Positions 1 through 64,000 of a stretch of DNA of 64,000 nt are shown piece after piece (position 1 is the stretch's first letter; the number at the start of each line of letters is the position of its first letter). This DNA is from Bacteroidota bacterium. Lineage in GTDB: Bacteria > Bacteroidota > Bacteroidia > Chitinophagales > Chitinophagaceae. The position numbers and the translations under genes were made by a program. The stretch lies in the NCBI GenBank assembly GCA_030706685.1, contig JAUZOA010000002.1:62001-126000 (forward strand), written 5' to 3'. Below the pieces are notes generated by a model, which worked only from the letters and a program-made list of their open reading frames with translations, was not told the origin of the DNA and ran no database searches.

Positions 1-594
<594 letters not shown>

Positions 595-833
595 TAAGAA
601 TATAATAATCGATCATCGCTTACGCAGCCGGCGGGTGATTATATTTTCTTAACCTTCACTTGACCCCGACAACCGCGGAAGCATATTTATTGAAAAAGGT
701 AAAATTTCAGACCAGTGAAAGAAGCTTATCAGGAGTTACCTGTTTTTATGGACTCTTTCTAAGGATTAAGGAAATGGTCAAGCGCCTCAGTCCGTCGTTC
801 TTAAATAATTTTTCATCTTTAAGAAAAGCAAGA

Positions 834-888
834 CGGGCCGCAGCGCTTTCTTGAGCTTTGAATAACACGAAGCGAAGACTGCGGCCCG
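834..888. repeat. Perfect 10-bp inverted repeat (CGGGCCGCAG ... CTGCGGCCCG), 35-nt loop
   Basis: CGGGCCGCAG at 834-843 and its reverse complement at 879-888, in the non-coding gap between tnaA and nifJ. Confidence 0.6.
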
Positions 889-974
889 AAGTACTTCAAA
901 TAGATTGTCTATTCGCAATAGGAAATGTACAGCGATCAGAGATGTTCTTCATCGAATCGGCTTGACTTTTTTGC

Positions 975-1005
975 TCCACTTTTTGTGTCGAAGACAAAGA
1001 GTGGA
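975..1005. repeat. Imperfect hairpin (TCCACTTTTTGTGTC / GACAAAGAGTGGA)
   Basis: Near-palindrome read directly in the intergenic sequence. Confidence 0.4.
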
Positions 1006-1068
1006 ATAACCTTTACGGGATAAAGAAAGTTTTCCGTATTAAACCCACACCAATCACAAGAAAAGGAA

Positions 1069-1088
1069 GCCCGGGAAGAATCCCGGGC
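1069..1088 (-). terminator. Hairpin downstream of nifJ (GCCCGGGA-AGAA-TCCCGGGC)
   Basis: Perfect 8-bp GC-rich stem with AGAA loop. On the minus strand it is followed by a pyrimidine-rich tract, just past the nifJ stop. Confidence 0.6.
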
Positions 1089-1120
1089 CGTCGTTATACC
1101 TACTAAATATATAAGAAAAC

Positions 1121-4100
1121 TTATAATGCTTTAAGAGCTTCGATCCTCTCCCAATGGAGCTGGATACCTTCATTAGCCATAGCCAGGAACTCAGTGGCCC
1201 TTTCAGGGTAATTGTTCTTGATGGTAGCAAACCGGTTCTCATGATACAAGAACTCATTTAATGCCACGGAAGGCGGTTTACTGTCAATCACGAATCGCTG
1301 CCCTTTTTCTTTCAATGGATTGAAACGGATCAATGGCCAATAGCCGGTTTTCACGGCAAGACCCTGCTGCTCATTTCCATGACACATATCATAACCGTGC
1401 GCGATGCAATGACTATAAGCTATGATAAGGGAAGGACCGGGATAAGCTTCTGCTTCCAGGATAGTCTTGAGCGCATGAACATCATTGGCGCCCATCGCTA
1501 TCTGCGCTACATAAGCGCCACCATGCGCGATGGCCTGCATGGCGAGATCCTTCTTACCAGTTGTCTTTCCTTTGATGGAGAACTTTGCGCTGGCGCCGAC
1601 AGGAGATGCTTTTGATTTCTGCCCGCCGGTATTGGAATAAACTTCTGTATCCATTACCAGTATGTTTACATTCTCACCAGTACTGAGCACATGGTCCAGG
1701 CCACCAAAGCCAATATCATAAGCCCATCCGTCACCACCTACTATCCATACTGATTTCTTTTCGAGGAATTCAGCGACCTGGTAGAGACGATAGGATTCTT
1801 CTGTTTGTATACTGCGCAACCTCTTCTTTAATTCATTGACATTGGTGCGTTGCTGTATCAACTCGGCCTCAGAATCCCGGCGACTATCGGGATCTGCATT
1901 CAGCAAAATAGCATCGGTCAGTTCGCTGCCTATTTCTTCACGCAGATTCTTCAATAAACGCAGGGCCATGTCTCTTTTCTTATCTGTCGCCAGTTTGATG
2001 CCTAATCCAAATTCCGCATTGTCTTCGAACAAGGAGTTGGCCCATGCCGGCCCATGACCTTCATGATCCGTACTCCACGGTGTGGTAGGCAGGTTGGCTC
2101 CGAAGATGGAAGAACAGCCTGTCGCATTGGATACGATCATCCTGTCGCCAAAGAGTTGAGTGAGCAATTTTAAATAAGGCGTTTCACCACAACCACTGCA
2201 GGCGCCGGAAAATTCGAATAAAGGTTCCAGTAATTGTGAGCCTTTCACCGTTCCTTTATTCACTCTTGTACGGTCAATATCCGGAAGTGTCAGGAAATAA
2301 TCCCAGTTTTCCTTTTCCATTTCTTTTAACGGGATCACATCCTTCATATCAATGGCTTTATGCCCCGGCTCGGTCTTGCTTTCTATCGGGCAAACTTCTG
2401 TGCAGAGTTTACAACCGGTGCAATCTTCCACGGATACCTGCAAAGTATAAGCCTCTTTATCTTTAAAGAATTCTTTACCGATCGGGTCAGTATGTTTAAA
2501 GAATGCCGGTGCATCGGGCAACCAGTCGCGGTCATATACTTTTACGCGGATAGCGGCATGCGGGCAAACAAAATAACATTTGCCGCATTGGGAACATAAT
2601 TCAGGATCCCATACCGGCACCTGGTCAGCAATATTTCTTTTTTCCCATCTGGTAGTACCGGAAGGATAAGTACCGTCCACCGGGAATGCGCTTACCGGCA
2701 GTTCATCCCCTTCACCGGCAATGATCTTGCCCAATACCTGCTGTACAAAATCGGGCGCATTGAGAGAAACTGGCGCTTCAATCTCTTTATTGCCTGTTTC
2801 AAATTTTGAATAATCTATTTTATGAAGATTCGCTAATGTCTGGTCAACCGCCTGGTAATTCTTCTTTACCACATCTTCTCCCTTACGTCCGTATGTCTTT
2901 TTAATCGCGCTCTTGATATATTGAATGGCCAGGTCTCTTGTCATCACATTGGAAATGGCAAAGAAGCAGGTTTGGAGTACCGAATTAATACGGGAACCCA
3001 TCCCTGCTTCCTTCGCAACCTTAGAGGCATTAATAACATAAAATTTCAGTTTCTTATGGACGATTTCCTGTTGGATCTTCTTCGGTAATTGATCCCATAT
3101 TTCTTCAACAAGGTAAGGAGCATTCAATAAAAACGTAGCGCCTTCTTCCGCGTATTTCAATACATCATATTTCTTCAGGTAATTAAAATGATGACAGGCG
3201 ACGAAATTGGCGGAGTTAATAAGATAAGTAGATTGTATCGGGTGATCGCTGAAACGCAAATGCGAAACCGTCAATGAGCCGGATTTCTTGGAATCATACA
3301 CAAAATATCCCTGTACATAATTATCGGTGACTTCACCAATGATCTTAATCGTATTCTTATTGGCCCCAACTGTTCCATCGGCGCCAAGACCGTAGAACAA
3401 ACCACGGAAGAGATGCTGGTTTTCAATGGAAAAATCGTTGTCCCAGGGCAGACTGGTATGTGTCACATCGTCTTCAATACCGATAGTAAAACTATTCTTA
3501 GGTCTTTCTTTTTTCAATTCATCAAATACCGCTTTCACCATGCCCGGGTTAAATTCTTTGGAAGCAAGGCCATATCTTCCGCCGATTACCGTTGGCATCT
3601 CGTATTTCCAGCCGTTATGCAATGCACCGACCACATCCATATATAAAGGCTCGCCGATCGCTCCGGGCTCTTTGCAACGGTCGAGCACCGCGATCTTTTG
3701 TACCGTATTCGGAATAGCATCAATAAAATGCTGTATGGAGAATGGGCGATACAGGTGAATATTCAGGTAACCTACTTTTTCTCCACGGTCATTAAGATAA
3801 TCCGTCATTTCGTGAACGGGACCTGTTCCTGAACCCATGATAATAATGATCCTGTCCGCTTCAGGATGTCCATAATATTCGAATAATTTATAGGAACGAC
3901 CGGTGAGCTCTTCAAACTTTTTCATCATGGCCTGAACAATCCCCGGGGTCTCCTGGTAATATTTATTTGCTGCTTCACGACCCTGGAAAAATACATCAGG
4001 ATTCTGGGCCGTACCACGAACAAAAGGATGTTCGGGATTCAATGCCCTTTTACGATGTTTGCTTACTTCTTCTTCATCTATCATTTCCCGGATAGAATCT

Positions 4101-4708
4101 TCGGGAATCAATTCCACCTTGTTCAATTCATGTGAAGTGCGGAAGCCGTCAAAAATATTCAGGAAAGGAACCCTTGATTTAAATGTTGAGGCAGTCGCGA
4201 TCATGGCCATATCCATCGCTTCCTGCGGATTATTGCCAAATAACATGGCAAAGCCGGTAGGTCTTGTTGCCATTACATCACTGTGATCGCCAAAAATAGA
4301 AAGCGCATGGGTGGCAAGGGCCCTTGCGGCAATATGAAAAACAACAGGTGTCAATTCACCCGCGATCTTATACATATTGGGTATCATCAGCAATAAACCC
4401 TGCGAAGAAGTGAAAGTGGATGCCAGCGCACCGCCCTGTAAAGCACCGTGAATAGCTCCGGCGGCGCCGGCTTCGCTTTGCATTTCGATGATCTTGGGTA
4501 TTTCGCCGTAAATATTTTTTACCTCATTACTGCTCCATTCGTCGGCCAATTCTCCCATGGAGGAGGAGGGGGTGATGGGATAAATAGCACAGACTTCGCT
4601 GGTCCGGTAGGCAACATAAGCCGCAGCTTCATTACCATCCATAATCGCCGTAACTACTTCTTTTTGACCGGGGTTTTCTGAGATTTCGGGTTTGGTGATC
4701 GTCTCCAT
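1121..4708 (-). CDS. nifJ: Pyruvate:ferredoxin (flavodoxin) oxidoreductase
   Basis: 1195-aa ORF with the full single-chain PFOR layout: YPITPSSSMGELADEW, two 4Fe-4S motifs (CSQCGKCYFVCP, CTGCKLCTEVCP), and a C-terminal TPP domain (CSGCGETPYLKLLTQLFGDRM, NATGCSSI). Confidence 0.97.
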   Translation of the reverse strand: METITKPEISENPGQKEVVTAIMDGNEAAAYVAYRTSEVCAIYPITPSSSMGELADEWSSNEVKNIYGEIPKIIEMQSEAGAAGAIHGALQGGALASTFTSSQGLLLMIPNMYKIAGELTPVVFHIAARALATHALSIFGDHSDVMATRPTGFAMLFGNNPQEAMDMAMIATASTFKSRVPFLNIFDGFRTSHELNKVELIPEDSIREMIDEEEVSKHRKRALNPEHPFVRGTAQNPDVFFQGREAANKYYQETPGIVQAMMKKFEELTGRSYKLFEYYGHPEADRIIIIMGSGTGPVHEMTDYLNDRGEKVGYLNIHLYRPFSIQHFIDAIPNTVQKIAVLDRCKEPGAIGEPLYMDVVGALHNGWKYEMPTVIGGRYGLASKEFNPGMVKAVFDELKKERPKNSFTIGIEDDVTHTSLPWDNDFSIENQHLFRGLFYGLGADGTVGANKNTIKIIGEVTDNYVQGYFVYDSKKSGSLTVSHLRFSDHPIQSTYLINSANFVACHHFNYLKKYDVLKYAEEGATFLLNAPYLVEEIWDQLPKKIQQEIVHKKLKFYVINASKVAKEAGMGSRINSVLQTCFFAISNVMTRDLAIQYIKSAIKKTYGRKGEDVVKKNYQAVDQTLANLHKIDYSKFETGNKEIEAPVSLNAPDFVQQVLGKIIAGEGDELPVSAFPVDGTYPSGTTRWEKRNIADQVPVWDPELCSQCGKCYFVCPHAAIRVKVYDRDWLPDAPAFFKHTDPIGKEFFKDKEAYTLQVSVEDCTGCKLCTEVCPIESKTEPGHKAIDMKDVIPLKEMEKENWDYFLTLPDIDRTRVNKGTVKGSQLLEPLFEFSGACSGCGETPYLKLLTQLFGDRMIVSNATGCSSIFGANLPTTPWSTDHEGHGPAWANSLFEDNAEFGLGIKLATDKKRDMALRLLKNLREEIGSELTDAILLNADPDSRRDSEAELIQQRTNVNELKKRLRSIQTEESYRLYQVAEFLEKKSVWIVGGDGWAYDIGFGGLDHVLSTGENVNILVMDTEVYSNTGGQKSKASPVGASAKFSIKGKTTGKKDLAMQAIAHGGAYVAQIAMGANDVHALKTILEAEAYPGPSLIIAYSHCIAHGYDMCHGNEQQGLAVKTGYWPLIRFNPLKEKGQRFVIDSKPPSVALNEFLYHENRFATIKNNYPERATEFLAMANEGIQLHWERIEALKAL

Positions 4709-4910
4709 AAAACATGTTTTTTAGCCTGAGAAAGATGGCACAAAGTAGAAAGTACAGGGATACTGGCGGATGACCTGCATCAGGCCTAAACTTGATTTTA
4801 AATGGTTGTATCTCAGAAAGGCATGGCAAAAAGGAGAAAAGCCGGATAATTTGGCAGCCGGGCAAGATTTTTTATTTAAGAGGAACGGGCCAGTAGTACC
4901 TTTTTATAAT

Positions 4911-4940
4911 AAAAAAAGCAGCCATTTCATGCTGCCTGAA
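4911..4940 (-). terminator. Rho-independent terminator downstream of glyS
   Basis: On the minus strand GGCAGCATGAAATGGCTGC is followed by TTTTTTT, 24 nt past the glyS stop. Confidence 0.7.
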
Positions 4941-4963
4941 TTATTAATAAGATGGCCCGACCG

Positions 4964-6433
4964 TTAATTAGTACTTTCTAAAACTATTCTTTTTATTTCC
5001 GTGAGCGGCACCCTTTCCTGTTGCATCGAATCCCGGTGACGGATCGTGACCGTATTATCTTCCTTAGTCTGCTGATCCACTGTTACACAAAAAGGAGTAC
5101 CAATGGCATCCATACGACGATAGCGCTTACCTATTGTATCTTTTTCTTCATAAAAACAACGGAAATGAGATTTACAATCATCCATGATTTTCCGGGCTAT
5201 CTCCGGCAACCCATCTTTTTTTACCAATGGCAATACAGCCAGTTTCATGGGCGCCAGTTTGGGCGGAAATCTTAATACCACCCGGCTGTCCTGCTTTTCC
5301 GGTGTACTCAGGTCTTCTTCTGTATAGGCATTACTCATTACCAACAAGAACATCCTGTCCAGCCCAATAGATGTTTCAATCACATAAGGAATATAATTAC
5401 CATAAGGCTTGCCGGTCTTTTCATCTATATCATTGTCGAAATATTGCATTTTCTTTTTGCTGTATTCCTGGTGATTCTTCAAATCAAAATCGGTCCTGGA
5501 ATGAATACCTTCCACTTCCTTGAACCCGATCGGGAATTCAAATTCAATATCACAAGCCGCATCGGCATAATGCGCCAACTTGATATGATCATGAAAACGA
5601 TATTTCTCTTTGGCCGTTCCCAGGCTCAAATGCCATTTCAATCTTTCCGCTTTCCAGTATTCATACCATTCCTTCTGTGTGCCGGGACGGATAAAGAACT
5701 GCATTTCCATTTGCTCAAATTCCCGCATACGGAAAATAAATTGCCGGGCGACAATTTCATTGCGAAATGCTTTTCCGATCTGCGCGATGCCAAAGGGGAT
5801 TTTCATTCTTCCCGTCTTCTGCACGTTTAAGAAATTGACAAAAATGCCCTGTGCCGTTTCAGGACGGAGGTAAACTTTATTGTCTTCATCATCTGCAGAA
5901 ACAGTAGAACCAAATTCGGTGGAGAACATCAGGTTGAACTGGCGGATATCGGTCCAGTTGGCCGTGCCGCTAATGGAACATTTAATGCCGTGATCCAATA
6001 TCAGTTTTCTTAATCCTTCGAAATCGTCTTTGGCCAACAGTTTGTCCATGTCTTCCAGCAGCGCTTTGGCCTCATCCAAACGACCATCTTTTTCCATCAG
6101 TTCTGCGTGGCCTTCGATTAAATGATCAACCCTATATCTTTTTTTGCTGTCTTTATTATCTATCATCGGGTCGTTGAAATTATCAACATGCCCGCTGGCC
6201 TTCCAGGTAGTGGGATGCATGAAGATGGCGGCGTCAATACCCACGATATTCTCATTCATGCGGGTCATGCTATTCCACCAGTAATCCTTGATATTCTTTT
6301 TGAGCTCGCTTCCCCATTGACCATAATCATATACCGCCTGCAGGCCGTCGTAGATCTCGCTCGAAGGAAAAATAAAACCATATTCTTTGCAATGCGAAAT
6401 GATCGCCTGGAACTTGTTACTGTCTGTTGCCAT
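4964..6433 (-). CDS. glyS: Glycine--tRNA ligase (single-chain type)
   Basis: 489-aa class II aaRS: YDYGQWGSELKKNIKDYWW, LRPETAQGIFVNF, FRNEI, and a C-terminal anticodon-binding domain. Confidence 0.95.
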   Translation of the reverse strand: MATDSNKFQAIISHCKEYGFIFPSSEIYDGLQAVYDYGQWGSELKKNIKDYWWNSMTRMNENIVGIDAAIFMHPTTWKASGHVDNFNDPMIDNKDSKKRYRVDHLIEGHAELMEKDGRLDEAKALLEDMDKLLAKDDFEGLRKLILDHGIKCSISGTANWTDIRQFNLMFSTEFGSTVSADDEDNKVYLRPETAQGIFVNFLNVQKTGRMKIPFGIAQIGKAFRNEIVARQFIFRMREFEQMEMQFFIRPGTQKEWYEYWKAERLKWHLSLGTAKEKYRFHDHIKLAHYADAACDIEFEFPIGFKEVEGIHSRTDFDLKNHQEYSKKKMQYFDNDIDEKTGKPYGNYIPYVIETSIGLDRMFLLVMSNAYTEEDLSTPEKQDSRVVLRFPPKLAPMKLAVLPLVKKDGLPEIARKIMDDCKSHFRCFYEEKDTIGKRYRRMDAIGTPFCVTVDQQTKEDNTVTIRHRDSMQQERVPLTEIKRIVLESTN

Positions 6434-6645
6434 AGTGGCGGCAAAAATAAGCCAGAACGGGGATTTATGCCATTAAAAAGATTACCGGATAACCTGTCAA
6501 TTTAGTCAGTAACTAACTATTCGGGTCTCGTCATTCCGACAAAAGAAGAATCTCAGGATATTCGTTCCTCAGCATGGTATCAATCTAAAAGATTGATGTT
6601 ACATTGAGAATTTGAAACTCATCCTTTACCGGTTACCGGAACATC

Positions 6646-7086
6646 TTACCCGAATCCATTCATTCCAAATTTATAATGCGTTTTGTGTACGAGGTTAACG
6701 GTCATTTCAAAAAAGCATTGCCCCCCATCGTCAACCATGTCCCTGCTAAAGAGTCTATGTTTCCAGTCGGGAAAATATTCTATTATTCCACTGCAAAAAC
6801 AATTGATCCAAACCTCCTTTTCGCCTGCCAGGTTCAAATGTGGGCCAAGCTGAAAATGATAATCCTTCAGCCTGATCTTCTTCAGTAAGCTGGTACTACT
6901 AATTGTTTCCAGGAATATTTTCTCTGCCTTTGAAATTTCTTCCCCTGGTAAAGGAACGGGTTGGGAGCTATCAGCCTGGAAAATGGCAGCGCGGAATGTA
7001 TCCAAAAAAAGCGCCGGCGAATCATTTACCTGGGCCGAAGCGCGGATACACAGGAGGAAAAACAGGATGGTAGTATTTTTTTTCAT
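6646..7086 (-). CDS. Hypothetical secreted protein
   Basis: 146-aa ORF with an N-terminal signal peptide (MKKNTTILFFLLCIRASAQ). Confidence 0.65.
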   Translation of the reverse strand: MKKNTTILFFLLCIRASAQVNDSPALFLDTFRAAIFQADSSQPVPLPGEEISKAEKIFLETISSTSLLKKIRLKDYHFQLGPHLNLAGEKEVWINCFCSGIIEYFPDWKHRLFSRDMVDDGGQCFFEMTVNLVHKTHYKFGMNGFG

Positions 7087-7133
7087 ACTCCCGGAAGATG
7101 ATTCGTGAACAAAGATTACATAATATATCCGGG

Positions 7134-7460
7134 CTATTTCAGTTTCTCATTATTCTGGTGCCTCTCTGCATCCCTTATATTTTTCTTCTCGAAGTTTTTT
7201 TGCAATGCATCCGTCAGGTCAACCCCTGTTTGATTAGCCAAACAGATCAATACCCATAATACATCCGCCATTTCATCAGCCATGTTTTTGTTCTTATCCG
7301 ATTCTTTGAACGACTGGTCGCCATAGGTACGGGCCATGATGCGGGCCAGCTCCCCCACTTCTTCAGTAAGTATCGCCATATTCGTCAATTCGCTGAAATA
7401 GCGTACCCCAACGGTTTTGATCCATTGATCCACCTGCTGCTGCGCATCCCGGATAGTCAT
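7134..7460 (-). CDS. MazG-like nucleotide pyrophosphohydrolase
   Basis: EEVGELARIMA...DEMADVLWVLICLANQTGVDL is the all-alpha NTP-PPase (MazG-like) metal-binding pattern. Start trimmed to MTIRDAQQQV. Confidence 0.85.
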   Translation of the reverse strand: MTIRDAQQQVDQWIKTVGVRYFSELTNMAILTEEVGELARIMARTYGDQSFKESDKNKNMADEMADVLWVLICLANQTGVDLTDALQKNFEKKNIRDAERHQNNEKLK

Positions 7461-7584
7461 AACAAAGTTTTTAGAAAATATTTGCAATATAGCATGATTC
7501 TTGCCGTTTTAGCGACCCGTTCCTCACCCATTTATCCTTTGAAAGAATAAAATCAGTTTATCTAAAACCACATTTTAGTATTCT

Positions 7585-7926
7585 ATGACTTTACTGTCCG
7601 CCCGCCAATTCACGTCCATTCTTGCGATCGCGTTGTTATTTGTCCTTGCCGAGGTACAACCAGCCCTGGCCCGGGCCAGCATGGATACAGGAGCCGGTAA
7701 GCCTTATAAGATCCTTACTTCCGGCAAACAAGTCACCGTAAAAAGTACGCGTGACATTAAAAACGTCATGGTATGGACAGCCAGTGGTCACCGTATCGTA
7801 GAACAAAGGGAAATCAATGCAAATTCTTTCAGCTTTCATGTCGACAATATCAACGAAAAATTCTTCTTCCTGATGATACAATATGAGGGACAGAAGCCAT
7901 TCACGGAAAAAATAGGAGTGCGGTAG
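7585..7926 (+). CDS. Small exported protein made mainly of a T9SS C-terminal-domain-like fold
   Basis: Signal peptide, then KPYKILTSGKQVTVKSTRDIKNVMVWTASGHRIVEQREINANSFSFHVDNINEKFFFLMIQYEGQKPFTEKIGVR. The pattern resembles type A sorting domains (V.V..TGR.V.....F.....G.Y.......G......K..V). Confidence 0.6.
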   Translation: MTLLSARQFTSILAIALLFVLAEVQPALARASMDTGAGKPYKILTSGKQVTVKSTRDIKNVMVWTASGHRIVEQREINANSFSFHVDNINEKFFFLMIQYEGQKPFTEKIGVR

Positions 7927-7954
7927 TGAGAGATCAGTGATCAGTCGTGAGGGG

Positions 7955-8407
7955 TTATTCTTTATTTTTTGTATCCATTACTATAGTTACCGGGCCATCG
8001 TTCAATAATTCCACTTTCATATCCGCTCCGAATTCCCCCGTTTTGACCGGCTGTCCAAGATCGGCTGAAAGCTGCGCGATCATCTTCTCATACTGGGGTA
8101 TGGCTATCTCTGGTTTGCTTGCTTTGATATAACTGGGACGGTTCCCTTTTTTCGTGGAAGCATGCAACGTAAACTGGCTGACCAATAATATTTCTCCCTT
8201 TTTATCCTTTACCGATACATTCATCACCCCATTCTCATCGTTAAAAATGCGCAGGTTGACGATCTTGGCGCTGAGCCATTCAATGTCTTCATTTGTGTCA
8301 GCATCTTCAACACCTAGTAATACTAATAATCCGCTGCCGATCTGTGAATGTATACGATCGCCGATAGTAACACTGGCCCTGCTGACCCGCTGAATAACCG
8401 CTTTCAT
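7955..8407 (-). CDS. dtd: D-aminoacyl-tRNA deacylase
   Basis: MKAVIQRVSRASVTIGD...LLVLLGVEDADT...SQFTLHA..KKGNRPSY...VKTGEFGADMKVELLNDGPVTI: canonical DTD motifs (SQFTLxA, NxGPVT variant NDGPVTI). Confidence 0.96.
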   Translation of the reverse strand: MKAVIQRVSRASVTIGDRIHSQIGSGLLVLLGVEDADTNEDIEWLSAKIVNLRIFNDENGVMNVSVKDKKGEILLVSQFTLHASTKKGNRPSYIKASKPEIAIPQYEKMIAQLSADLGQPVKTGEFGADMKVELLNDGPVTIVMDTKNKE

Positions 8408-8462
8408 ACCGGCAAGATAAAAGTTTATCGCTTACTGGCTGCCAACTGGTTGCTGACTGTCC

Positions 8463-8834
8463 TTACCGCCTCTTCTTCAGTGGCCGTTTCTTACCATTGT
8501 GCGCTTCCTCTAATACTTCTACGAGTATCTCCGTATATCTCTTTTTATTTTTCCGCTTGAATTCCTGGATAGCTGCGTTAAAAACGCTTTTCCCCTTCTC
8601 CAGTTTATGCTTTTTTCTATACGCTTCTTTTTTCCCAGGATTCCTGCTGATCTCCTTCGCATAAGCCACTGCTTCTGCAAAATAATCACGTTGCGCACGC
8701 TGTTGCGGGGTTGTTTTTACATTGTCCATATCAGGCACCAATGTTACTACGGTGCCATAGGAGTATTGCTTAAAGATAAGGTTACCCACCCTTCCGCGGA
8801 TACCTTTCAAAGCTGAATTAGTGCTTCTTGCCAT
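8463..8834 (-). CDS. Small, highly basic uncharacterised Bacteroidota protein
   Basis: 123 aa, MARSTNSALKGIRGRVGNLIFKQYSYGTVVTLVPDM...QQRAQRDYFAEAVAYAKEI..., very Lys/Arg-rich with tail KKRPLKKRR. The G.(R/K)(V/I)GN(L/V) start and QRAQ.(Y/K)F region recall DUF6266-like Bacteroidota proteins (from memory, unverified). Confidence 0.75.
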   Translation of the reverse strand: MARSTNSALKGIRGRVGNLIFKQYSYGTVVTLVPDMDNVKTTPQQRAQRDYFAEAVAYAKEISRNPGKKEAYRKKHKLEKGKSVFNAAIQEFKRKNKKRYTEILVEVLEEAHNGKKRPLKKRR

Positions 8835-8869
8835 AATTATGAGTTCAAATATTGTAATAGTGTTTTAAT

Positions 8870-9023
8870 ACTCCGACATCCCTTCGATGATACTCCGGTG
8901 CTCATGCGGTAATCATGTAATGATCCTGCGGTGAGCATACGGTAAGCATACGGTCTTCTATATTTCATCCTTCGCTCATCCTTCATTAACCCTTCGTACA
9001 TCTTACAGTCATCATTCGTAATG
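8870..9023. repeat. Degenerate tandem array with exact 11-bp period, 14 units (possibly 16 from 8848)
   Basis: Units in strict 11-nt register from 8870: actccgacatc ccttcgatgat actccggtgct catgcggtaat catgtaatgat cctgcggtgag catacggtaag catacggtctt ctatatttcat ccttcgctcat ccttcattaac ccttcgtacat cttacagtcat cattcgtaatg. T at unit position 3 in 13/14 and C at position 5 in 12/14. Confidence 0.85.
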
Positions 9024-9127
9024 TAAATATAGTAAAATTCAACGAAACCCCTCCCCTACCCCACCTGTTGAATCCCCATTCGCTATTTCTGGTCATTCAG
9101 TGCTAATTTTGCTACTTTATAAGATGC

Positions 9128-9532
9128 ATGATTGATTTTTCTTCAGAAATACAATTCCAAACTACCCGCAGCGGCGGTAAGGGCGGCCAAAATGTAAACA
9201 AGGTGGAAACAGCTGTGATCGGCTCGCTACCGGTTGATACTTCTCTGCTATTGACCGAAGAGCAGAAATCGCTTGTAAAAGAAAAATTATCCAACCGCAT
9301 CACCTCGGATGGCTATCTCCAGGTAAAATCACAGGTACACCGTACGCAACTGGCCAATAAAGAAGAAGTCGTCGAAAAGATCAACCTGTTGATAGCAAAT
9401 GCCCTGAAAAAGAAAAAACCAAGAATAGCCACCCGCATAAGCAAAGCAGCAAAAGAAAAAAGACTGGAGTCTAAAAAGAAACAGGCAGATATAAAGGCAG
9501 GACGGAAGAGATTCAGGCCAGATGAGTATTGA
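9128..9532 (+). CDS. arfB: Alternative ribosome-rescue aminoacyl-tRNA hydrolase (ArfB/YaeJ/ICT1-like)
   Basis: TTRSGGKGGQNVNKVETAV is the GGQ class-I release factor-like motif; basic C-terminal tail (KKKPRIATRISKAAKEKRLESKKKQ). Confidence 0.93.
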   Translation: MIDFSSEIQFQTTRSGGKGGQNVNKVETAVIGSLPVDTSLLLTEEQKSLVKEKLSNRITSDGYLQVKSQVHRTQLANKEEVVEKINLLIANALKKKKPRIATRISKAAKEKRLESKKKQADIKAGRKRFRPDEY

Positions 9533-9629
9533 AACCCTGTCTCCGCCCCGGCGGAGGGCTTAGATTGAAAAGTCTTTCACTTAACGCATATTCTTTAAAG
9601 ATGAACGTTTATTATACCTGTAACTGAAT

Positions 9630-10670
9630 ATGGCTAAAAGTTTCCTGGTAATATCTTTATTAATAATTTCTATTGCCTTTTTAGCCTGCGGGCTGGAGGC
9701 TTGTCGTAAGAATAATCCTAATCACCTCGAATCTTTACAACAAGTGATCCCGGAAGGTTTTCCGGATCCGGTTTATAAATTTGCCGACAACCCGCTTACA
9801 CACGAAGGTTTTGAACTCGGAAGAAAATTATTTTATGATGGCCGTCTGTCATTAGATGGAAATTTTCCCTGCTCTTCCTGCCACCAGGAGATAGCCGCGT
9901 TTGGCACTTTTCAACATGACCGCAGCCATGGCTATAATGGTTCGCATACCCTGCGCAACGCACCTGTGCTTTTTAATCTCGCCTGGCAATCTGAATTCCA
10001 CTGGGACGGCGAATTCAATTCATTATTTGATGAAGCGGCACAGCCTATCAACGGGCATATTGAAATGGCCGAATCTTTTAACGGTGTAATCAACAAGCTC
10101 GAAAAGGACCAGGACTACCGGGATAGGTTCAGGAAAGTTTTCCGGAGCGACTTTATCAGGCCTGAATTTATCCTCAAAGCCCTGGCTCAATTCACCGGGT
10201 ATATGACATCTGCTAATTCCAGGTATGACCGGTATAAGAAAGGACAAGCTGCATTCAGTGCGCAGGAACTAAGTGGCTACCAGGTATTCCAGGCTAATTG
10301 CTCCACCTGCCATCCCGAACCCCTGTTCACCGATTATAGCTTTCGCAATATCGGTTTGCCTGTAGATAATTTTTTGAATGATTACGGGAAGATGCGTGTA
10401 ACAAAAAACCCGGCTGATTCATTAAAGTTTAAAGTACCGACTTTACGGAATGTCGCTGTTTCGTCCAATTATATGCACGACGGGCGTTTTAATACCCTGG
10501 GGCAATGTATCAATCATTTTCGGACAGGGGTACAGCAAAGCGCCACATTGGATCCTTTATTAATAAATGGCATAACCCTGACCGATATACAGGCTAATGA
10601 CCTGGGTGCATTCCTGCGTACACTTACGGATTCTTCTTTTATTGCAGACCCACGGTTCCAACAGCCCTGA
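9630..10670 (+). CDS. Di-haem cytochrome-c peroxidase family protein (MauG/CcpA-like)
   Basis: Lipoprotein-like signal and two CXXCH haem motifs (CSSCHQ, CSTCHP), with GRKLFYDGRLSLDGNFPCSSCH and VPTLRNVAVSSNYMHDGRF. Confidence 0.93.
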   Translation: MAKSFLVISLLIISIAFLACGLEACRKNNPNHLESLQQVIPEGFPDPVYKFADNPLTHEGFELGRKLFYDGRLSLDGNFPCSSCHQEIAAFGTFQHDRSHGYNGSHTLRNAPVLFNLAWQSEFHWDGEFNSLFDEAAQPINGHIEMAESFNGVINKLEKDQDYRDRFRKVFRSDFIRPEFILKALAQFTGYMTSANSRYDRYKKGQAAFSAQELSGYQVFQANCSTCHPEPLFTDYSFRNIGLPVDNFLNDYGKMRVTKNPADSLKFKVPTLRNVAVSSNYMHDGRFNTLGQCINHFRTGVQQSATLDPLLINGITLTDIQANDLGAFLRTLTDSSFIADPRFQQP

Positions 10671-10680
10671 CAAAGAAGCC

Positions 10681-11316
10681 TCAGGATTTTCTCTTGCCTT
10701 TCATCGCATCCAATATCTGTTTCTGGTTGTCAACTTCCTTCTGCTGGTTTTCCTGGCTCTTAGCATTATCTTTTAATTCGTCCTGCAGTTTCTTAAGCTT
10801 CTTCTCCATGCTTTCCTGGTCTTCTTTCAGGTCCTTCATCTTCTTTTCCGCTTTATTCACTACCGCTTCCTGCGCCTGGATCTCTCTTTCGAGGTTGAAG
10901 GCTTCCACATCGGGAGACATTTTGTTCATGAAACTTTTCATATTGCTGTTCACAAAAGCGTCGCTGCGGGCCATGATATTTTCGTCGCCCCTGTTCATTA
11001 ACAGGTACACAACGGATTCATCTTTTTCTTTACGGCTTTTTCTCTCCACTTTGATCATATAATCGGCAGGCTCGGAACTGATCTCGCGGATGACCGCATT
11101 TTTGTAAACCAGGAAACCTTTGGATTCTTTTTTCTTATATCCCAGTTTCTCCATCTTATCCACGATCGCGTCTTCCACTACCGACGGGGAATAAGGGAAT
11201 TCGATCACCATGGCTTTCTGATCCTTTTTATCATATTGTACTGAACCTTCGTAAGACTGCGCGGAAACAACCATGGCAGGAATGATCGCCAGGAGACTTA
11301 CCCAAAAGTTTTTCAT
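10681..11316 (-). CDS. Hypothetical exported coiled-coil protein
   Basis: Start trimmed to MKNFWVSLLAIIPAMVVSAQ (signal peptide). The C-terminal half is a Lys/Glu/Gln-rich coiled coil. Confidence 0.75.
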   Translation of the reverse strand: MKNFWVSLLAIIPAMVVSAQSYEGSVQYDKKDQKAMVIEFPYSPSVVEDAIVDKMEKLGYKKKESKGFLVYKNAVIREISSEPADYMIKVERKSRKEKDESVVYLLMNRGDENIMARSDAFVNSNMKSFMNKMSPDVEAFNLEREIQAQEAVVNKAEKKMKDLKEDQESMEKKLKKLQDELKDNAKSQENQQKEVDNQKQILDAMKGKRKS

Positions 11317-11444
11317 AAGCAATTTTTTATAAAGATACAAAGAGGAAAAATCTGTTGCAAGGCCGTTAAAGAAAGCTTTTCCGGCCGGGCTATTCGTTTT
11401 TTGAACAGCCATCAGTTACATTTGCTGACAAATTTCCAATCCTT

Positions 11445-12974
11445 TTGAGCAGCATAAAAAAACTGGCGGGGCAAACAATCTGGTATGGGCTCAGTTCTAT
11501 TGCTGCCCGTTTTATCAATTATTTACTTACTCCTTATCTCACCTACAAATTCCTCGACTGGCAATATGGTGAAATGAGTATCGTATACGCGTTTATTCCA
11601 TTTATGAACGTAATTTATACGTATGGCATGGAAACGGCTTTTTTTCGTTTTGCCAATAAAGCCGACAAGAATAATGTCTATAACAGTACCAGCATATCCC
11701 TGATTATCTCTACCGTTCTGCTTTCATTTGTTTTAATACTCTTGCAACATCCATTGTCCGCCCTGTTGCAGATTAAGCAGCATCCCGAATACCTGTCCAT
11801 GGCCGCTGCTATAATCGGGCTGGACGCGCTGACCACGATTCCATTTGCAAAGCTCCGGCAGGATGGAAGACCCGTAAAGTTTGCATTGACCAAAGTAGGC
11901 GGCATCTGCATTAATATTATCAGTGTTTATTTTTTCCTGAGCGTTTGCCCAACGCTTGCAAAAGACCCTAATAGCTGGGTACAGGTATGGTATAATAAAG
12001 ACTGGGCGGTAGGTTATGTATTGCTTGCCAACCTGATTCAAAATATAGTTACGCTTTTGTTATTGTTAAAACAGTTCCTCGGGTTTGAATGGAAGTTTGA
12101 TAAGCGTTTATGGAAAGAAATGATGATCTATGGGCTCCCCCTGATTATCGCCGGGTTTGCCGGCATGATTAATGAAACATTTGACCGCATTATGCTGGGC
12201 TGGTGGGCGCCTGTGACGCATAAGAAGTCAGTCTTGCTGGCAGTAAGAGAGGCAAAAGCACAGGTAGGGATCTATTCTGCCTGTTATAAATTATCCATCC
12301 TGATTACGCTGGCGGTGCAGGCTTTCCGGATGGGGGCCGAACCATTTTTCTTTAAACAATCCACCGAAGAAAATGCACCGCGGGTATACGCACGGGTGAT
12401 GAAGTTTTTTGTGATCACCCTTTGTCTTATGTTCCTGGTAGTGATGCTATATCTCGATCTATGGAAAAATTTTATTCGCAATCCTGCTATGTGGAAAGGT
12501 TTGAAAGTAGTACCTATACTATTACTGGCTAATATGTTCCTGGGCATTTATTACAGCTTAAGTATCTGGTATAAACTTGGCAATAAAACGCTGGCCGGCG
12601 CCTGGATCACATTGATCGGGGCCATTATTACTTTAGCCATTAATTATTTCCTGATACCTGTTTATAGTTATATGGCTTGCGCCTGGGCCACGTTTGCCTG
12701 CTATGGCAGCATGATGGTGATCAGTTATATCTGGGGACAAAAAGAATATAAAATCCCGTATGCCTGGAAAAAACTATCCGCTTATATTGCCATTAGTGTG
12801 TTATTGTTTGGTCTTCATAAATTATTAGTCAGTTTTATTTCATCAGGGATATTTTATTATGCCAGCGCTACATTGATACTGGGAGCATTTACATTGTTTA
12901 TTCTGAAAATTGAACAAAAAGAATTTCAACGATTGCCGGTCATTGGAAAATATCTTGGCTCAAGCGGCATTTAG
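11445..12974 (+). CDS. Lipopolysaccharide/polysaccharide flippase-like membrane protein (MATE/Wzx superfamily)
   Basis: 509 aa, about 14 hydrophobic segments, N-terminal LAGQTIWYGLSSIAARFINYLLTPYLT typical of Wzx-like flippases. Start is TTG. Confidence 0.88.
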   Translation: MSSIKKLAGQTIWYGLSSIAARFINYLLTPYLTYKFLDWQYGEMSIVYAFIPFMNVIYTYGMETAFFRFANKADKNNVYNSTSISLIISTVLLSFVLILLQHPLSALLQIKQHPEYLSMAAAIIGLDALTTIPFAKLRQDGRPVKFALTKVGGICINIISVYFFLSVCPTLAKDPNSWVQVWYNKDWAVGYVLLANLIQNIVTLLLLLKQFLGFEWKFDKRLWKEMMIYGLPLIIAGFAGMINETFDRIMLGWWAPVTHKKSVLLAVREAKAQVGIYSACYKLSILITLAVQAFRMGAEPFFFKQSTEENAPRVYARVMKFFVITLCLMFLVVMLYLDLWKNFIRNPAMWKGLKVVPILLLANMFLGIYYSLSIWYKLGNKTLAGAWITLIGAIITLAINYFLIPVYSYMACAWATFACYGSMMVISYIWGQKEYKIPYAWKKLSAYIAISVLLFGLHKLLVSFISSGIFYYASATLILGAFTLFILKIEQKEFQRLPVIGKYLGSSGI

Positions 12975-13039
12975 ACAGGAAAAACATTTTTGCAGTGTAA
13001 ATATCTTCTGTAGCAGGGTCAACCCTGTAATTTTAAAAC

Positions 13040-13410
13040 ATGATTATTAAAATATCCCTGTCCTTCAAGGGTTCAAAAGGTGAGAAAAAATTATTTGCCT
13101 TATTTGATACTGTCAGTATCTATTCCTGCATACGGGAAGACCTGGCTGAAAAATTGGCTTTTTAGATAAACTGCCTGAACCAGGATATTTTGAAACAGCT
13201 TCCGAAAATTAATACCTGAAAATCGGGGACGTTATGCGTCTTGAGTGTGACATTAATCACGTTAAACCTTAGCGACGAATTCATGGTGACTTCCGCTTGT
13301 CTGAAGAAATGATTATTGGTGCGACTGCCACGCAGAAATGGCGAATTAAATCAGACTTTGAACACGATACGGTGATCGTAGAGCCAAGAGTAGCAAGATT
13401 GAGGATTTAA
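13040..13410 (+). pseudogene. Decayed retropepsin-like aspartic protease gene
   Basis: Frame a: MIIKISLSFKGSKGEKKLFALFDTVSIYSCIREDLAEKLAF*. Frame b from 13165: DKLPEPGYFETASEN*YLKIGDVMRLECDINHVKP*...; then (SDEFMVTS) in another frame; then LSEEMIIGATATQKWRIKSDFEHDTVIVEPRVARLRI*. Consecutive family-like segments are broken by stops and frameshifts. Confidence 0.6.
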
Positions 13411-13524
13411 ATAAGCTCTTTGGTGTAGTAGTGTTTTATCTAAATTTCACAAAAGACTTATTCCTCTTTCCCAATCCATCCTCACCCCTTCCCTCCCATA
13501 AATGGAGAGGGAGAAACCACTCCG

Positions 13525-14169
13525 CTAATAGAGCTTTACAAACGGATTATTCATCTTTTCAAACCCAATAGTTGTTACCGGCCCATGGCCTGAATATACT
13601 TTTGTTTCATCCGGCAGAGTAAATAATTGTGTTTGAATACTGTTTATCAGCGTGTCAAAATCTCCTCCCGGCAGGTCGGTCTGCCCTATACTTCCATTAA
13701 AAAGTGTATCGCCGCTTATCACAAAACCACCAGCTTCATGATAAAAGGAAAGGCTTCCCGGCGAATGCCCGGGGGTGAACCGAGCCTCTAATTCCTCATC
13801 CCCCACTTTTATTGTTTTACCTTCCTGTAGCCAAGCCAATGGCCCATCGTAGTTGTCAAAAGGCATCTGCCACATCAACCCCGATTGGGGAGCAAAATCA
13901 AGCAGTGGTTTTTCCTTTTCATGGATATGCAACACCAGTCCCCAGATATCCCGTACGAACTGGTTACCAAAAACATGATCGAGGTGGCAATGAGTATTGA
14001 GTAGTAAAACGGGCCGCCAACCCGCTTTTTCAATAGTTGTTTTCAGCTCTTCTTTTTCCTCCGGAAAATAACAGCCCGGATCTATAATGCAGCACTCCCC
14101 TTCTTCGTTATACAAAACATAGGTGTTCTCCTGCACCGGGCTAAATGTGAACGCCTTAACGCTTAACAT
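13525..14169 (-). CDS. MBL-fold metallo-hydrolase (glyoxalase II-like)
   Basis: NTHCHLDHVFGN (HxHxDH), FTPGHSPGSLSFY, SGDTLFNGSIGQTDLPGGD, YSGHGPVTTIG. Confidence 0.93.
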   Translation of the reverse strand: MLSVKAFTFSPVQENTYVLYNEEGECCIIDPGCYFPEEKEELKTTIEKAGWRPVLLLNTHCHLDHVFGNQFVRDIWGLVLHIHEKEKPLLDFAPQSGLMWQMPFDNYDGPLAWLQEGKTIKVGDEELEARFTPGHSPGSLSFYHEAGGFVISGDTLFNGSIGQTDLPGGDFDTLINSIQTQLFTLPDETKVYSGHGPVTTIGFEKMNNPFVKLY

Positions 14170-14383
14170 GGATGGTTTTTTGTATTTTTAAAACAGATTT
14201 ATGGGGTGAATGTTCCTGAGGAAATAAAGATACACCCTCATTAACCAATTCATCGTAATTTGGACAGGATTTGGAAGGTCCCGCTGGACAAACCAACTTT
14301 CTTATTCAATAATAACCACAACCGGCAACATAAAGGATAACTAGAACGATTAAATAAGTTATAGAAACAGCAACGAGAGATTT

Positions 14384-17300
14384 ATGAAGCATCTATCAAG
14401 CCTGATTGCCTGCCTTTTTGTTTTTCTCTGGATGGGAACGAATGCGCAGGTCAGCACGGTAGAATTCGGGAAAAACCGGGTTCAGTACCAGAAATTCAAC
14501 TGGAAATATTATCAAACCGAGAATTTTAACACTTATTTCAGCCAGGATGGTCTTGGTCTTGGGAAATACGTGGCCCAGATCGCCGAAGATCAACTGCCCG
14601 GTATAGAAGAATTCGTTGAATATGGATTGCAACGCCGTACCAATATTATAGTCTATAATAATTTCGACGAAATGCAGCAATCCAATATCGGGCTTGGGCT
14701 CGATTGGCAGAATACGGGCGGTATCACCAAGCTGGTGAATAATAAAATGCTTGTTTATTTTGACGGCAACCACGATAACCTGCGCCGGCAAATACGCCAG
14801 GGTATTGCCAGGGTATTGGTCGAAAATATTTTATTCGGGGATGATCTTGGCGAATTCGCAGCCAACCAGGCACTGCTTGATCTTCCCAAATGGCTGACCG
14901 ATGGCTATATCGCTTATGCGGCAGAAAACTGGAGCCCTTCACTGGATGATGATCTCCGTTCCATTATGCTGGCCGGTACTTACACCAATTTTTACCAGTT
15001 TGCTTTTGAAAAGCCAGATCTGGCAGGACATGCTTTCTGGAAATACATTGCCGATAAATATGGCAAAAGCAAAACGACTTATTTGTTATACCTCGCGCGG
15101 GTATACCGCAACCTGAACAGCGCTTCGCAGAAAGTAGCCAAGAAAAAATTCAAAGACGTTTTAAAAGATTTTATGCTGGATGTTCCGCAGGGTTATTATA
15201 AAGATCTCCGTGGCCGCCGTAATGTACCGAAAGGACAATTATCTATCAGCGAAATCATTGACAAAAAAGATTTCATCCGGTTCAATGCCAACCCCCAGCC
15301 TAAAAGTTTCACGTATGCTATGGTAGAATTCAAAAAAGGGGTATACTCTGTGGTATTAATGGAAAACTTTGTAAGCCGTAAAGTGCTGCTGAAATTCGGT
15401 ACAAGATCAAAAGAAGATGAAAAAAACCCCAACTACCCGATATTAGCATGGGATGGAAAGGGGACCCGGCTCGCCGTCCTCTATAGCCAGGAAGGAAAAC
15501 TGAAATTATTTGTATATGACCTGGTAAACCGTTTTAAAGCAGTGAAGCAGGAGCTTCCTATGTTTGACCAGGTGCAGGATATGAAGTACATGCTCGACGC
15601 GAATACGCTTATTTTCAGCGCTATCAGGAGCGGGCAAACTGATATTTACACGTACAAAATAGACAAGCAGTCTTTTGACCAGATCACCAATGATGTATAC
15701 GATGACCTGGATCCGTCATTTGTAGCCTTTCCAAATAAAACAGGGATCATTTATTCCAGTAACCGCCCTTCGGCGAATGCCGCCAGCACCGATGATTCGC
15801 TGCCATCAAAACGTTTTAATATTTTTTTAGTAGACAATTGGAACAAATCGGAGTTCCGGCAAATAACACAGCTTACCGCGTTGAAATATGGTAATGCAAG
15901 ATTCCCATCCCAATACAATACTTCCCATTTTACATTTGTCAGTGATGAAAATGGTATCAATAACCGCTATGCCGGCTTTTTCCGTACAGAAAGAGCGGGG
16001 CTGGATACATTAGTTTTTATCGGGGATGAAATATTACGCAACCCCCCGGCAAGCGAAGTAGACAGTGTATTGAGGGAGTGGAATAAGAACGATATCGATT
16101 CGGTTGGATTTGTTTCAATTACCAATGATTCATCTTATGTATTCCCGCTTACCAACTACCAAAGCAGTTTACTAGAAACAAGAACCGCCGGTGACAACCA
16201 GCAGGTAAGTGAAGTTGTAAAACTTGCCAATGTAAAATTGCTCTACCGGCTGAAAGTGGATGAAAACACACTGCATCGCCGCAATGTATCCGCTAACCCC
16301 ACCCAGTACATGAAGCAGGTCATTGACGCCAATAAAAAAGTGCAGTTGAAAAATGCAGCGGCTGATGAAGAGAACAAATTGGACACTGCGAAAAAGCAAA
16401 CTGATTTTTTCCAAAGCGAGTTCCAGAATGAAAAGCCGGATACGACCAGCAAAAAAGGCAAAGTGGTGGAATCTGAAGAAATAACCAAAGTACAGCCCGT
16501 ATTGCGAAAAGCCAAATTATATGAATACCGCCCCCCGAAATTCTTTGCAGATTATGTGGTAACGGGTTTCAGTAATTCCGTATTACCTGTCAATAAATTT
16601 CAGCCTTATGGCAATGGAGCCGGTCCGATCTATTTATCAAATGGCAATGATTTCAATGGCCTGATACGCCTGGGCACATCCGACCTGATGGAAGATGTAA
16701 AATTCACCGGCGGTGTAAGAATAGCCGCCAACCTCCGGGATAATGATGTGTTATTTGAGTTTTATAATCTTCGCAAAAGACTTGACTGGGGCTTTACTTA
16801 TTTCCGCAGCAGTAACACGGTTTCCTTTGCCGATTTACCTCAATACCTGTGGAAAGAATTTTCTAATTATTACCTCGTCCGGTTAAAATACCCATTCGAC
16901 AGGACAAGAAGCCTGCGGGCTACGATAGGGCCCCGGTTTGATAGATTGTTGGTCACCTCGCGCAATCCCGCTTCCCTGAAATTTCCGGATTCCACAACCA
17001 CTTATGGCCAGTTGAGCCTGGAATATGTGTATGACAATACGTTGAATCCGGCAACCAATATCTGGAACGGCCTTCGCTATAAAGTTTATACAGACTGGTA
17101 TAACCAATTGAGTCACGTTGGCGCCGGTGGCAGGAATCTTTTCAACGTGGGCTTCGATGCGCGTCATTACCTGCCCCTCTATCGCAATCTCATATGGGCC
17201 ATGAGAGCAGCCGGGGACTTTTCATGGGGCGATCAAAAAGTAATTTATTATCTCGGGGGCGTTGACAATTGGTTCTCACCAAAATTCAGTAGCGATAACA

Positions 17301-17734
17301 CCCCTGACCCCAATATAAATTATACTTACCAATCATTAACTGAAAACGTCAGGGGCTTTAAACAGAATGTGGCGAATGGCAACAATGCAGTAGTACTTAA
17401 CAGTGAATTCAGGGTGCCGGTATTTTCTACATTTTTTAATAAGCCTATCAACAATGCATTTCTGCGCAATTTCCAGTTAGTACAGTTCTTTGACCTGGGT
17501 GCGGCATGGGCCGGCTCAATTAAAAATTTAGAAAGGCCTTCCGTTGTATATGGCGCCCCGCCCATTACAGTACGATTAAAAGCAGGCGGTATCGGTCCTT
17601 TCGCCGGTGGTTATGGCTTTGGCGCCAGGAGTACTTTGCTGGGTTATTTCCTTCGAATAGATGCAGCCTGGGAAATGAACCGCTTCTTCAGGGGAAAGCC
17701 GATGTGGTATTTTGCAATGGGACTTGATTTCTAA
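14384..17734 (+). CDS. Large exported protein: TolB-like propeller region plus Omp85/BamA-like C-terminal barrel
   Basis: 1116 aa, signal peptide; PD40-like blades (NKTGIIYSSNRPS, ILAWDGKGTRLAVLYSQ); C-terminal YDNTLNPATNIWNGLRYKVYTDWY...YLGGVDNWFSPKF...ENVRGF...NSEFRVPVF...FDLGAAW...MGLDF like surface-antigen barrels. Confidence 0.85.
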   Translation: MKHLSSLIACLFVFLWMGTNAQVSTVEFGKNRVQYQKFNWKYYQTENFNTYFSQDGLGLGKYVAQIAEDQLPGIEEFVEYGLQRRTNIIVYNNFDEMQQSNIGLGLDWQNTGGITKLVNNKMLVYFDGNHDNLRRQIRQGIARVLVENILFGDDLGEFAANQALLDLPKWLTDGYIAYAAENWSPSLDDDLRSIMLAGTYTNFYQFAFEKPDLAGHAFWKYIADKYGKSKTTYLLYLARVYRNLNSASQKVAKKKFKDVLKDFMLDVPQGYYKDLRGRRNVPKGQLSISEIIDKKDFIRFNANPQPKSFTYAMVEFKKGVYSVVLMENFVSRKVLLKFGTRSKEDEKNPNYPILAWDGKGTRLAVLYSQEGKLKLFVYDLVNRFKAVKQELPMFDQVQDMKYMLDANTLIFSAIRSGQTDIYTYKIDKQSFDQITNDVYDDLDPSFVAFPNKTGIIYSSNRPSANAASTDDSLPSKRFNIFLVDNWNKSEFRQITQLTALKYGNARFPSQYNTSHFTFVSDENGINNRYAGFFRTERAGLDTLVFIGDEILRNPPASEVDSVLREWNKNDIDSVGFVSITNDSSYVFPLTNYQSSLLETRTAGDNQQVSEVVKLANVKLLYRLKVDENTLHRRNVSANPTQYMKQVIDANKKVQLKNAAADEENKLDTAKKQTDFFQSEFQNEKPDTTSKKGKVVESEEITKVQPVLRKAKLYEYRPPKFFADYVVTGFSNSVLPVNKFQPYGNGAGPIYLSNGNDFNGLIRLGTSDLMEDVKFTGGVRIAANLRDNDVLFEFYNLRKRLDWGFTYFRSSNTVSFADLPQYLWKEFSNYYLVRLKYPFDRTRSLRATIGPRFDRLLVTSRNPASLKFPDSTTTYGQLSLEYVYDNTLNPATNIWNGLRYKVYTDWYNQLSHVGAGGRNLFNVGFDARHYLPLYRNLIWAMRAAGDFSWGDQKVIYYLGGVDNWFSPKFSSDNTPDPNINYTYQSLTENVRGFKQNVANGNNAVVLNSEFRVPVFSTFFNKPINNAFLRNFQLVQFFDLGAAWAGSIKNLERPSVVYGAPPITVRLKAGGIGPFAGGYGFGARSTLLGYFLRIDAAWEMNRFFRGKPMWYFAMGLDF

Positions 17735-17757
17735 CTATCAATTGACTTTATCAATAC

Positions 17758-17790
17758 GAAAGTCCCCGCAGCAGCAGGGACTTTCTTTTT
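17758..17790 (+). terminator. Rho-independent terminator, possibly serving both convergent genes
   Basis: GAAAGTCCC-CGCAGCAGCA-GGGACTTTC followed by TTTTT. Confidence 0.85.
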
Positions 17791-17831
17791 CCCATAGGGA
17801 TTTACAAAACCAACTAACAGCATTGAGTCAC

Positions 17832-19121
17832 TTACCACTGTATCTTTTTTGAAAAATGCATAATAACGCCAAGGGTCAGGAAAAGACCAATGCTTCCAAG
17901 CAGCAGGGAATAATCCTGCAACTGCAGAATGGTAAAGACGTATGAATACATCAGCACGAGTATCACTGACAATACAGAGGTAAGTCTTGAAGATTGTAAA
18001 ATACCTTTCACAAACCATCCGATGAGGCCTACCGTTGCAATGGAGGCAATAACATAAGCAATATTAAATCCCGTATATTCTGAAAAGGATAAGAGTAAGG
18101 TATAAAAAAGTATTAATCCAAGCCCGATCAGTGCATACTGAAAGGGGTGTACCGATTTTTTATTGACCGTCTCAATGATAAAAAATGCAGCAAACGTCAG
18201 CAGGATACAAAGAATAGCGTATTTGACTGACCGCATAGTTTTTTGGTAGCCGCTCACAGGAATAAAAAGATCAGCACCAAAAGAAGAGGATTGCAGGTTA
18301 TACGAATCTTCTTTCCAGGCTTGTGGAAAATTGCGCGTATGCGCAAAGTTTTTCCAGGTTGCTACAAACCCGCTATCGCTGATACGATGATCAGGCAATT
18401 GGCCTCCTGTAAAACTGGGATCAGGCCAGTCAGAAGTGAGCGTTGCCGTTGTCTCTTTTCCCAACGGGGTAAACAATAGTTGCTCCGATCCATTGATGCT
18501 GATATCAGATGAAAAGCTGATCTCTTTATCTGCGCTGACGGTTACCGGTGCAGCAAAAGCATCATGCATTTCTGCGTTATTAACCGTGGAAGGGGTTAAT
18601 GTAACCGTTGAATCGTTCCACTTTAGCTTGATTTCTTCGTTTAAGCCTCTCACGTCGGACAACGCTACACATACATAAGCTTCTGCCCACAAAACATTGG
18701 CCCTGTCAATTTTTAATTGCTCCAGCGGGAGTCCATTAAATTTTCCACTGATTTTAATATCGGAAGAATAAAGCATCACCTGGTAAATACCCCGGTAACG
18801 TTTTTCCGGCTTTACAACAGATTGGATGTTTAGTTGGTCAGGTAATATGTACGCAAATTTTTTGATAGTTGTTGCCTGGTTGCTACTTCCTTGCGGGGTT
18901 TCGTTGTAAGGCAATACCAATACCGGGCCGGTAATAATTTGCCGGCCTGCCCACTTGCTGCTAACCTCCGTGTAGGCTTCTTTTTGTCTTTCTTCCCGTT
19001 CCTTGATAAGATTTTGAACAAAATAGGCCGGGACCAGGAGTACGAGTACCAGCGCGCCAATCAACAAGCCCTTGATAAGCAATTTGCTTTTTTGCCAGAC
19101 ATTTGTTGCAATTGTTTCCAT
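17832..19121 (-). CDS. creD: Cell envelope integrity protein CreD (inner membrane protein)
   Basis: LIKGLLIGALVLVLLVPAYFVQNLIKEREERQKEAYTEVSSKWAGRQIITGPVLVLPY...; C-terminal multi-TM block; matches the CreD family. Confidence 0.95.
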   Translation of the reverse strand: METIATNVWQKSKLLIKGLLIGALVLVLLVPAYFVQNLIKEREERQKEAYTEVSSKWAGRQIITGPVLVLPYNETPQGSSNQATTIKKFAYILPDQLNIQSVVKPEKRYRGIYQVMLYSSDIKISGKFNGLPLEQLKIDRANVLWAEAYVCVALSDVRGLNEEIKLKWNDSTVTLTPSTVNNAEMHDAFAAPVTVSADKEISFSSDISINGSEQLLFTPLGKETTATLTSDWPDPSFTGGQLPDHRISDSGFVATWKNFAHTRNFPQAWKEDSYNLQSSSFGADLFIPVSGYQKTMRSVKYAILCILLTFAAFFIIETVNKKSVHPFQYALIGLGLILFYTLLLSFSEYTGFNIAYVIASIATVGLIGWFVKGILQSSRLTSVLSVILVLMYSYVFTILQLQDYSLLLGSIGLFLTLGVIMHFSKKIQW

Positions 19122-19138
19122 TCTTTATAGATTTTAAT

Positions 19139-19828
19139 TTATTTATTGTGGTGGCTAAAATTTTCAGCCAATTTTTTTATAGTGATATAGAATAACGTCA
19201 TAAATACGGCATAACACAATATCATTCCCCATTCCATTTTATTATCGAATGGGTGAAGCAGCATGGAAGCAATTTCATCAAACAGGGAAAAGGGGCGTGT
19301 AATGATATCCCAGCTATTATACCGGAGAAACCGGCCCAGGTACATCCCGTAAGCATTCATCCACATCACGGCAAAAATCGTGAATACTGAAAAGGTCCTG
19401 CCGCTGATCGCATAAAGTATTGTTTCAATCTTCCGGAGTGAAGCAATACCGAATACGAGGCCATTCCATGCAAAAGATAAGAGCAGCAAAAGGTCAAACC
19501 AGTTTGGCGCCGAGTGAATATCCCTGAGGTGAAAAAAATCCGTGACTATATAAAAAGCGTTAGGGATAAATAAAAGCCAGGAACAAAGTGAAAAAACCAG
19601 TATCCATTTATTTTTAATGACGGGTGGGTTACTGGAAAGCCCCCAGCTGATCGCATAAGGAACGAAAGCCAGAAAAAGGTTCCACAACAAGAAAACGTAA
19701 GTTATATGCCCGGTAACGATTACCCGTGAGCATAACAGCATATAACTGAAAGTGCAGGAGGCTATCAGCCACTGATGAAATGTAAGCGGAAACGAAGAAT
19801 AATCTTTAGACCCGGATAAATACGTCAT
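19139..19828 (-). CDS. DUF1361 family membrane protein
   Basis: LFLWNLFLAFVPYAISW...LFIPNAFYIVTDFFHLRDI...WFDLLLLLSFAWNGL: DUF1361 signature. Confidence 0.88.
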   Translation of the reverse strand: MTYLSGSKDYSSFPLTFHQWLIASCTFSYMLLCSRVIVTGHITYVFLLWNLFLAFVPYAISWGLSSNPPVIKNKWILVFSLCSWLLFIPNAFYIVTDFFHLRDIHSAPNWFDLLLLLSFAWNGLVFGIASLRKIETILYAISGRTFSVFTIFAVMWMNAYGMYLGRFLRYNSWDIITRPFSLFDEIASMLLHPFDNKMEWGMILCYAVFMTLFYITIKKLAENFSHHNK

Positions 19829-20197
19829 CTAAAATATTTTAGGAATAAAAACAAGTATCCCGGTAATAAGCGCGATCAATGCCGCTACTAATACTGCACC
19901 CGCCGCCATATCCTTTATCCTCTTTACCTCCGGGTGCCGTTCGGGTATAATAAGATCCATAATCTGCTCAATTACTGTATTAAGAATTTCAGTAACCCAG
20001 ACAAGTCCGGTAACAATAACAAGCAAAATGATTTCAGTACGGGGCAACCGAAACCACCATGCGGCAACAATTACTGTAACAGAAGCCGCCATATGTATCC
20101 ATGCATTGTGCTCCTTTCTGAAAAAGTTGCGGATGCCTTCCCAGGCAAACCGAAAACTGGCTGCCCTGTCCCGAAAAGAAAAAGGTTTTTTTTTCAT
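19829..20197 (-). CDS. dgkA: Diacylglycerol kinase family membrane protein
   Basis: FAWEGIRNFFRKEHNAWIHMAAS...EILNTVIEQIMDLIIPERHPEVKRIKDMAAGAVLVAA: DgkA/UdpK motifs. Confidence 0.95.
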   Translation of the reverse strand: MKKKPFSFRDRAASFRFAWEGIRNFFRKEHNAWIHMAASVTVIVAAWWFRLPRTEIILLVIVTGLVWVTEILNTVIEQIMDLIIPERHPEVKRIKDMAAGAVLVAALIALITGILVFIPKIF

Positions 20198-20251
20198 GTT
20201 TAATCAGTTTTTTGAGATCGCACGGGTTATTTTACACCGAAAATCTAAATG

Positions 20252-21658
20252 CTATGCAATCGCAGGAAAGGGGGATCGCCCCGCATCCTGTTCATTGCCA
20301 ATATCTACTTTTGATAAGATGGCTTCCAGTAACGGTAGCATTTTATTCAGGCCTTTTGTCTTGATCATAAAATTCCAGAGGGGTTCAAACTTTTTCCAGC
20401 CTCCTGCATACGCGAAATGCTTGACAGCATGTTTCAGTTTATCATGCTGCCAGCTTGCTTTCCGGATATTTGACCAGCTATAGAATGAACGGTACGCCCA
20501 GTCATAGCCCAGTTGTAATTCTTCCGCCGATAAGCCTTTTGTTTTGTACACTACATGACGGGTATCGTATAAATCCCAGTCTTCGTGCAGTATCCTCCCC
20601 TGCTGCTTCATCGCCTGGTAAAGTCTTGTTCCGGGATAAGGAGTTAGAATATGATAAGTGGAGGTAGTCAACCCATTCCTTACTCCCCAATCGACGGTTC
20701 TTTTAAAAACATCTTTATCGTCATCATCTAACCCAAAAACAAAACTTCCATTGATCATAATACCCAATGAATGCAACCGACTGATCGCATCCTCATAATT
20801 TTTGCCGATGTTTTGTTTTTTGTTGCTTTGCAGCAGGTTGTCATCACTTAATGTTTCAAATCCCATAAACATACTTCGTAACCCGGCTTCAGCGGCTTTT
20901 TCTATCAAATCACTTCGTAAAACCGCATCAATGGTTGAAGCTCCCTGGAAGACACGATTCATACCTTTCATACCTTCAAATAAAGCGGTGGCGAATTTTG
21001 AGTTACCTAATAAATGATCATCCAGGAAATAGAGATGCCTGCCGGGTAAGCGATCAATTTCACGTAAAGCCGCATCTACCCGCTGAGTATAAAATGATTT
21101 GCCTCCTTCAAAAAAAGCATCTTTATAACAAAAATCGCAATGATGAGGGCAGCCTCTTGAAACGACTATTGAATTCGGAACCAGGTATAGATTACGTTTT
21201 ATTAAATCCCGGCGAACAGGAGGAATATTTTTAATATCTCTTTCTGTGTTTTGATAGATTCGCCTTGTAGTTTTTCTTTTAAAATCCGACAGGAATTGCG
21301 GAAAGATATCTTCTCCCGGCCCAATAAAAATGCTGTCCGCGTGAGGTAATGCTTCATCCGGGACTGAGCTGACATGCAAACCGCCCAGGCATACATACAC
21401 CCCTTTTTTCCTGTAATGATCAGCTAATAAATAAGCACGAAAAGCATTCGTAATATAGACCTGTATGACAACTATATCAGGGCGATCATAGGTAGTTAAT
21501 TGTTCCACATGTTCGTCTTGCAGATCAATTTCATCATCTGGAGAGCAATAAGCAGCCAGCGTTGCCAATCCCAATGGAGGAAACAAAGAATATTTTATGG
21601 GCCTCCAGTAAGGACTTTTGGCTTCCATTAAAGCCGGGAGAATCATTTTAATTTTCAT
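20252..21658 (-). CDS. B12-binding-domain radical SAM protein
   Basis: SRGCPHHCDFCYKDAFF (CxxxCxxC radical SAM motif), N-terminal cobalamin-binding-like domain (FPPLGLATLAAYCSPDDEIDLQDEH), LTPYPGTRLYQ. Confidence 0.94.
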   Translation of the reverse strand: MKIKMILPALMEAKSPYWRPIKYSLFPPLGLATLAAYCSPDDEIDLQDEHVEQLTTYDRPDIVVIQVYITNAFRAYLLADHYRKKGVYVCLGGLHVSSVPDEALPHADSIFIGPGEDIFPQFLSDFKRKTTRRIYQNTERDIKNIPPVRRDLIKRNLYLVPNSIVVSRGCPHHCDFCYKDAFFEGGKSFYTQRVDAALREIDRLPGRHLYFLDDHLLGNSKFATALFEGMKGMNRVFQGASTIDAVLRSDLIEKAAEAGLRSMFMGFETLSDDNLLQSNKKQNIGKNYEDAISRLHSLGIMINGSFVFGLDDDDKDVFKRTVDWGVRNGLTTSTYHILTPYPGTRLYQAMKQQGRILHEDWDLYDTRHVVYKTKGLSAEELQLGYDWAYRSFYSWSNIRKASWQHDKLKHAVKHFAYAGGWKKFEPLWNFMIKTKGLNKMLPLLEAILSKVDIGNEQDAGRSPFPAIA

Positions 21659-21754
21659 ACAGTTATTTCCTGGATAATAAATTTTCCCTGTTATTTCCTT
21701 TCGTTTTATGCATTGCCTCCTGCTATTTTTTCATAAAATATCCGGACATGAATT

Positions 21755-22324
21755 TTATGGCAGATATCCCGGGAGAGTCCGGCTTTTAAAAAAGTTGATC
21801 AGCCAATGAAGCATAATAACTCCCATACACAGCAACCAGCTTATGAAAGCCATCCACAAAAGGTTTTGTTCACGCTTTTCAATTTCATTTAATGAGCGGC
21901 CCACTGCCACAAATGAGTAAGCCGGTGATGATAATGGTTTGAGAACTACTGCCATCCGAACACTCCTCTCCGGCTGCCACGTAAATACATTTTCCCCATT
22001 GGTCTTTGCAAAATCAAATACACCTTTGGGCAAATGAGGCATTTTCCCGTTTAATACTCCTGTACTCATAACAGGCTCACCGCGGCTGTCGAACAGAGTG
22101 CTGAATACGGAAAGACTTTGAGATATCTCAACCGTATCCGTATTGAACCATTTGCCGGCAGTTCCTGCCTGCTTCACTTTGTTGCTGATATCCATGGCTA
22201 CCTGTAATTGAGGGTCATTGGCGCCGGAACGGTGAGCTTGCTGAACAGATGCATAAATAAGCCCGGCCAGGATGGTAACAATCGCTGCAGCAGCCAGGTG
22301 GGTTAAAAGATTTGCTTTTTTCAT
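21755..22324 (-). CDS. Membrane protein with two TM segments flanking a periplasmic sensor-like domain
   Basis: 189 aa: TM, extracytoplasmic region (QSLSVFSTLFDSRGEPVMSTGVLNGKMPHLPKGVFDFAKTNGENVFTWQPERSVRMAVVLKPL), TM; no output domain. Confidence 0.7.
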   Translation of the reverse strand: MKKANLLTHLAAAAIVTILAGLIYASVQQAHRSGANDPQLQVAMDISNKVKQAGTAGKWFNTDTVEISQSLSVFSTLFDSRGEPVMSTGVLNGKMPHLPKGVFDFAKTNGENVFTWQPERSVRMAVVLKPLSSPAYSFVAVGRSLNEIEKREQNLLWMAFISWLLCMGVIMLHWLINFFKSRTLPGYLP

Positions 22325-22341
22325 TTATTAATTTTTGAGAT

Positions 22342-22857
22342 TTATACTACAAGAGTATTGATCACACTATCCGTTTCGGGGTCTTCCTTTGTATTTATCC
22401 TGCTGAGCCTATTTATCTTTTTCAGGCAAATGCCAAGAGGTATGATTCCCACCAGGCCAAATGAACAATCAATCATCCGCCACCAAAAGGGTATGCCCCG
22501 GAAATAACCGGCCACTAAAGCAAAAGGAATAACCAGCGCGCAGGAGATCATACCAAATTCAATTACCCATTTATTACGAAGGGGATCACGCAGGGGCCCA
22601 ATAAAAAGGATAGCCAGAATAAAATGCGCGAACGCAAGCCAGTCGAATCCATAAGCGATAAAGGGATAATCCTTATTGGTGTTGGCGACGCCGAGATAAA
22701 TCCTTTCCATCCATTCACCCATTGGAGTGACCGGCGGAAAACAGCGACTGAGAAATAATAATTCTGATTCAGCAGGCATAGCTGTCAGCCCGCTGAAAAA
22801 AAGAATGATCATAAAGAAGATGATCCAGCGCCTGATGATGATGATTTGTTTTCTCAT
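22342..22857 (-). CDS. Hypothetical membrane protein
   Basis: Start trimmed to MRKQIIIIRRWIIFFMIILFF; four or more TM segments. Confidence 0.75.
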   Translation of the reverse strand: MRKQIIIIRRWIIFFMIILFFSGLTAMPAESELLFLSRCFPPVTPMGEWMERIYLGVANTNKDYPFIAYGFDWLAFAHFILAILFIGPLRDPLRNKWVIEFGMISCALVIPFALVAGYFRGIPFWWRMIDCSFGLVGIIPLGICLKKINRLSRINTKEDPETDSVINTLVV

Positions 22858-22867
22858 ATTAGAAAGT

Positions 22868-22884
22868 GCTTTGTAATTCAAAGT
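22868..22884 (-). promoter_or_regulatory. Palindromic operator-like site GCTTTGTAATTCAAAGT
   Basis: CTTTG-N5-CAAAG, matching 15/17 positions of the site at 23895-23911, 10 nt upstream of the 22857 start. Confidence 0.7.
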
Positions 22885-22900
22885 ATAAATTCAAAAAAAA

Positions 22901-23200
22901 TTACTTTACCCCCTTGATCATATTTTCCAATGCTGTGATATGATCTGTAAATGCTTTTTCGCCGGTTTTTGTCACAGAATAAGTGGTATTTGTCTTTCTC
23001 CCGATAAACCCTTTGTGAACTTTTATATAGCCGTTCTCTTCCAAACTTACCAGGTGCGTGGCCAAATTACCGTCCGTCACTTCAAGCATCTGTTTCAGGT
23101 CATTGAAGCTGATCTCATCATTGACAATGAGGATACTCATTACCCCGAGACGGATGCGGTTATCAAAAACCTTATTTAAGCCTGTTATCGGATTCTTCAT
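22901..23200 (-). CDS. Winged-helix DNA-binding transcriptional regulator
   Basis: NRIRLGVMSILIVNDEISFNDLKQMLEVTDGNLATHLVSLEENGYIKVHKGFIGRKTNTTYSVTKTGEKAF: ArsR/MarR-like wHTH. Confidence 0.95.
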   Translation of the reverse strand: MKNPITGLNKVFDNRIRLGVMSILIVNDEISFNDLKQMLEVTDGNLATHLVSLEENGYIKVHKGFIGRKTNTTYSVTKTGEKAFTDHITALENMIKGVK

Positions 23201-23203
23201 ACC

Positions 23204-23887
23204 CTATCCTCTTTTTTCATCAAACGATTTATTAAACAATCCGCTATTCCTTTCATATTTCCACCACATAATAACGCCGTAAATGATATGTAATGCTCCA
23301 AAACCAAGTGCCCAGAAATATAAACCATACCCCACCCATTGCATATTGATCAGACCCGCCACAATTTCACAATAACCAAGATACCGGATGTCTGTTAATG
23401 TATACTTACTGGCATTTACCAGGGCCAGGCCGTAAAAAATAAGACAGGCGGGAGATATAAAACGCCAGTCGCTGTATTGAAGCATTCCCAGGATAAAAAC
23501 TCCCCCGGCAACCAACGGAATGATCATATTCCAGAATAAACGCCTTGACGTGTGATTCCATAGTGAGATACCTTGCTTGCTTGATTTCTTCCAGGTAAAA
23601 TAAAAAGCGGATAGAAACGCTGCAGCAAATACTGCCGCAGCCAAACCTATTAATTGGATTTTAAGTTTTATAAATTCATGTTCGTCCCAGTTCCCAAGTT
23701 CATTGTAACGGAAATAATAGTTTTTAAAAATAAAATAGCGGGCTATCCCTGCCCCGGCGAGAGCAAAAAAGCCGGCTGCTACACCGCTCAGGCCGCTTAA
23801 TGAAATAAAGCGGCTGGATCTTTCCATCATCAGCCGGATGTCTTTAACCTCCTGGAGAGTGTCTTGTTGTTGGTTTTGTTCACTCAT
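23204..23887 (-). CDS. Hypothetical membrane protein, first gene of the wHTH cluster
   Basis: Start trimmed to MSEQNQQQDTLQEVKDIRLMMERSSRFISLSGLSGVAAGFFAL; multi-TM, 4 nt from the wHTH gene. Confidence 0.85.
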   Translation of the reverse strand: MSEQNQQQDTLQEVKDIRLMMERSSRFISLSGLSGVAAGFFALAGAGIARYFIFKNYYFRYNELGNWDEHEFIKLKIQLIGLAAAVFAAAFLSAFYFTWKKSSKQGISLWNHTSRRLFWNMIIPLVAGGVFILGMLQYSDWRFISPACLIFYGLALVNASKYTLTDIRYLGYCEIVAGLINMQWVGYGLYFWALGFGALHIIYGVIMWWKYERNSGLFNKSFDEKRG

Positions 23888-23894
23888 AAAAAGC

Positions 23895-23911
23895 ACTTTG
23901 TAATACAAAGT
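23895..23911 (-). promoter_or_regulatory. Perfect palindromic operator-like site ACTTTGTAATACAAAGT
   Basis: ACTTTGTA-A-TACAAAGT, perfect 8-bp arms around a central A, 7 nt upstream of the 23887 start. Confidence 0.8.
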
Positions 23912-24024
23912 AAATAGAAGGTTTTGAGATTTCCAAATGATTTCTGTTTTCCACTTTGCTAAAAAACTGTCAAATTGCTTACAGAAAACTGATTATCTGC
24001 CGTAGATTTGTTTATTTGAATCCA

Positions 24025-26499
24025 ATGAAAGCCTTTTTCTTCCTTTTTTTCTCCCTGCTCCTGAGTTTTTTTGTGCTTCCCGTATCGGCTCAAAAAAGAA
24101 TATCCGGCATTGTAAGAGATGAACATAGTGAAGAGGGTGTACCTTTTGCCTCTGTCCAGTTTAAAAACACAACCATCGGCGGGCTTACCGATTCTTCCGG
24201 CTTTTTTTCTTTTTACCTGGATAAATGGCCTTCCGATACAATAGAAATTTCCTGTGTCGGTTACCAGCCCTACCTGTTTATTGTCAATAAAAACAAGGAC
24301 ACGGCATTTGTCACCATCCTGCTGGAAAGAGGAACCTTTAATGAAGGTGTACAGGTAAAAGCCAAAGTAAACAAAGGGCTTCTGGTATGGCGAAGAATCG
24401 TTCAGCATAAACCGCAGAATAACCGGTACCGCTTCGATAATTTCTCCTATGAACTATATAACAAACTGGAGGTAGATATCAAGAACTTTAATTTCAAACG
24501 TATCGCGAAATTTAAACCTTTCAGGCCCGTCGGAGATATCATTAATCAAAACATAGACTCTTTCCAGGGAGCAAAATACCTTCCCACCTATCTTACCGAA
24601 GCCATCTCTGACTATTATTATCAAAAGGATCCTAAAAAACGAAGAGAAATAATAAAAGCAGCGAATACCAATGGTGTAAAAAATGAAAGCATTATCAAAT
24701 ACCTGGGTGGTACGGACCAGGTGGTAAATGTTTATAATAATTTCATTGCGGTTTTCGACAGAGAATTTGTAAGCCCCGCCAGTGACAACGGTGATCTTTA
24801 CTATAACTACACGGTCGCTGACACCCAGCAAATGGGAAGCAACCGTTTTTACCACCTTGTATTTACACCCCGTCGTACCGGGACCAATACTTTCGAAGGT
24901 GATTGCTGGGTACACGCCGGTACATTTGCCATCCAGAAGATGAATCTCCGACTGGGAAAAGAAGCGAATGTCAACTTTCTTGAAACCCTGAGCCTGATAC
25001 AGGAATATACCCTTATTAATGACTCCGTCTGGTTTCTTTCTAAAGATAAGTTTGTGGCCGATCTTTCTCCTCTTGGGAAAGAAAGGCCGGGAATCATTGG
25101 ACGGAAAACAACTACATACAGAAACGTTGTCATTGATGACCCGTCTGTAACAGCGGAATTGGCAAAAAATAAAAAACTGGAAGAAATTATTGCGCTTCCC
25201 GGCGCGGATGAAAAAGATAAAACCTACTGGGAACAATCCCGGCATGAACCACTGAGCAAATCGGAGCAAGGTGTCATTCGCATGATTGACACCCTCGTGA
25301 ATGCCCCTGCGTTCCAGAAATTCACCAACAAGATAAATTTTATTGCAACAGGCTACCTGAATACCGGAAATTACCAGATCGGTCCCTGGTACAACTGGAT
25401 CACTTCTAACTCCTGGGAAGGATTTCGTATGCGGTTCGATCTTGGCACCAATAAACATTTTGATAAAAAATGGTGGTGGCATGGTTACCTGGCCTATGGT
25501 TTTGGCGATAAAAAATTAAAAGGACAGGGAGAAGTCTTTTTCCTGCCTAAGAAACATCCCCGGTTATATTTATACGGCTCTTACAGCAATGATCTTGATT
25601 TCGGGCAAAATTATTATGGCGAGGTAACACAGGATAATATATTTGCGTTGGCGCTTCGCAAGAAAAATATCCCGGTCAAGTTTATTAAGCTTAATGAAAA
25701 GCGTTTTGAATTTTTCAATGAAACACGTTCAGGCTTTTCCGCGCTACTGGCCGCTACTCACAAGACATATACCCCGTTGAAAAATCTTATTTCGAAAGAT
25801 TCATTTGTCATTACCAGCAGCGGCCTCCCGCTGGCTTCGGCAGAGATTTCGCTTCGTTTACGTTTTGCCTATCTTGAAAAATTTGTAGAGAATCAATTCT
25901 TCCGCACCAGTCTTGGCAGCCCCTACCCTATTGGAGAAGCAACCATTGCAAGAGGAATCGCCGGTGTTTTCAAAAGCAGTTATAATTATACCAAGATATC
26001 CGGCAGTGTTTCTGATTATATAAAGATCCCGCCCTTTGGCAATATTACTTATATGGTATACGGAGGAAAAACATTCGGTACATTACCTTATGTACTGTTG
26101 GATATCGCCCCCGGCAATGAATTGTATTATTACAACCAATACGCCTTTAACCTGATGAACCGTTATGAATTCATCCACGATCAATACGCAGGCATCAATT
26201 TCGAACATAACGTCGGCAACGGCCTGTTCCGGTTTTTCCCCAAATTAAAATTCCGGCAATTCTGGACAGCAAAAGTACTCTGGGGCAGTCTTTCAGAAAG
26301 TAACAGGGCCCTGAATTTTAAACAGGGCAATAATTTTCAAACATTAGACGGGAAAACTTACCTCGAAGTAGGGACAGGAATTGATAATATTTTACGTGTG
26401 TTACGGGTTGATTTTGTCTGGCGTCTTTTGCCAAGCACTTTGCCTAAATCCACTTCCGAGCATTTTGGCGTATTCGGAAGTTTCAGGCTGAGTTTTTAG
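24025..26499 (+). CDS. Carboxypeptidase-regulatory-like plus DUF5686 family outer-membrane protein
   Basis: Start trimmed to MKAFFFLFFSLLLSFFVLPVSAQKRISGIVRDEHSEEGVPFASVQFKNTTIGGLTDSSGFF (CarboxypepD_reg-like); body and C-terminal barrel typical of DUF5686. Confidence 0.88.
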   Translation: MKAFFFLFFSLLLSFFVLPVSAQKRISGIVRDEHSEEGVPFASVQFKNTTIGGLTDSSGFFSFYLDKWPSDTIEISCVGYQPYLFIVNKNKDTAFVTILLERGTFNEGVQVKAKVNKGLLVWRRIVQHKPQNNRYRFDNFSYELYNKLEVDIKNFNFKRIAKFKPFRPVGDIINQNIDSFQGAKYLPTYLTEAISDYYYQKDPKKRREIIKAANTNGVKNESIIKYLGGTDQVVNVYNNFIAVFDREFVSPASDNGDLYYNYTVADTQQMGSNRFYHLVFTPRRTGTNTFEGDCWVHAGTFAIQKMNLRLGKEANVNFLETLSLIQEYTLINDSVWFLSKDKFVADLSPLGKERPGIIGRKTTTYRNVVIDDPSVTAELAKNKKLEEIIALPGADEKDKTYWEQSRHEPLSKSEQGVIRMIDTLVNAPAFQKFTNKINFIATGYLNTGNYQIGPWYNWITSNSWEGFRMRFDLGTNKHFDKKWWWHGYLAYGFGDKKLKGQGEVFFLPKKHPRLYLYGSYSNDLDFGQNYYGEVTQDNIFALALRKKNIPVKFIKLNEKRFEFFNETRSGFSALLAATHKTYTPLKNLISKDSFVITSSGLPLASAEISLRLRFAYLEKFVENQFFRTSLGSPYPIGEATIARGIAGVFKSSYNYTKISGSVSDYIKIPPFGNITYMVYGGKTFGTLPYVLLDIAPGNELYYYNQYAFNLMNRYEFIHDQYAGINFEHNVGNGLFRFFPKLKFRQFWTAKVLWGSLSESNRALNFKQGNNFQTLDGKTYLEVGTGIDNILRVLRVDFVWRLLPSTLPKSTSEHFGVFGSFRLSF

Positions 26500-26608
26500 C
26501 TCCGGGTCCGGAGATTCACTCCCTTCATTGTTTATTAACCTTGCAGAAACGGGGTTCTGGCCAGCATCAGATCTTTTTTGCTATCTTCCTTTCATAAACT
26601 AAGATCGC

Positions 26609-28096
26609 ATGCCTTCACAATACATTCTTGCCCTGGACCAGGGCACTACAAGCAGCCGGAGTATTTTATTTGATAAACAAGGAAACATCATCCGTGCAGC
26701 GCGAAAAGAGTTTAAACAGATCTTTCCAAAACCCGGCTGGGTAGAACACGATGCAGAAGAAATATGGAGCACTCAATACGGTACAATGGCAGAAGCAATC
26801 GCCAAAGCCAACATCACTATGCAACAGGTGACCGGTATCGGTATTACTAACCAGCGTGAAACAACCGTAGTATGGGAAAGAAATACAGGCAAACCCATTT
26901 ATAATGCCATTGTGTGGCAGGATCGCAGAACCGCCGCCTATTGCGATGAATTAAAATCCGCGAATTACGGAAAAATGATACAACAAAAAACAGGATTGGT
27001 AATCGATGCCTATTTCTCTGCTACCAAATTGAAATGGATCCTGGATAATATACCCGGCGCCAGGAAGAAGGCCACGAACGGAGAATTGGCTTTTGGGACT
27101 ATTGATACATGGCTTGCCTGGAAATTATCCGGTGGTAAGTTACATATTACAGATGTATCCAATGCTTCCCGTACAATGTTGCTTAATATTCATCATTGCG
27201 AATGGGATGATGAATTGTTGAAATTGTTCGACATTCCTAAAAGCCTGTTGCCTGAAGTTAAACCTTCCAGTCAGGTTTATGGCGTGACAGGAAATTCAGG
27301 GATTCCCATTGCCGGAATAGCTGGTGATCAACAGTCGGCTTTATTCGGGCAACTCTGTACCCAGCCTGGTATGGTAAAGAACACTTATGGCACCGGTTGT
27401 TTTATGTTGATGAATACAGGCGAAAAAGCCATCGCTTCAAAGAATAACCTGCTCACTACCATCGCATGGAAAATAAATGACAAAATAGAATACGCTTTGG
27501 AAGGGAGCGTCTTTATTGCGGGTGCAGTTGTACAATGGCTGAGAGATGAACTGAAGATCATCCGCAAGTCAGCAGAAGTGGAAAAACTGTCACAACAAGT
27601 GAAGGACACCGGCGGCGTTTATATTGTTCCTGCCTTCGCAGGACTTGGCGCACCTCATTGGAATCCCTATGCACGTGGAACTATTTTCGGGTTGACAAGG
27701 GGAAGCAGCAATGCACATATCGCAAGAGCCGCAGTGGATAGTATTGCTTATCAAACTTTTGATGTATTAAAAGCTATGGAAGCTGATGCGGGCATTCAGG
27801 TAAAAGAATTAAGAGTAGATGGCGGAGCCACTGTAAACGACCACCTGATGCAGTTCCAGAGCGATATTTTGAATTGCAAAGTGGTAAGACCAAAAGTGAC
27901 AGAAACTACTGCGCTCGGCGCTGCTTATCTTGCAGGCCTGGCAGTAGGTTATTGGAACAATGTGGACGACATACAACACCAGTGGCAGGTTGATAAATCA
28001 TTTTCGCCTTCCCTGGATGAAGAAAAAAGAAAAGAATTGATAGTTGGTTGGCAGAGAGCGGTAAAAGCAAGTATTGCATGGACGCAAGAGAATTAA
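26609..28096 (+). CDS. glpK: Glycerol kinase
   Basis: [23 protein letters not shown]...[32 protein letters not shown]...; FGGY signatures. Confidence 0.97.
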
Positions 28097-28109
28097 TAAT
28101 TATTAAAAA

Positions 28110-29663
28110 TTGAACCGGCAGCAACATATCGACCAGCTTTCTGCAACAAAAGAATTTGACATCTGTATCATTGGTGGAGGCGCCACAGGGCTGGGCATCG
28201 CCGTTGATTCAGCCTCGAGAGGGTATAAAACTGTTTTATTGGAGAAATATGATTTTGCCAAGGGCACTTCTTCCCGCAGTACGAAACTGGTACACGGTGG
28301 CGTACGTTATTTGCAACAGGGCAATATAAAACTGGTGATGGAAGCATTGAGGGAAAGAGGTTTGCTTAAAAAGAATGCACCGCATCTTGTCAAGAACCAG
28401 TCATTTGTAATTCCCAACTATAAATGGTGGGAACATCCTTTCTATGGCATCGGATTAAAAGTGTATGACTGGATGGCCGGGACCCTTGGATTAGGTCCCT
28501 CTCAATTCCTCTCCAGGGAAGAAACACTTGAACTGGCGCCTACTCTTGACCCGGAAGGGCTAAAAGGCGGTATCCTGTATCATGACGGTCAGTTTGACGA
28601 CGCCAGGCTGGCTATTCATCTGGCCATGACGGCTTCCGATCATGGAGCTGTTGTCATAAATTATTGCGGCGTGGAAGGATTGCTGAAAGTCAATGAAAAA
28701 ATTTGCGGCGTACAGGTAAAAGACAGTATGGATAACAAAATTTACGAAGTAAAAGCAAAGGCGGTCATCAACGCAACGGGGGTTTTCGCAGACAATATTT
28801 TGAAAATGGATGATTCATCAGCTGAATCGCTCGTCAGCCCAAGCCAGGGTATCCATCTTGTATTTGATAGAGAATTCCTGCCTTCCGACACAGCGATCAT
28901 GATCCCGAAAACCGATGATGGCAGAGTATTGTTTGCCGTTCCCTGGCATCATAAAATAATAGTGGGAACAACTGATACACCTATAGAAAAAGCTTCGGAA
29001 GAACCTGTAGCGCTGAAGAAAGAAATAGAGTTCGTCATGCATCACATGACCCGGTATCTTAAAAAGGAACCGGCTTATTCGGATATCCGGAGCATATTCG
29101 CGGGTTTACGTCCGTTGGTAAAAGGCAATACAAAAAACACGGCAGCCCTTTCAAGAGACCACCATATTTCTATTTCCCATTCAGAATTAATCACTATTAC
29201 CGGGGGTAAATGGACCACTTACCGGCGGATGGCAGAAGATGTTCTGGAAATTGCCGTGCATAAAGCAGGCCTGGAAGAAAAAGAATGTATCACCGGAGCA
29301 TTGCCCGTTCATGGTTACAAAGAGAATGTTGATTTCAAAGCTCCATTATATTATTATGGCAGCGATGAAAAACCTCTTCGATCACTGATAGAAACTAATA
29401 AAGGCCTGGCCGAGCCTATTCACCCTGCTCTTCCTTTTGTGAAAGCAGAAATAATATGGGCCGTAAAAAATGAAATGTGCATGACTATAGAAGATTTTTT
29501 ATCAAGGAGAACAAGAGCCCTGCTGCTCGATGCCAGGGCAGCTATGGAAGCGGCGCCTCTTGTTGCCGGGGTGATGGCTGCGGAAATGAATAAAGACAGT
29601 AAATGGGTACAACAACAAATTAGTAGTTTTAAATCAATCGCAAGTAATTATCTTCCCATTTAA
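28110..29663 (+). CDS. glpD: Glycerol-3-phosphate dehydrogenase (FAD)
   Basis: DICIIGGGATGLGIAVDSASRGYKTVLLEKYDFAKGTSSRSTKLVHGGVRYLQQG; TTG start. Confidence 0.97.
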   Translation: MNRQQHIDQLSATKEFDICIIGGGATGLGIAVDSASRGYKTVLLEKYDFAKGTSSRSTKLVHGGVRYLQQGNIKLVMEALRERGLLKKNAPHLVKNQSFVIPNYKWWEHPFYGIGLKVYDWMAGTLGLGPSQFLSREETLELAPTLDPEGLKGGILYHDGQFDDARLAIHLAMTASDHGAVVINYCGVEGLLKVNEKICGVQVKDSMDNKIYEVKAKAVINATGVFADNILKMDDSSAESLVSPSQGIHLVFDREFLPSDTAIMIPKTDDGRVLFAVPWHHKIIVGTTDTPIEKASEEPVALKKEIEFVMHHMTRYLKKEPAYSDIRSIFAGLRPLVKGNTKNTAALSRDHHISISHSELITITGGKWTTYRRMAEDVLEIAVHKAGLEEKECITGALPVHGYKENVDFKAPLYYYGSDEKPLRSLIETNKGLAEPIHPALPFVKAEIIWAVKNEMCMTIEDFLSRRTRALLLDARAAMEAAPLVAGVMAAEMNKDSKWVQQQISSFKSIASNYLPI

Positions 29664-29669
29664 AACGGA

Positions 29670-30386
29670 TTGCTTATGTCAGCTTTTACAGGCGAATTTA
29701 TCGGCACGGCTTTACTTATTATCCTCGGCGACGGCGTGGTAGCCAATGTAGTTCTTAACAAGACTAAAGGAAACAATGGCGGATGGATCGTTATTACACT
29801 CGGATGGGCAATGGCTGTATTTATTGGGGTGTATTCTTCGCAACATTTCGGGGGAAGCGGGCATATTAATCCTGCGGTCACACTGGCTTTAATGGCATTC
29901 GGAAATTTTGACTCCTCATTAGTTCTAAGTTATATAACAGCCCAATTTGCCGGAGCTATCCTTGGTGCTGTAATTGTGTGGCTTGCCTATAAAAGGCATT
30001 TTGATGAGACCGGTGATAAAGACCTGAAACTGGCTGTATTTTGCAATGCGCCTGCTATTCGTGGCGCAACTTATAATCTCATTACTGAAACCATTGGAAC
30101 CTTTGTGTTACTGCTGGGAGTACTGGCTATGTCAAAACCTACTGATGCACTCGGAACATTAAACGCGCTACCGGCTGCTTTCCTTGTTTTGGCTATTGGT
30201 TTGTCACTAGGAGGGCCAACCGGCTACGCAATTAATCCGGCAAGAGACCTGGGCCCGCGCATTGCTCATTTTATCTTACCCATACCCGGCAAAAGAGACA
30301 GCGATTGGAGGTATAGCTGGATACCGGTCATTGGACCCATAACAGGGGCTATGATTGCTGCATGGGTTTACAATCTTTTATTATAA
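29670..30386 (+). CDS. glpF: MIP/aquaporin family glycerol facilitator
   Basis: Two NPA motifs (GHINPAVTLA, AINPARDLGPR), 6 TM segments, directly downstream of glpD. Confidence 0.95.
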   Translation: MLMSAFTGEFIGTALLIILGDGVVANVVLNKTKGNNGGWIVITLGWAMAVFIGVYSSQHFGGSGHINPAVTLALMAFGNFDSSLVLSYITAQFAGAILGAVIVWLAYKRHFDETGDKDLKLAVFCNAPAIRGATYNLITETIGTFVLLLGVLAMSKPTDALGTLNALPAAFLVLAIGLSLGGPTGYAINPARDLGPRIAHFILPIPGKRDSDWRYSWIPVIGPITGAMIAAWVYNLLL

Positions 30387-30412
30387 GTTCAGAAACCCTA
30401 TAAATAGATTTC

Positions 30413-33400
30413 TTAATCCTTTTTATTAGCTTTTAGCAATTCCCCGGTTTCAGCAAGGTACTTTTTAAAGATCGCATCTATTTGTTTAGCATCAAACTTC
30501 TCACTCCATACTACCCCGGTAGCGTCATGGGTACTGTTAAGGTCTTTCGGATCGGGGGAATAAGGACCTGCAACACCCAAGTAAGTAGACGAAGAATCAA
30601 TTTCATCAAAAGGCACTTTATATAAATAAAACTTTTGCTTCTTCCCCATGAACATCTCCGTTCTTTCACCGATATAACTGATGAATCGGGGAGATTCATC
30701 ATCAGTTGCATACCCGTAAAGCACACTTTGCCCAAGATGTTTTTGCGAAAGGTAATCGCGTGGAAAGAGACCCAACTTTCCCATTTTTTTTAATTGCTCG
30801 TATAACTCAAACCGATATTCGTCTGTTGTGGCGAGAGTATAGATATCCCTGCTATCAACAGGTTGGTTATTCTTAAGCAAAGCGATGATCACCCGCATAC
30901 GAACACCCCTGTTACTCATCTTTCCAAAACGATTCAATACCGTATTCGATTCCGGCAGGTTGAGCGTACCCAGTAATTTTATAAGATTGTAATAATCGGC
31001 GGCATTCTCTTCCAGTTCTTCTTTGGGCCTTGCAAGCCCTTTCCTCGCCATGGCTATAAAAATATCTTTATAAGGAAGAATATCTTTTCTCGCCAGCATG
31101 TTACTGTCGAGCAATGAAACACCTACTCCATTGATCATCCAGGAGAGGCCCGGGTCAGCCGCCCTGGAAAAGATTTCCGGGTACAAACGCCGGCTCAACT
31201 TTAGCGAATCATAAAGACGATGATGGAAATAATAGTCCTTATTCGTTTTTGGCGGCCGGGCGACAATAATATCCTTCAAAAGATCATAAGATTCCTGCGT
31301 TTTGATACAGCTAAGTACTGAAAGCAAATAAGGTTTTGCTCCTTCCTGCACTGGCGGGATTTTATCATAATTATCCTTTGTAAAAGAAACAGAGCTGTGA
31401 TTGCTATCCAATTCAATTATTGTCTCCGCGATATCTGCGCTTGTAGCAGATGAAAACCGACTGGTATCAAAATCCCGGTATTGATAAAGCAATGCTTCCT
31501 GCAGCAGCGGAAGGTCTTCCTTCACAAAGGTTACTGAGGCAAAAGCCTGTTTGGCATCAAGAAATTTCGTTGAGTCGCCGGATCGTAATGCCATCAATAA
31601 GGCTGCCGGCTTGCGCACAGATAAATTGACAGGAGGTATTTCTGAAGTGATATGGAAATTCTCAAACAATTTTTGATAATCCTCTGTTTCAAGGGATTCT
31701 TTTGGCAGGAACCCGAAAACAGTATATACCGTATCCGCATTTAACAACAGGCGCATTTTTTTCAGGTTATGCGTCGCTCCAAGCCTGATAACGATGTCAA
31801 CTCCTTTTACATTTCCATTTTGCACTTTTTTATATTCTATCAATGAATCCTGGTAGCCAATAAATGTCTTGATACGCTGGCCATACATAATACTGTCGTT
31901 CGCAGCCCAGTAATAAGGAGATAGAACATGTTTATTGATATAAACTGAAACCGGCGCGGCACTATCGTATATATAATACCCGATGGTGCTGGCATCTGAA
32001 CCTGCCTGCAGGGTCACCGGCGATGGCGACCATACCCGGAAACTTTTATCGGCCGGCATTTCTTCTTGCCACTTTACCCGCGGCAAAGGCAATAACGAGA
32101 AAGACGAAAAGAAATGATCCACTTCAGGCTTCACCTTTTCGTAGGTGGATAATAAAAGATATCTCCGGTTGCCGCGGTTCAGCATAAGCATTCTCATCCC
32201 GATGAGGTCACCGCTTTTCGAGGATTCCATAACCGTTTCATAAGCCGGAAAGCCATGGATTTCAAAATTCCTGGATGAAATGATCCTGCCATCCATTCTT
32301 GTCTTAACGGACTGTTGCGTCCTGTCGAAATAAGCAGTATCCTCATTCGAATAATAACCCGGTTTAAATTCTTTCACAATAATCCCATAATAGATGTTAC
32401 CCGTAACATCTATGAAATCGTAAGAGCTTTCAACCGATTCATCATCGGGCTTATTAGTTCTTTTCTGATGATATTTTCCCGGCAATGAAATGGAAAAAGC
32501 ATTATTCGGAAAGGCATAGGTTTGCCATTTTTCAATTCCCGGTAATGGCGGAGGCGGAGGCCGGTGATTCGGTTTAAAGGATTGAAAAAAACGGTCTGCA
32601 TAAGCCGTATCTATACTTCCTTTCTTCAACGCAAAGATGACGTTTATTGCTACAAAATTTCCGGGAATGAATACCTGCAACCGGTATTGGCCCATTTCAT
32701 TGTTTATGGTAAATTCTTTCCCTTTCTCCGGACCCATCGTAATATTCTTTTCATGAAAATCCGTGGAAGACCTGCTATATCTTACTGCCATTTTTTTCAG
32801 CAAACTATCTTTCCCTTTGTCATCTACCGATGCTATCGCAATCCCCATGGTAATATATGCCGACATGTTCCCCATATCGAAATACATTTTCATGTCCATA
32901 GGCGAATCTTCAAAGAGTTTAATTTCTTCCGCTTTCCCTGGCATTTGAAGAGAATAAAGACTATCTCTCGTTTCCACATCCAGCCAGGGTAGTTCTTTTT
33001 TCTGGTAAGTATATTTTTCAGGAGCTATTTTTTGTGATGAGCTAACAGGTGTGAGGATAAAACCCCGTTTACGCAGCAGCGATATTACGCCTGAATCACC
33101 CGGCAAATGAGCCGCACCGATGACAAACAGGCAAGTACGTATATGAGCAAGGCTGTCTATCCGACGACTCATTTTTACATTACGTTTCAGTAGTAAAAGA
33201 TCTTTACTTCCTTTCCACAACTCGTCCGATTGATCAATCAGATCAAGGTCCTGTTTCAGGTATGTATTGATCATCCATTCAATCGTCTTTTCGGTCCGGT
33301 CTTTCGGCGAAAACATATCATCCAGGTCAGTTTCAAGAGTCTCTTTTAGTATCTCCATCTGGTCCCCGAAATCTTCAATACCACCTGTCCATTTTCCCTG

Positions 33401-33889
33401 TCTGGAAGCAATATCGAAAAGGTAGGCATCCATAAAAGTTTTCATTTCCCCTTTGGCCAAAATATTTCGCTCCCTGCTTTCCGCCTCCTTTTTTATTTCC
33501 CTCGCCGTTATTTTAGCAACCGGCTTGCCGAATCTCTGTTCCAATCTTGTTTTATACTGATCTAATTTTTTTTCATCCACCATCTCATTTAAAAAAACAG
33601 TTTTTTGATCTTCATCATTAATCATAAAATTGACGTACTCAGACATCATAGACGATATATCCAGTTCGGCGGCAAACCCTTCGCTTTGTTCCAATGCACG
33701 GTATAATGAATCGCCGAAATAGAAAAGCCTTTTATCCATAAGATGCATAGTACCGTAGAGGTAAGAAGGTTTGGAAAGCCCGTTGCCGGTAATTCTCCAA
33801 AGCAATGAATTATACTGTTGACTATCCTGCTGGGTAAATGCGGCAATAGGGAAGAAGAAAAAGGCTGTATAAAAAATCAAGCGCCGCAT
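30413..33889 (-). CDS. TraB/GumN family protein with large C-terminal extension
   Basis: Start trimmed to MRRLIFYTAFFFFPIAAFTQQ, removing overlap with the upstream aminotransferase. N-terminal LLWRITGNGLSKPSYLYGTMHLMDKR...CLFVIGAAHLPGDSGVISLLRKRGF is TraB/GumN; about 850 further residues. Confidence 0.88.
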   Translation of the reverse strand: MRRLIFYTAFFFFPIAAFTQQDSQQYNSLLWRITGNGLSKPSYLYGTMHLMDKRLFYFGDSLYRALEQSEGFAAELDISSMMSEYVNFMINDEDQKTVFLNEMVDEKKLDQYKTRLEQRFGKPVAKITAREIKKEAESRERNILAKGEMKTFMDAYLFDIASRQGKWTGGIEDFGDQMEILKETLETDLDDMFSPKDRTEKTIEWMINTYLKQDLDLIDQSDELWKGSKDLLLLKRNVKMSRRIDSLAHIRTCLFVIGAAHLPGDSGVISLLRKRGFILTPVSSSQKIAPEKYTYQKKELPWLDVETRDSLYSLQMPGKAEEIKLFEDSPMDMKMYFDMGNMSAYITMGIAIASVDDKGKDSLLKKMAVRYSRSSTDFHEKNITMGPEKGKEFTINNEMGQYRLQVFIPGNFVAINVIFALKKGSIDTAYADRFFQSFKPNHRPPPPPLPGIEKWQTYAFPNNAFSISLPGKYHQKRTNKPDDESVESSYDFIDVTGNIYYGIIVKEFKPGYYSNEDTAYFDRTQQSVKTRMDGRIISSRNFEIHGFPAYETVMESSKSGDLIGMRMLMLNRGNRRYLLLSTYEKVKPEVDHFFSSFSLLPLPRVKWQEEMPADKSFRVWSPSPVTLQAGSDASTIGYYIYDSAAPVSVYINKHVLSPYYWAANDSIMYGQRIKTFIGYQDSLIEYKKVQNGNVKGVDIVIRLGATHNLKKMRLLLNADTVYTVFGFLPKESLETEDYQKLFENFHITSEIPPVNLSVRKPAALLMALRSGDSTKFLDAKQAFASVTFVKEDLPLLQEALLYQYRDFDTSRFSSATSADIAETIIELDSNHSSVSFTKDNYDKIPPVQEGAKPYLLSVLSCIKTQESYDLLKDIIVARPPKTNKDYYFHHRLYDSLKLSRRLYPEIFSRAADPGLSWMINGVGVSLLDSNMLARKDILPYKDIFIAMARKGLARPKEELEENAADYYNLIKLLGTLNLPESNTVLNRFGKMSNRGVRMRVIIALLKNNQPVDSRDIYTLATTDEYRFELYEQLKKMGKLGLFPRDYLSQKHLGQSVLYGYATDDESPRFISYIGERTEMFMGKKQKFYLYKVPFDEIDSSSTYLGVAGPYSPDPKDLNSTHDATGVVWSEKFDAKQIDAIFKKYLAETGELLKANKKD

Positions 33890-33930
33890 GGCAGTAGGTT
33901 TCGGTTCAGGATTGAAAATACAAAGGAATT

Positions 33931-35133
33931 TTATAACCCCTCTGCCGATTGCATTATTTTTCGGGACACTTCCGCAATTTGTTGTTCCGAAACAATTAAC
34001 GGAGGAGAAATGCGCAAACAGTTTGGAGCAAACAAAAACCAATCAGTCAGCAGTCCCTGCCGCAGGCAACTGTCAATTACCTTTTTATTGGTTTCAAATG
34101 AATCAAACTCAATCGCCAGCCACAGACCAAATGAGCGTATGGCTTTTATCTTTGAACGGCGTCCGCCCCCTGATGGATTAACTAATAATGATTTGAATAA
34201 TTCTTCTTTTTGCTTAACGAGGCCGGTCATTTTTTCTTCCAGTAAAGCGTGCATAGCAGCCATACCTGCCGCACAACAAACAGGGTGACCCCCAAAGGTG
34301 GTGATATGACCCAGGACCGGGTTTTGAGTCAATGACTGCATTATTCTTTTCTCAGCAATAAAGGCTCCGAGGGGCATTCCGCCTCCCAATGCTTTTCCCA
34401 GTAATAAAATATCAGGAACAATATCAAAGTGCTCAAATCCCCACAACTTGCCTGTTCTTCCAAAACCAGTTTGAATCTCATCCAGTATCAGTAATGCTCC
34501 CGTCTCTGTACATTTTTTTTGTAACGCATGCATCCATGCTGCAGAAGGCGCCAGGATGCCGGCCTCCGCCTGAACAGTTTCAGCGATCACACAAGCAGTT
34601 TGTTCGGTTATTTCATCCAAAGATTTAAATGAGTTGTATTCCAGGTGCCATATATCCGGCAACAACGGGCGAAAAGCATTACGCCAGTATTCATCCCCCA
34701 TCACACTCAGAGACCCTTGTGTGGAACCATGATATGAGTTTTTAAAGGCAATAATCCCTGTCCTGCCCGTTACTCTCTTGGCCAATTTCATGGCTCCTTC
34801 AACGGCCTCGGTACCGGAATTGGTAAAATAAACGGAATTAAGCGATGCGGGTAAGTGATCGGTCAGCAGCTGGGCATATTTAACCTGCGGGGTTTCTACA
34901 AATTCTCCATAGACCATTATATGCAGGTAAGCATCTAATTGTTTCTGTATCGCTTCAATCACTTTTGGGTGACGATGACCCGTATTGGCTACACTGATCC
35001 CGCCGATAAGATCAAAATATTCGTCTCCATTTGCATCAAATAATAAAACGCCTTCTCCTTTTACTATTTCCAGTGCCATTGGAGTTGGCGAAGTTTGAGC
35101 CACATGTTTCAAAAACAATTCCCGCTGGTTCAT
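33931..35133 (-). CDS. Class III aminotransferase (acetylornithine/4-aminobutyrate type)
   Basis: FTNSGTEAVEGAMKLAKRVTGR, LILDEIQTGFGRTGKLWGFEHFDIVPDILLLGKALGGGMPLGAF. Start trimmed to MNQRELFLKH. Confidence 0.93.
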   Translation of the reverse strand: MNQRELFLKHVAQTSPTPMALEIVKGEGVLLFDANGDEYFDLIGGISVANTGHRHPKVIEAIQKQLDAYLHIMVYGEFVETPQVKYAQLLTDHLPASLNSVYFTNSGTEAVEGAMKLAKRVTGRTGIIAFKNSYHGSTQGSLSVMGDEYWRNAFRPLLPDIWHLEYNSFKSLDEITEQTACVIAETVQAEAGILAPSAAWMHALQKKCTETGALLILDEIQTGFGRTGKLWGFEHFDIVPDILLLGKALGGGMPLGAFIAEKRIMQSLTQNPVLGHITTFGGHPVCCAAGMAAMHALLEEKMTGLVKQKEELFKSLLVNPSGGGRRSKIKAIRSFGLWLAIEFDSFETNKKVIDSCLRQGLLTDWFLFAPNCLRISPPLIVSEQQIAEVSRKIMQSAEGL

Positions 35134-35227
35134 ATTGTAGAAGGCTTCACGCAAAGATGCAAAGCCTGCTCAAAGACGCAAAGAATTTCTATAATTTGCA
35201 GGGTTTAGAGAGAAAAGCTGTTAGCCA

Positions 35228-35301
35228 GAAAGTCAGTAAAGTCCGAAAGAGCCAATTTTCTCTCGAAATGGTCTTGCGGACTCCCGGCTTTGCCGACTTT
35301 C
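35228..35301. repeat. Long imperfect palindromic element, MITE/REP-like
   Basis: GAAAGTCAGTAAAGTCCGAAAGAGCCA... pairs imperfectly with ...TGGTCTTGCGGACTCCCGGCTTTGCCGACTTTC. Confidence 0.55.
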
Positions 35302-35329
35302 AACCAAAAACAAAAAACTATAAACTCCC

Positions 35330-35851
35330 ATGCCTGTAATACTCCCGGTAGAAGATAAACACCCTCAATTTGGCGAAAATGTTTTTATCGCTCCGAATGC
35401 GACTATCGTTGGCAATGTAGTAATGGGTGATGATTGCAGTATCTGGTTCAATACGGTCGTTCGTGGGGATGTAAACTTTATTCGTATCGGTCATAAAGTA
35501 AATATCCAGGACGGGGCCTGTATTCATTGCACTTATCAGCGTTGTGGCACAACCATCGGCAATAATGTTTCGATAGGACATAATGCGATCGTGCATGGCT
35601 GCACGCTTCATGATAATGTACTGATCGGGATGGGGGCCATCGTAATGGACAATGCCATCGTACACAGTAATACGATCATTGCGGCCGGGGCGGTGGTCCT
35701 GGAAAATACAGTTTGTGAAGCAGGGAGCATTTATGCCGGTGTTCCGGCTAAAAAGATCAAGAATATCGGGGAAGAAAAAGTGAACGGCGAGATCAAACGG
35801 ATAGCAAATAATTATGTGAAATATGCTGATTGGTTCAGAGACAATAAGTAA
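35330..35851 (+). CDS. Gamma-carbonic anhydrase family / left-handed beta-helix protein
   Basis: FIAPNATIVGNVVMGDDCSIWFNTVVRGDVNFIRIGHKVNIQDGACIH...TIGNNVSIGHNAIVHGCTLHDNVLIGMGAIVMD; hexapeptide repeats and CA-like residues. Confidence 0.94.
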   Translation: MPVILPVEDKHPQFGENVFIAPNATIVGNVVMGDDCSIWFNTVVRGDVNFIRIGHKVNIQDGACIHCTYQRCGTTIGNNVSIGHNAIVHGCTLHDNVLIGMGAIVMDNAIVHSNTIIAAGAVVLENTVCEAGSIYAGVPAKKIKNIGEEKVNGEIKRIANNYVKYADWFRDNK

Positions 35852-35978
35852 TAAACAATTGACAATAAACGATTAAAGACCAGCGGTTGACAATTACCTG
35901 TTACTTATTGGTAGTTTTACTCTGGCACAGGTAATTTATTATGTATAAATTCGTTTTAGAGATATCGAAAATAACCCA

Positions 35979-36161
35979 ATGAAAAAACCAATTTTTATTA
36001 TAGCAGTTCTCAGTTTTTTGGTGATGACAACGTCATGCAATCTTTTTAAACCAAAGTATGGTTGCCCCAGCAATGGCAAGAATGTCGGGGCTGAAAGATT
36101 AATGGGAGATGATCCAAAGGCTGAAAAGGCAGCCCGAAAAGCTGGCAAATTCAAAAGTTAA
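35979..36161 (+). CDS. Small lipoprotein-like hypothetical protein
   Basis: 60 aa, MKKPIFIIAVLSFLVMTTSCNLF lipobox; GCPSNGKNVGAERLMGDDPKAEKAARKAGKFKS. Confidence 0.7.
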   Translation: MKKPIFIIAVLSFLVMTTSCNLFKPKYGCPSNGKNVGAERLMGDDPKAEKAARKAGKFKS

Positions 36162-36236
36162 TTGGCTATAGTGCAGCTAATTTTCCGGAATCCGTGTCTT
36201 GTAGTAAAAGCCAAAAAACATTAAACATTTTTTACT

Positions 36237-36569
36237 ATGAGTCTTACCCTACGAACTACATTGGGATGTACGGAGGCCATCATCGCTGATGACGGTAGTC
36301 TCAGGAGATTCTACCAGGTAGCCGACATTCTCACCGGCGATTTCCGCGTTCATTTTACCAACAAAGAAGACGATTTCGACGCTATTGACTGGGAATTCAA
36401 ATTCAAAGGTCATCAGCTTACTCTTCACTATAGCATCTACAATGGTATTTCTCTTTTTCCTACCAAGACCCGCGATGCATTGAATAAAGACAATAAAGCG
36501 GTAGTAGAACTGGCAAACCTCTTAGAAGTTAAATTATTCAACCAGGATAACAGGAGGAATATCGCATAG
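36237..36569 (+). CDS. Conserved hypothetical protein
   Basis: 110-aa ORF in a gap between genes with plausible codon usage; no recognised domain. Confidence 0.65.
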   Translation: MSLTLRTTLGCTEAIIADDGSLRRFYQVADILTGDFRVHFTNKEDDFDAIDWEFKFKGHQLTLHYSIYNGISLFPTKTRDALNKDNKAVVELANLLEVKLFNQDNRRNIA

Positions 36570-36682
36570 CCCGAACCACTCCAACCCCAAAAGGGCTCAT
36601 GAAGGCCCCTCTATCCCTATAATCCATCCCCTTCATCAGGATTTAATTGCCCAATTACACCAGCCCGGTCAAATTCATTACA

Positions 36683-36704
36683 GTTCATATACTGCAATAT
36701 GAAC
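36683..36704. repeat. Perfect inverted repeat GTTCATAT-ACTGCA-ATATGAAC
   Basis: 8-bp perfect arms, 6-nt spacer in the intergenic region downstream of rsgA. Confidence 0.5.
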
Positions 36705-36796
36705 AGATCCATACACTTTCCCGCTTGATCATTTTCATTTCAACTTTACTATTAAAAACCAGTAAAATAACCATATATCCTGAGGGGACAGGGTTT

Positions 36797-37723
36797 TTAA
36801 TAGCTCTTCTCTTCTATCGAATCAAGAATATTGACATAACTCACATACCGGTCTTCAGCTATTTTTCCTTCCATTACGGCTTCTTTTATCGCGCATCCCG
36901 GCTCATTTACATGCAGGCAATTGTTGAACTGGCAGTCATTCAGCCTTTCTCTCATCTCCGGGAAATAATGAGAAACCTCCTGTCTTTCGATATCTACCAA
37001 CCCGAATTCTCTCATCCCGGGAGTATCAATGATACTTCCGCCTCCCGGCAAATCAAACATCTCCGCAAAGGTGGTTGTATGTTGTCCTTTTCCGCTCCAC
37101 CCGCTGATATCCTGCGTCTTTAAAGCAAGATCCGGAAGTATAACATTCAATAAAGAAGATTTACCCACGCCGCTATGGCCGCTGATGAGAGTTGTTTTAC
37201 CGGCCAACTCGGCCCTTAATGATTCAATCCCGGTATTTTCTTTAGCGCTTACCAGGAAAACCTTATAGCTTGCGCCTTCATACATCGTTTTCCATTGCTC
37301 ATATTTTTCCAGTTCCTTTTTTTTGTACAAATCGGCTTTATTAAATACTATAAGCGCAGGTACATGATACATTTCCGATGCAACGAGGAACCTGTCAATA
37401 AATCCCTGGGAGGTTCTTGGCTCTTTAAGAGTAGCTACGAGAAGTGATTGATCGAGATTGGCTGCTACAATATGATGCTGGTGCTTATACCGGGGTGACT
37501 GGCGGTTGATATAGTTTCTACGGTCGAGGATTTCCGTGATAGTAGCGGTATTTTCTGTTTCATTCTCAACTTCAATTTCTACGTCATCCCCCACCGCTAC
37601 CGGGTTGGTACTGGTGATCTCATCGATCTTAAAAACACCTTTCATACGGGCATTGTGCCATTTGCCCGATTCATCTTTTACCGTGTACCAGCTGCCGGTT
37701 GATTTATAAACAATTGCTTTCAT
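36797..37723 (-). CDS. rsgA: Ribosome small subunit-dependent GTPase A
   Basis: Circularly permuted GTPase: NKADLY, GHSGVGKSSLLN, DTPGMREFGL; zinc motif C-X-NCLHVNEPGCAI. Confidence 0.96.
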   Translation of the reverse strand: MKAIVYKSTGSWYTVKDESGKWHNARMKGVFKIDEITSTNPVAVGDDVEIEVENETENTATITEILDRRNYINRQSPRYKHQHHIVAANLDQSLLVATLKEPRTSQGFIDRFLVASEMYHVPALIVFNKADLYKKKELEKYEQWKTMYEGASYKVFLVSAKENTGIESLRAELAGKTTLISGHSGVGKSSLLNVILPDLALKTQDISGWSGKGQHTTTFAEMFDLPGGGSIIDTPGMREFGLVDIERQEVSHYFPEMRERLNDCQFNNCLHVNEPGCAIKEAVMEGKIAEDRYVSYVNILDSIEEKSY

Positions 37724-37744
37724 GAAGATGAGCGTGAATTAGTG

Positions 37745-38761
37745 TCAGGGAAACCTTTTAAGAATTGTATAGCGTAATATCATCTCTATGAAAAGAAATC
37801 CTAAAGCGGCTAACAGAAACGGAAGAAATCTTTCCTCGTACCGCTTATAAGATGTGATTTCCATTTTTGACTTTTCCAGTTTATTAATTTGATTATAAAT
37901 CCCTTCAAGTCCTTGCTTATCCCGGGCTCTGAAATATTTACCACCCGTCTCATCTGCAATTTTTCTTAGCAAGTCTTCATCCAAAAAATCACTGGCAGGA
38001 TTCTTTGCTCCTTTTGGCTGACTGGTTATTTCCACAATACTGGAAGGACCAGCTCCCATGCCGATAGTATATACTTTTACACCCTTGGCTTTGGCAATTT
38101 CCAATGCTGTCAGGGGATCAATTAGCCTTGTTTCCGGCGCTTCCTCATTACCATCAGTCAATAAAATAATCACTTTGCTTTTGGCCTGGCTCTGCGACAG
38201 ACGGTCTACAGCAGTAGCTAATCCTTCCCCTATGCAGGTTCCATCGACCAGATAGCGGCGGCTTTCCAGGGTCCGTATCTGTGTTATCAATGTACTTTGA
38301 TCCGTCGTGATCGGGCATTGTGTAAAGCTTTCACCTGAAAATATTACTAACCCAATCCTGTCAACAGGACGGTTACGTATAAATTCTTCAGCCATTTCCT
38401 TTGATACTTCTAATCGGGAAGGCAAGATATCCCTTGAGCCCATACTACCACTTACATCCATACATAAAACGATATCTATCCCTTCACCTGCTGTTTGTTC
38501 CTTGTCATTTCTTTTTTGTGGCCTGGCCAATGCCACTATAAGACAGCTAATAGCCAATAGTCTTAAAATGAATGGTAGTTGGCGCAACCAGTTTTTGGCG
38601 GTAGAAACAGTAAAAGCATGTGAGCTGGATACTTTAATAGTTGCCTGCTTTCCGTTGTATTTCTTTATATACCACCAGGCAAGAAGTGGCACCAGCACAA
38701 ACAGGGGAAACACCAGCGGCTGGGCAAAATCAATTTCTTTTAACCAATCGTACAACATCAT
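37745..38761 (-). CDS. batA: VWA-domain membrane protein, BatA-like
   Basis: IDIVLCMDVSGSMGSRDILPSRLEVSKEMAEEFI (MIDAS DxSxS), N- and C-terminal TM segments; start overlaps upstream stop by ATGA. Confidence 0.92.
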   Translation of the reverse strand: MMLYDWLKEIDFAQPLVFPLFVLVPLLAWWYIKKYNGKQATIKVSSSHAFTVSTAKNWLRQLPFILRLLAISCLIVALARPQKRNDKEQTAGEGIDIVLCMDVSGSMGSRDILPSRLEVSKEMAEEFIRNRPVDRIGLVIFSGESFTQCPITTDQSTLITQIRTLESRRYLVDGTCIGEGLATAVDRLSQSQAKSKVIILLTDGNEEAPETRLIDPLTALEIAKAKGVKVYTIGMGAGPSSIVEITSQPKGAKNPASDFLDEDLLRKIADETGGKYFRARDKQGLEGIYNQINKLEKSKMEITSYKRYEERFLPFLLAALGFLFIEMILRYTILKRFP

Positions 38762-39645
38762 TTTATTTGTTCTATCTCGCCGATAGTTTGTTTAATGGTC
38801 TCAAATGTATTCCTGTCGTCTTCGCTTCCGGGTATGTATTTGGCAAATTTTACAAAATCACTCAATCTTAATGCCTGCGAAAGTCTTTCAAATTGCTCTT
38901 TGGCTAAGGGAATTCCTCTCAACTGCACTACGAGGTCGTCAGTAGTTTTTTGCAAGGAATGAATCCCTTTTTTCTCCCGCACATAAATCCTGAAAATATC
39001 AACCAATCGTGAATAATATTGCTTGGGATCCAACTCGTCCTGTTGCAACTTCCCTAATTGTTTCATGGCCTCTTCAAACGGATCCGCTACAATTACAGGC
39101 GCCAATACAACAGGTTTTTTCTTTCTCAATAAATAGATAAGAAAAAGGATTATCAATAAAACTCCGCCACCTGCAGCATACCATAACCACCACTTTTTCT
39201 TTTCCGGTTCTGGCTTTACTTCAATAATATCTTTTATATCGTGGTAATCCTGTGCCGGATCAAACTGGGAAAAAGCGACATCCACCGGTATGGTATCGGT
39301 GGTTAAATTTTCGCTAAGGGGAAGGGAAGGGATCACCCAATGCCCCGAATCAAAACTGGTAATGGTGATTATTTGTCTTAGTACGGTACCGTTACTGGTA
39401 TTGGTAGTGTCGATTTTCGGCCTGTTTAAAATTTCAAAATGTGGTAATGTGTCAAGAATAAAAAAATGGATCAGTTCATTTTCGGGGATATTTGCTTCCA
39501 GTGTTAAATGAATCTGTTCACCAATAAGGATGTTGTTCCGGTCAATCGTAGCTTTGACCGTTGTTTTGCCTTGCGCAGTAACAGAAGTCGCCGCAAACAG
39601 CAGGAGTAGAAAACAAGTGGCCTTATAAAAGTCATTTCTGGTCAT
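38758..39645 (-). CDS. BatD-like membrane protein
   Basis: Signal peptide, Ig-like region (VKATIDRNNILIGEQIHLTLEANIP), TM, cytosolic tail; position inside the Bat block. Confidence 0.75.
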   Translation of the reverse strand: MTRNDFYKATCFLLLLFAATSVTAQGKTTVKATIDRNNILIGEQIHLTLEANIPENELIHFFILDTLPHFEILNRPKIDTTNTSNGTVLRQIITITSFDSGHWVIPSLPLSENLTTDTIPVDVAFSQFDPAQDYHDIKDIIEVKPEPEKKKWWLWYAAGGGVLLIILFLIYLLRKKKPVVLAPVIVADPFEEAMKQLGKLQQDELDPKQYYSRLVDIFRIYVREKKGIHSLQKTTDDLVVQLRGIPLAKEQFERLSQALRLSDFVKFAKYIPGSEDDRNTFETIKQTIGEIEQIK

Positions 39646-39658
39646 TCAGTCAAAGTAG

Positions 39659-40537
39659 TCAGCGATTCCGGCTGATAAAGAATTTCTGCAGCACTTTTAC
39701 ATAATCTTCGTCTGTGCGGATATGAAGCAGTTCACTGGCTGCTTTTTTAAATGTTTGTGTACTATAATCTGTGACCCGGAAAAACTCCTGCTGGTATTGC
39801 TGCCGGACAAACGCATTACTACTGTCAACCCATTTGGTTTCTCCTGACTCGGCATCCTGCACCTGCAGGATGCCTGCATCTGGTAATAGCATGTCCATCT
39901 TATCATACAATTTTATGCCTATTATATCATGTTTTTTTGACGCAACCCGTAACGCCTGTTCATAATTGGCATCCAGGAAATCGCTTAATATAAAGGCAAT
40001 GCTTTTTTGCCTCGTAGAGTTATTAAAAAACCGAAGCGCCGTACTCACCTGTGTTCCCCGGCTCTTAGGTTCTTTACTCAATAATTCACGAACGATATAT
40101 AAAGCATGCTGTCTGCCCTTTTTGGGGGGAATATAAGCTTCTACTTTATCGCTGTAAAAGATCACCCCGATTTTATCGGCGTTATTTACAGCGGAAAAAC
40201 TCAATACCGCCGCGATCTCCGTGACGATATCTCTTTTTGTCGAATTTACCGTCCCAAACAATGAGCTGTTACTGATATCCACCAGCAGCATTACAGTCAG
40301 TTCTCTTTCTTCTTCAAAGACCTTACTGAAGGGGTGACCAAACCTTGCCGATACGTTCCAGTCAATAAAACGAATATCATCACCCGCGGCATATTCTCTC
40401 ACTTCTTTGAATGACATTCCCTTTCCCTTAAAAGCACTGTGATACTCCCCGGTAAACAAGTCGCTGGTGAGCTTTTTGCTTTTGATCTCGAGTATCCGGA
40501 CCTTTTTTAATATTTCCGATGTAGTTAACATTTTCAA
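39659..40537 (-). CDS. DUF58 domain-containing protein
   Basis: GEYHSAFKGKGMSFKEVREYAAGDDIRFIDWNVSARFG...: DUF58 signature. Confidence 0.95.
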   Translation of the reverse strand: MKMLTTSEILKKVRILEIKSKKLTSDLFTGEYHSAFKGKGMSFKEVREYAAGDDIRFIDWNVSARFGHPFSKVFEEERELTVMLLVDISNSSLFGTVNSTKRDIVTEIAAVLSFSAVNNADKIGVIFYSDKVEAYIPPKKGRQHALYIVRELLSKEPKSRGTQVSTALRFFNNSTRQKSIAFILSDFLDANYEQALRVASKKHDIIGIKLYDKMDMLLPDAGILQVQDAESGETKWVDSSNAFVRQQYQQEFFRVTDYSTQTFKKAASELLHIRTDEDYVKVLQKFFISRNR

Positions 40538-40570
40538 TTACCAGTTACTGGTTACCGGCAACCATTTTTC

Positions 40571-41572
40571 TTACGGCACATTTATTTGTTTCAGCACTTC
40601 TTCGATCACCCCTTCTACATTGATGCTTTCCGCTTCCGCTTCATACGTCAACCCGATACGATGCCTCAACACATCATTACAAATGCTTCTCACATCTTCG
40701 GGGATCACAAATCCTCTTTTATTTAAAAATGCCTGCGATTTAGCAGCCAATGCCAGGTTGATGCTTCCTCTCGGAGACGCGCCATAAGAGATGAGCGGCT
40801 TCAGTTTTTCGAGTTTGTATTTTTCCGGGTTTCTTGTAGCAAAAACTATATCTAAAATGTATTGCTCAATTTTTTCATCCATATATATCTGTCTCACCAG
40901 TTCTCTTGCATTCGCAACTTCCTGTACAGAAACGACCTGCCTGACCTGGCCAAAATTCATCCCCTGTACATTTTGCCGGATGATCATCTGCTCTTCGTGC
41001 ATTTTGGGGTACCCCACCACTACTTTCATGATAAAACGATCCACCTGTGCCTCCGGCAATGGATAGGTGCCTTCCTGTTCCAACGGATTTTGCGTAGCTA
41101 ATACCAAAAAAGGTTCGTCCAATTTATAGGTTGTATCGCCGATCGTTACCTGCCGTTCCTGCATGGCTTCCAGGAGAGCCGATTGCACTTTGGCCGGCGC
41201 CCGGTTTATTTCATCTGCCAGAATAAAATTGGCGAAGATGGGCCCTTTTCGAACTACGAATTCATTTTTCTGCTGGTTGTAGATCATTGTACCGATCACA
41301 TCGGCCGGGAGCAGGTCCGGGGTAAATTGAATACGGCTGAACTTTGCATGAATGGCCTGTGAAAGAGATTTAATGGTCAGTGTCTTTGCCAGCCCGGGAA
41401 CGCCTTCCAGTAATACGTGGCCATTACTCAGCAGGCCAATGAGCAGGCGGTCCAGCATGTGGATCTGCCCTACAATAACATGGGCTACTTCCTCTCTCAG
41501 CTTGTCTATAAACTGGCCGGCGTGGCTGATCCTGTCATTTAGTTGTCGAATATCTTCGGCGGTTTTTAGCAT
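40571..41572 (-). CDS. MoxR family AAA+ ATPase
   Basis: HVLLEGVPGLAKTLTIKSL (Walker A), ILADEINRAPAKVQSALLEAMQERQVTIG (Walker B), TQNPLEQEGTYPLPEAQVDRF. Confidence 0.96.
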   Translation of the reverse strand: MLKTAEDIRQLNDRISHAGQFIDKLREEVAHVIVGQIHMLDRLLIGLLSNGHVLLEGVPGLAKTLTIKSLSQAIHAKFSRIQFTPDLLPADVIGTMIYNQQKNEFVVRKGPIFANFILADEINRAPAKVQSALLEAMQERQVTIGDTTYKLDEPFLVLATQNPLEQEGTYPLPEAQVDRFIMKVVVGYPKMHEEQMIIRQNVQGMNFGQVRQVVSVQEVANARELVRQIYMDEKIEQYILDIVFATRNPEKYKLEKLKPLISYGASPRGSINLALAAKSQAFLNKRGFVIPEDVRSICNDVLRHRIGLTYEAEAESINVEGVIEEVLKQINVP

Positions 41573-41726
41573 GGGATTGATTTATATGTCGCAAAATACG
41601 AACTAAGCTGTTAGCAAAATATTTGCCGATATGTCAATTGGCCAAAAATACTAAGGCAAACCGGGTATTTCTACCCTATTATTGCTGGCAAAGATTCTTT
41701 ATTTTTAACGCTATAATCCATATAAT

Positions 41727-42179
41727 ATGCGAAAACAACTACTCCTGGCCCCTGCTTTCCTTGTTATTGCTTTTGCAGTCGTAACCGGCTGTGGAAAGGA
41801 TAAAACCTCCGCACCGGCAAAAACGAAAACGGATTTGTTATGCCAATCCTCCTGGAAATTTGACCACGCAACCGCCGGCGGTGTAGACATATCATCCTCG
41901 ATAAACGCATGCTTAAAAGATAATATCGCTACCTTCTCCTCCAACAAAAATGTTGTCCTCGATGAAGGTACCAATGTTTGCTCCACGTCCTATGCAGGAA
42001 CTTATACCTGGGACCTTCAAAGCAGCGAAACGATACTACATATTTCCGGGATTATATTTCCCGGCGGTTCCAATGATTTTACACTTGTTTCTTTGACGGA
42101 AACCAATTTAGTGGTATCCCAGGTTATGACCATTTCACCCTTTCCGCCAACGACCGTAGAAGTAACCTTTAAGCATTAA
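41727..42179 (+). CDS. Lipocalin-like lipoprotein
   Basis: Lipobox VVTGCGKD; LLCQSSWKFD...YAGTYTWDLQSSETILHISG typical of lipocalin-like Bacteroidota lipoproteins. Confidence 0.75.
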   Translation: MRKQLLLAPAFLVIAFAVVTGCGKDKTSAPAKTKTDLLCQSSWKFDHATAGGVDISSSINACLKDNIATFSSNKNVVLDEGTNVCSTSYAGTYTWDLQSSETILHISGIIFPGGSNDFTLVSLTETNLVVSQVMTISPFPPTTVEVTFKH

Positions 42180-42181
42180 GA

Positions 42182-43897
42182 TCAGGAGAGATATTTCCCC
42201 ACGATAGGAACTCTTCTTCCCACGCCAAATGCCTTGCAACTGACTCTTATAATGGGACAGAATTGATTCCTTTTATATTCATTTGTATTTACCAGTTTTA
42301 ATATCCGCTCCGTGAGAGCTGCATCATATCCTTTGGTGATGATCTCATGCGGACCCTGCCTCAATTCGATATACTGGTATAATATCCTGTCCAGGATTTC
42401 ATATTCAGGCAGGCTGTCACTGTCTTTCTGGCCGGGTCTTAATTCTGCGGAAGGCGCTTTGGTTATAATATTGGAAGGTATAACCTGCCTGGTTCCGCTT
42501 TTTTTATTGATGAAATGCGCTAACGCATAGACCTGCATTTTATATACGTCTCCCAACACACTAAGTCCGCCTGCCATATCCCCATATAAGGTTCCATACC
42601 CGGTAGCTAATTCGCTTTTATTGGATGTATTCAATAATATATACCCGAATTTATTAGCAATCGCCATCAGCAAATTTCCCCTTGTCCGGCTTTGGATGTT
42701 TTCTTCCGCGATCCCGAAGGGAAGGTCATTGAAGACAGGTTTAAGCGCAGTAAGAAAACTGTCATAAATATTTTGTATCGGGATGATATCGTAAGAGTTT
42801 CCAAGATTCTTACTTAGTTGTTCTGCATCGGTTACAGAATGCGAAGAAGAATATTGTGATGGCATTAATATCGCTCTCACGTTTTCCCTGCCAAGAGCTT
42901 CTACTGCCAGTGCCTGTGTTACAGCACTGTCAATACCACCTGAAGAACCAAGTATGGCTTTATTGAAACCCATTTTCCTGAAATAATCTCTTATTCCAAG
43001 GATAATGGCCTGATAGATTTCCTCAATATTTTTTTCCTCCGCCAGGTACTGAATGGTATCCTCACCCTGTCCTACTTCAAAGGCCGAATAATAATAAGCC
43101 CCGCCGGGGGGGGCTTTTGAAGACCCGGATCTTTGCGAAAGTTTTTCAAGATCAAACAGCGCATAATCTTCTTCAAAATATTTCATCTCTTTTACCTTAT
43201 TGCCATTGATATCATAAACGAGGCTCCCCCCGTCAAAAACGATCTCTGTTTGTGAGCCTACTGTATTGCAATAGAGCATCGGGAGTTTATATTTGAGCGT
43301 ATGCGCCTTTATAATACTGTTTCTCACAATATCCTGCGCATAATTATAAGGAGAAGCTGATAAGTTGATCATTACATCCGGCGCGAAAGGCATCAGTTTT
43401 TCCATCGGGGTGATACGGTACAACGGGTTATCACCCATATTCCAGATATCTTCACAGATCGTTACCGCCAATTTTTTCCCCCTGAACTCCATTATTTTCC
43501 AATCATAGGCCGGCTCGAAATAACGATACTCATCAAACACATCATAATTCGGCAGAAGTGTTTTATGTATCTCGGATTTTATTTCCTTTTCGTATAAAAG
43601 GAAAACGGCATTGAAAAGACGCTTGCCTTCTTTTTGAGTATTTCGTGAAGGACTGCCAATAAGCACACCGATCGTATCAGCATGTTGCCGGATACGATTA
43701 ATTGACTCATAACATTTATTGATAAAATCATTGAACTCAAGAAAATCACGGGGCGGGTAGCCGCATACACATAATTCAGAAAAGACTACGAGATCGGCGC
43801 CTTCCTTTTTTGCCCGGACGATGCCTTCAATGATCTTTTGTGTATTATCTTCGAAATTCCCGATATGATAATTCTGCTGCGCCAGTACGATCTTCAT
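42182..43897 (-). CDS. nadE: Glutamine-dependent NAD+ synthetase
   Basis: N-terminal nitrilase-like domain (FSELCVCGYPPRDFL, CEDIWNMGD); synthetase domain GSSGGIDSAVTQALAVEALG, NTSNKSELATGYGTLYGDMAGGLSVLGDVYK. Confidence 0.97.
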   Translation of the reverse strand: MKIVLAQQNYHIGNFEDNTQKIIEGIVRAKKEGADLVVFSELCVCGYPPRDFLEFNDFINKCYESINRIRQHADTIGVLIGSPSRNTQKEGKRLFNAVFLLYEKEIKSEIHKTLLPNYDVFDEYRYFEPAYDWKIMEFRGKKLAVTICEDIWNMGDNPLYRITPMEKLMPFAPDVMINLSASPYNYAQDIVRNSIIKAHTLKYKLPMLYCNTVGSQTEIVFDGGSLVYDINGNKVKEMKYFEEDYALFDLEKLSQRSGSSKAPPGGAYYYSAFEVGQGEDTIQYLAEEKNIEEIYQAIILGIRDYFRKMGFNKAILGSSGGIDSAVTQALAVEALGRENVRAILMPSQYSSSHSVTDAEQLSKNLGNSYDIIPIQNIYDSFLTALKPVFNDLPFGIAEENIQSRTRGNLLMAIANKFGYILLNTSNKSELATGYGTLYGDMAGGLSVLGDVYKMQVYALAHFINKKSGTRQVIPSNIITKAPSAELRPGQKDSDSLPEYEILDRILYQYIELRQGPHEIITKGYDAALTERILKLVNTNEYKRNQFCPIIRVSCKAFGVGRRVPIVGKYLS

Positions 43898-44057
43898 AAC
43901 GCAAATTTACTATACATACCCGAGAATTCTTTACCCCCCACGCGGCACGCTAAATGCAACAAATGGGGTTAAAACCCCGGTTCCTAATTCCTAAATCCAA
44001 ATCTCTCCTCTATCTTCGCGGGCAACATTTTTTAACCCGGTTCGTTTATTCATAGCT

Positions 44058-45095
44058 ATGAAAAAACTTGTTGCCCCATTGTTCGCCATCCTTTTGCTGG
44101 TCTCCTGTAAGAATAAAAAAAATATCCCGGATGTATCAGGGATAAAAGCCAGTCTCACCATACAAAGGTTTGATGAGGATTTTTTCTCCCTGGATACTAC
44201 GGATATCGAGAATGGATTATCCACCCTGCAGGCAAAATATCCTGATTTCCTGCCTCTTTTTTTCCAGAATATTATCGGCGTTTCTGATAAAAATGGGATA
44301 AAGACCTATTACCGCCTGTACAAGCCTGTATTCGATTCATCGCAAAAATTGTATAAAGATTTTAATCCCGTAAAAAAACAAATTGAGCAGGCTTTACGGT
44401 ATGTAAAATATTATTTTCCTGCTTATAAACTACCGGCATCCATTAAAACGGTCGTCGGCCCCATGAATTCCATGCAGGATTTCGCCATGATGGGTAACGG
44501 CGATTATGTTCCCGATTTCCTTGGAACCGATTTTATAGGGATCAGCCTTCAGTTTTACCTGGGAAAAGATTTTTCCTTATACAATACAGAATATTTCATT
44601 AACAATGTGGCTCCCTTGTACAGGAGCCGCCGCTTTAGTAAAGAATATATTATCGGTGATGTAATGAAATTGATCACCGAAGACATTTTCCCGGATAAAA
44701 GCAAAGGCAAGCCGCTTATCGAACAAATGATCGAAAAAGGAAAACAATGGTGGATGATGGATAAATTCCTGCCAGAAATTCCCGACTCAATCAAAACCGG
44801 TTATACTAAGCAGCAACTGGACTGGTGTAATGAGAATGAAGGGTTAATATGGAGCTGGATCCAAAAACATGAAGATGTCAACTCTATCAACCCGGTTACT
44901 ATACAAACTTATATTGGTGAAGGACCCTTTACACAAGGCTTTTCGCAGGAGCTCTCCCCGGGCAATCTGGGGCAATGGATCGGGTGGCAGATCGTAAAAA
45001 AATTTGTTAATAATAACCCGGGCATGAAACCAGAAGAAATAATGCAAACCTCGCCCAGAAAGATATTAGAAGAAGCTAAATATAAGCCGAAATAG
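44058..45095 (+). CDS. gldB: Gliding motility lipoprotein GldB
   Basis: Lipobox LLLVSCKN; IQRFDEDFFSLDTTDIENGLSTLQAKYPDFLPLFFQNIIGV characteristic of GldB. Confidence 0.92.
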   Translation: MKKLVAPLFAILLLVSCKNKKNIPDVSGIKASLTIQRFDEDFFSLDTTDIENGLSTLQAKYPDFLPLFFQNIIGVSDKNGIKTYYRLYKPVFDSSQKLYKDFNPVKKQIEQALRYVKYYFPAYKLPASIKTVVGPMNSMQDFAMMGNGDYVPDFLGTDFIGISLQFYLGKDFSLYNTEYFINNVAPLYRSRRFSKEYIIGDVMKLITEDIFPDKSKGKPLIEQMIEKGKQWWMMDKFLPEIPDSIKTGYTKQQLDWCNENEGLIWSWIQKHEDVNSINPVTIQTYIGEGPFTQGFSQELSPGNLGQWIGWQIVKKFVNNNPGMKPEEIMQTSPRKILEEAKYKPK

Positions 45096-45153
45096 GGTTA
45101 TTTTGCTTACATTGCATGGTTGTCCTGGTTACTTATCCCGGTCAATCCATTTT

Positions 45154-46197
45154 ATGAAAAGCCTCTCCGCTCTTTCCGACCCCGTTTATCTTCCCAAAGA
45201 AAAATATAACTGGTATGATAAATTCTGGTTGCGCCATATGAATGATAAGCGTGACCTTCCCTTTATTTATCTGCTTACCATCCTTCATATCGTTGTTATC
45301 AGTACTGCCATTGTTTTATATACTCCTTTGCTAAAAGGAGGATGGTGGTGGCTGGCGGCAATCCCCTATTTCTATATTTCCCAGTTTTATTTCAAAGGAA
45401 GATTCGGTCTCATGTTTCATTGCATCTGTCATCGCAAATGTTTTAAAAGACGTGACCAATGGCTTCATACATACATTACCTGGTTTGTTTGTCCTTTTTT
45501 TGGTCACGCCCCCGAAGGTTATTTCAGCCACCATATTGGCATGCACCATATCGAGAACAATATGGCTGATGATACCAGCAGTACAATGGCTTACCAGCGC
45601 GATAGTGTAAAAAGTTTTTTAGCGTACTTTGTAAAATTCCTTTTTGTCGGCGTGAAGAATACTATCCTGTACCTGTATCACCGGAAAAGGAAAAAACTAT
45701 ACATGCGTTTTACTTTTGGCGAATACGTATACCTGGCTTTTTGTATCGCGATGTGTTTTGTAAATCTTAAAGCAACCCTGGTAATTTTTATCGTCCCCCT
45801 TCTTTTTGCACGGCTGGTGATGATGCTGGGCAACTGGACGCAACATTCTTTTATTGACAGCAGGAACCCCGATAATTTCTATACCAATTCGATCAACTGT
45901 ATCAATACTAAATATAACGATGTTTGCTGGAATGATGGCTATCACATTATTCATCATTTGCGCCCGGGTATGCATTATACAGATATGCCGGCTGAGTTTT
46001 TAAAAAGAAAAGATGAATTTGCCCGGAATAAAGCCATCGTCTTTGACGGCATCCACTATCTCCATATTTTTATTTTCCTGCTCACCAAGCGATATGATAA
46101 ACTGGCCGACAATCTCGTAAACATCAATAATATGTTTGCCAGCCGGGAAGAGGCTATAAGCATAATGAGAGACAGGACGAGAAGAATACCTGTTTAA
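45154..46197 (+). CDS. Fatty acid desaturase family membrane protein
   Basis: His boxes HHIGMHHIENN, WTQHSFID, DGYHIIHHLRPGMHY. Start trimmed to MKSLSALSDPVYLPK. Confidence 0.9.
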   Translation: MKSLSALSDPVYLPKEKYNWYDKFWLRHMNDKRDLPFIYLLTILHIVVISTAIVLYTPLLKGGWWWLAAIPYFYISQFYFKGRFGLMFHCICHRKCFKRRDQWLHTYITWFVCPFFGHAPEGYFSHHIGMHHIENNMADDTSSTMAYQRDSVKSFLAYFVKFLFVGVKNTILYLYHRKRKKLYMRFTFGEYVYLAFCIAMCFVNLKATLVIFIVPLLFARLVMMLGNWTQHSFIDSRNPDNFYTNSINCINTKYNDVCWNDGYHIIHHLRPGMHYTDMPAEFLKRKDEFARNKAIVFDGIHYLHIFIFLLTKRYDKLADNLVNINNMFASREEAISIMRDRTRRIPV

Positions 46198-46302
46198 ATA
46201 TTGAATGAAAAATACAGAATATTAAATGTAAAAGGATCTAAGGACTACAGGAATGTTCTTTTTTATATATTATTCCGGGAAAGAAAACAGGAGGACAAGA
46301 GG

Positions 46303-46689
46303 TCAATTATACTTCATCGGAACGATCATCTCAAAAGCTGGAATATCTACTTCAAACATAATTTTATTGTTCAGGTTTTCCATCAGGTAGGTGCCTTTCA
46401 TTTTACCCATTTCGGTGCGGAGATTACAACCACTGACATATTGGTAACTTTCGCCGGGTTTTAATATTGGTTGCACTCCTACTACCCCTTCTCCTTCTAC
46501 TTCACGATGAGTGCCATTGCTGTCAAATATCTGCCAGTTGCGGCGATGCAATTTAATCGGGAAAGAATTGTGATTCTCCAGCGTAATGCGATAAGCAAAC
46601 ATAAACTCCGATTGCAGCGGGTTACTATAATCGGGCTGATAAAATGTGACAACACTTACCTGTACACCTTCGGAGATAATGCTGCTCAT
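46303..46689 (-). CDS. apaG: ApaG domain protein
   Basis: FMFAYRITLENHNSFPIKLHRRNWQIFDSNGTHREVEGEGVVGVQPILKPGESYQYVSGCNLRTEMGKMKGTYLM: ApaG signature. Confidence 0.96.
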   Translation of the reverse strand: MSSIISEGVQVSVVTFYQPDYSNPLQSEFMFAYRITLENHNSFPIKLHRRNWQIFDSNGTHREVEGEGVVGVQPILKPGESYQYVSGCNLRTEMGKMKGTYLMENLNNKIMFEVDIPAFEMIVPMKYN

Positions 46690-46780
46690 AAAAAATGGCT
46701 TTGTGTAAAAGTAAAGAAAAAGACTGATGTCTGTAAAACCTCTTTAATTTTGCGCCTTTGATAGTAATAACACGTATAAT

Positions 46781-48232
46781 ATGAAGATAGCAGTAGCAAA
46801 AGGAGATGGAATAGGGCCGGAAATAATGGATGCCGTACTCAGTGTATTTCAGGCAAATAGCGTTCCCCTGGAGTACGAATTCGTGGAAATGGGCAAATGG
46901 GTTTTTGACAAGGGATTTTCCAATGGCATGACCCCCGATGCAAAAACTACCATCGAAAACCTTGGCATTTTGTTCAAAGGCCCGATGGAAACACCCAAGG
47001 GAAAAGGTGTAAAAAGCGTGAATGTAACAGCCCGGAAGACCTGGAATACCTATGCCAATAAAAGGGTCTTCCAGACACTTCATGGTGTGGATACGGTTTT
47101 CAGCAAAGCAGGAATTCCCATTGATATAACCGTTGTACGGGAAAATATTGAAGACACGTATGGCGGTATCGAACATATGCTTACACATGATGTAGCATTA
47201 AGCCGGCGTTTTATTACGCGTCCCGGAAGCCTGCAGGTGATCAAGTATGCATTTGAAATGGCAAAAAAGAAAAATGCCAAACGCATTACCTGCGGTCATA
47301 AGGCCAACATCATGAAAATAACCGACGGTTTATTTTTAGAATGTTTTTATGAAGTAGCTAAAGAATATCCTGGGTTAAAATCCGATGATGTAATCGTGGA
47401 TGATCTTTGCATGAAATTAGTTACGCGGCCCGATACATTTGATGTAATCGTACTTACTAACCTTCAGGGAGATATTGTTTCTGATTTGTGTGCCGGCCTG
47501 GTTGGTGGCCTTGGTTTTGCGCCATCGGCCAATATCGGCGATCATATCTGCATATTCGAAGCCGTACATGGTACCGCGCCGGATATTGCAGGAAAAAATA
47601 TCGCGAACCCCACCGCGCTTTTGCTTAGTGGGATTGCCATGCTCCGTCATCTTGGCTATATGCAGAATGCTGCTGTAATCGAAAATGCTTTGCTCTATAC
47701 TTTGGAGCAGGGTTTTCGTACCGGTGACTTTGGCGATAAAAGTAAACAGGCTTTAAATACTACTCAATTCGCAGAAACAATCGCGGGCAATTTCGGAAAA
47801 GAGCCGCAAATGAATGCAAAACCCCTCCTGGCAAATATGCCGGCAACTCCCACTCATTTTAAACTGGAAAAAAACCCGATGCTGGTATCCAAAGAAATGG
47901 AAGAAGAAACGATTGCAGGGGTAGATATGTTTATTGAAAGCGATGAGCAGCCAGAAATAATTGCCCATAAATGCCAGCGTCATGCCGGGGTAAAATTCAA
48001 CCTGATCAATGTCAGCAACCGGGGCACGCAGGTTTGGCCTACTGGTTCTGTATTCACTAACCTCGTTAACCAGTACAATGTTCGTTTCGAAAGCATAGAT
48101 GGCTCCCCGCTCAATCAGCAGGACATAATCGGTCTGTATGTCAGTCTCAGCGGCAATTTCAAAATCTGCTCCCTGGAATTGCTTAATAAATGGGGAGATA
48201 AGAAAGCGTATTCATTAGCACAGGGTCAGTGA
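46781..48232 (+). CDS. icd: Isocitrate dehydrogenase, Thermus-type with C-terminal extension
   Basis: VAKGDGIGPEIMDAV...NLQGDIVSDLCAGLVGGLGFAPSANIGDHICIFEAVHGTAPDIAGKNIANPTALLLSG; about 130-aa C-terminal extension. Confidence 0.93.
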   Translation: MKIAVAKGDGIGPEIMDAVLSVFQANSVPLEYEFVEMGKWVFDKGFSNGMTPDAKTTIENLGILFKGPMETPKGKGVKSVNVTARKTWNTYANKRVFQTLHGVDTVFSKAGIPIDITVVRENIEDTYGGIEHMLTHDVALSRRFITRPGSLQVIKYAFEMAKKKNAKRITCGHKANIMKITDGLFLECFYEVAKEYPGLKSDDVIVDDLCMKLVTRPDTFDVIVLTNLQGDIVSDLCAGLVGGLGFAPSANIGDHICIFEAVHGTAPDIAGKNIANPTALLLSGIAMLRHLGYMQNAAVIENALLYTLEQGFRTGDFGDKSKQALNTTQFAETIAGNFGKEPQMNAKPLLANMPATPTHFKLEKNPMLVSKEMEEETIAGVDMFIESDEQPEIIAHKCQRHAGVKFNLINVSNRGTQVWPTGSVFTNLVNQYNVRFESIDGSPLNQQDIIGLYVSLSGNFKICSLELLNKWGDKKAYSLAQGQ

Positions 48233-48263
48233 TTGTTTATAGTTTATGGTCCCGGGTTTATGG

Positions 48264-48392
48264 TTATGCTAAAAAAGTCACTGTCGCAATTACCAGGAAC
48301 AAGAAAATAGATATATACCCGCTATTGAGCTTTAAGCTACTTTTTCTTTTATACCAAAAAAGATTCTGCATCCCCGGCAACAGGTAAACCAT
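48264..48392 (-). other. Possible small membrane ORF or gene remnant (42 aa)
   Basis: MVYLLPGMQNLFWYKRKSSLKLNSGYISIFLFLVIATVTFLA*; hydrophobic C-terminal segment. Confidence 0.3.
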
Positions 48393-48466
48393 GGCACCAC
48401 CGGGAGGGACCAGGAAAAGCGCTCAAAGAAAGGGTCCAAAAAATAGCCGGGAAAAATTCCCTTACG

Positions 48467-48808
48467 TCAACTTTTTTTTGCCTGCTTATAACCGTTTTTG
48501 ATAAGCCATTGCATCACTTTCTCCCGCTGATCTCCCTGTATGATAATTTCACCATCTTTGACCGATCCGCCTGTTCCGCAAAAGTTTTTAATTTTTTTTC
48601 CCAGTTCATCAAGATCATTTTCTTTGCCTGCAAAGCCCAATATTAATGTCACTGCTTTCCCGGCCCGGTGCTTTGTATCTAATCTTACCCGTAAGACCTG
48701 CTGTGCAGGCAATAAAGTTTCAACATCCTCTTTCTCTTCCCGGAAAGTAAAATCAGGATCGGTACTGTAAACAAATCCCCGGCTGTCCGGTTTATTTTTT
48801 TTACTCAT
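48467..48808 (-). CDS. SUI1/eIF1-like translation initiation factor (YciH family)
   Basis: RLDTKHRAGKAVTLILGFAGKENDLDELGKKIKNFCGTGGSVKDGEIIIQGDQREKVMQWLIKNGYK. Confidence 0.95.
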   Translation of the reverse strand: MSKKNKPDSRGFVYSTDPDFTFREEKEDVETLLPAQQVLRVRLDTKHRAGKAVTLILGFAGKENDLDELGKKIKNFCGTGGSVKDGEIIIQGDQREKVMQWLIKNGYKQAKKS

Positions 48809-48825
48809 TTTTAAATCTTGTTGAT

Positions 48826-49686
48826 TTATTTTTTAATGACCGCCTTCAGGCTCATATCAAGACTTCTTGCCTGGTGAATCAAAGCGCCTGCGCTTACATA
48901 ATCAACCCCTGTCGCTGCATACTCCTGTATATTATCAAGATTGATGCCGCCGCTGGCTTCTGTTTCGAATGCGCCGCCGATAAGCGCTACTGCTTCTTTT
49001 ACCTGTTCCGGCATAAAATTATCCAGCATGATACGGAACACTTTTCCTTTACCCGCAACTATTACTTTTCTTACATCCTCAATAGTCCGGGTTTCCACTT
49101 CTATTTTTAATCCGGGTTTTTTTGTCTTTACATATTCGCCGGCATTCTGTATTGCTTTTTCAATGCCTCCGCAAAAGTCAATATGATTATCCTTCAGCAT
49201 GATCATATCATATAGACCAAACCGGTGATTGACTCCACCGCCGATGCGCACCGCTTCTTTTTCCAGCAGGCGGAAATTAGGAGTTGTCTTCCGGGTATCC
49301 AGCAAACGAGTCCTGTATCCTTCCAGTTTGTCCGCGTATTGTCTTGTCAGGGTAGCTATTCCGCTCATACGCTGCATGCAGTTCAACACCAGTCTTTCGC
49401 ATTGGAGGATGGTCTGCACCGGCGCAGTGATTTCAAAAGCTTTTTCGCCGGCTTTCATTCTATCACCGTCATTCTTAAATGCAATAAAAGAGCTGTTTTT
49501 CTCTTTATACGTAAAGATCTTTTGGGCGATCCCCACTCCCGCCAGTATGCCTTCTTCTTTTATCTTCAGCACCGCTTTTCCGCTTGCGTCGGCAGGAATA
49601 CAGGAAAGCGTTGAATGATCTCCGTCACCAATATCTTCTTTGAGTGCTTCCTCTATGAAATGATATAATCGCTGATTGGGATCCAT
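48826..49686 (-). CDS. nadC: Nicotinate-nucleotide pyrophosphorylase (carboxylating)
   Basis: EDIGDGDHSTLSCIP, LNCMQRMSGIATLTRQYAD, RLLDTRKTTPNFRLLEKEAVRIGGGVNHRFGLYDMIMLKDNH. Confidence 0.97.
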   Translation of the reverse strand: MDPNQRLYHFIEEALKEDIGDGDHSTLSCIPADASGKAVLKIKEEGILAGVGIAQKIFTYKEKNSSFIAFKNDGDRMKAGEKAFEITAPVQTILQCERLVLNCMQRMSGIATLTRQYADKLEGYRTRLLDTRKTTPNFRLLEKEAVRIGGGVNHRFGLYDMIMLKDNHIDFCGGIEKAIQNAGEYVKTKKPGLKIEVETRTIEDVRKVIVAGKGKVFRIMLDNFMPEQVKEAVALIGGAFETEASGGINLDNIQEYAATGVDYVSAGALIHQARSLDMSLKAVIKK

Positions 49687-49732
49687 ATCAACAAAAATAC
49701 TACTTCGCTTTAAGCTTCACGGCAGCGAATAA

Positions 49733-49763
49733 AAAAGCCCCCTGGAAAAACAAGAGGGCCCTT
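49733..49763 (-). terminator. Rho-independent terminator downstream of the DUF4783 gene
   Basis: Minus strand GGGCCCTCTTGTTTTTCCAGGGGGC followed by TTTTTT. Confidence 0.65.
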
Positions 49764-49790
49764 TCAATTCTTTTTTTTGAAACAATCGGT

Positions 49791-50192
49791 CTATTCCATA
49801 GGCTGGAAGCGTATCTCTTTAACGACTTCTTTATTTCCTTTTGACTTCATAAACACATGCGCCCTGTAATTACCGGTTTTTGTCTGCAGGGTACCTATAC
49901 AATAATGACCGCCGGGAGAATCCCCTTTATGTTTTAAGTCAAATCCTTTCACATTGTTATTGTCAAAAAAATCTTTGACGATTACCTGGGCCTGGGCCTT
50001 GCTGTAGGTATCGCTTTTAACCGGGAGGGTTACTTCAACATTATCATCGAAATATTTCGACAACCCGTCAGCATCTCCTGAGCGCAATGCCCCAATTACT
50101 TCATCAATGGTACTCGGCTGGGCAAATGACATCATTACCATTGAAGCAGCCAGCAAAGAAGTAAGTATTGCTTTCATATTAAAGGTTTTCAT
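49791..50192 (-). CDS. DUF4783-like exported protein
   Basis: Signal peptide; IDEVIGALRSGDADGLSKYFDDNVEVTLPVKSDTYSKAQAQVIVKDFFDNNNVKGFDLKHKG. Confidence 0.82.
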   Translation of the reverse strand: MKTFNMKAILTSLLAASMVMMSFAQPSTIDEVIGALRSGDADGLSKYFDDNVEVTLPVKSDTYSKAQAQVIVKDFFDNNNVKGFDLKHKGDSPGGHYCIGTLQTKTGNYRAHVFMKSKGNKEVVKEIRFQPME

Positions 50193-50375
50193 AGGTTATT
50201 TAATCGAAAAATATGCCATATCATTTTCCCGCCTTCTTACACAACACTAAATTACTAAAAACCCTCATTTTCTCCCCTTATTAACGCAAATACATTATTT
50301 GATTGTAGTTTTACCGCGCATTGCCCCCTGAAAATGAGTGTATTTATACGAAACACCTAAACTATTGTTAATCAA

Positions 50376-51905
50376 ATGATGACAAAAAAAATTATCCTCG
50401 TTATTATGGACGGATGGGGATTAGGCAAAGTTGCATCGGCTGACGCAATCCAGCACGCCAACGTCCCTTTTACAAAGTCTTTGTATTCAAGCTATCCTAA
50501 TACCACACTGACGACCTGCGGTGAATTAGTCGGTTTGCCGGACGGGCAAATGGGCAACTCTGAAGTGGGCCACCTGAATTTAGGAGCCGGTCGTATCGTT
50601 TACCAGGAGCTCCAGCGTATCAATGTTGCAGTAAGAGACGGAGCCCTGGCAGCAAATGAAGAGTTCCGCAATTCGATTCGCTATGCAAAATCAAATAAGA
50701 AGCCACTTCATTTACTGGGTCTTGTCAGCAATGGCGGGGTTCATTCCCATATCAATCATTTAAAAGCTATCATTGATACCTGCCAGGCTGAAGGGTTAAC
50801 GGATGTTTTTATTCATGCTTTTACCGACGGCCGCGATTGCGATCCAAAAAGCGGTTTAGGATTTATCAAAGAATTGCAGGAACATCTCAATAAGACAACA
50901 GGTAAAATTGCCACTGTCTGCGGCCGCTATTATGCTATGGACAGGGATAAAAGATGGGAAAGAGTAAAACTGGCTTATGACGCAATAGTGAATGGCATCG
51001 GGCAAAAAGCGACAGATGCGCTCGCAGCAGTTGAAAATTCTTACGCAAAGAATATTACAGACGAATTTATCCTGCCTGCTGTAATTATTGATGAAGGACA
51101 ACAACCGTTAACAACGATAAAAGACGGCGACGCTGTTCTCTGTTTTAATTTCAGGACTGATCGCTGCCGGGAAATAACGCAGGTGCTTACACAAATAGAT
51201 TTACCGGAGTTTACTATGCATAAATTATCCCTGCATTATACGACAATGACCCAGTACGATCACAGCTACAAAAATGTAAATGTGATTTTTAAAAATGATG
51301 ATCTGAAAAATACCCTCGGAGAAATAATAGAACAACATGGATTAAAACAGATCCGGATAGCTGAAACAGAGAAATATCCTCATGTGACTTTTTTCTTCAG
51401 CGGCGGACGTGAAGTTCCCTTCCGGGGGGAAAAGAGGATAATGATCCCTTCTCCCAAAGTGGCTACTTATGACCTGAAGCCGGAAATGAGCGCTTACGAA
51501 GTAACAGATGCCCTGCTTCCCGAAATTGAAAACAAATCAGCCGACTTTATTTGCCTGAACTATGCCAATACCGACATGGTAGGTCATACAGGTGTGTGGG
51601 AAGCCGCTATCAAAGCTGCTGAAACAGTAGACAAATGTGTTGAACGGGTAGTGACAGCAGGGTTAAAAAACGGGTATGCTATTTTCCTGACTGCCGATCA
51701 CGGAAATTCAGATTATATGATTAATGAAGATGGTTCTCCGAATACGGCCCATACATTAAATCCCGTTCCTTTTTTTATCATTGATAAAGAGTGGCGGGGA
51801 AAGATCAAACCCGGGAAGCTGGGGGATATTGCCCCGACTATCCTGACCCTTATGGGTCTTCCCATTCCTAAAGAAATGACAGGTGAAATCCTGATTGATA
51901 AATAA
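50376..51905 (+). CDS. gpmI: 2,3-bisphosphoglycerate-independent phosphoglycerate mutase
   Basis: LVIMDGWGLGK, GQMGNSEVGHLNLGAGRIVYQEL, FTDGRDCDPKSG, NYANTDMVGHTG, TADHGNSD. Confidence 0.97.
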   Translation: MMTKKIILVIMDGWGLGKVASADAIQHANVPFTKSLYSSYPNTTLTTCGELVGLPDGQMGNSEVGHLNLGAGRIVYQELQRINVAVRDGALAANEEFRNSIRYAKSNKKPLHLLGLVSNGGVHSHINHLKAIIDTCQAEGLTDVFIHAFTDGRDCDPKSGLGFIKELQEHLNKTTGKIATVCGRYYAMDRDKRWERVKLAYDAIVNGIGQKATDALAAVENSYAKNITDEFILPAVIIDEGQQPLTTIKDGDAVLCFNFRTDRCREITQVLTQIDLPEFTMHKLSLHYTTMTQYDHSYKNVNVIFKNDDLKNTLGEIIEQHGLKQIRIAETEKYPHVTFFFSGGREVPFRGEKRIMIPSPKVATYDLKPEMSAYEVTDALLPEIENKSADFICLNYANTDMVGHTGVWEAAIKAAETVDKCVERVVTAGLKNGYAIFLTADHGNSDYMINEDGSPNTAHTLNPVPFFIIDKEWRGKIKPGKLGDIAPTILTLMGLPIPKEMTGEILIDK

Positions 51906-51933
51906 ATAGTAATTTAAATACTAAAATTCTACT

Positions 51934-52422
51934 ATGCTAAAGAAGATTTTCATTTTTCTGCTGCTCGTATTTATCGTTATCCAGTTCTTTCATCCAAAAC
52001 CAAATAAAGCCAGCGGCGAGCAACCGAATTTTATTGGCAAACTATATGCCATCCCGGAAGATATAAAGCCCATCCTGGAAAAAGCTTGTAATGATTGCCA
52101 TTCGAATAATACCCGCTATCCCTGGTATAGTAATATCCAGCCGGTTGACTGGTGGCTCACCAAGCATATTAATGATGGGAAAAGACATTTTAACTTTGAT
52201 GATTTTACCGGCCGCACACCGAGGTACCAATACAATAAACTGGATGAACTTGTCGAACAGGTAAAAGCAGGCGATATGCCAATTAGCTCCTATACATGGA
52301 TACATAAAGACGCCATACTGAGTGCCGGTGAAAAAACCAGCCTGATAAACTGGGCGGAGGCTATGAGGGATAGTATGAAAGCAAAATACCCCATCGACAG
52401 CCTGCTGAAAAGAAAAAAATAA
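51934..52422 (+). CDS. Haem-binding domain protein (single CXXCH)
   Basis: ILEKACNDCHSNNTRYPWYSNIQPVDWWLTKHINDGKRHFNFDDF: Bacteroidota haem-binding domain family. Confidence 0.9.
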   Translation: MLKKIFIFLLLVFIVIQFFHPKPNKASGEQPNFIGKLYAIPEDIKPILEKACNDCHSNNTRYPWYSNIQPVDWWLTKHINDGKRHFNFDDFTGRTPRYQYNKLDELVEQVKAGDMPISSYTWIHKDAILSAGEKTSLINWAEAMRDSMKAKYPIDSLLKRKK

Positions 52423-52484
52423 GCTGAATACCTGTAATTCCGGGCCGAAATTTTACATTTCTATGCAGCATTTGTATTGAAAAA

Positions 52485-53096
52485 ATGTCTAAATTACAGG
52501 CAACCAAAGGACTTATGACCGAGGAAGCCATTTTAAAAGGTTGTTTGAATAACGAAGCTCCTGCCCAGAGGGAACTTTATAATCGATATAGTTCCAAAAT
52601 GCTGGCCGTTTGCTATCGTTACGCACACAACCGTGAGGATGCAGAAGATATGCTGCAGGAAGGCTTTATCAAGGTCTTTTCACAGATGCATACATTCGAG
52701 AACCGGGGCGCTTTTGAAGGCTGGGTTCGGCGGATCGTTGTTCATACCTGCATCAACATCCTCAAGAAAAACAAGAAGTTCAATGAAAGCGTGGATATCA
52801 TTCATGCTACCGGCCTGCAAATAAGAGAGGATAGTGTACCGGCAATAATCCAGGCCAAGCAGGTAGTAGAATGTATAAGGTTGCTTCCGATCGGCTATCG
52901 GACTGTGTTGAACCTTTATGCCATTGAGGGATATAGTCACCGGGAAATTGCAGGGATGCTGGATATTGAGGAAAGTACCAGCCGGAGCCAGTATACAAGA
53001 GCTAAAGCAATGCTGGAAGATATATTGCTCCGGAAAAAGATCTTACAAAAACCAAAACAAGATGTAGACTGGCTTGCAGTTGTCGGCCAGAGATAG
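52485..53096 (+). CDS. ECF-type RNA polymerase sigma factor
   Basis: LYNRYSSKMLAVCYRYAHNREDAEDMLQEGFIKVF (sigma2) and LPIGYRTVLNLYAIEGYSHREIAGMLDIEESTSRSQYTRAKAML (sigma4). Confidence 0.96.
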   Translation: MSKLQATKGLMTEEAILKGCLNNEAPAQRELYNRYSSKMLAVCYRYAHNREDAEDMLQEGFIKVFSQMHTFENRGAFEGWVRRIVVHTCINILKKNKKFNESVDIIHATGLQIREDSVPAIIQAKQVVECIRLLPIGYRTVLNLYAIEGYSHREIAGMLDIEESTSRSQYTRAKAMLEDILLRKKILQKPKQDVDWLAVVGQR

Positions 53097-53130
53097 CATT
53101 CGTATTCGTATCCTAAATCTGTAACTGGTT

Positions 53131-54540
53131 ATGGAGAGTAATTTTAATAACAGGGAATTTGAACAGTATGTAAAAAGGAATGCGGACCAATACCGGATGA
53201 TCCCTTCTGAAAAGGTATGGAAAGGCATTAACAACGTTTTGCATACACGCCGAAAATGGTATGGTATCGGCCTTACTTTATTATTGCTGCTAACCGCAGT
53301 ATCTGTTACATGGGTAATGGTAAGTTACCCGGTATCTAAGATGCAGGCGCCTGTTGCTGCATTAAAATCCCCGGCAAATGAAATAACACAACCGGCCAAT
53401 ACTGGCCAGTCGGCCACAGGTTCTCCGTTGGAAAAAAGTATCAGCAATTTGCTGTCTTTTAATAGCAAACAGGAAAATAAAACTCCTTTTGATGAATCGA
53501 TGACCCTACCCGTGGATAATAATAATTTGTTACCCGCAACAGAGAGCAAACCCGGTGAGTTTATTGCAACAACATCCCCAGGTCTTTCATCAAAAGCTAA
53601 TACAGGCAAAATTGAGCCTGTTTCTGCCGGCATAAATACCAATACCGATAAAATTACATCGCAGGATATAGCATTACTACCAGGTATAAGGGTTCCCGAA
53701 GTAAACAACCTGCCGTTAGTAACGGAAAAAGCATACGGAAAAGATCAGGGAATTGATTACCCCCTGACTGTTGAAAGTGTGGTAAATTCCTACCAGGCAA
53801 AAAAAACAAGTAAAAGATTAATCTGGCAGGTTTATTTTATGCCCACAGTAAGCTATCGCAAGCTGAGTGAAAATAAATCATTCCAGGAGTCTTCATCTTC
53901 CGGTACTTCCAATTACCCTTTTGCCACTGCATCCGGCATAAACCAGGCCGTTACACACAGGTCTGATATGGGTCTTGAACTTGGGCTGTCTGCCAAATAC
54001 CCGATTTCGAAGAGTCTTAAACTGACAGGCGGTCTGCAATTCAATATCAACCGGTATGATATTAAAGCGGCTTACCTGTATAGCGGTGAGCAGGCTACTA
54101 TCAGTTTAAATGGCGGAAATGGTAATGACTTAGTGACTACCTGGACCAATTACCGCAATTACAATGGCTCCAAGTCAGACTGGTTAAAGAATTTCTATTT
54201 CTCTGTTTCTGCACCTGTAGGAGCCGAGTTGAAAGTATTGGGTAATAATAAAACCTATTTTGGCATAGCTGGTACTGTGCAGCCAACGTATATGATCGGG
54301 GATAAGACCTACCTGATCTCTTCTGATTATAAGAATTATGCGGAAGTCCCTGGTTTGATACGCCATGTTAACGTGAACACCAGCTTCGAAACTTTTATTT
54401 CTTATAAGAGTCACTCAACCCGTTGGCAGATAGGGCCGCAAATTCGTTACCAGGTTCTTTCCAGCTTCAAGGACAAATACCCGGTTAGGGAAAACCTGTT
54501 TGATTACGGTATAAAAATTGGCATCACGCTTAACCCCTGA
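53131..54540 (+). CDS. Single-TM protein with C-terminal outer-membrane-barrel-like region, adjacent to ECF sigma
   Basis: N-terminal about 45 aa cytosolic (EFEQYVKRNADQYRMIPSEKVWKGINNVLH), TM (WYGIGLTLLLLLTAVSVTWVMV), low-complexity linker, C-terminal beta-rich half ending ...NLFDYGIKIGITLNP. Confidence 0.8.
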   Translation: MESNFNNREFEQYVKRNADQYRMIPSEKVWKGINNVLHTRRKWYGIGLTLLLLLTAVSVTWVMVSYPVSKMQAPVAALKSPANEITQPANTGQSATGSPLEKSISNLLSFNSKQENKTPFDESMTLPVDNNNLLPATESKPGEFIATTSPGLSSKANTGKIEPVSAGINTNTDKITSQDIALLPGIRVPEVNNLPLVTEKAYGKDQGIDYPLTVESVVNSYQAKKTSKRLIWQVYFMPTVSYRKLSENKSFQESSSSGTSNYPFATASGINQAVTHRSDMGLELGLSAKYPISKSLKLTGGLQFNINRYDIKAAYLYSGEQATISLNGGNGNDLVTTWTNYRNYNGSKSDWLKNFYFSVSAPVGAELKVLGNNKTYFGIAGTVQPTYMIGDKTYLISSDYKNYAEVPGLIRHVNVNTSFETFISYKSHSTRWQIGPQIRYQVLSSFKDKYPVRENLFDYGIKIGITLNP

Positions 54541-54563
54541 TTCATTCAATATTGTTTATAATA

Positions 54564-54597
54564 AATATCCGGTCCCGCCTAGGCAGGGCCGGATATT
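54564..54597 (+). terminator. Strong hairpin terminator
   Basis: AATATCCGGTCCCGCCTAGGCAGGGCCGGATATT, about 12-bp stem, just after the 54540 stop. Confidence 0.75.
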
Positions 54598-54629
54598 TAT
54601 TTCAATGCTGTTTGTATTAATTTTAGTGC

Positions 54630-55217
54630 ATGAAAAATATATATCGCCCGGTATTCGTATTGCTGATTTTATCTTTATTCATTACCTGTAAACAAAAGAA
54701 AAATGAAAAAGCTGAAAAGGGAAGCTTTATCCCGGTTACCTCTATCATCAAAGCACAGTTGAATCACATTGATACCTCGTTTTACTCAATTAGTAAAGTA
54801 ACCTATATCGACAGCAGTCACAGCGATACAACCTATATCAAAAGAGAAGATATCCGGAATTTAGCCGCAGATTTTTTAGCGATTCCTGATTTATCTAAAA
54901 CGGAGTACACTGAAGAAAATATTCCCGGTCCCCTGGACTATCAAACTACGATTACTTATAAACCTATTGCCCCGGATAAAGGAGATGTTCAGCGGGTAGA
55001 CCTGGTCATAGGCCCTGATAATGCAGCAGCCGGAAACGGGCAAATACAGTCTATCTTTATACAACAATCTTTTACAAACAAGGACAGCAGCGTGGTAAAA
55101 AAAATGTTGTGGCAGGTAAACAGGAGTTTCCAGGTAACCATCACCAGGCAACTACCCGGCGGGAAAGAGACCTATTCAACCTATAAAGTAATATGGAACG
55201 GGGATGAACCTGAATGA
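54630..55217 (+). CDS. Hypothetical lipoprotein-like protein
   Basis: 195 aa, lipobox-like LFITCKQKKNEK; overlaps uvrC start by 4 nt. Confidence 0.8.
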   Translation: MKNIYRPVFVLLILSLFITCKQKKNEKAEKGSFIPVTSIIKAQLNHIDTSFYSISKVTYIDSSHSDTTYIKREDIRNLAADFLAIPDLSKTEYTEENIPGPLDYQTTITYKPIAPDKGDVQRVDLVIGPDNAAAGNGQIQSIFIQQSFTNKDSSVVKKMLWQVNRSFQVTITRQLPGGKETYSTYKVIWNGDEPE

Positions 55218-57025
55218 CAAGTGCCGAATTTCAACATATAGCTTCTTCACTTCCCCAGCAACCCGGGATCTACAAATACTATAATTCGCGGGATGAATTG
55301 ATATACGTGGGAAAAGCAAAGAATATCCGCAAACGGGTCAGTTCCTATTTTACGAAAACATTTACGACGTATAAAACACATGAACTTGTTCAGCGGATTA
55401 CCCGCATTGAATTCACGATCGTCAATTCAGAACAGGATGCTTTTTTGCTGGAAAATTCGCTGATCAAAGAGTATCAGCCTGTATTTAATATTAACCTGAA
55501 GGATGACAAAAGCTATCCGTATATTGTTATTAAGAATGAGCCTTTTCCCCGTGTTTTTCTTACCCGCAGAAAAATCGATGACGGATCAGAATACCTGGGT
55601 CCCTATACTTCAGTAAAAAAGGTAAGAGAACTGCTTGATTTCATCAGGCAAACCATTCAGTTGCGCACCTGCTCCCTGAACCTCATCCAAAAAAATATTG
55701 AAAACAAAAAATTCAAGGTCTGCCTGGAATACCATTTGGGGAACTGTAAGGGACCTTGTGAAGGATTGCAAACGGCCGGGGATTATAATGAAAATCTTGC
55801 CTTGCTTAAAAACCTTTTAAGGGGCAATCTTTCACCGGTCATTCGTCATTATAAGGAGGAAATGAAACATTTTGCCGTTGATCTTGCCTTTGAAAAAGCA
55901 GCCCTCATCAAAAAAAAGATCGACTACCTGGAGAATTACCAGGCCAGGTCAGTAGTAGCAAATGTAAGAACCGGTAATCTTGATGTTTTTTCCATCCGCC
56001 AGTTGACAGACAAAGACGTCGCTTTCGTTAATTACCTGATGGTAAGAAACGGCACTATTGTACAGACGCAAACCACGAAAGTGGAAACCCACCTTGACGA
56101 AACACAGGAAGAGATTCTCATTTTTTCGATAGGACAGCTAAGGTCAACTTTTAACAGTGATGCTGCTGAGATCATTGTTCCTTTCATCATAGAATACCCG
56201 GAAAAGGACATAGTGATAACAGTTCCTAAAGGGGGAGATAAAAGAAAGCTGCTCGAGCTTTCTGAAAAAAACGTTAATTACTTTATTGAAGAAATAAAGA
56301 ATAAAGAGCGGCTGAAACTGAATGTAAATACAGAACATACCAGGCTGCTCAGGCAATTACAGGATGATCTCCAGTTGCCCGGACTGCCGGTTCAGATAGA
56401 ATGCTTTGATAACTCCAATTTCCAGGGAAGTTACCCGGTATCTGCTATGGTAAGCTTTAAAAACGGGGAACCGAGTAAAAAGGATTACCGGCATTTTAAT
56501 ATAAAAACAGTACAGGGCATCAATGATTTTGCTACGATGAAAGAAGCCGTTTCCAGGCGCTATAAAAGGCTGCTGGAAGAAAACCAGGATTTCCCCCAGC
56601 TAATCATTATTGATGGCGGAAAGGGCCAGTTAAGCGCTGCCGTTACAGCTATGCAGGAGTTGGGAATCACCGGGCGGGCAACACTTATCGGGTTGGCGAA
56701 AAATGAAGAAGAAATATTCTTTGCCGGTGATAAGGAATCCCTAAAGCTGCCTTATAACAGCAACAGCCTTAAATTAATCCGCCGGATCAGGGACGAAGTA
56801 CACCGGTTCGGAATTACCTTCCACAGGAAAAAGAGAAGCAAGGGGACATTTAAGAATGAGCTGGAGGATATTCCGGGGATCGGTGAGTCAACGGCCAACC
56901 TTTTGCTGAAAGAATTTAAATCCGTAAAAAATATTAAGCACCAGCCCAAAGATGACCTGGCAAAACTGATCGGAAAGGCCAAAGCGGAAATGGTGATAAA
57001 TTACTTTAATCCACAGGGTAAATAA
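55214..57025 (+). CDS. uvrC: UvrABC system protein C
   Basis: GIYKYYNSRDELIYVGKAKNIRKRVSSYF (GIY-YIG), VFNINLKDDKSYPYI, IECFDNSNFQGSYPVSAMV, C-terminal HhH. Confidence 0.97.
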   Translation: MTSAEFQHIASSLPQQPGIYKYYNSRDELIYVGKAKNIRKRVSSYFTKTFTTYKTHELVQRITRIEFTIVNSEQDAFLLENSLIKEYQPVFNINLKDDKSYPYIVIKNEPFPRVFLTRRKIDDGSEYLGPYTSVKKVRELLDFIRQTIQLRTCSLNLIQKNIENKKFKVCLEYHLGNCKGPCEGLQTAGDYNENLALLKNLLRGNLSPVIRHYKEEMKHFAVDLAFEKAALIKKKIDYLENYQARSVVANVRTGNLDVFSIRQLTDKDVAFVNYLMVRNGTIVQTQTTKVETHLDETQEEILIFSIGQLRSTFNSDAAEIIVPFIIEYPEKDIVITVPKGGDKRKLLELSEKNVNYFIEEIKNKERLKLNVNTEHTRLLRQLQDDLQLPGLPVQIECFDNSNFQGSYPVSAMVSFKNGEPSKKDYRHFNIKTVQGINDFATMKEAVSRRYKRLLEENQDFPQLIIIDGGKGQLSAAVTAMQELGITGRATLIGLAKNEEEIFFAGDKESLKLPYNSNSLKLIRRIRDEVHRFGITFHRKKRSKGTFKNELEDIPGIGESTANLLLKEFKSVKNIKHQPKDDLAKLIGKAKAEMVINYFNPQGK

Positions 57026-57082
57026 CGGCTCTGCAAGAAGGTTAATTGAGCTTGTGCGATGGGGAAAATACGGCAAAAAAAT

Positions 57083-57113
57083 GGGGCCCGGATAGAAATC
57101 CAGCCCCGTTTTT
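57083..57113 (+). terminator. Terminator downstream of uvrC
   Basis: GGGGC...GCCCC followed by GTTTTT. Confidence 0.6.
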
Positions 57114-57232
57114 AAAATCCAATATCCTATGAAAAACCGAGACGAAAATACAACAATTATCCAATTTTCCTATAGGAGTTTTACGATTTTTGGGGCTTTT
57201 TTCAAATTATTTAATGCTAAAGTTTTACAAAT

Positions 57233-57262
57233 AAAAAAGCCCTTTAAAAAGGGCTTTTTTTA
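57233..57262. terminator. Bidirectional terminator between convergent uvrC and gldN
   Basis: AAAAAAGCCCTTTAAAAAGGGCTTTTTTT: symmetrical hairpin with A-tract and T-tract. Confidence 0.85.
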
Positions 57263-57286
57263 GTAAGATATCCTGAGGTTTGATTA

Positions 57287-58312
57287 TTAATAAGACCAAA
57301 GATCCTGTTCGTAATTAAATATCTTTTCTTTGATATTATCACCTTCTAAAAGAGCAAGGATAGGATCCTTGATATAATTTCTTATGAATTTATTCTGGGG
57401 ATTGTCCATTGTTGATTTCACAATGTAACTGCTGAACATTCTGCTTTCCAGGAGTTCCTCCCAGGTCATACGGCTTTGGCCCATATTCTTCGGATTATAG
57501 ACCTCGTACCGTGCAAATATGGGTCTCATATCGGGATAATAAACCCAGAACAGGGGAGTTGATCCGCGTTCGGTTTTTCCGTCTACCCCGTAAATGATCT
57601 TTAAAGGAGCGATCCCAATGATACGCACAAACATCCTGCTTGATTCGCGGTCAAAAACCCAGTCTTCTTTTATCCTGAATTTAAGAACATCATCAGGGTT
57701 CAGGGTATTGCAGGTAACGGTATAGTGATCAATTTTTGTAGGATCCTTAAGATCATAAACGGGCAATGTATCACATTTGTTTCCCCCGTTTAAGGCTTTT
57801 TGAAAACTGGCTGAATCAAGAGGTGTGGTAAACCTGTCGTCATCAGGATTAAATGCCGTTACTTTTCCTTCTTTTATTGCCTTTACAATGATGCTGACGA
57901 AACGCTGGTCGCCGTTATCATCTTCAGCCTTGAACCGGAAGACCTGGTTTATTTTTTCCCTGGTATCAATTTCGCGCCATACTCTCTCACTGAATAAGGC
58001 GTCATCAGCCCTTAAATTCTCATAAGGAAGAGGCGTACGATTATTGATGGGCTTTTCAAAAGGTCCATCCTGCCGCAAAGATGGCTTCGTAGAATCGTTA
58101 AATCCTCCAACAGCGGGCGCGACTTCGATCCGGGCATTACCGTAAGGATTATAATTCGTAGGAGCCTGGCTATTCACAACCTGTTGCTTTTGCGCAGTGT
58201 CGGGCTTCTGCGTATTAGCCCGCCGGGTACGTCCCCTCTGGGCATCTGCGCTTGCCACTGTTCCAAGAAAAACAGCGAGCAAAACAACCAGTTTCAGATA
58301 TGTCTTTTTCAT
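57287..58312 (-). CDS. gldN: Gliding motility / T9SS protein GldN
   Basis: DDALFSERVWREIDTREKINQVF...WVYYPDMRPIFARYEVYNPKNMGQSRMTWEELLESRMFSSYIVKS; downstream of gldM. Confidence 0.94.
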   Translation of the reverse strand: MKKTYLKLVVLLAVFLGTVASADAQRGRTRRANTQKPDTAQKQQVVNSQAPTNYNPYGNARIEVAPAVGGFNDSTKPSLRQDGPFEKPINNRTPLPYENLRADDALFSERVWREIDTREKINQVFRFKAEDDNGDQRFVSIIVKAIKEGKVTAFNPDDDRFTTPLDSASFQKALNGGNKCDTLPVYDLKDPTKIDHYTVTCNTLNPDDVLKFRIKEDWVFDRESSRMFVRIIGIAPLKIIYGVDGKTERGSTPLFWVYYPDMRPIFARYEVYNPKNMGQSRMTWEELLESRMFSSYIVKSTMDNPQNKFIRNYIKDPILALLEGDNIKEKIFNYEQDLWSY

Positions 58313-58334
58313 TATCAAAAATTAAAGTCGATTA

Positions 58335-59864
58335 TTATCTCAAATTAAAAATCAATGGCGTCAATTTCCTGGTTCTGCCATCAGGCCCTACGGCACGGAT
58401 ATCTTCGATAGTGATAAAGGATCCGGCTTTACATTTGCTTATGATGCTCCTGGCTTCATTCCAGGCAGCACCTGTATTGGCTTTTTCTTCCAGGTTCTCA
58501 AATCCTTCACCATCTCCTGTCATACGGAAACTGACAACATTAAACTGGGTCTCGTAAAAGAAGTTTTTCACGATTGCATTCACCCCTGCTTGTGATTTGA
58601 ACAACTGTGCGGAGATATCGCCGCTTTCGTTGCCACCTACACGCGGAGTAGGGTCAGGGATGGAGCGCACACGGAACTTCATGGGAGTTACCTTACCGTC
58701 AGGAGTGGTCACGCTGATAATACAATTGTCTGTCTCCTGGTTAACACGTGCAATATAATGACCCGGTTCTCCGGCACTATTAAGTGAGCCTGCAACACCT
58801 GTCATATTTACTTTTAACTGGCTTGCACTACCACTACCGGAAACTGTAACAGGGTTGTCAACACCGATGAACAAAACGTTCATTTTATCTAATTGTACTG
58901 CAGCATTGGATTGACCAACTGTATATTCAATATCTTTTTCAATAGACTGCTTCTTACCATCCTGGTCAGTAAACACGATATGAACAGGAATTTTATGGCT
59001 GCCTAATCCTTCTCCTGAAATTTCTTTCTTAGCCGTTCCGTCAGTACCCACGGCAACAGGAGAACCATTTATTGTAATCTCCGGCTTTACGGCTGTACTA
59101 AATCCACCTACTCCGGCTGTAACATTGATCTTTTGACCGGGCAGGATATAATTAGCATCTGCTACCGCTATAGCTGCAAAAGCATCATTTCTAATAACAA
59201 CTTCTCCTACTTTTTTGTGACAGAATTCAACCAGTTTATTCTCAGATGTCTTTACATCATTTTGAAATTTACTGAGAATGGTCAGAGCTGCTACCGAAGG
59301 AACCATGTGGAAATAAGCATACTCCCATGATTTCTTGCCGCCCTCTTTACCACCCGGTCCTTCCAGGTTAATGGGCAGGCTTTGAGCAAATTCCTTATTT
59401 ATTTCCGGGTCTACATTTAAGACCTTGGTTTTAAAATCAGATAATTTCGTATACAAGTTCTTACCTGCTCCTTTGTCGATCATGATCCGGGTAGGCACAT
59501 CCAGGTTATCTTCCTTATAACTTTTGGCCGGGTCTTTAGGATCACCACCTGATTTTGTAAGGATTTCATCTTTTAATGACTGTATAAAACTATTTACTTC
59601 TTTGGCGAGACTTTGAACATTTTGTGCCTTAGGATACCACTCCTGCGCTTTCGCGGCAGTCGAAGGATCTTTTAACTTTTGTTCCAGCGAAGTCATAATA
59701 TGATCGGTGGAGGCAGATACAGTAGTATTCGTAGTCTCTAAGCTATGATTAACCGTTTTAAAGGCATTCAGAATCTCAGCAGATACATTCAGTGCCAGCA
59801 GCGCTGTAAGCACCAAATACATCATATTGATCATTTTCTGCCGCGGCTCGCGAGGTAATGACAT
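58335..59864 (-). CDS. gldM: Gliding motility / T9SS protein GldM
   Basis: MSLPREPRQKMINMMYLVLTALLALNVSAEILNAFKTVNHSLETTN: canonical GldM N-terminus. Confidence 0.97.
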   Translation of the reverse strand: MSLPREPRQKMINMMYLVLTALLALNVSAEILNAFKTVNHSLETTNTTVSASTDHIMTSLEQKLKDPSTAAKAQEWYPKAQNVQSLAKEVNSFIQSLKDEILTKSGGDPKDPAKSYKEDNLDVPTRIMIDKGAGKNLYTKLSDFKTKVLNVDPEINKEFAQSLPINLEGPGGKEGGKKSWEYAYFHMVPSVAALTILSKFQNDVKTSENKLVEFCHKKVGEVVIRNDAFAAIAVADANYILPGQKINVTAGVGGFSTAVKPEITINGSPVAVGTDGTAKKEISGEGLGSHKIPVHIVFTDQDGKKQSIEKDIEYTVGQSNAAVQLDKMNVLFIGVDNPVTVSGSGSASQLKVNMTGVAGSLNSAGEPGHYIARVNQETDNCIISVTTPDGKVTPMKFRVRSIPDPTPRVGGNESGDISAQLFKSQAGVNAIVKNFFYETQFNVVSFRMTGDGEGFENLEEKANTGAAWNEARSIISKCKAGSFITIEDIRAVGPDGRTRKLTPLIFNLR

Positions 59865-59962
59865 GGCGATTAATGGTTTTAAATATTAGAACTGGTGACG
59901 TTCAAAAATCACGGGATACGGGATACGGATATTAAAAACAAACCCTTATTCCGATGTTAGTA

Positions 59963-60790
59963 TTAGTTGCGACCTTGCATTGCACTGAGCATATTGCCAT
60001 AAATGCTATTCAGGCGGCCCAGGTTATTCGCTAATAAAGCAATCTGGTCATGAGCCTTTTTGGCATCACCCACACTGCCTTCCATTGCCTGAGATGCATT
60101 GACCAGGTTGCTGTAGAACTGGTTCATAGCTTTCAGGTGGTTATTAGTATCCTGCAACTCGAGTTCATAAATCGTATTCAGGGAAGACAGGTTTTTAGTT
60201 AATACCTGCACTTGCTCATGGAATTGTTTTGTTCCTTCTGCGGCTGCATTGAAATGCTGGATACTATTGGCTGCGCCAACATAAGCCTCCTTCATTTGTC
60301 CTAATGCGCCGGCTGCCTCACGGGTCTTGCTGGTATAGTCGCCTGTTGCAGAAACTATATCCGTTATATCAGACATTTTATCAACTGTACCGCCGAGTTT
60401 TTTAAAGTTTTCACTCAAACGACCAAGGTTGGCCGGAGTAATATCAGCTTCGCGGAGCATATCCTCCATCTTCGTCAAAGCAGGATTACCGCCGCTGTTT
60501 CCTAAAGCGAGAGGAGTAACCTCAAATTTTCCTGTACGGGCTTTCTCTACATCAGGATGTTCGTTGATGTTAGGGAAATAACGCTGCCAATGTGGTTCTT
60601 CCGGGGGAGGCACCATGAATGCCATCACAAGGAACACAAGAACTTCAGATAAGAGACCTAAAGTGATCATTTCATCCGCAGCGGGCCAGTGACGAATTTT
60701 AAAGAGAGCACCGAGGATAACCACGGCTGCAAAAAAAGCGAAAATAAAGTTGAGGACTACCTGACCTCTGTGAGTTTTAAAAAACAGCAT
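59963..60790 (-). CDS. gldL: Gliding motility / T9SS protein GldL
   Basis: Two N-terminal TMs, GALFKIRHWPAADEMITLGLLSEVLVFLVMAF: canonical GldL. Confidence 0.97.
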   Translation of the reverse strand: MLFFKTHRGQVVLNFIFAFFAAVVILGALFKIRHWPAADEMITLGLLSEVLVFLVMAFMVPPPEEPHWQRYFPNINEHPDVEKARTGKFEVTPLALGNSGGNPALTKMEDMLREADITPANLGRLSENFKKLGGTVDKMSDITDIVSATGDYTSKTREAAGALGQMKEAYVGAANSIQHFNAAAEGTKQFHEQVQVLTKNLSSLNTIYELELQDTNNHLKAMNQFYSNLVNASQAMEGSVGDAKKAHDQIALLANNLGRLNSIYGNMLSAMQGRN

Positions 60791-60858
60791 AATGGGTTCG
60801 TTTTATAGATTATTAATGTTTTACTTGAAACGGCTTAAGTAAGGAAAAAATTGTACTC

Positions 60859-60894
60859 AAAAAAAAAAGAGGTCATAGAGAAAAGACCTCTTTT
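60859..60894 (-). terminator. Rho-independent terminator between gldK and gldL
   Basis: Minus strand AAAAGAGGTC-TTTTCTCTAT-GACCTCTTTT followed by further T residues; perfect 10-bp stem, 14 nt past the gldK stop. Confidence 0.88.
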
Positions 60895-60907
60895 AATACG
60901 TTTAAAA

Positions 60908-62218
60908 TCAACGGCGACCTTTTGGCGGAGCTGCCGGTAAATCAATTACGTCACGGAATCCAATATAAGATTTTGCTGAATCCTGGTATTCGTAAGTGCT
61001 TGTACCGCACTGGAGATAGTATCCGACATCCTTCCAGCTTCCTCCACGGATTATTTTACGCTTCATCAACGGGAGATCATCATCTTTTGCATTATAACGA
61101 ACATCCGGGTTCAAATCATGCTGGAAGTTATTACGGCCTTCGTAGTAAATGGAAGATGTCCACTCAGCTACATTACCCGCCATACAATACAGACCAAAAT
61201 CATTCGGCCAGTAAGCATCGGCGCGTACCGTATAGAATCCGCCATCTTCAGGATAGTTACCGCGACCAGGTTTAAAGTTGGCCATTAAACATCCTTTCTT
61301 ATTGCGGAGATAATAGTTACCCCAGGGGAACATGGATTGCGAACGTCCGCCACGGGCTGCGTATTCCCATTGAGCTTCTGTCGGCAAACGGAAATCTGAT
61401 TCCTGTACCCTATTCTTACCATCCAGCCATGCATTCAGGAAATGTGTTCTCCATTCAGAGAAAGCGGTTGCCTGTTTCCAGTTAACGCCTACTACCGGGT
61501 AGTTACCAAAAGCAGGGTGAGAAAAATAACGTTTGGTCATTGGCTCGTTATAGGAATAAGCGAAATCGCGTATCCAAACCAATGTATCAGGATAAATAGG
61601 AACATCTTTCCTGACGATGAATTTAGACCTGGGCTTACCTGCGTTTTCTCTTGCGGCCGCTTCTTTCAGGTCAAATATCTCGGAGTGATAAATAAGCTTG
61701 GTAGGGTCGATTTCCTTTTTTCCGAAAATCCTGTCATCAGGAGAAAGGATCAGATCTGTATTCCCTAATGCTTCTATATTTTTGGGATCATTCCATTTGA
61801 AAGTCTTCATCTTGACCCAGTCTACATATTCATTTCCATCGGAACCGGATTTTACATTTCCGAGTTTTCGGGCAGCTACTGAGTCACGAACCCAGAATAC
61901 AAACTGGCGGTATTCGTTGTTGGTGATCTCTGTTGCATCCATCCAGAATCCACTAATGGATACGGAACGGTTACGGGCGCTGAATGAATAAGCGGGATCC
62001 TCATCACTTGGACCCATATGGAATGTACCCTGGGGAATGTATACCATACCCGGTGGTTTCGGGAGGACATACCTGGCACCCGGAGAAATTCCATGCACCT
62101 GACCATCATTCGGCAAAGTGCCACCTTTGTTTTTCTTTCCCATGATTCCACAACCGGAAAGCATCATGATGCAAACCGCTGCAAATAAGGGATAATAGGG
62201 GTTTTTCAGTTTCTTCAT
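60908..62218 (-). CDS. gldK: Gliding motility / T9SS lipoprotein GldK (SUMF1/FGE domain)
   Basis: Start trimmed to MKKLKNPYYPLFAAVCIMMLSGCG (lipobox); MVYIPQGTFHMGPSDEDPAYSF...RLPTEAQWEYAARGG...KIIRGGSW...IGFR. Confidence 0.96.
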   Translation of the reverse strand: MKKLKNPYYPLFAAVCIMMLSGCGIMGKKNKGGTLPNDGQVHGISPGARYVLPKPPGMVYIPQGTFHMGPSDEDPAYSFSARNRSVSISGFWMDATEITNNEYRQFVFWVRDSVAARKLGNVKSGSDGNEYVDWVKMKTFKWNDPKNIEALGNTDLILSPDDRIFGKKEIDPTKLIYHSEIFDLKEAAARENAGKPRSKFIVRKDVPIYPDTLVWIRDFAYSYNEPMTKRYFSHPAFGNYPVVGVNWKQATAFSEWRTHFLNAWLDGKNRVQESDFRLPTEAQWEYAARGGRSQSMFPWGNYYLRNKKGCLMANFKPGRGNYPEDGGFYTVRADAYWPNDFGLYCMAGNVAEWTSSIYYEGRNNFQHDLNPDVRYNAKDDDLPLMKRKIIRGGSWKDVGYYLQCGTSTYEYQDSAKSYIGFRDVIDLPAAPPKGRR

Positions 62219-62361
62219 ATACTTAGAGGGTATTGGGCAAATATAATATTTTGGTTTATTCGCTACCACAACATTACCATTTATTTTTTTATATACAAAT
62301 CGGGTTTTACGAAGTAAATTATCTAACGGGAAATGGGCGATTTTATTGTATTAACAGAAAA

Positions 62362-64000
62362 TTAATTGCCCATTTTATGCCTGTCTATCAAAGACATAAA
62401 ACGGGTAATTGTGTCAACAGGTTGCTGACAGACAAAATCTTTACATAAGTAAATAACTGGTTTGTCATAAGATATTTTACCAGCAAGCAAAGGGAATTGC
62501 TGATTCTCAACAACTGATGACATTAATACCCTGTGTGGAAGATAATATCCCAACAATTCATTTCTCAGCTTATCATGATCTTTTCCCGTAATAGCTATCT
62601 CTAAAGTACCCTCTGCGGTTTCTTGCAACAGGCAGGCCCAAATACCAAATGATGTCGGGTATGTCAAAATGGCCTGACCTAAAGAGGTGAGCATTTCAAT
62701 ACTTCTTTTCCTCCATTCTTTTTTATCAAAATAAATTGAAAGTCGATACAAGTTGTAGGCCATTATGGAATTGCCGGAAGGAACTGCTCCGTCGTATACT
62801 TCTTTTTTGCGCATAATCACATCCTCCTGGCCTGCTTTGGTATAATAAAAAAAACCGGCGCCCGGCTCGCTGAAATAGTCAATAACAAACTGTGTTATTT
62901 CCCGGGCTGTCGTCAGCCATTTTGTATCAGAAGTAATTTCCTGGAGATGGATCAATGCCTCTATCAAAAAAGCATAATCGTCCAGGAAAGCCGGATATTT
63001 TGCTAATTCATTTTTCCAGGTATGGTTGAACTCATTGGAATGGCTTATCCTGAATTTATCAAGCAGGAATTCCATATTCTCTATAGCCAGTTTCCTGTAC
63101 TCTTCGTTGCCTGTTGCCATGAAAGCCCTGGAGCATGCAGTATTCATTAACCCATTCCAGCTCAAAATGATCTTATCATCCAGTTGAGGCCTGGTTCTTT
63201 TATTTCTTTCCTCCAAAAGTTTTTTTCTCCCTTTGTCGAGCAGTATTTCCAGCTCCCCCACTGCGATATTATTTGTTTCACTAAATTCTTTATAGCCTGT
63301 TTTTACCCGCAATATATTCTTCCCTCTCTCCAAAGAAGTTCCTTCTGACCAATTACCCTGCGCGGTAATATCATAATAGCTGCAAAAAATACCGGCATCT
63401 TTACCCAGTATCTCTTTTACTTCATCAAGGCTCCATACATAAAATTTCCCTTCTTCTCCCTCGCTGTCTGCATCCAAAGCAGAATAAAATCCTTTTTGGC
63501 TATGAAGCAACTCTCTTTTGACAAATGCTATTGTTTCATCGATGACTTCCCTGTATCGCTTTTCTTTTGTCAACAGGTAAGCCTCGCTTAAAACAGAAAC
63601 AAGCAGCGCATTATCATAAAGCATTTTTTCAAAATGAGGAGCCAGCCATTCGTTATCCGTAGAATAGCGGGCAAAACCACCGCCCACCTGGTCATAAATC
63701 CCGCCCTCAATCATTTTATCAAGACTAAGCAATGCCTGGGTCATGGCTTCTGTATTGTGCGTTGTATAATGATAACGGAGCAGGAACTCAATAGTGAATG
63801 TCTGTGGGAATTTGGGCGCTTTTCCAAATCCTCCCCATTCTTTATCCGCCGTCTTCATAATGTTCTGAAAAGCTTCGTCAAGTTTTTCCTTTGAAAATAA
63901 TGTATGCGGTTCATCGGGTTTTTGAATACCAAAGGAATTAGAACGGATAAGATGGTTGGTAAGAGTTTCCGCCTGCGCATCGGTTTCATCCCTGCGTTCA
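62362..64000 (-). CDS. Thioredoxin-domain/YyaL (DUF255) family protein, C-terminal part (5' end beyond window)
   Basis: Frame open to the window edge (ERRDETDAQAETLTNHLIRSNSFGIQKPDEPHTLFSKEKLDEAFQNIMKTADKEWGGFGKAPKFPQ); FARYSTDNEWLAPHFEKMLYDNALL, FYSALDADSEGEEGKFYVW. Confidence 0.92.
   Translation of the reverse strand, partial: ERRDETDAQAETLTNHLIRSNSFGIQKPDEPHTLFSKEKLDEAFQNIMKTADKEWGGFGKAPKFPQTFTIEFLLRYHYTTHNTEAMTQALLSLDKMIEGGIYDQVGGGFARYSTDNEWLAPHFEKMLYDNALLVSVLSEAYLLTKEKRYREVIDETIAFVKRELLHSQKGFYSALDADSEGEEGKFYVWSLDEVKEILGKDAGIFCSYYDITAQGNWSEGTSLERGKNILRVKTGYKEFSETNNIAVGELEILLDKGRKKLLEERNKRTRPQLDDKIILSWNGLMNTACSRAFMATGNEEYRKLAIENMEFLLDKFRISHSNEFNHTWKNELAKYPAFLDDYAFLIEALIHLQEITSDTKWLTTAREITQFVIDYFSEPGAGFFYYTKAGQEDVIMRKKEVYDGAVPSGNSIMAYNLYRLSIYFDKKEWRKRSIEMLTSLGQAILTYPTSFGIWACLLQETAEGTLEIAITGKDHDKLRNELLGYYLPHRVLMSSVVENQQFPLLAGKISYDKPVIYLCKDFVCQQPVDTITRFMSLIDRHKMGN

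Follow-up and report, generated by a model that had tools for sequence, protein, structure and literature searches.

What is the role of a run of 11-bp units that vary in sequence and never in length, lying directly upstream of a gene for a small basic protein? We examined this question for a 64,000-nucleotide stretch of a Bacteroidota genome (hereafter the window), whose relevant features are collected in Table 1. As a preliminary description of the window had reported, the array divides into 14 consecutive 11-mers without an indel, and the ten CpG dinucleotides between 8848 and 9023 all lie multiples of 11 apart, in a single register. The lag-11 autocorrelation check that it proposed was run and came out strongly: identity at lags 11, 22, 33 and 44 is 0.56, 0.55, 0.53 and 0.52 (80 of 143 positions at lag 11) against 0.13-0.35 at other lags, and the summed array score of 217 compares with 103 ± 9 for dinucleotide-preserving shuffles (z = 12.9, 0/2000), the best shuffle across periods 7-15 reaching 147. 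When the whole 64 kb was scanned, this array gave by far the strongest period-11 signal (0.564; the next was 0.391). Unit positions 1, 3 and 5 agree in 12-13 of the 14 units and position 4 is random. Adjacent units are barely more alike than units generally (identity 0.56 versus 0.51) and similarity hardly drops with distance, which argues against recent tandem duplication; the pattern is that expected of selection on a motif at fixed spacing. Two outer units described as extending the array are present but weak, and they overlap a possible promoter. The array is non-coding, as had been concluded, because no open reading frame of at least 60 aa in the window spans it, and a coding repeat is thereby ruled out; the argument originally given, that 11 is not a multiple of 3, does not hold, since translation of 11-bp units can yield a repeat of 11 residues.

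Table 1. Features of the locus and positions of related elements (plain numbers refer to the window; entries beginning with L refer to other loci).
Feature	Position	Strand	Remarks
dtd, D-Tyr-tRNA(Tyr) deacylase gene	7955..8407	-	conserved flank; PF02580; 55 bp downstream of the inserted gene, co-directional
Inserted cassette (array, promoter, gene), approximate	8408..9023	-	between dtd and arfB; ends approximate
Small basic protein gene	8463..8834	-	123 aa, net charge ~+19; N-domain family distantly related to DUF6266
Putative -7 element AATATTTG	8846..8853	-	imperfect copy, agreeing with TAnnTTTG at 7/8 positions; located between the array and the start codon; motif enriched family-wide
Two weak flanking units	8848..8869	-	overlap the putative promoter; from the unit listing
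11-bp iteron array	8870..9023	-	14 units, strict register; gene-sense consensus ~ACGAAGGATGA
arfB-like gene, RF-1 domain	9128..9532	+	conserved flank, divergent; PF00472
TTATACTGGAG/CCATACGGAAA array copies	L051 8594, L057 5575, L078 11996, L086 15048, L105 13916; L064 8539, L066 15709, L068 567
Pseudoknot leader members	L133 1361-1500; L139 411-550; L125 1361-1500
Pseudoknot leader members	L127 1795-1934; L128 997-1136; L111 1789-1928; L011 749-888; L119 1792-1931	-

The protein encoded downstream of the array has no match above cut-off in Pfam or NCBIfam. Searching with it recovered five distant paralogues in its own genome and relatives in two other genera. A profile search showed the family to be patchy, with members in 15 of 120 genomes of the same taxonomic family and up to 17 copies per genome; phylum-wide, 45 of 396 genomes carry it, and the weaker matches resemble DUF6266 (PF19781), with which the N-domain aligns at an hhalign probability of 98.5% (E 2.7e-15). 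N-domains are basic in 69 of 70 cases (mean +9) and have a conserved predicted arrangement of four short strands and four helices, whereas C-termini vary, being absent, immunoglobulin/fibronectin-like or, by weak matches in some members, helix-turn-helix-like. The AlphaFold2 model of the window protein is confident (pLDDT 93), and Foldseek returned nothing at E <= 0.001 from the PDB and viral models. The window gene thus belongs to a protein family without a name, whose fold is predicted with confidence and has no PDB match. Neither the sequences nor the predicted fold of the family contain a catalytic motif or resemble a nuclease or transposase. Phage or plasmid origin was rejected, as the window protein has no homologues in phages and a DUF6266 relative has none in phages or plasmids. 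A fixed operon partner was likewise rejected, the neighbours of family genes being assorted, unrelated host genes (118 neighbour ORFs).

The window array is no local oddity; similar arrays lie upstream of the genes of this widespread mobile family, next to homologues of the window protein, where the preliminary description had proposed to look for them. Of the paralogues and relatives first found, nearly all are preceded by an array of 10- or 11-bp units, and these units differ from one to another. An 11-bp array lies upstream of 37 of 76 non-redundant family genes from many Bacteroidota genera (shuffles give 0.1) and downstream of 5 of 74, the upstream count being taken within 650 bp of the gene at a threshold that misses degenerate arrays; upstream periods of 9, 12 and 13 number 2, 1 and 0, and period 10 also occurs. 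These arrays comprise ~5-14 direct repeats of 11 bp, some members having 10-bp repeats instead. For roughly half of the family genes no array exceeds the threshold, in some cases perhaps because it is too degenerate and in others perhaps because there truly is none. Loci found independently, by protein alone and mostly in named genomes (Ferruginibacter, Niastella, Flavihumibacter, Daejeonella, Flammeovirgaceae and others), gave arrays upstream in 13 of 28 and downstream in none, and their named matches assign the family to Bacteroidota. Two loci of this set sit in contigs labelled Chloroflexota that are possibly mis-binned; L316 and L323, where 11-bp arrays (GTTATAAATAG and GAATAAGTTAC) accompany family genes, are on contigs labelled Anaerolineales and Desulfolinea, indicating either transfer beyond the phylum or mis-binning. 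Genes that scored as DUF6266-like relatives have arrays upstream in 14 of 32 cases and downstream in none. Among 24 loci of DUF6266 proper, 10 have 11-bp and 4 have 10-bp arrays upstream and none has one downstream; all four DUF6266 copies of this genome carry upstream arrays.

Array units differ between paralogues in one genome, yet within a protein subfamily they are kept from genus to genus. Window-like proteins of other genera have the unit core CGAAGGAT upstream in the same orientation, TCATCCTAGGG is shared by this genome, G109, Niastella and Flavihumibacter, and CGGCAAATGAA is found in two Daejeonella genomes and one Flammeovirgaceae MAG; the window array can be aligned with that of L115 over 67 bp at 76%. 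N-domain identity correlates with unit similarity (Mantel r 0.38, 0/5000), also between genomes (r 0.29, 1/5000). The simplest explanation would be a cognate binder encoded beside its site, although part of the Mantel correlation could come from joint inheritance of linked DNA rather than from recognition. The earlier suggestion of selection on spacing is strengthened by these observations and extended to the unit itself, since the arrays of paralogues are built of different units, and units are more alike where the proteins are; this correspondence also supports phased binding by the adjacent Lys/Arg-rich protein, first listed as one option among several, as the leading hypothesis.

We therefore lean, by a modest degree, towards the reading that the adjoining protein has its cognate DNA site in the array and that the two form a mobile single-gene cassette. 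In this cassette, ~5-14 direct repeats (11 bp; 10 bp in some) would be followed by a core promoter and the small basic protein gene. The protein may bind the repeats with one protomer or dimer per helical turn, forming a cooperative filament or wrapped complex beside the promoter that would control its own expression and possibly serve the copying or maintenance of the cassette. We infer DNA binding, autoregulation and the way in which the cassette is copied. Counting against this reading, the predicted fold matches no known DNA-binding protein, 21 of 27 sampled 11-bp arrays have no N-domain-family gene nearby, and about half of the family genes have no called array.

The history of the locus bears on mobility. 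In seven relatives (four congeneric and three other), dtd and arfB are adjacent, so the gene and its array constitute an insertion of ~0.65 kb, most likely acquired in this lineage. Relatives thus lack both array and register, an outcome that the preliminary description had set against a functional array, but what they lack is the whole gene plus array, inserted in this genome. In one congeneric relative (L014, G005), the dtd-arfB spacer holds a near-perfect 7-bp array (TGACTAT) and no cassette. A short second 11-bp repeat of 2.7 copies (GCTAACTGGCT) lies in the window at 8430-8459, between the inserted gene and dtd. Within the span between array and stop codon, extended by 0-22 bp, the four DUF6266 copies of this genome show 81-94% identity, and their flanks are unrelated; by eye, their ends show no obvious inverted repeats or target-site duplication of the kind that a MITE or insertion sequence has, and the left end varies with array length. 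Copies in three genera are likewise alignable from the array to near the stop. Two solo arrays keep 5' remnants of a gene, and in the sampled portion of this genome the 21 of 27 11-bp arrays mentioned above have no N-domain-family gene within 2.5 kb, although the AAAGACGGATC arrays are tied to DUF6266 genes.

These data could also be read with the emphasis reversed: the array would be chiefly a mobility site of a selfish element, whose protein recognises it and brings about the copying both of solo arrays and of the array with its gene, with regulation secondary, by a logic like that of RAYT and REPIN. The patchy, multi-copy distribution, the four copies at 81-94% identity with sharp ends in unrelated surroundings, the insertion between dtd and arfB and the solo arrays, two of them with gene remnants, all favour it. 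So does the distribution of 11-bp arrays: this genome has 16 per 796 kb, G130 has 4 and G109 has 3 per 200 kb each, and 600 kb of ten genomes where no family gene was found have none, a result that also led us to reject the array as a universal feature of the group. Against it, 200 kb from six other family-bearing genomes contain no period-11 array, inspection by eye identified no obvious target-site duplications or terminal inverted repeats, and the protein has no catalytic motif and no similarity to nucleases or transposases, in sequence or predicted fold. We regard this selfish reading as rather unlikely.

Arrays away from family genes include two multi-copy families, TTATACTGGAG and CCATACGGAAA, without a recognised family gene; TTATACTGGAG keeps one unit orientation relative to the flanking genes in 4 of 5 copies. 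A gene-poor stretch of >1 kb, L070 11360-12046 (G000 contig C1, ~51360-52046), has three different 11-bp arrays of 8, 20 and 8 units, whose unit sequences differ, with no family gene nearby. Direct repeats of 60-190 bp, arranged like a cassette array between small unrelated genes, occur in L060 (contig C47) at 2817-2878, 3837-3898, 4682-4743 and 7240-7301. The ~120-bp repeats on contig C47 led us to consider an integron cassette, which was rejected because no integron integrase was found, the tyrosine recombinases detected being only generic and below the IntI cut-off; for the same reason, the diversity-generating or integration locus raised in the preliminary description was set aside. As for a 3' attC site, the copied units terminate at the stop codon or close to it.

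Could the period itself be what matters? If phased sequence served to bend DNA or recruit a general nucleoid protein, the sequence would be free as long as the period stayed near one turn. It is consistent with this that only approximately helical-turn periods (11, sometimes 10) are found upstream of family genes, 9, 12 and 13 being near zero, and that some units, for example AAAGACGGATC, whose arrays are tied to DUF6266 genes, carry AAA in phase. However, the units of many loci contain no A-tracts (GTTATCCTAGG, CATACGGTAAG), within subfamilies the unit sequence is kept from genus to genus and is correlated with that of the protein, and conservation within the window units is position-specific. 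A purely structural array is therefore improbable.

The position of the promoter speaks to whether the array is transcribed. The -7 match in the window lies ~12 bp ahead of the start codon, so that the array would abut the -33 region. Across the family, 10 of 52 loci have the Bacteroidota -7 motif TAnnTTTG between array and start codon, where 3.0 would be expected, and upstream of the array the count (3 versus 2.1 expected) shows no enrichment; by inference this placement points to an operator rather than a leader. A transcribed leader or non-coding RNA acting post-transcriptionally, another of the early proposals, fits poorly with this arrangement and with the lack of any Rfam match in the window. 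An AT-rich, possibly promoter-like stretch at ~9024-9045, upstream of the array, would permit a longer transcript, and some members do have a structured leader, though downstream of the array; we consider an RNA role still less probable than a structural one. The structured leader occurs in members with an Ig-like C-domain, which share ~100-130 nt between promoter and start codon, downstream of the array, containing a covarying H-type pseudoknot (7 of 12 pairs changed on both sides, 0/500 shuffles); no related Rfam family was found.

Chance or neutral tandem duplication, with a functionless array hitchhiking beside the gene, would be in keeping with the many 7-bp arrays of this genome that have no obvious function (47 in 1.04 Mb) but is disfavoured to the point of being barely credible by the z of ~13, the lack of indels over 14 divergent units, their flat similarity with lag and position-specific conservation, and the excess of arrays upstream (37/76) over downstream (5/74). 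In the 1.04 Mb of this genome that were sampled, periods 11 (23 arrays) and 7 (47) stand out and others are near zero, with Markov controls giving 0-1. The period-7 arrays, counted in the own-genome sample L049-L108 plus the window, are degenerate, with units such as CTGGATA, and are common also in relatives without the protein family.

The window array is thus one example of a module in which a small basic protein gene lies downstream of its own repeats of about a helical turn, the pair being copied around genomes as a unit. An uncharacterised Bacteroidota superfamily that includes DUF6266 is thereby tied to a specific cis-element, turning an anonymous DUF into a testable problem of protein-DNA recognition, for which paralogues and orthologues with different units offer a natural library for reading the code. 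The module also explains a class of intergenic repeats otherwise dismissed as low-complexity filler. Were it capable of moving on its own, this cassette of ~0.6-0.8 kb would count as an unusually small mobile unit with a single gene. More speculatively, and we think it doubtful as a whole, such modules may constitute a mobile-element class of a new kind, widespread across Bacteroidota: a stand-alone cassette made up of a single gene and its helical-turn iterons, whose small protein, of a new fold, would recognise its own array to copy cassette and solo arrays, with lineage-specific protein-iteron codes.

A protein with iterons near its own promoter is a known general idea. The literature searched on DUF6266, on 11-bp tandem repeats in Chitinophagaceae and on related subjects, which includes few subscription journals, contained no description of the module and no mention of DUF6266, and in Bacteroidota the module is apparently undescribed. 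We judge it new because it departs from every known family considered in one defining feature or more. Intergenic TAACTGA heptamer repeats in Beggiatoaceae (PMC4679880) are similarly short direct repeat arrays, many per genome, but their period of 7 is not a helical turn and heptamer arrays occur also in relatives without the protein family. The BrickBuilt element of Porphyromonas gingivalis, a tandem-array MITE without a gene (PMC4596501), is alike in having a tandem array inside a dispersed intergenic element, in the same phylum and with promoter activity; it differs in its 23-bp unit, inverted-repeat ends and lack of a gene, and is described from one species. DUF6266 shares a homologous N-domain, similar predicted secondary structure and upstream 10/11-bp arrays with the window protein but has an extra fibronectin-III-like C-domain, whereas the window protein lacks this C-domain and has no Pfam match over the gathering score.

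Two systems come closer in organisation. In REPIN-RAYT, repeat type is matched to the linked protein (PMC3116915), and dispersed non-coding repeats matching a linked gene, several distinct pairs per genome and solo repeats elsewhere are all found here too. The repeats here, however, are 11-bp direct arrays and not palindromic REP doublets, with an inverted half in some arrays only; the protein is ~100 aa without a Y1 (IS200-like) transposase match, and the gene is copied together with its array. ParR of plasmid R1 needs two 11-bp repeats, and that of pB171 binds 10-bp repeats (PMC9426499). As in ParMRC, a basic protein gene is linked to upstream 10/11-bp direct repeats in helical phase, the repeat sequence is family-specific, and the defining feature of parC, a 10-11 bp direct repeat array at the operon promoter, is present. 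In contrast to ParMRC, the cassettes are chromosomal and dispersed and have no ParM-type NTPase or other conserved partner gene alongside (none among the 25 commonest families of 118 neighbour ORFs, none beside the window gene), and the ribbon-helix-helix of ParR has no counterpart here by Pfam, NCBIfam or PDB fold match. The cassette thus resembles ParR-parC in geometry while not being a member of that system; its protein is a putative repeat binder on the indirect evidence of unit-protein co-variation.
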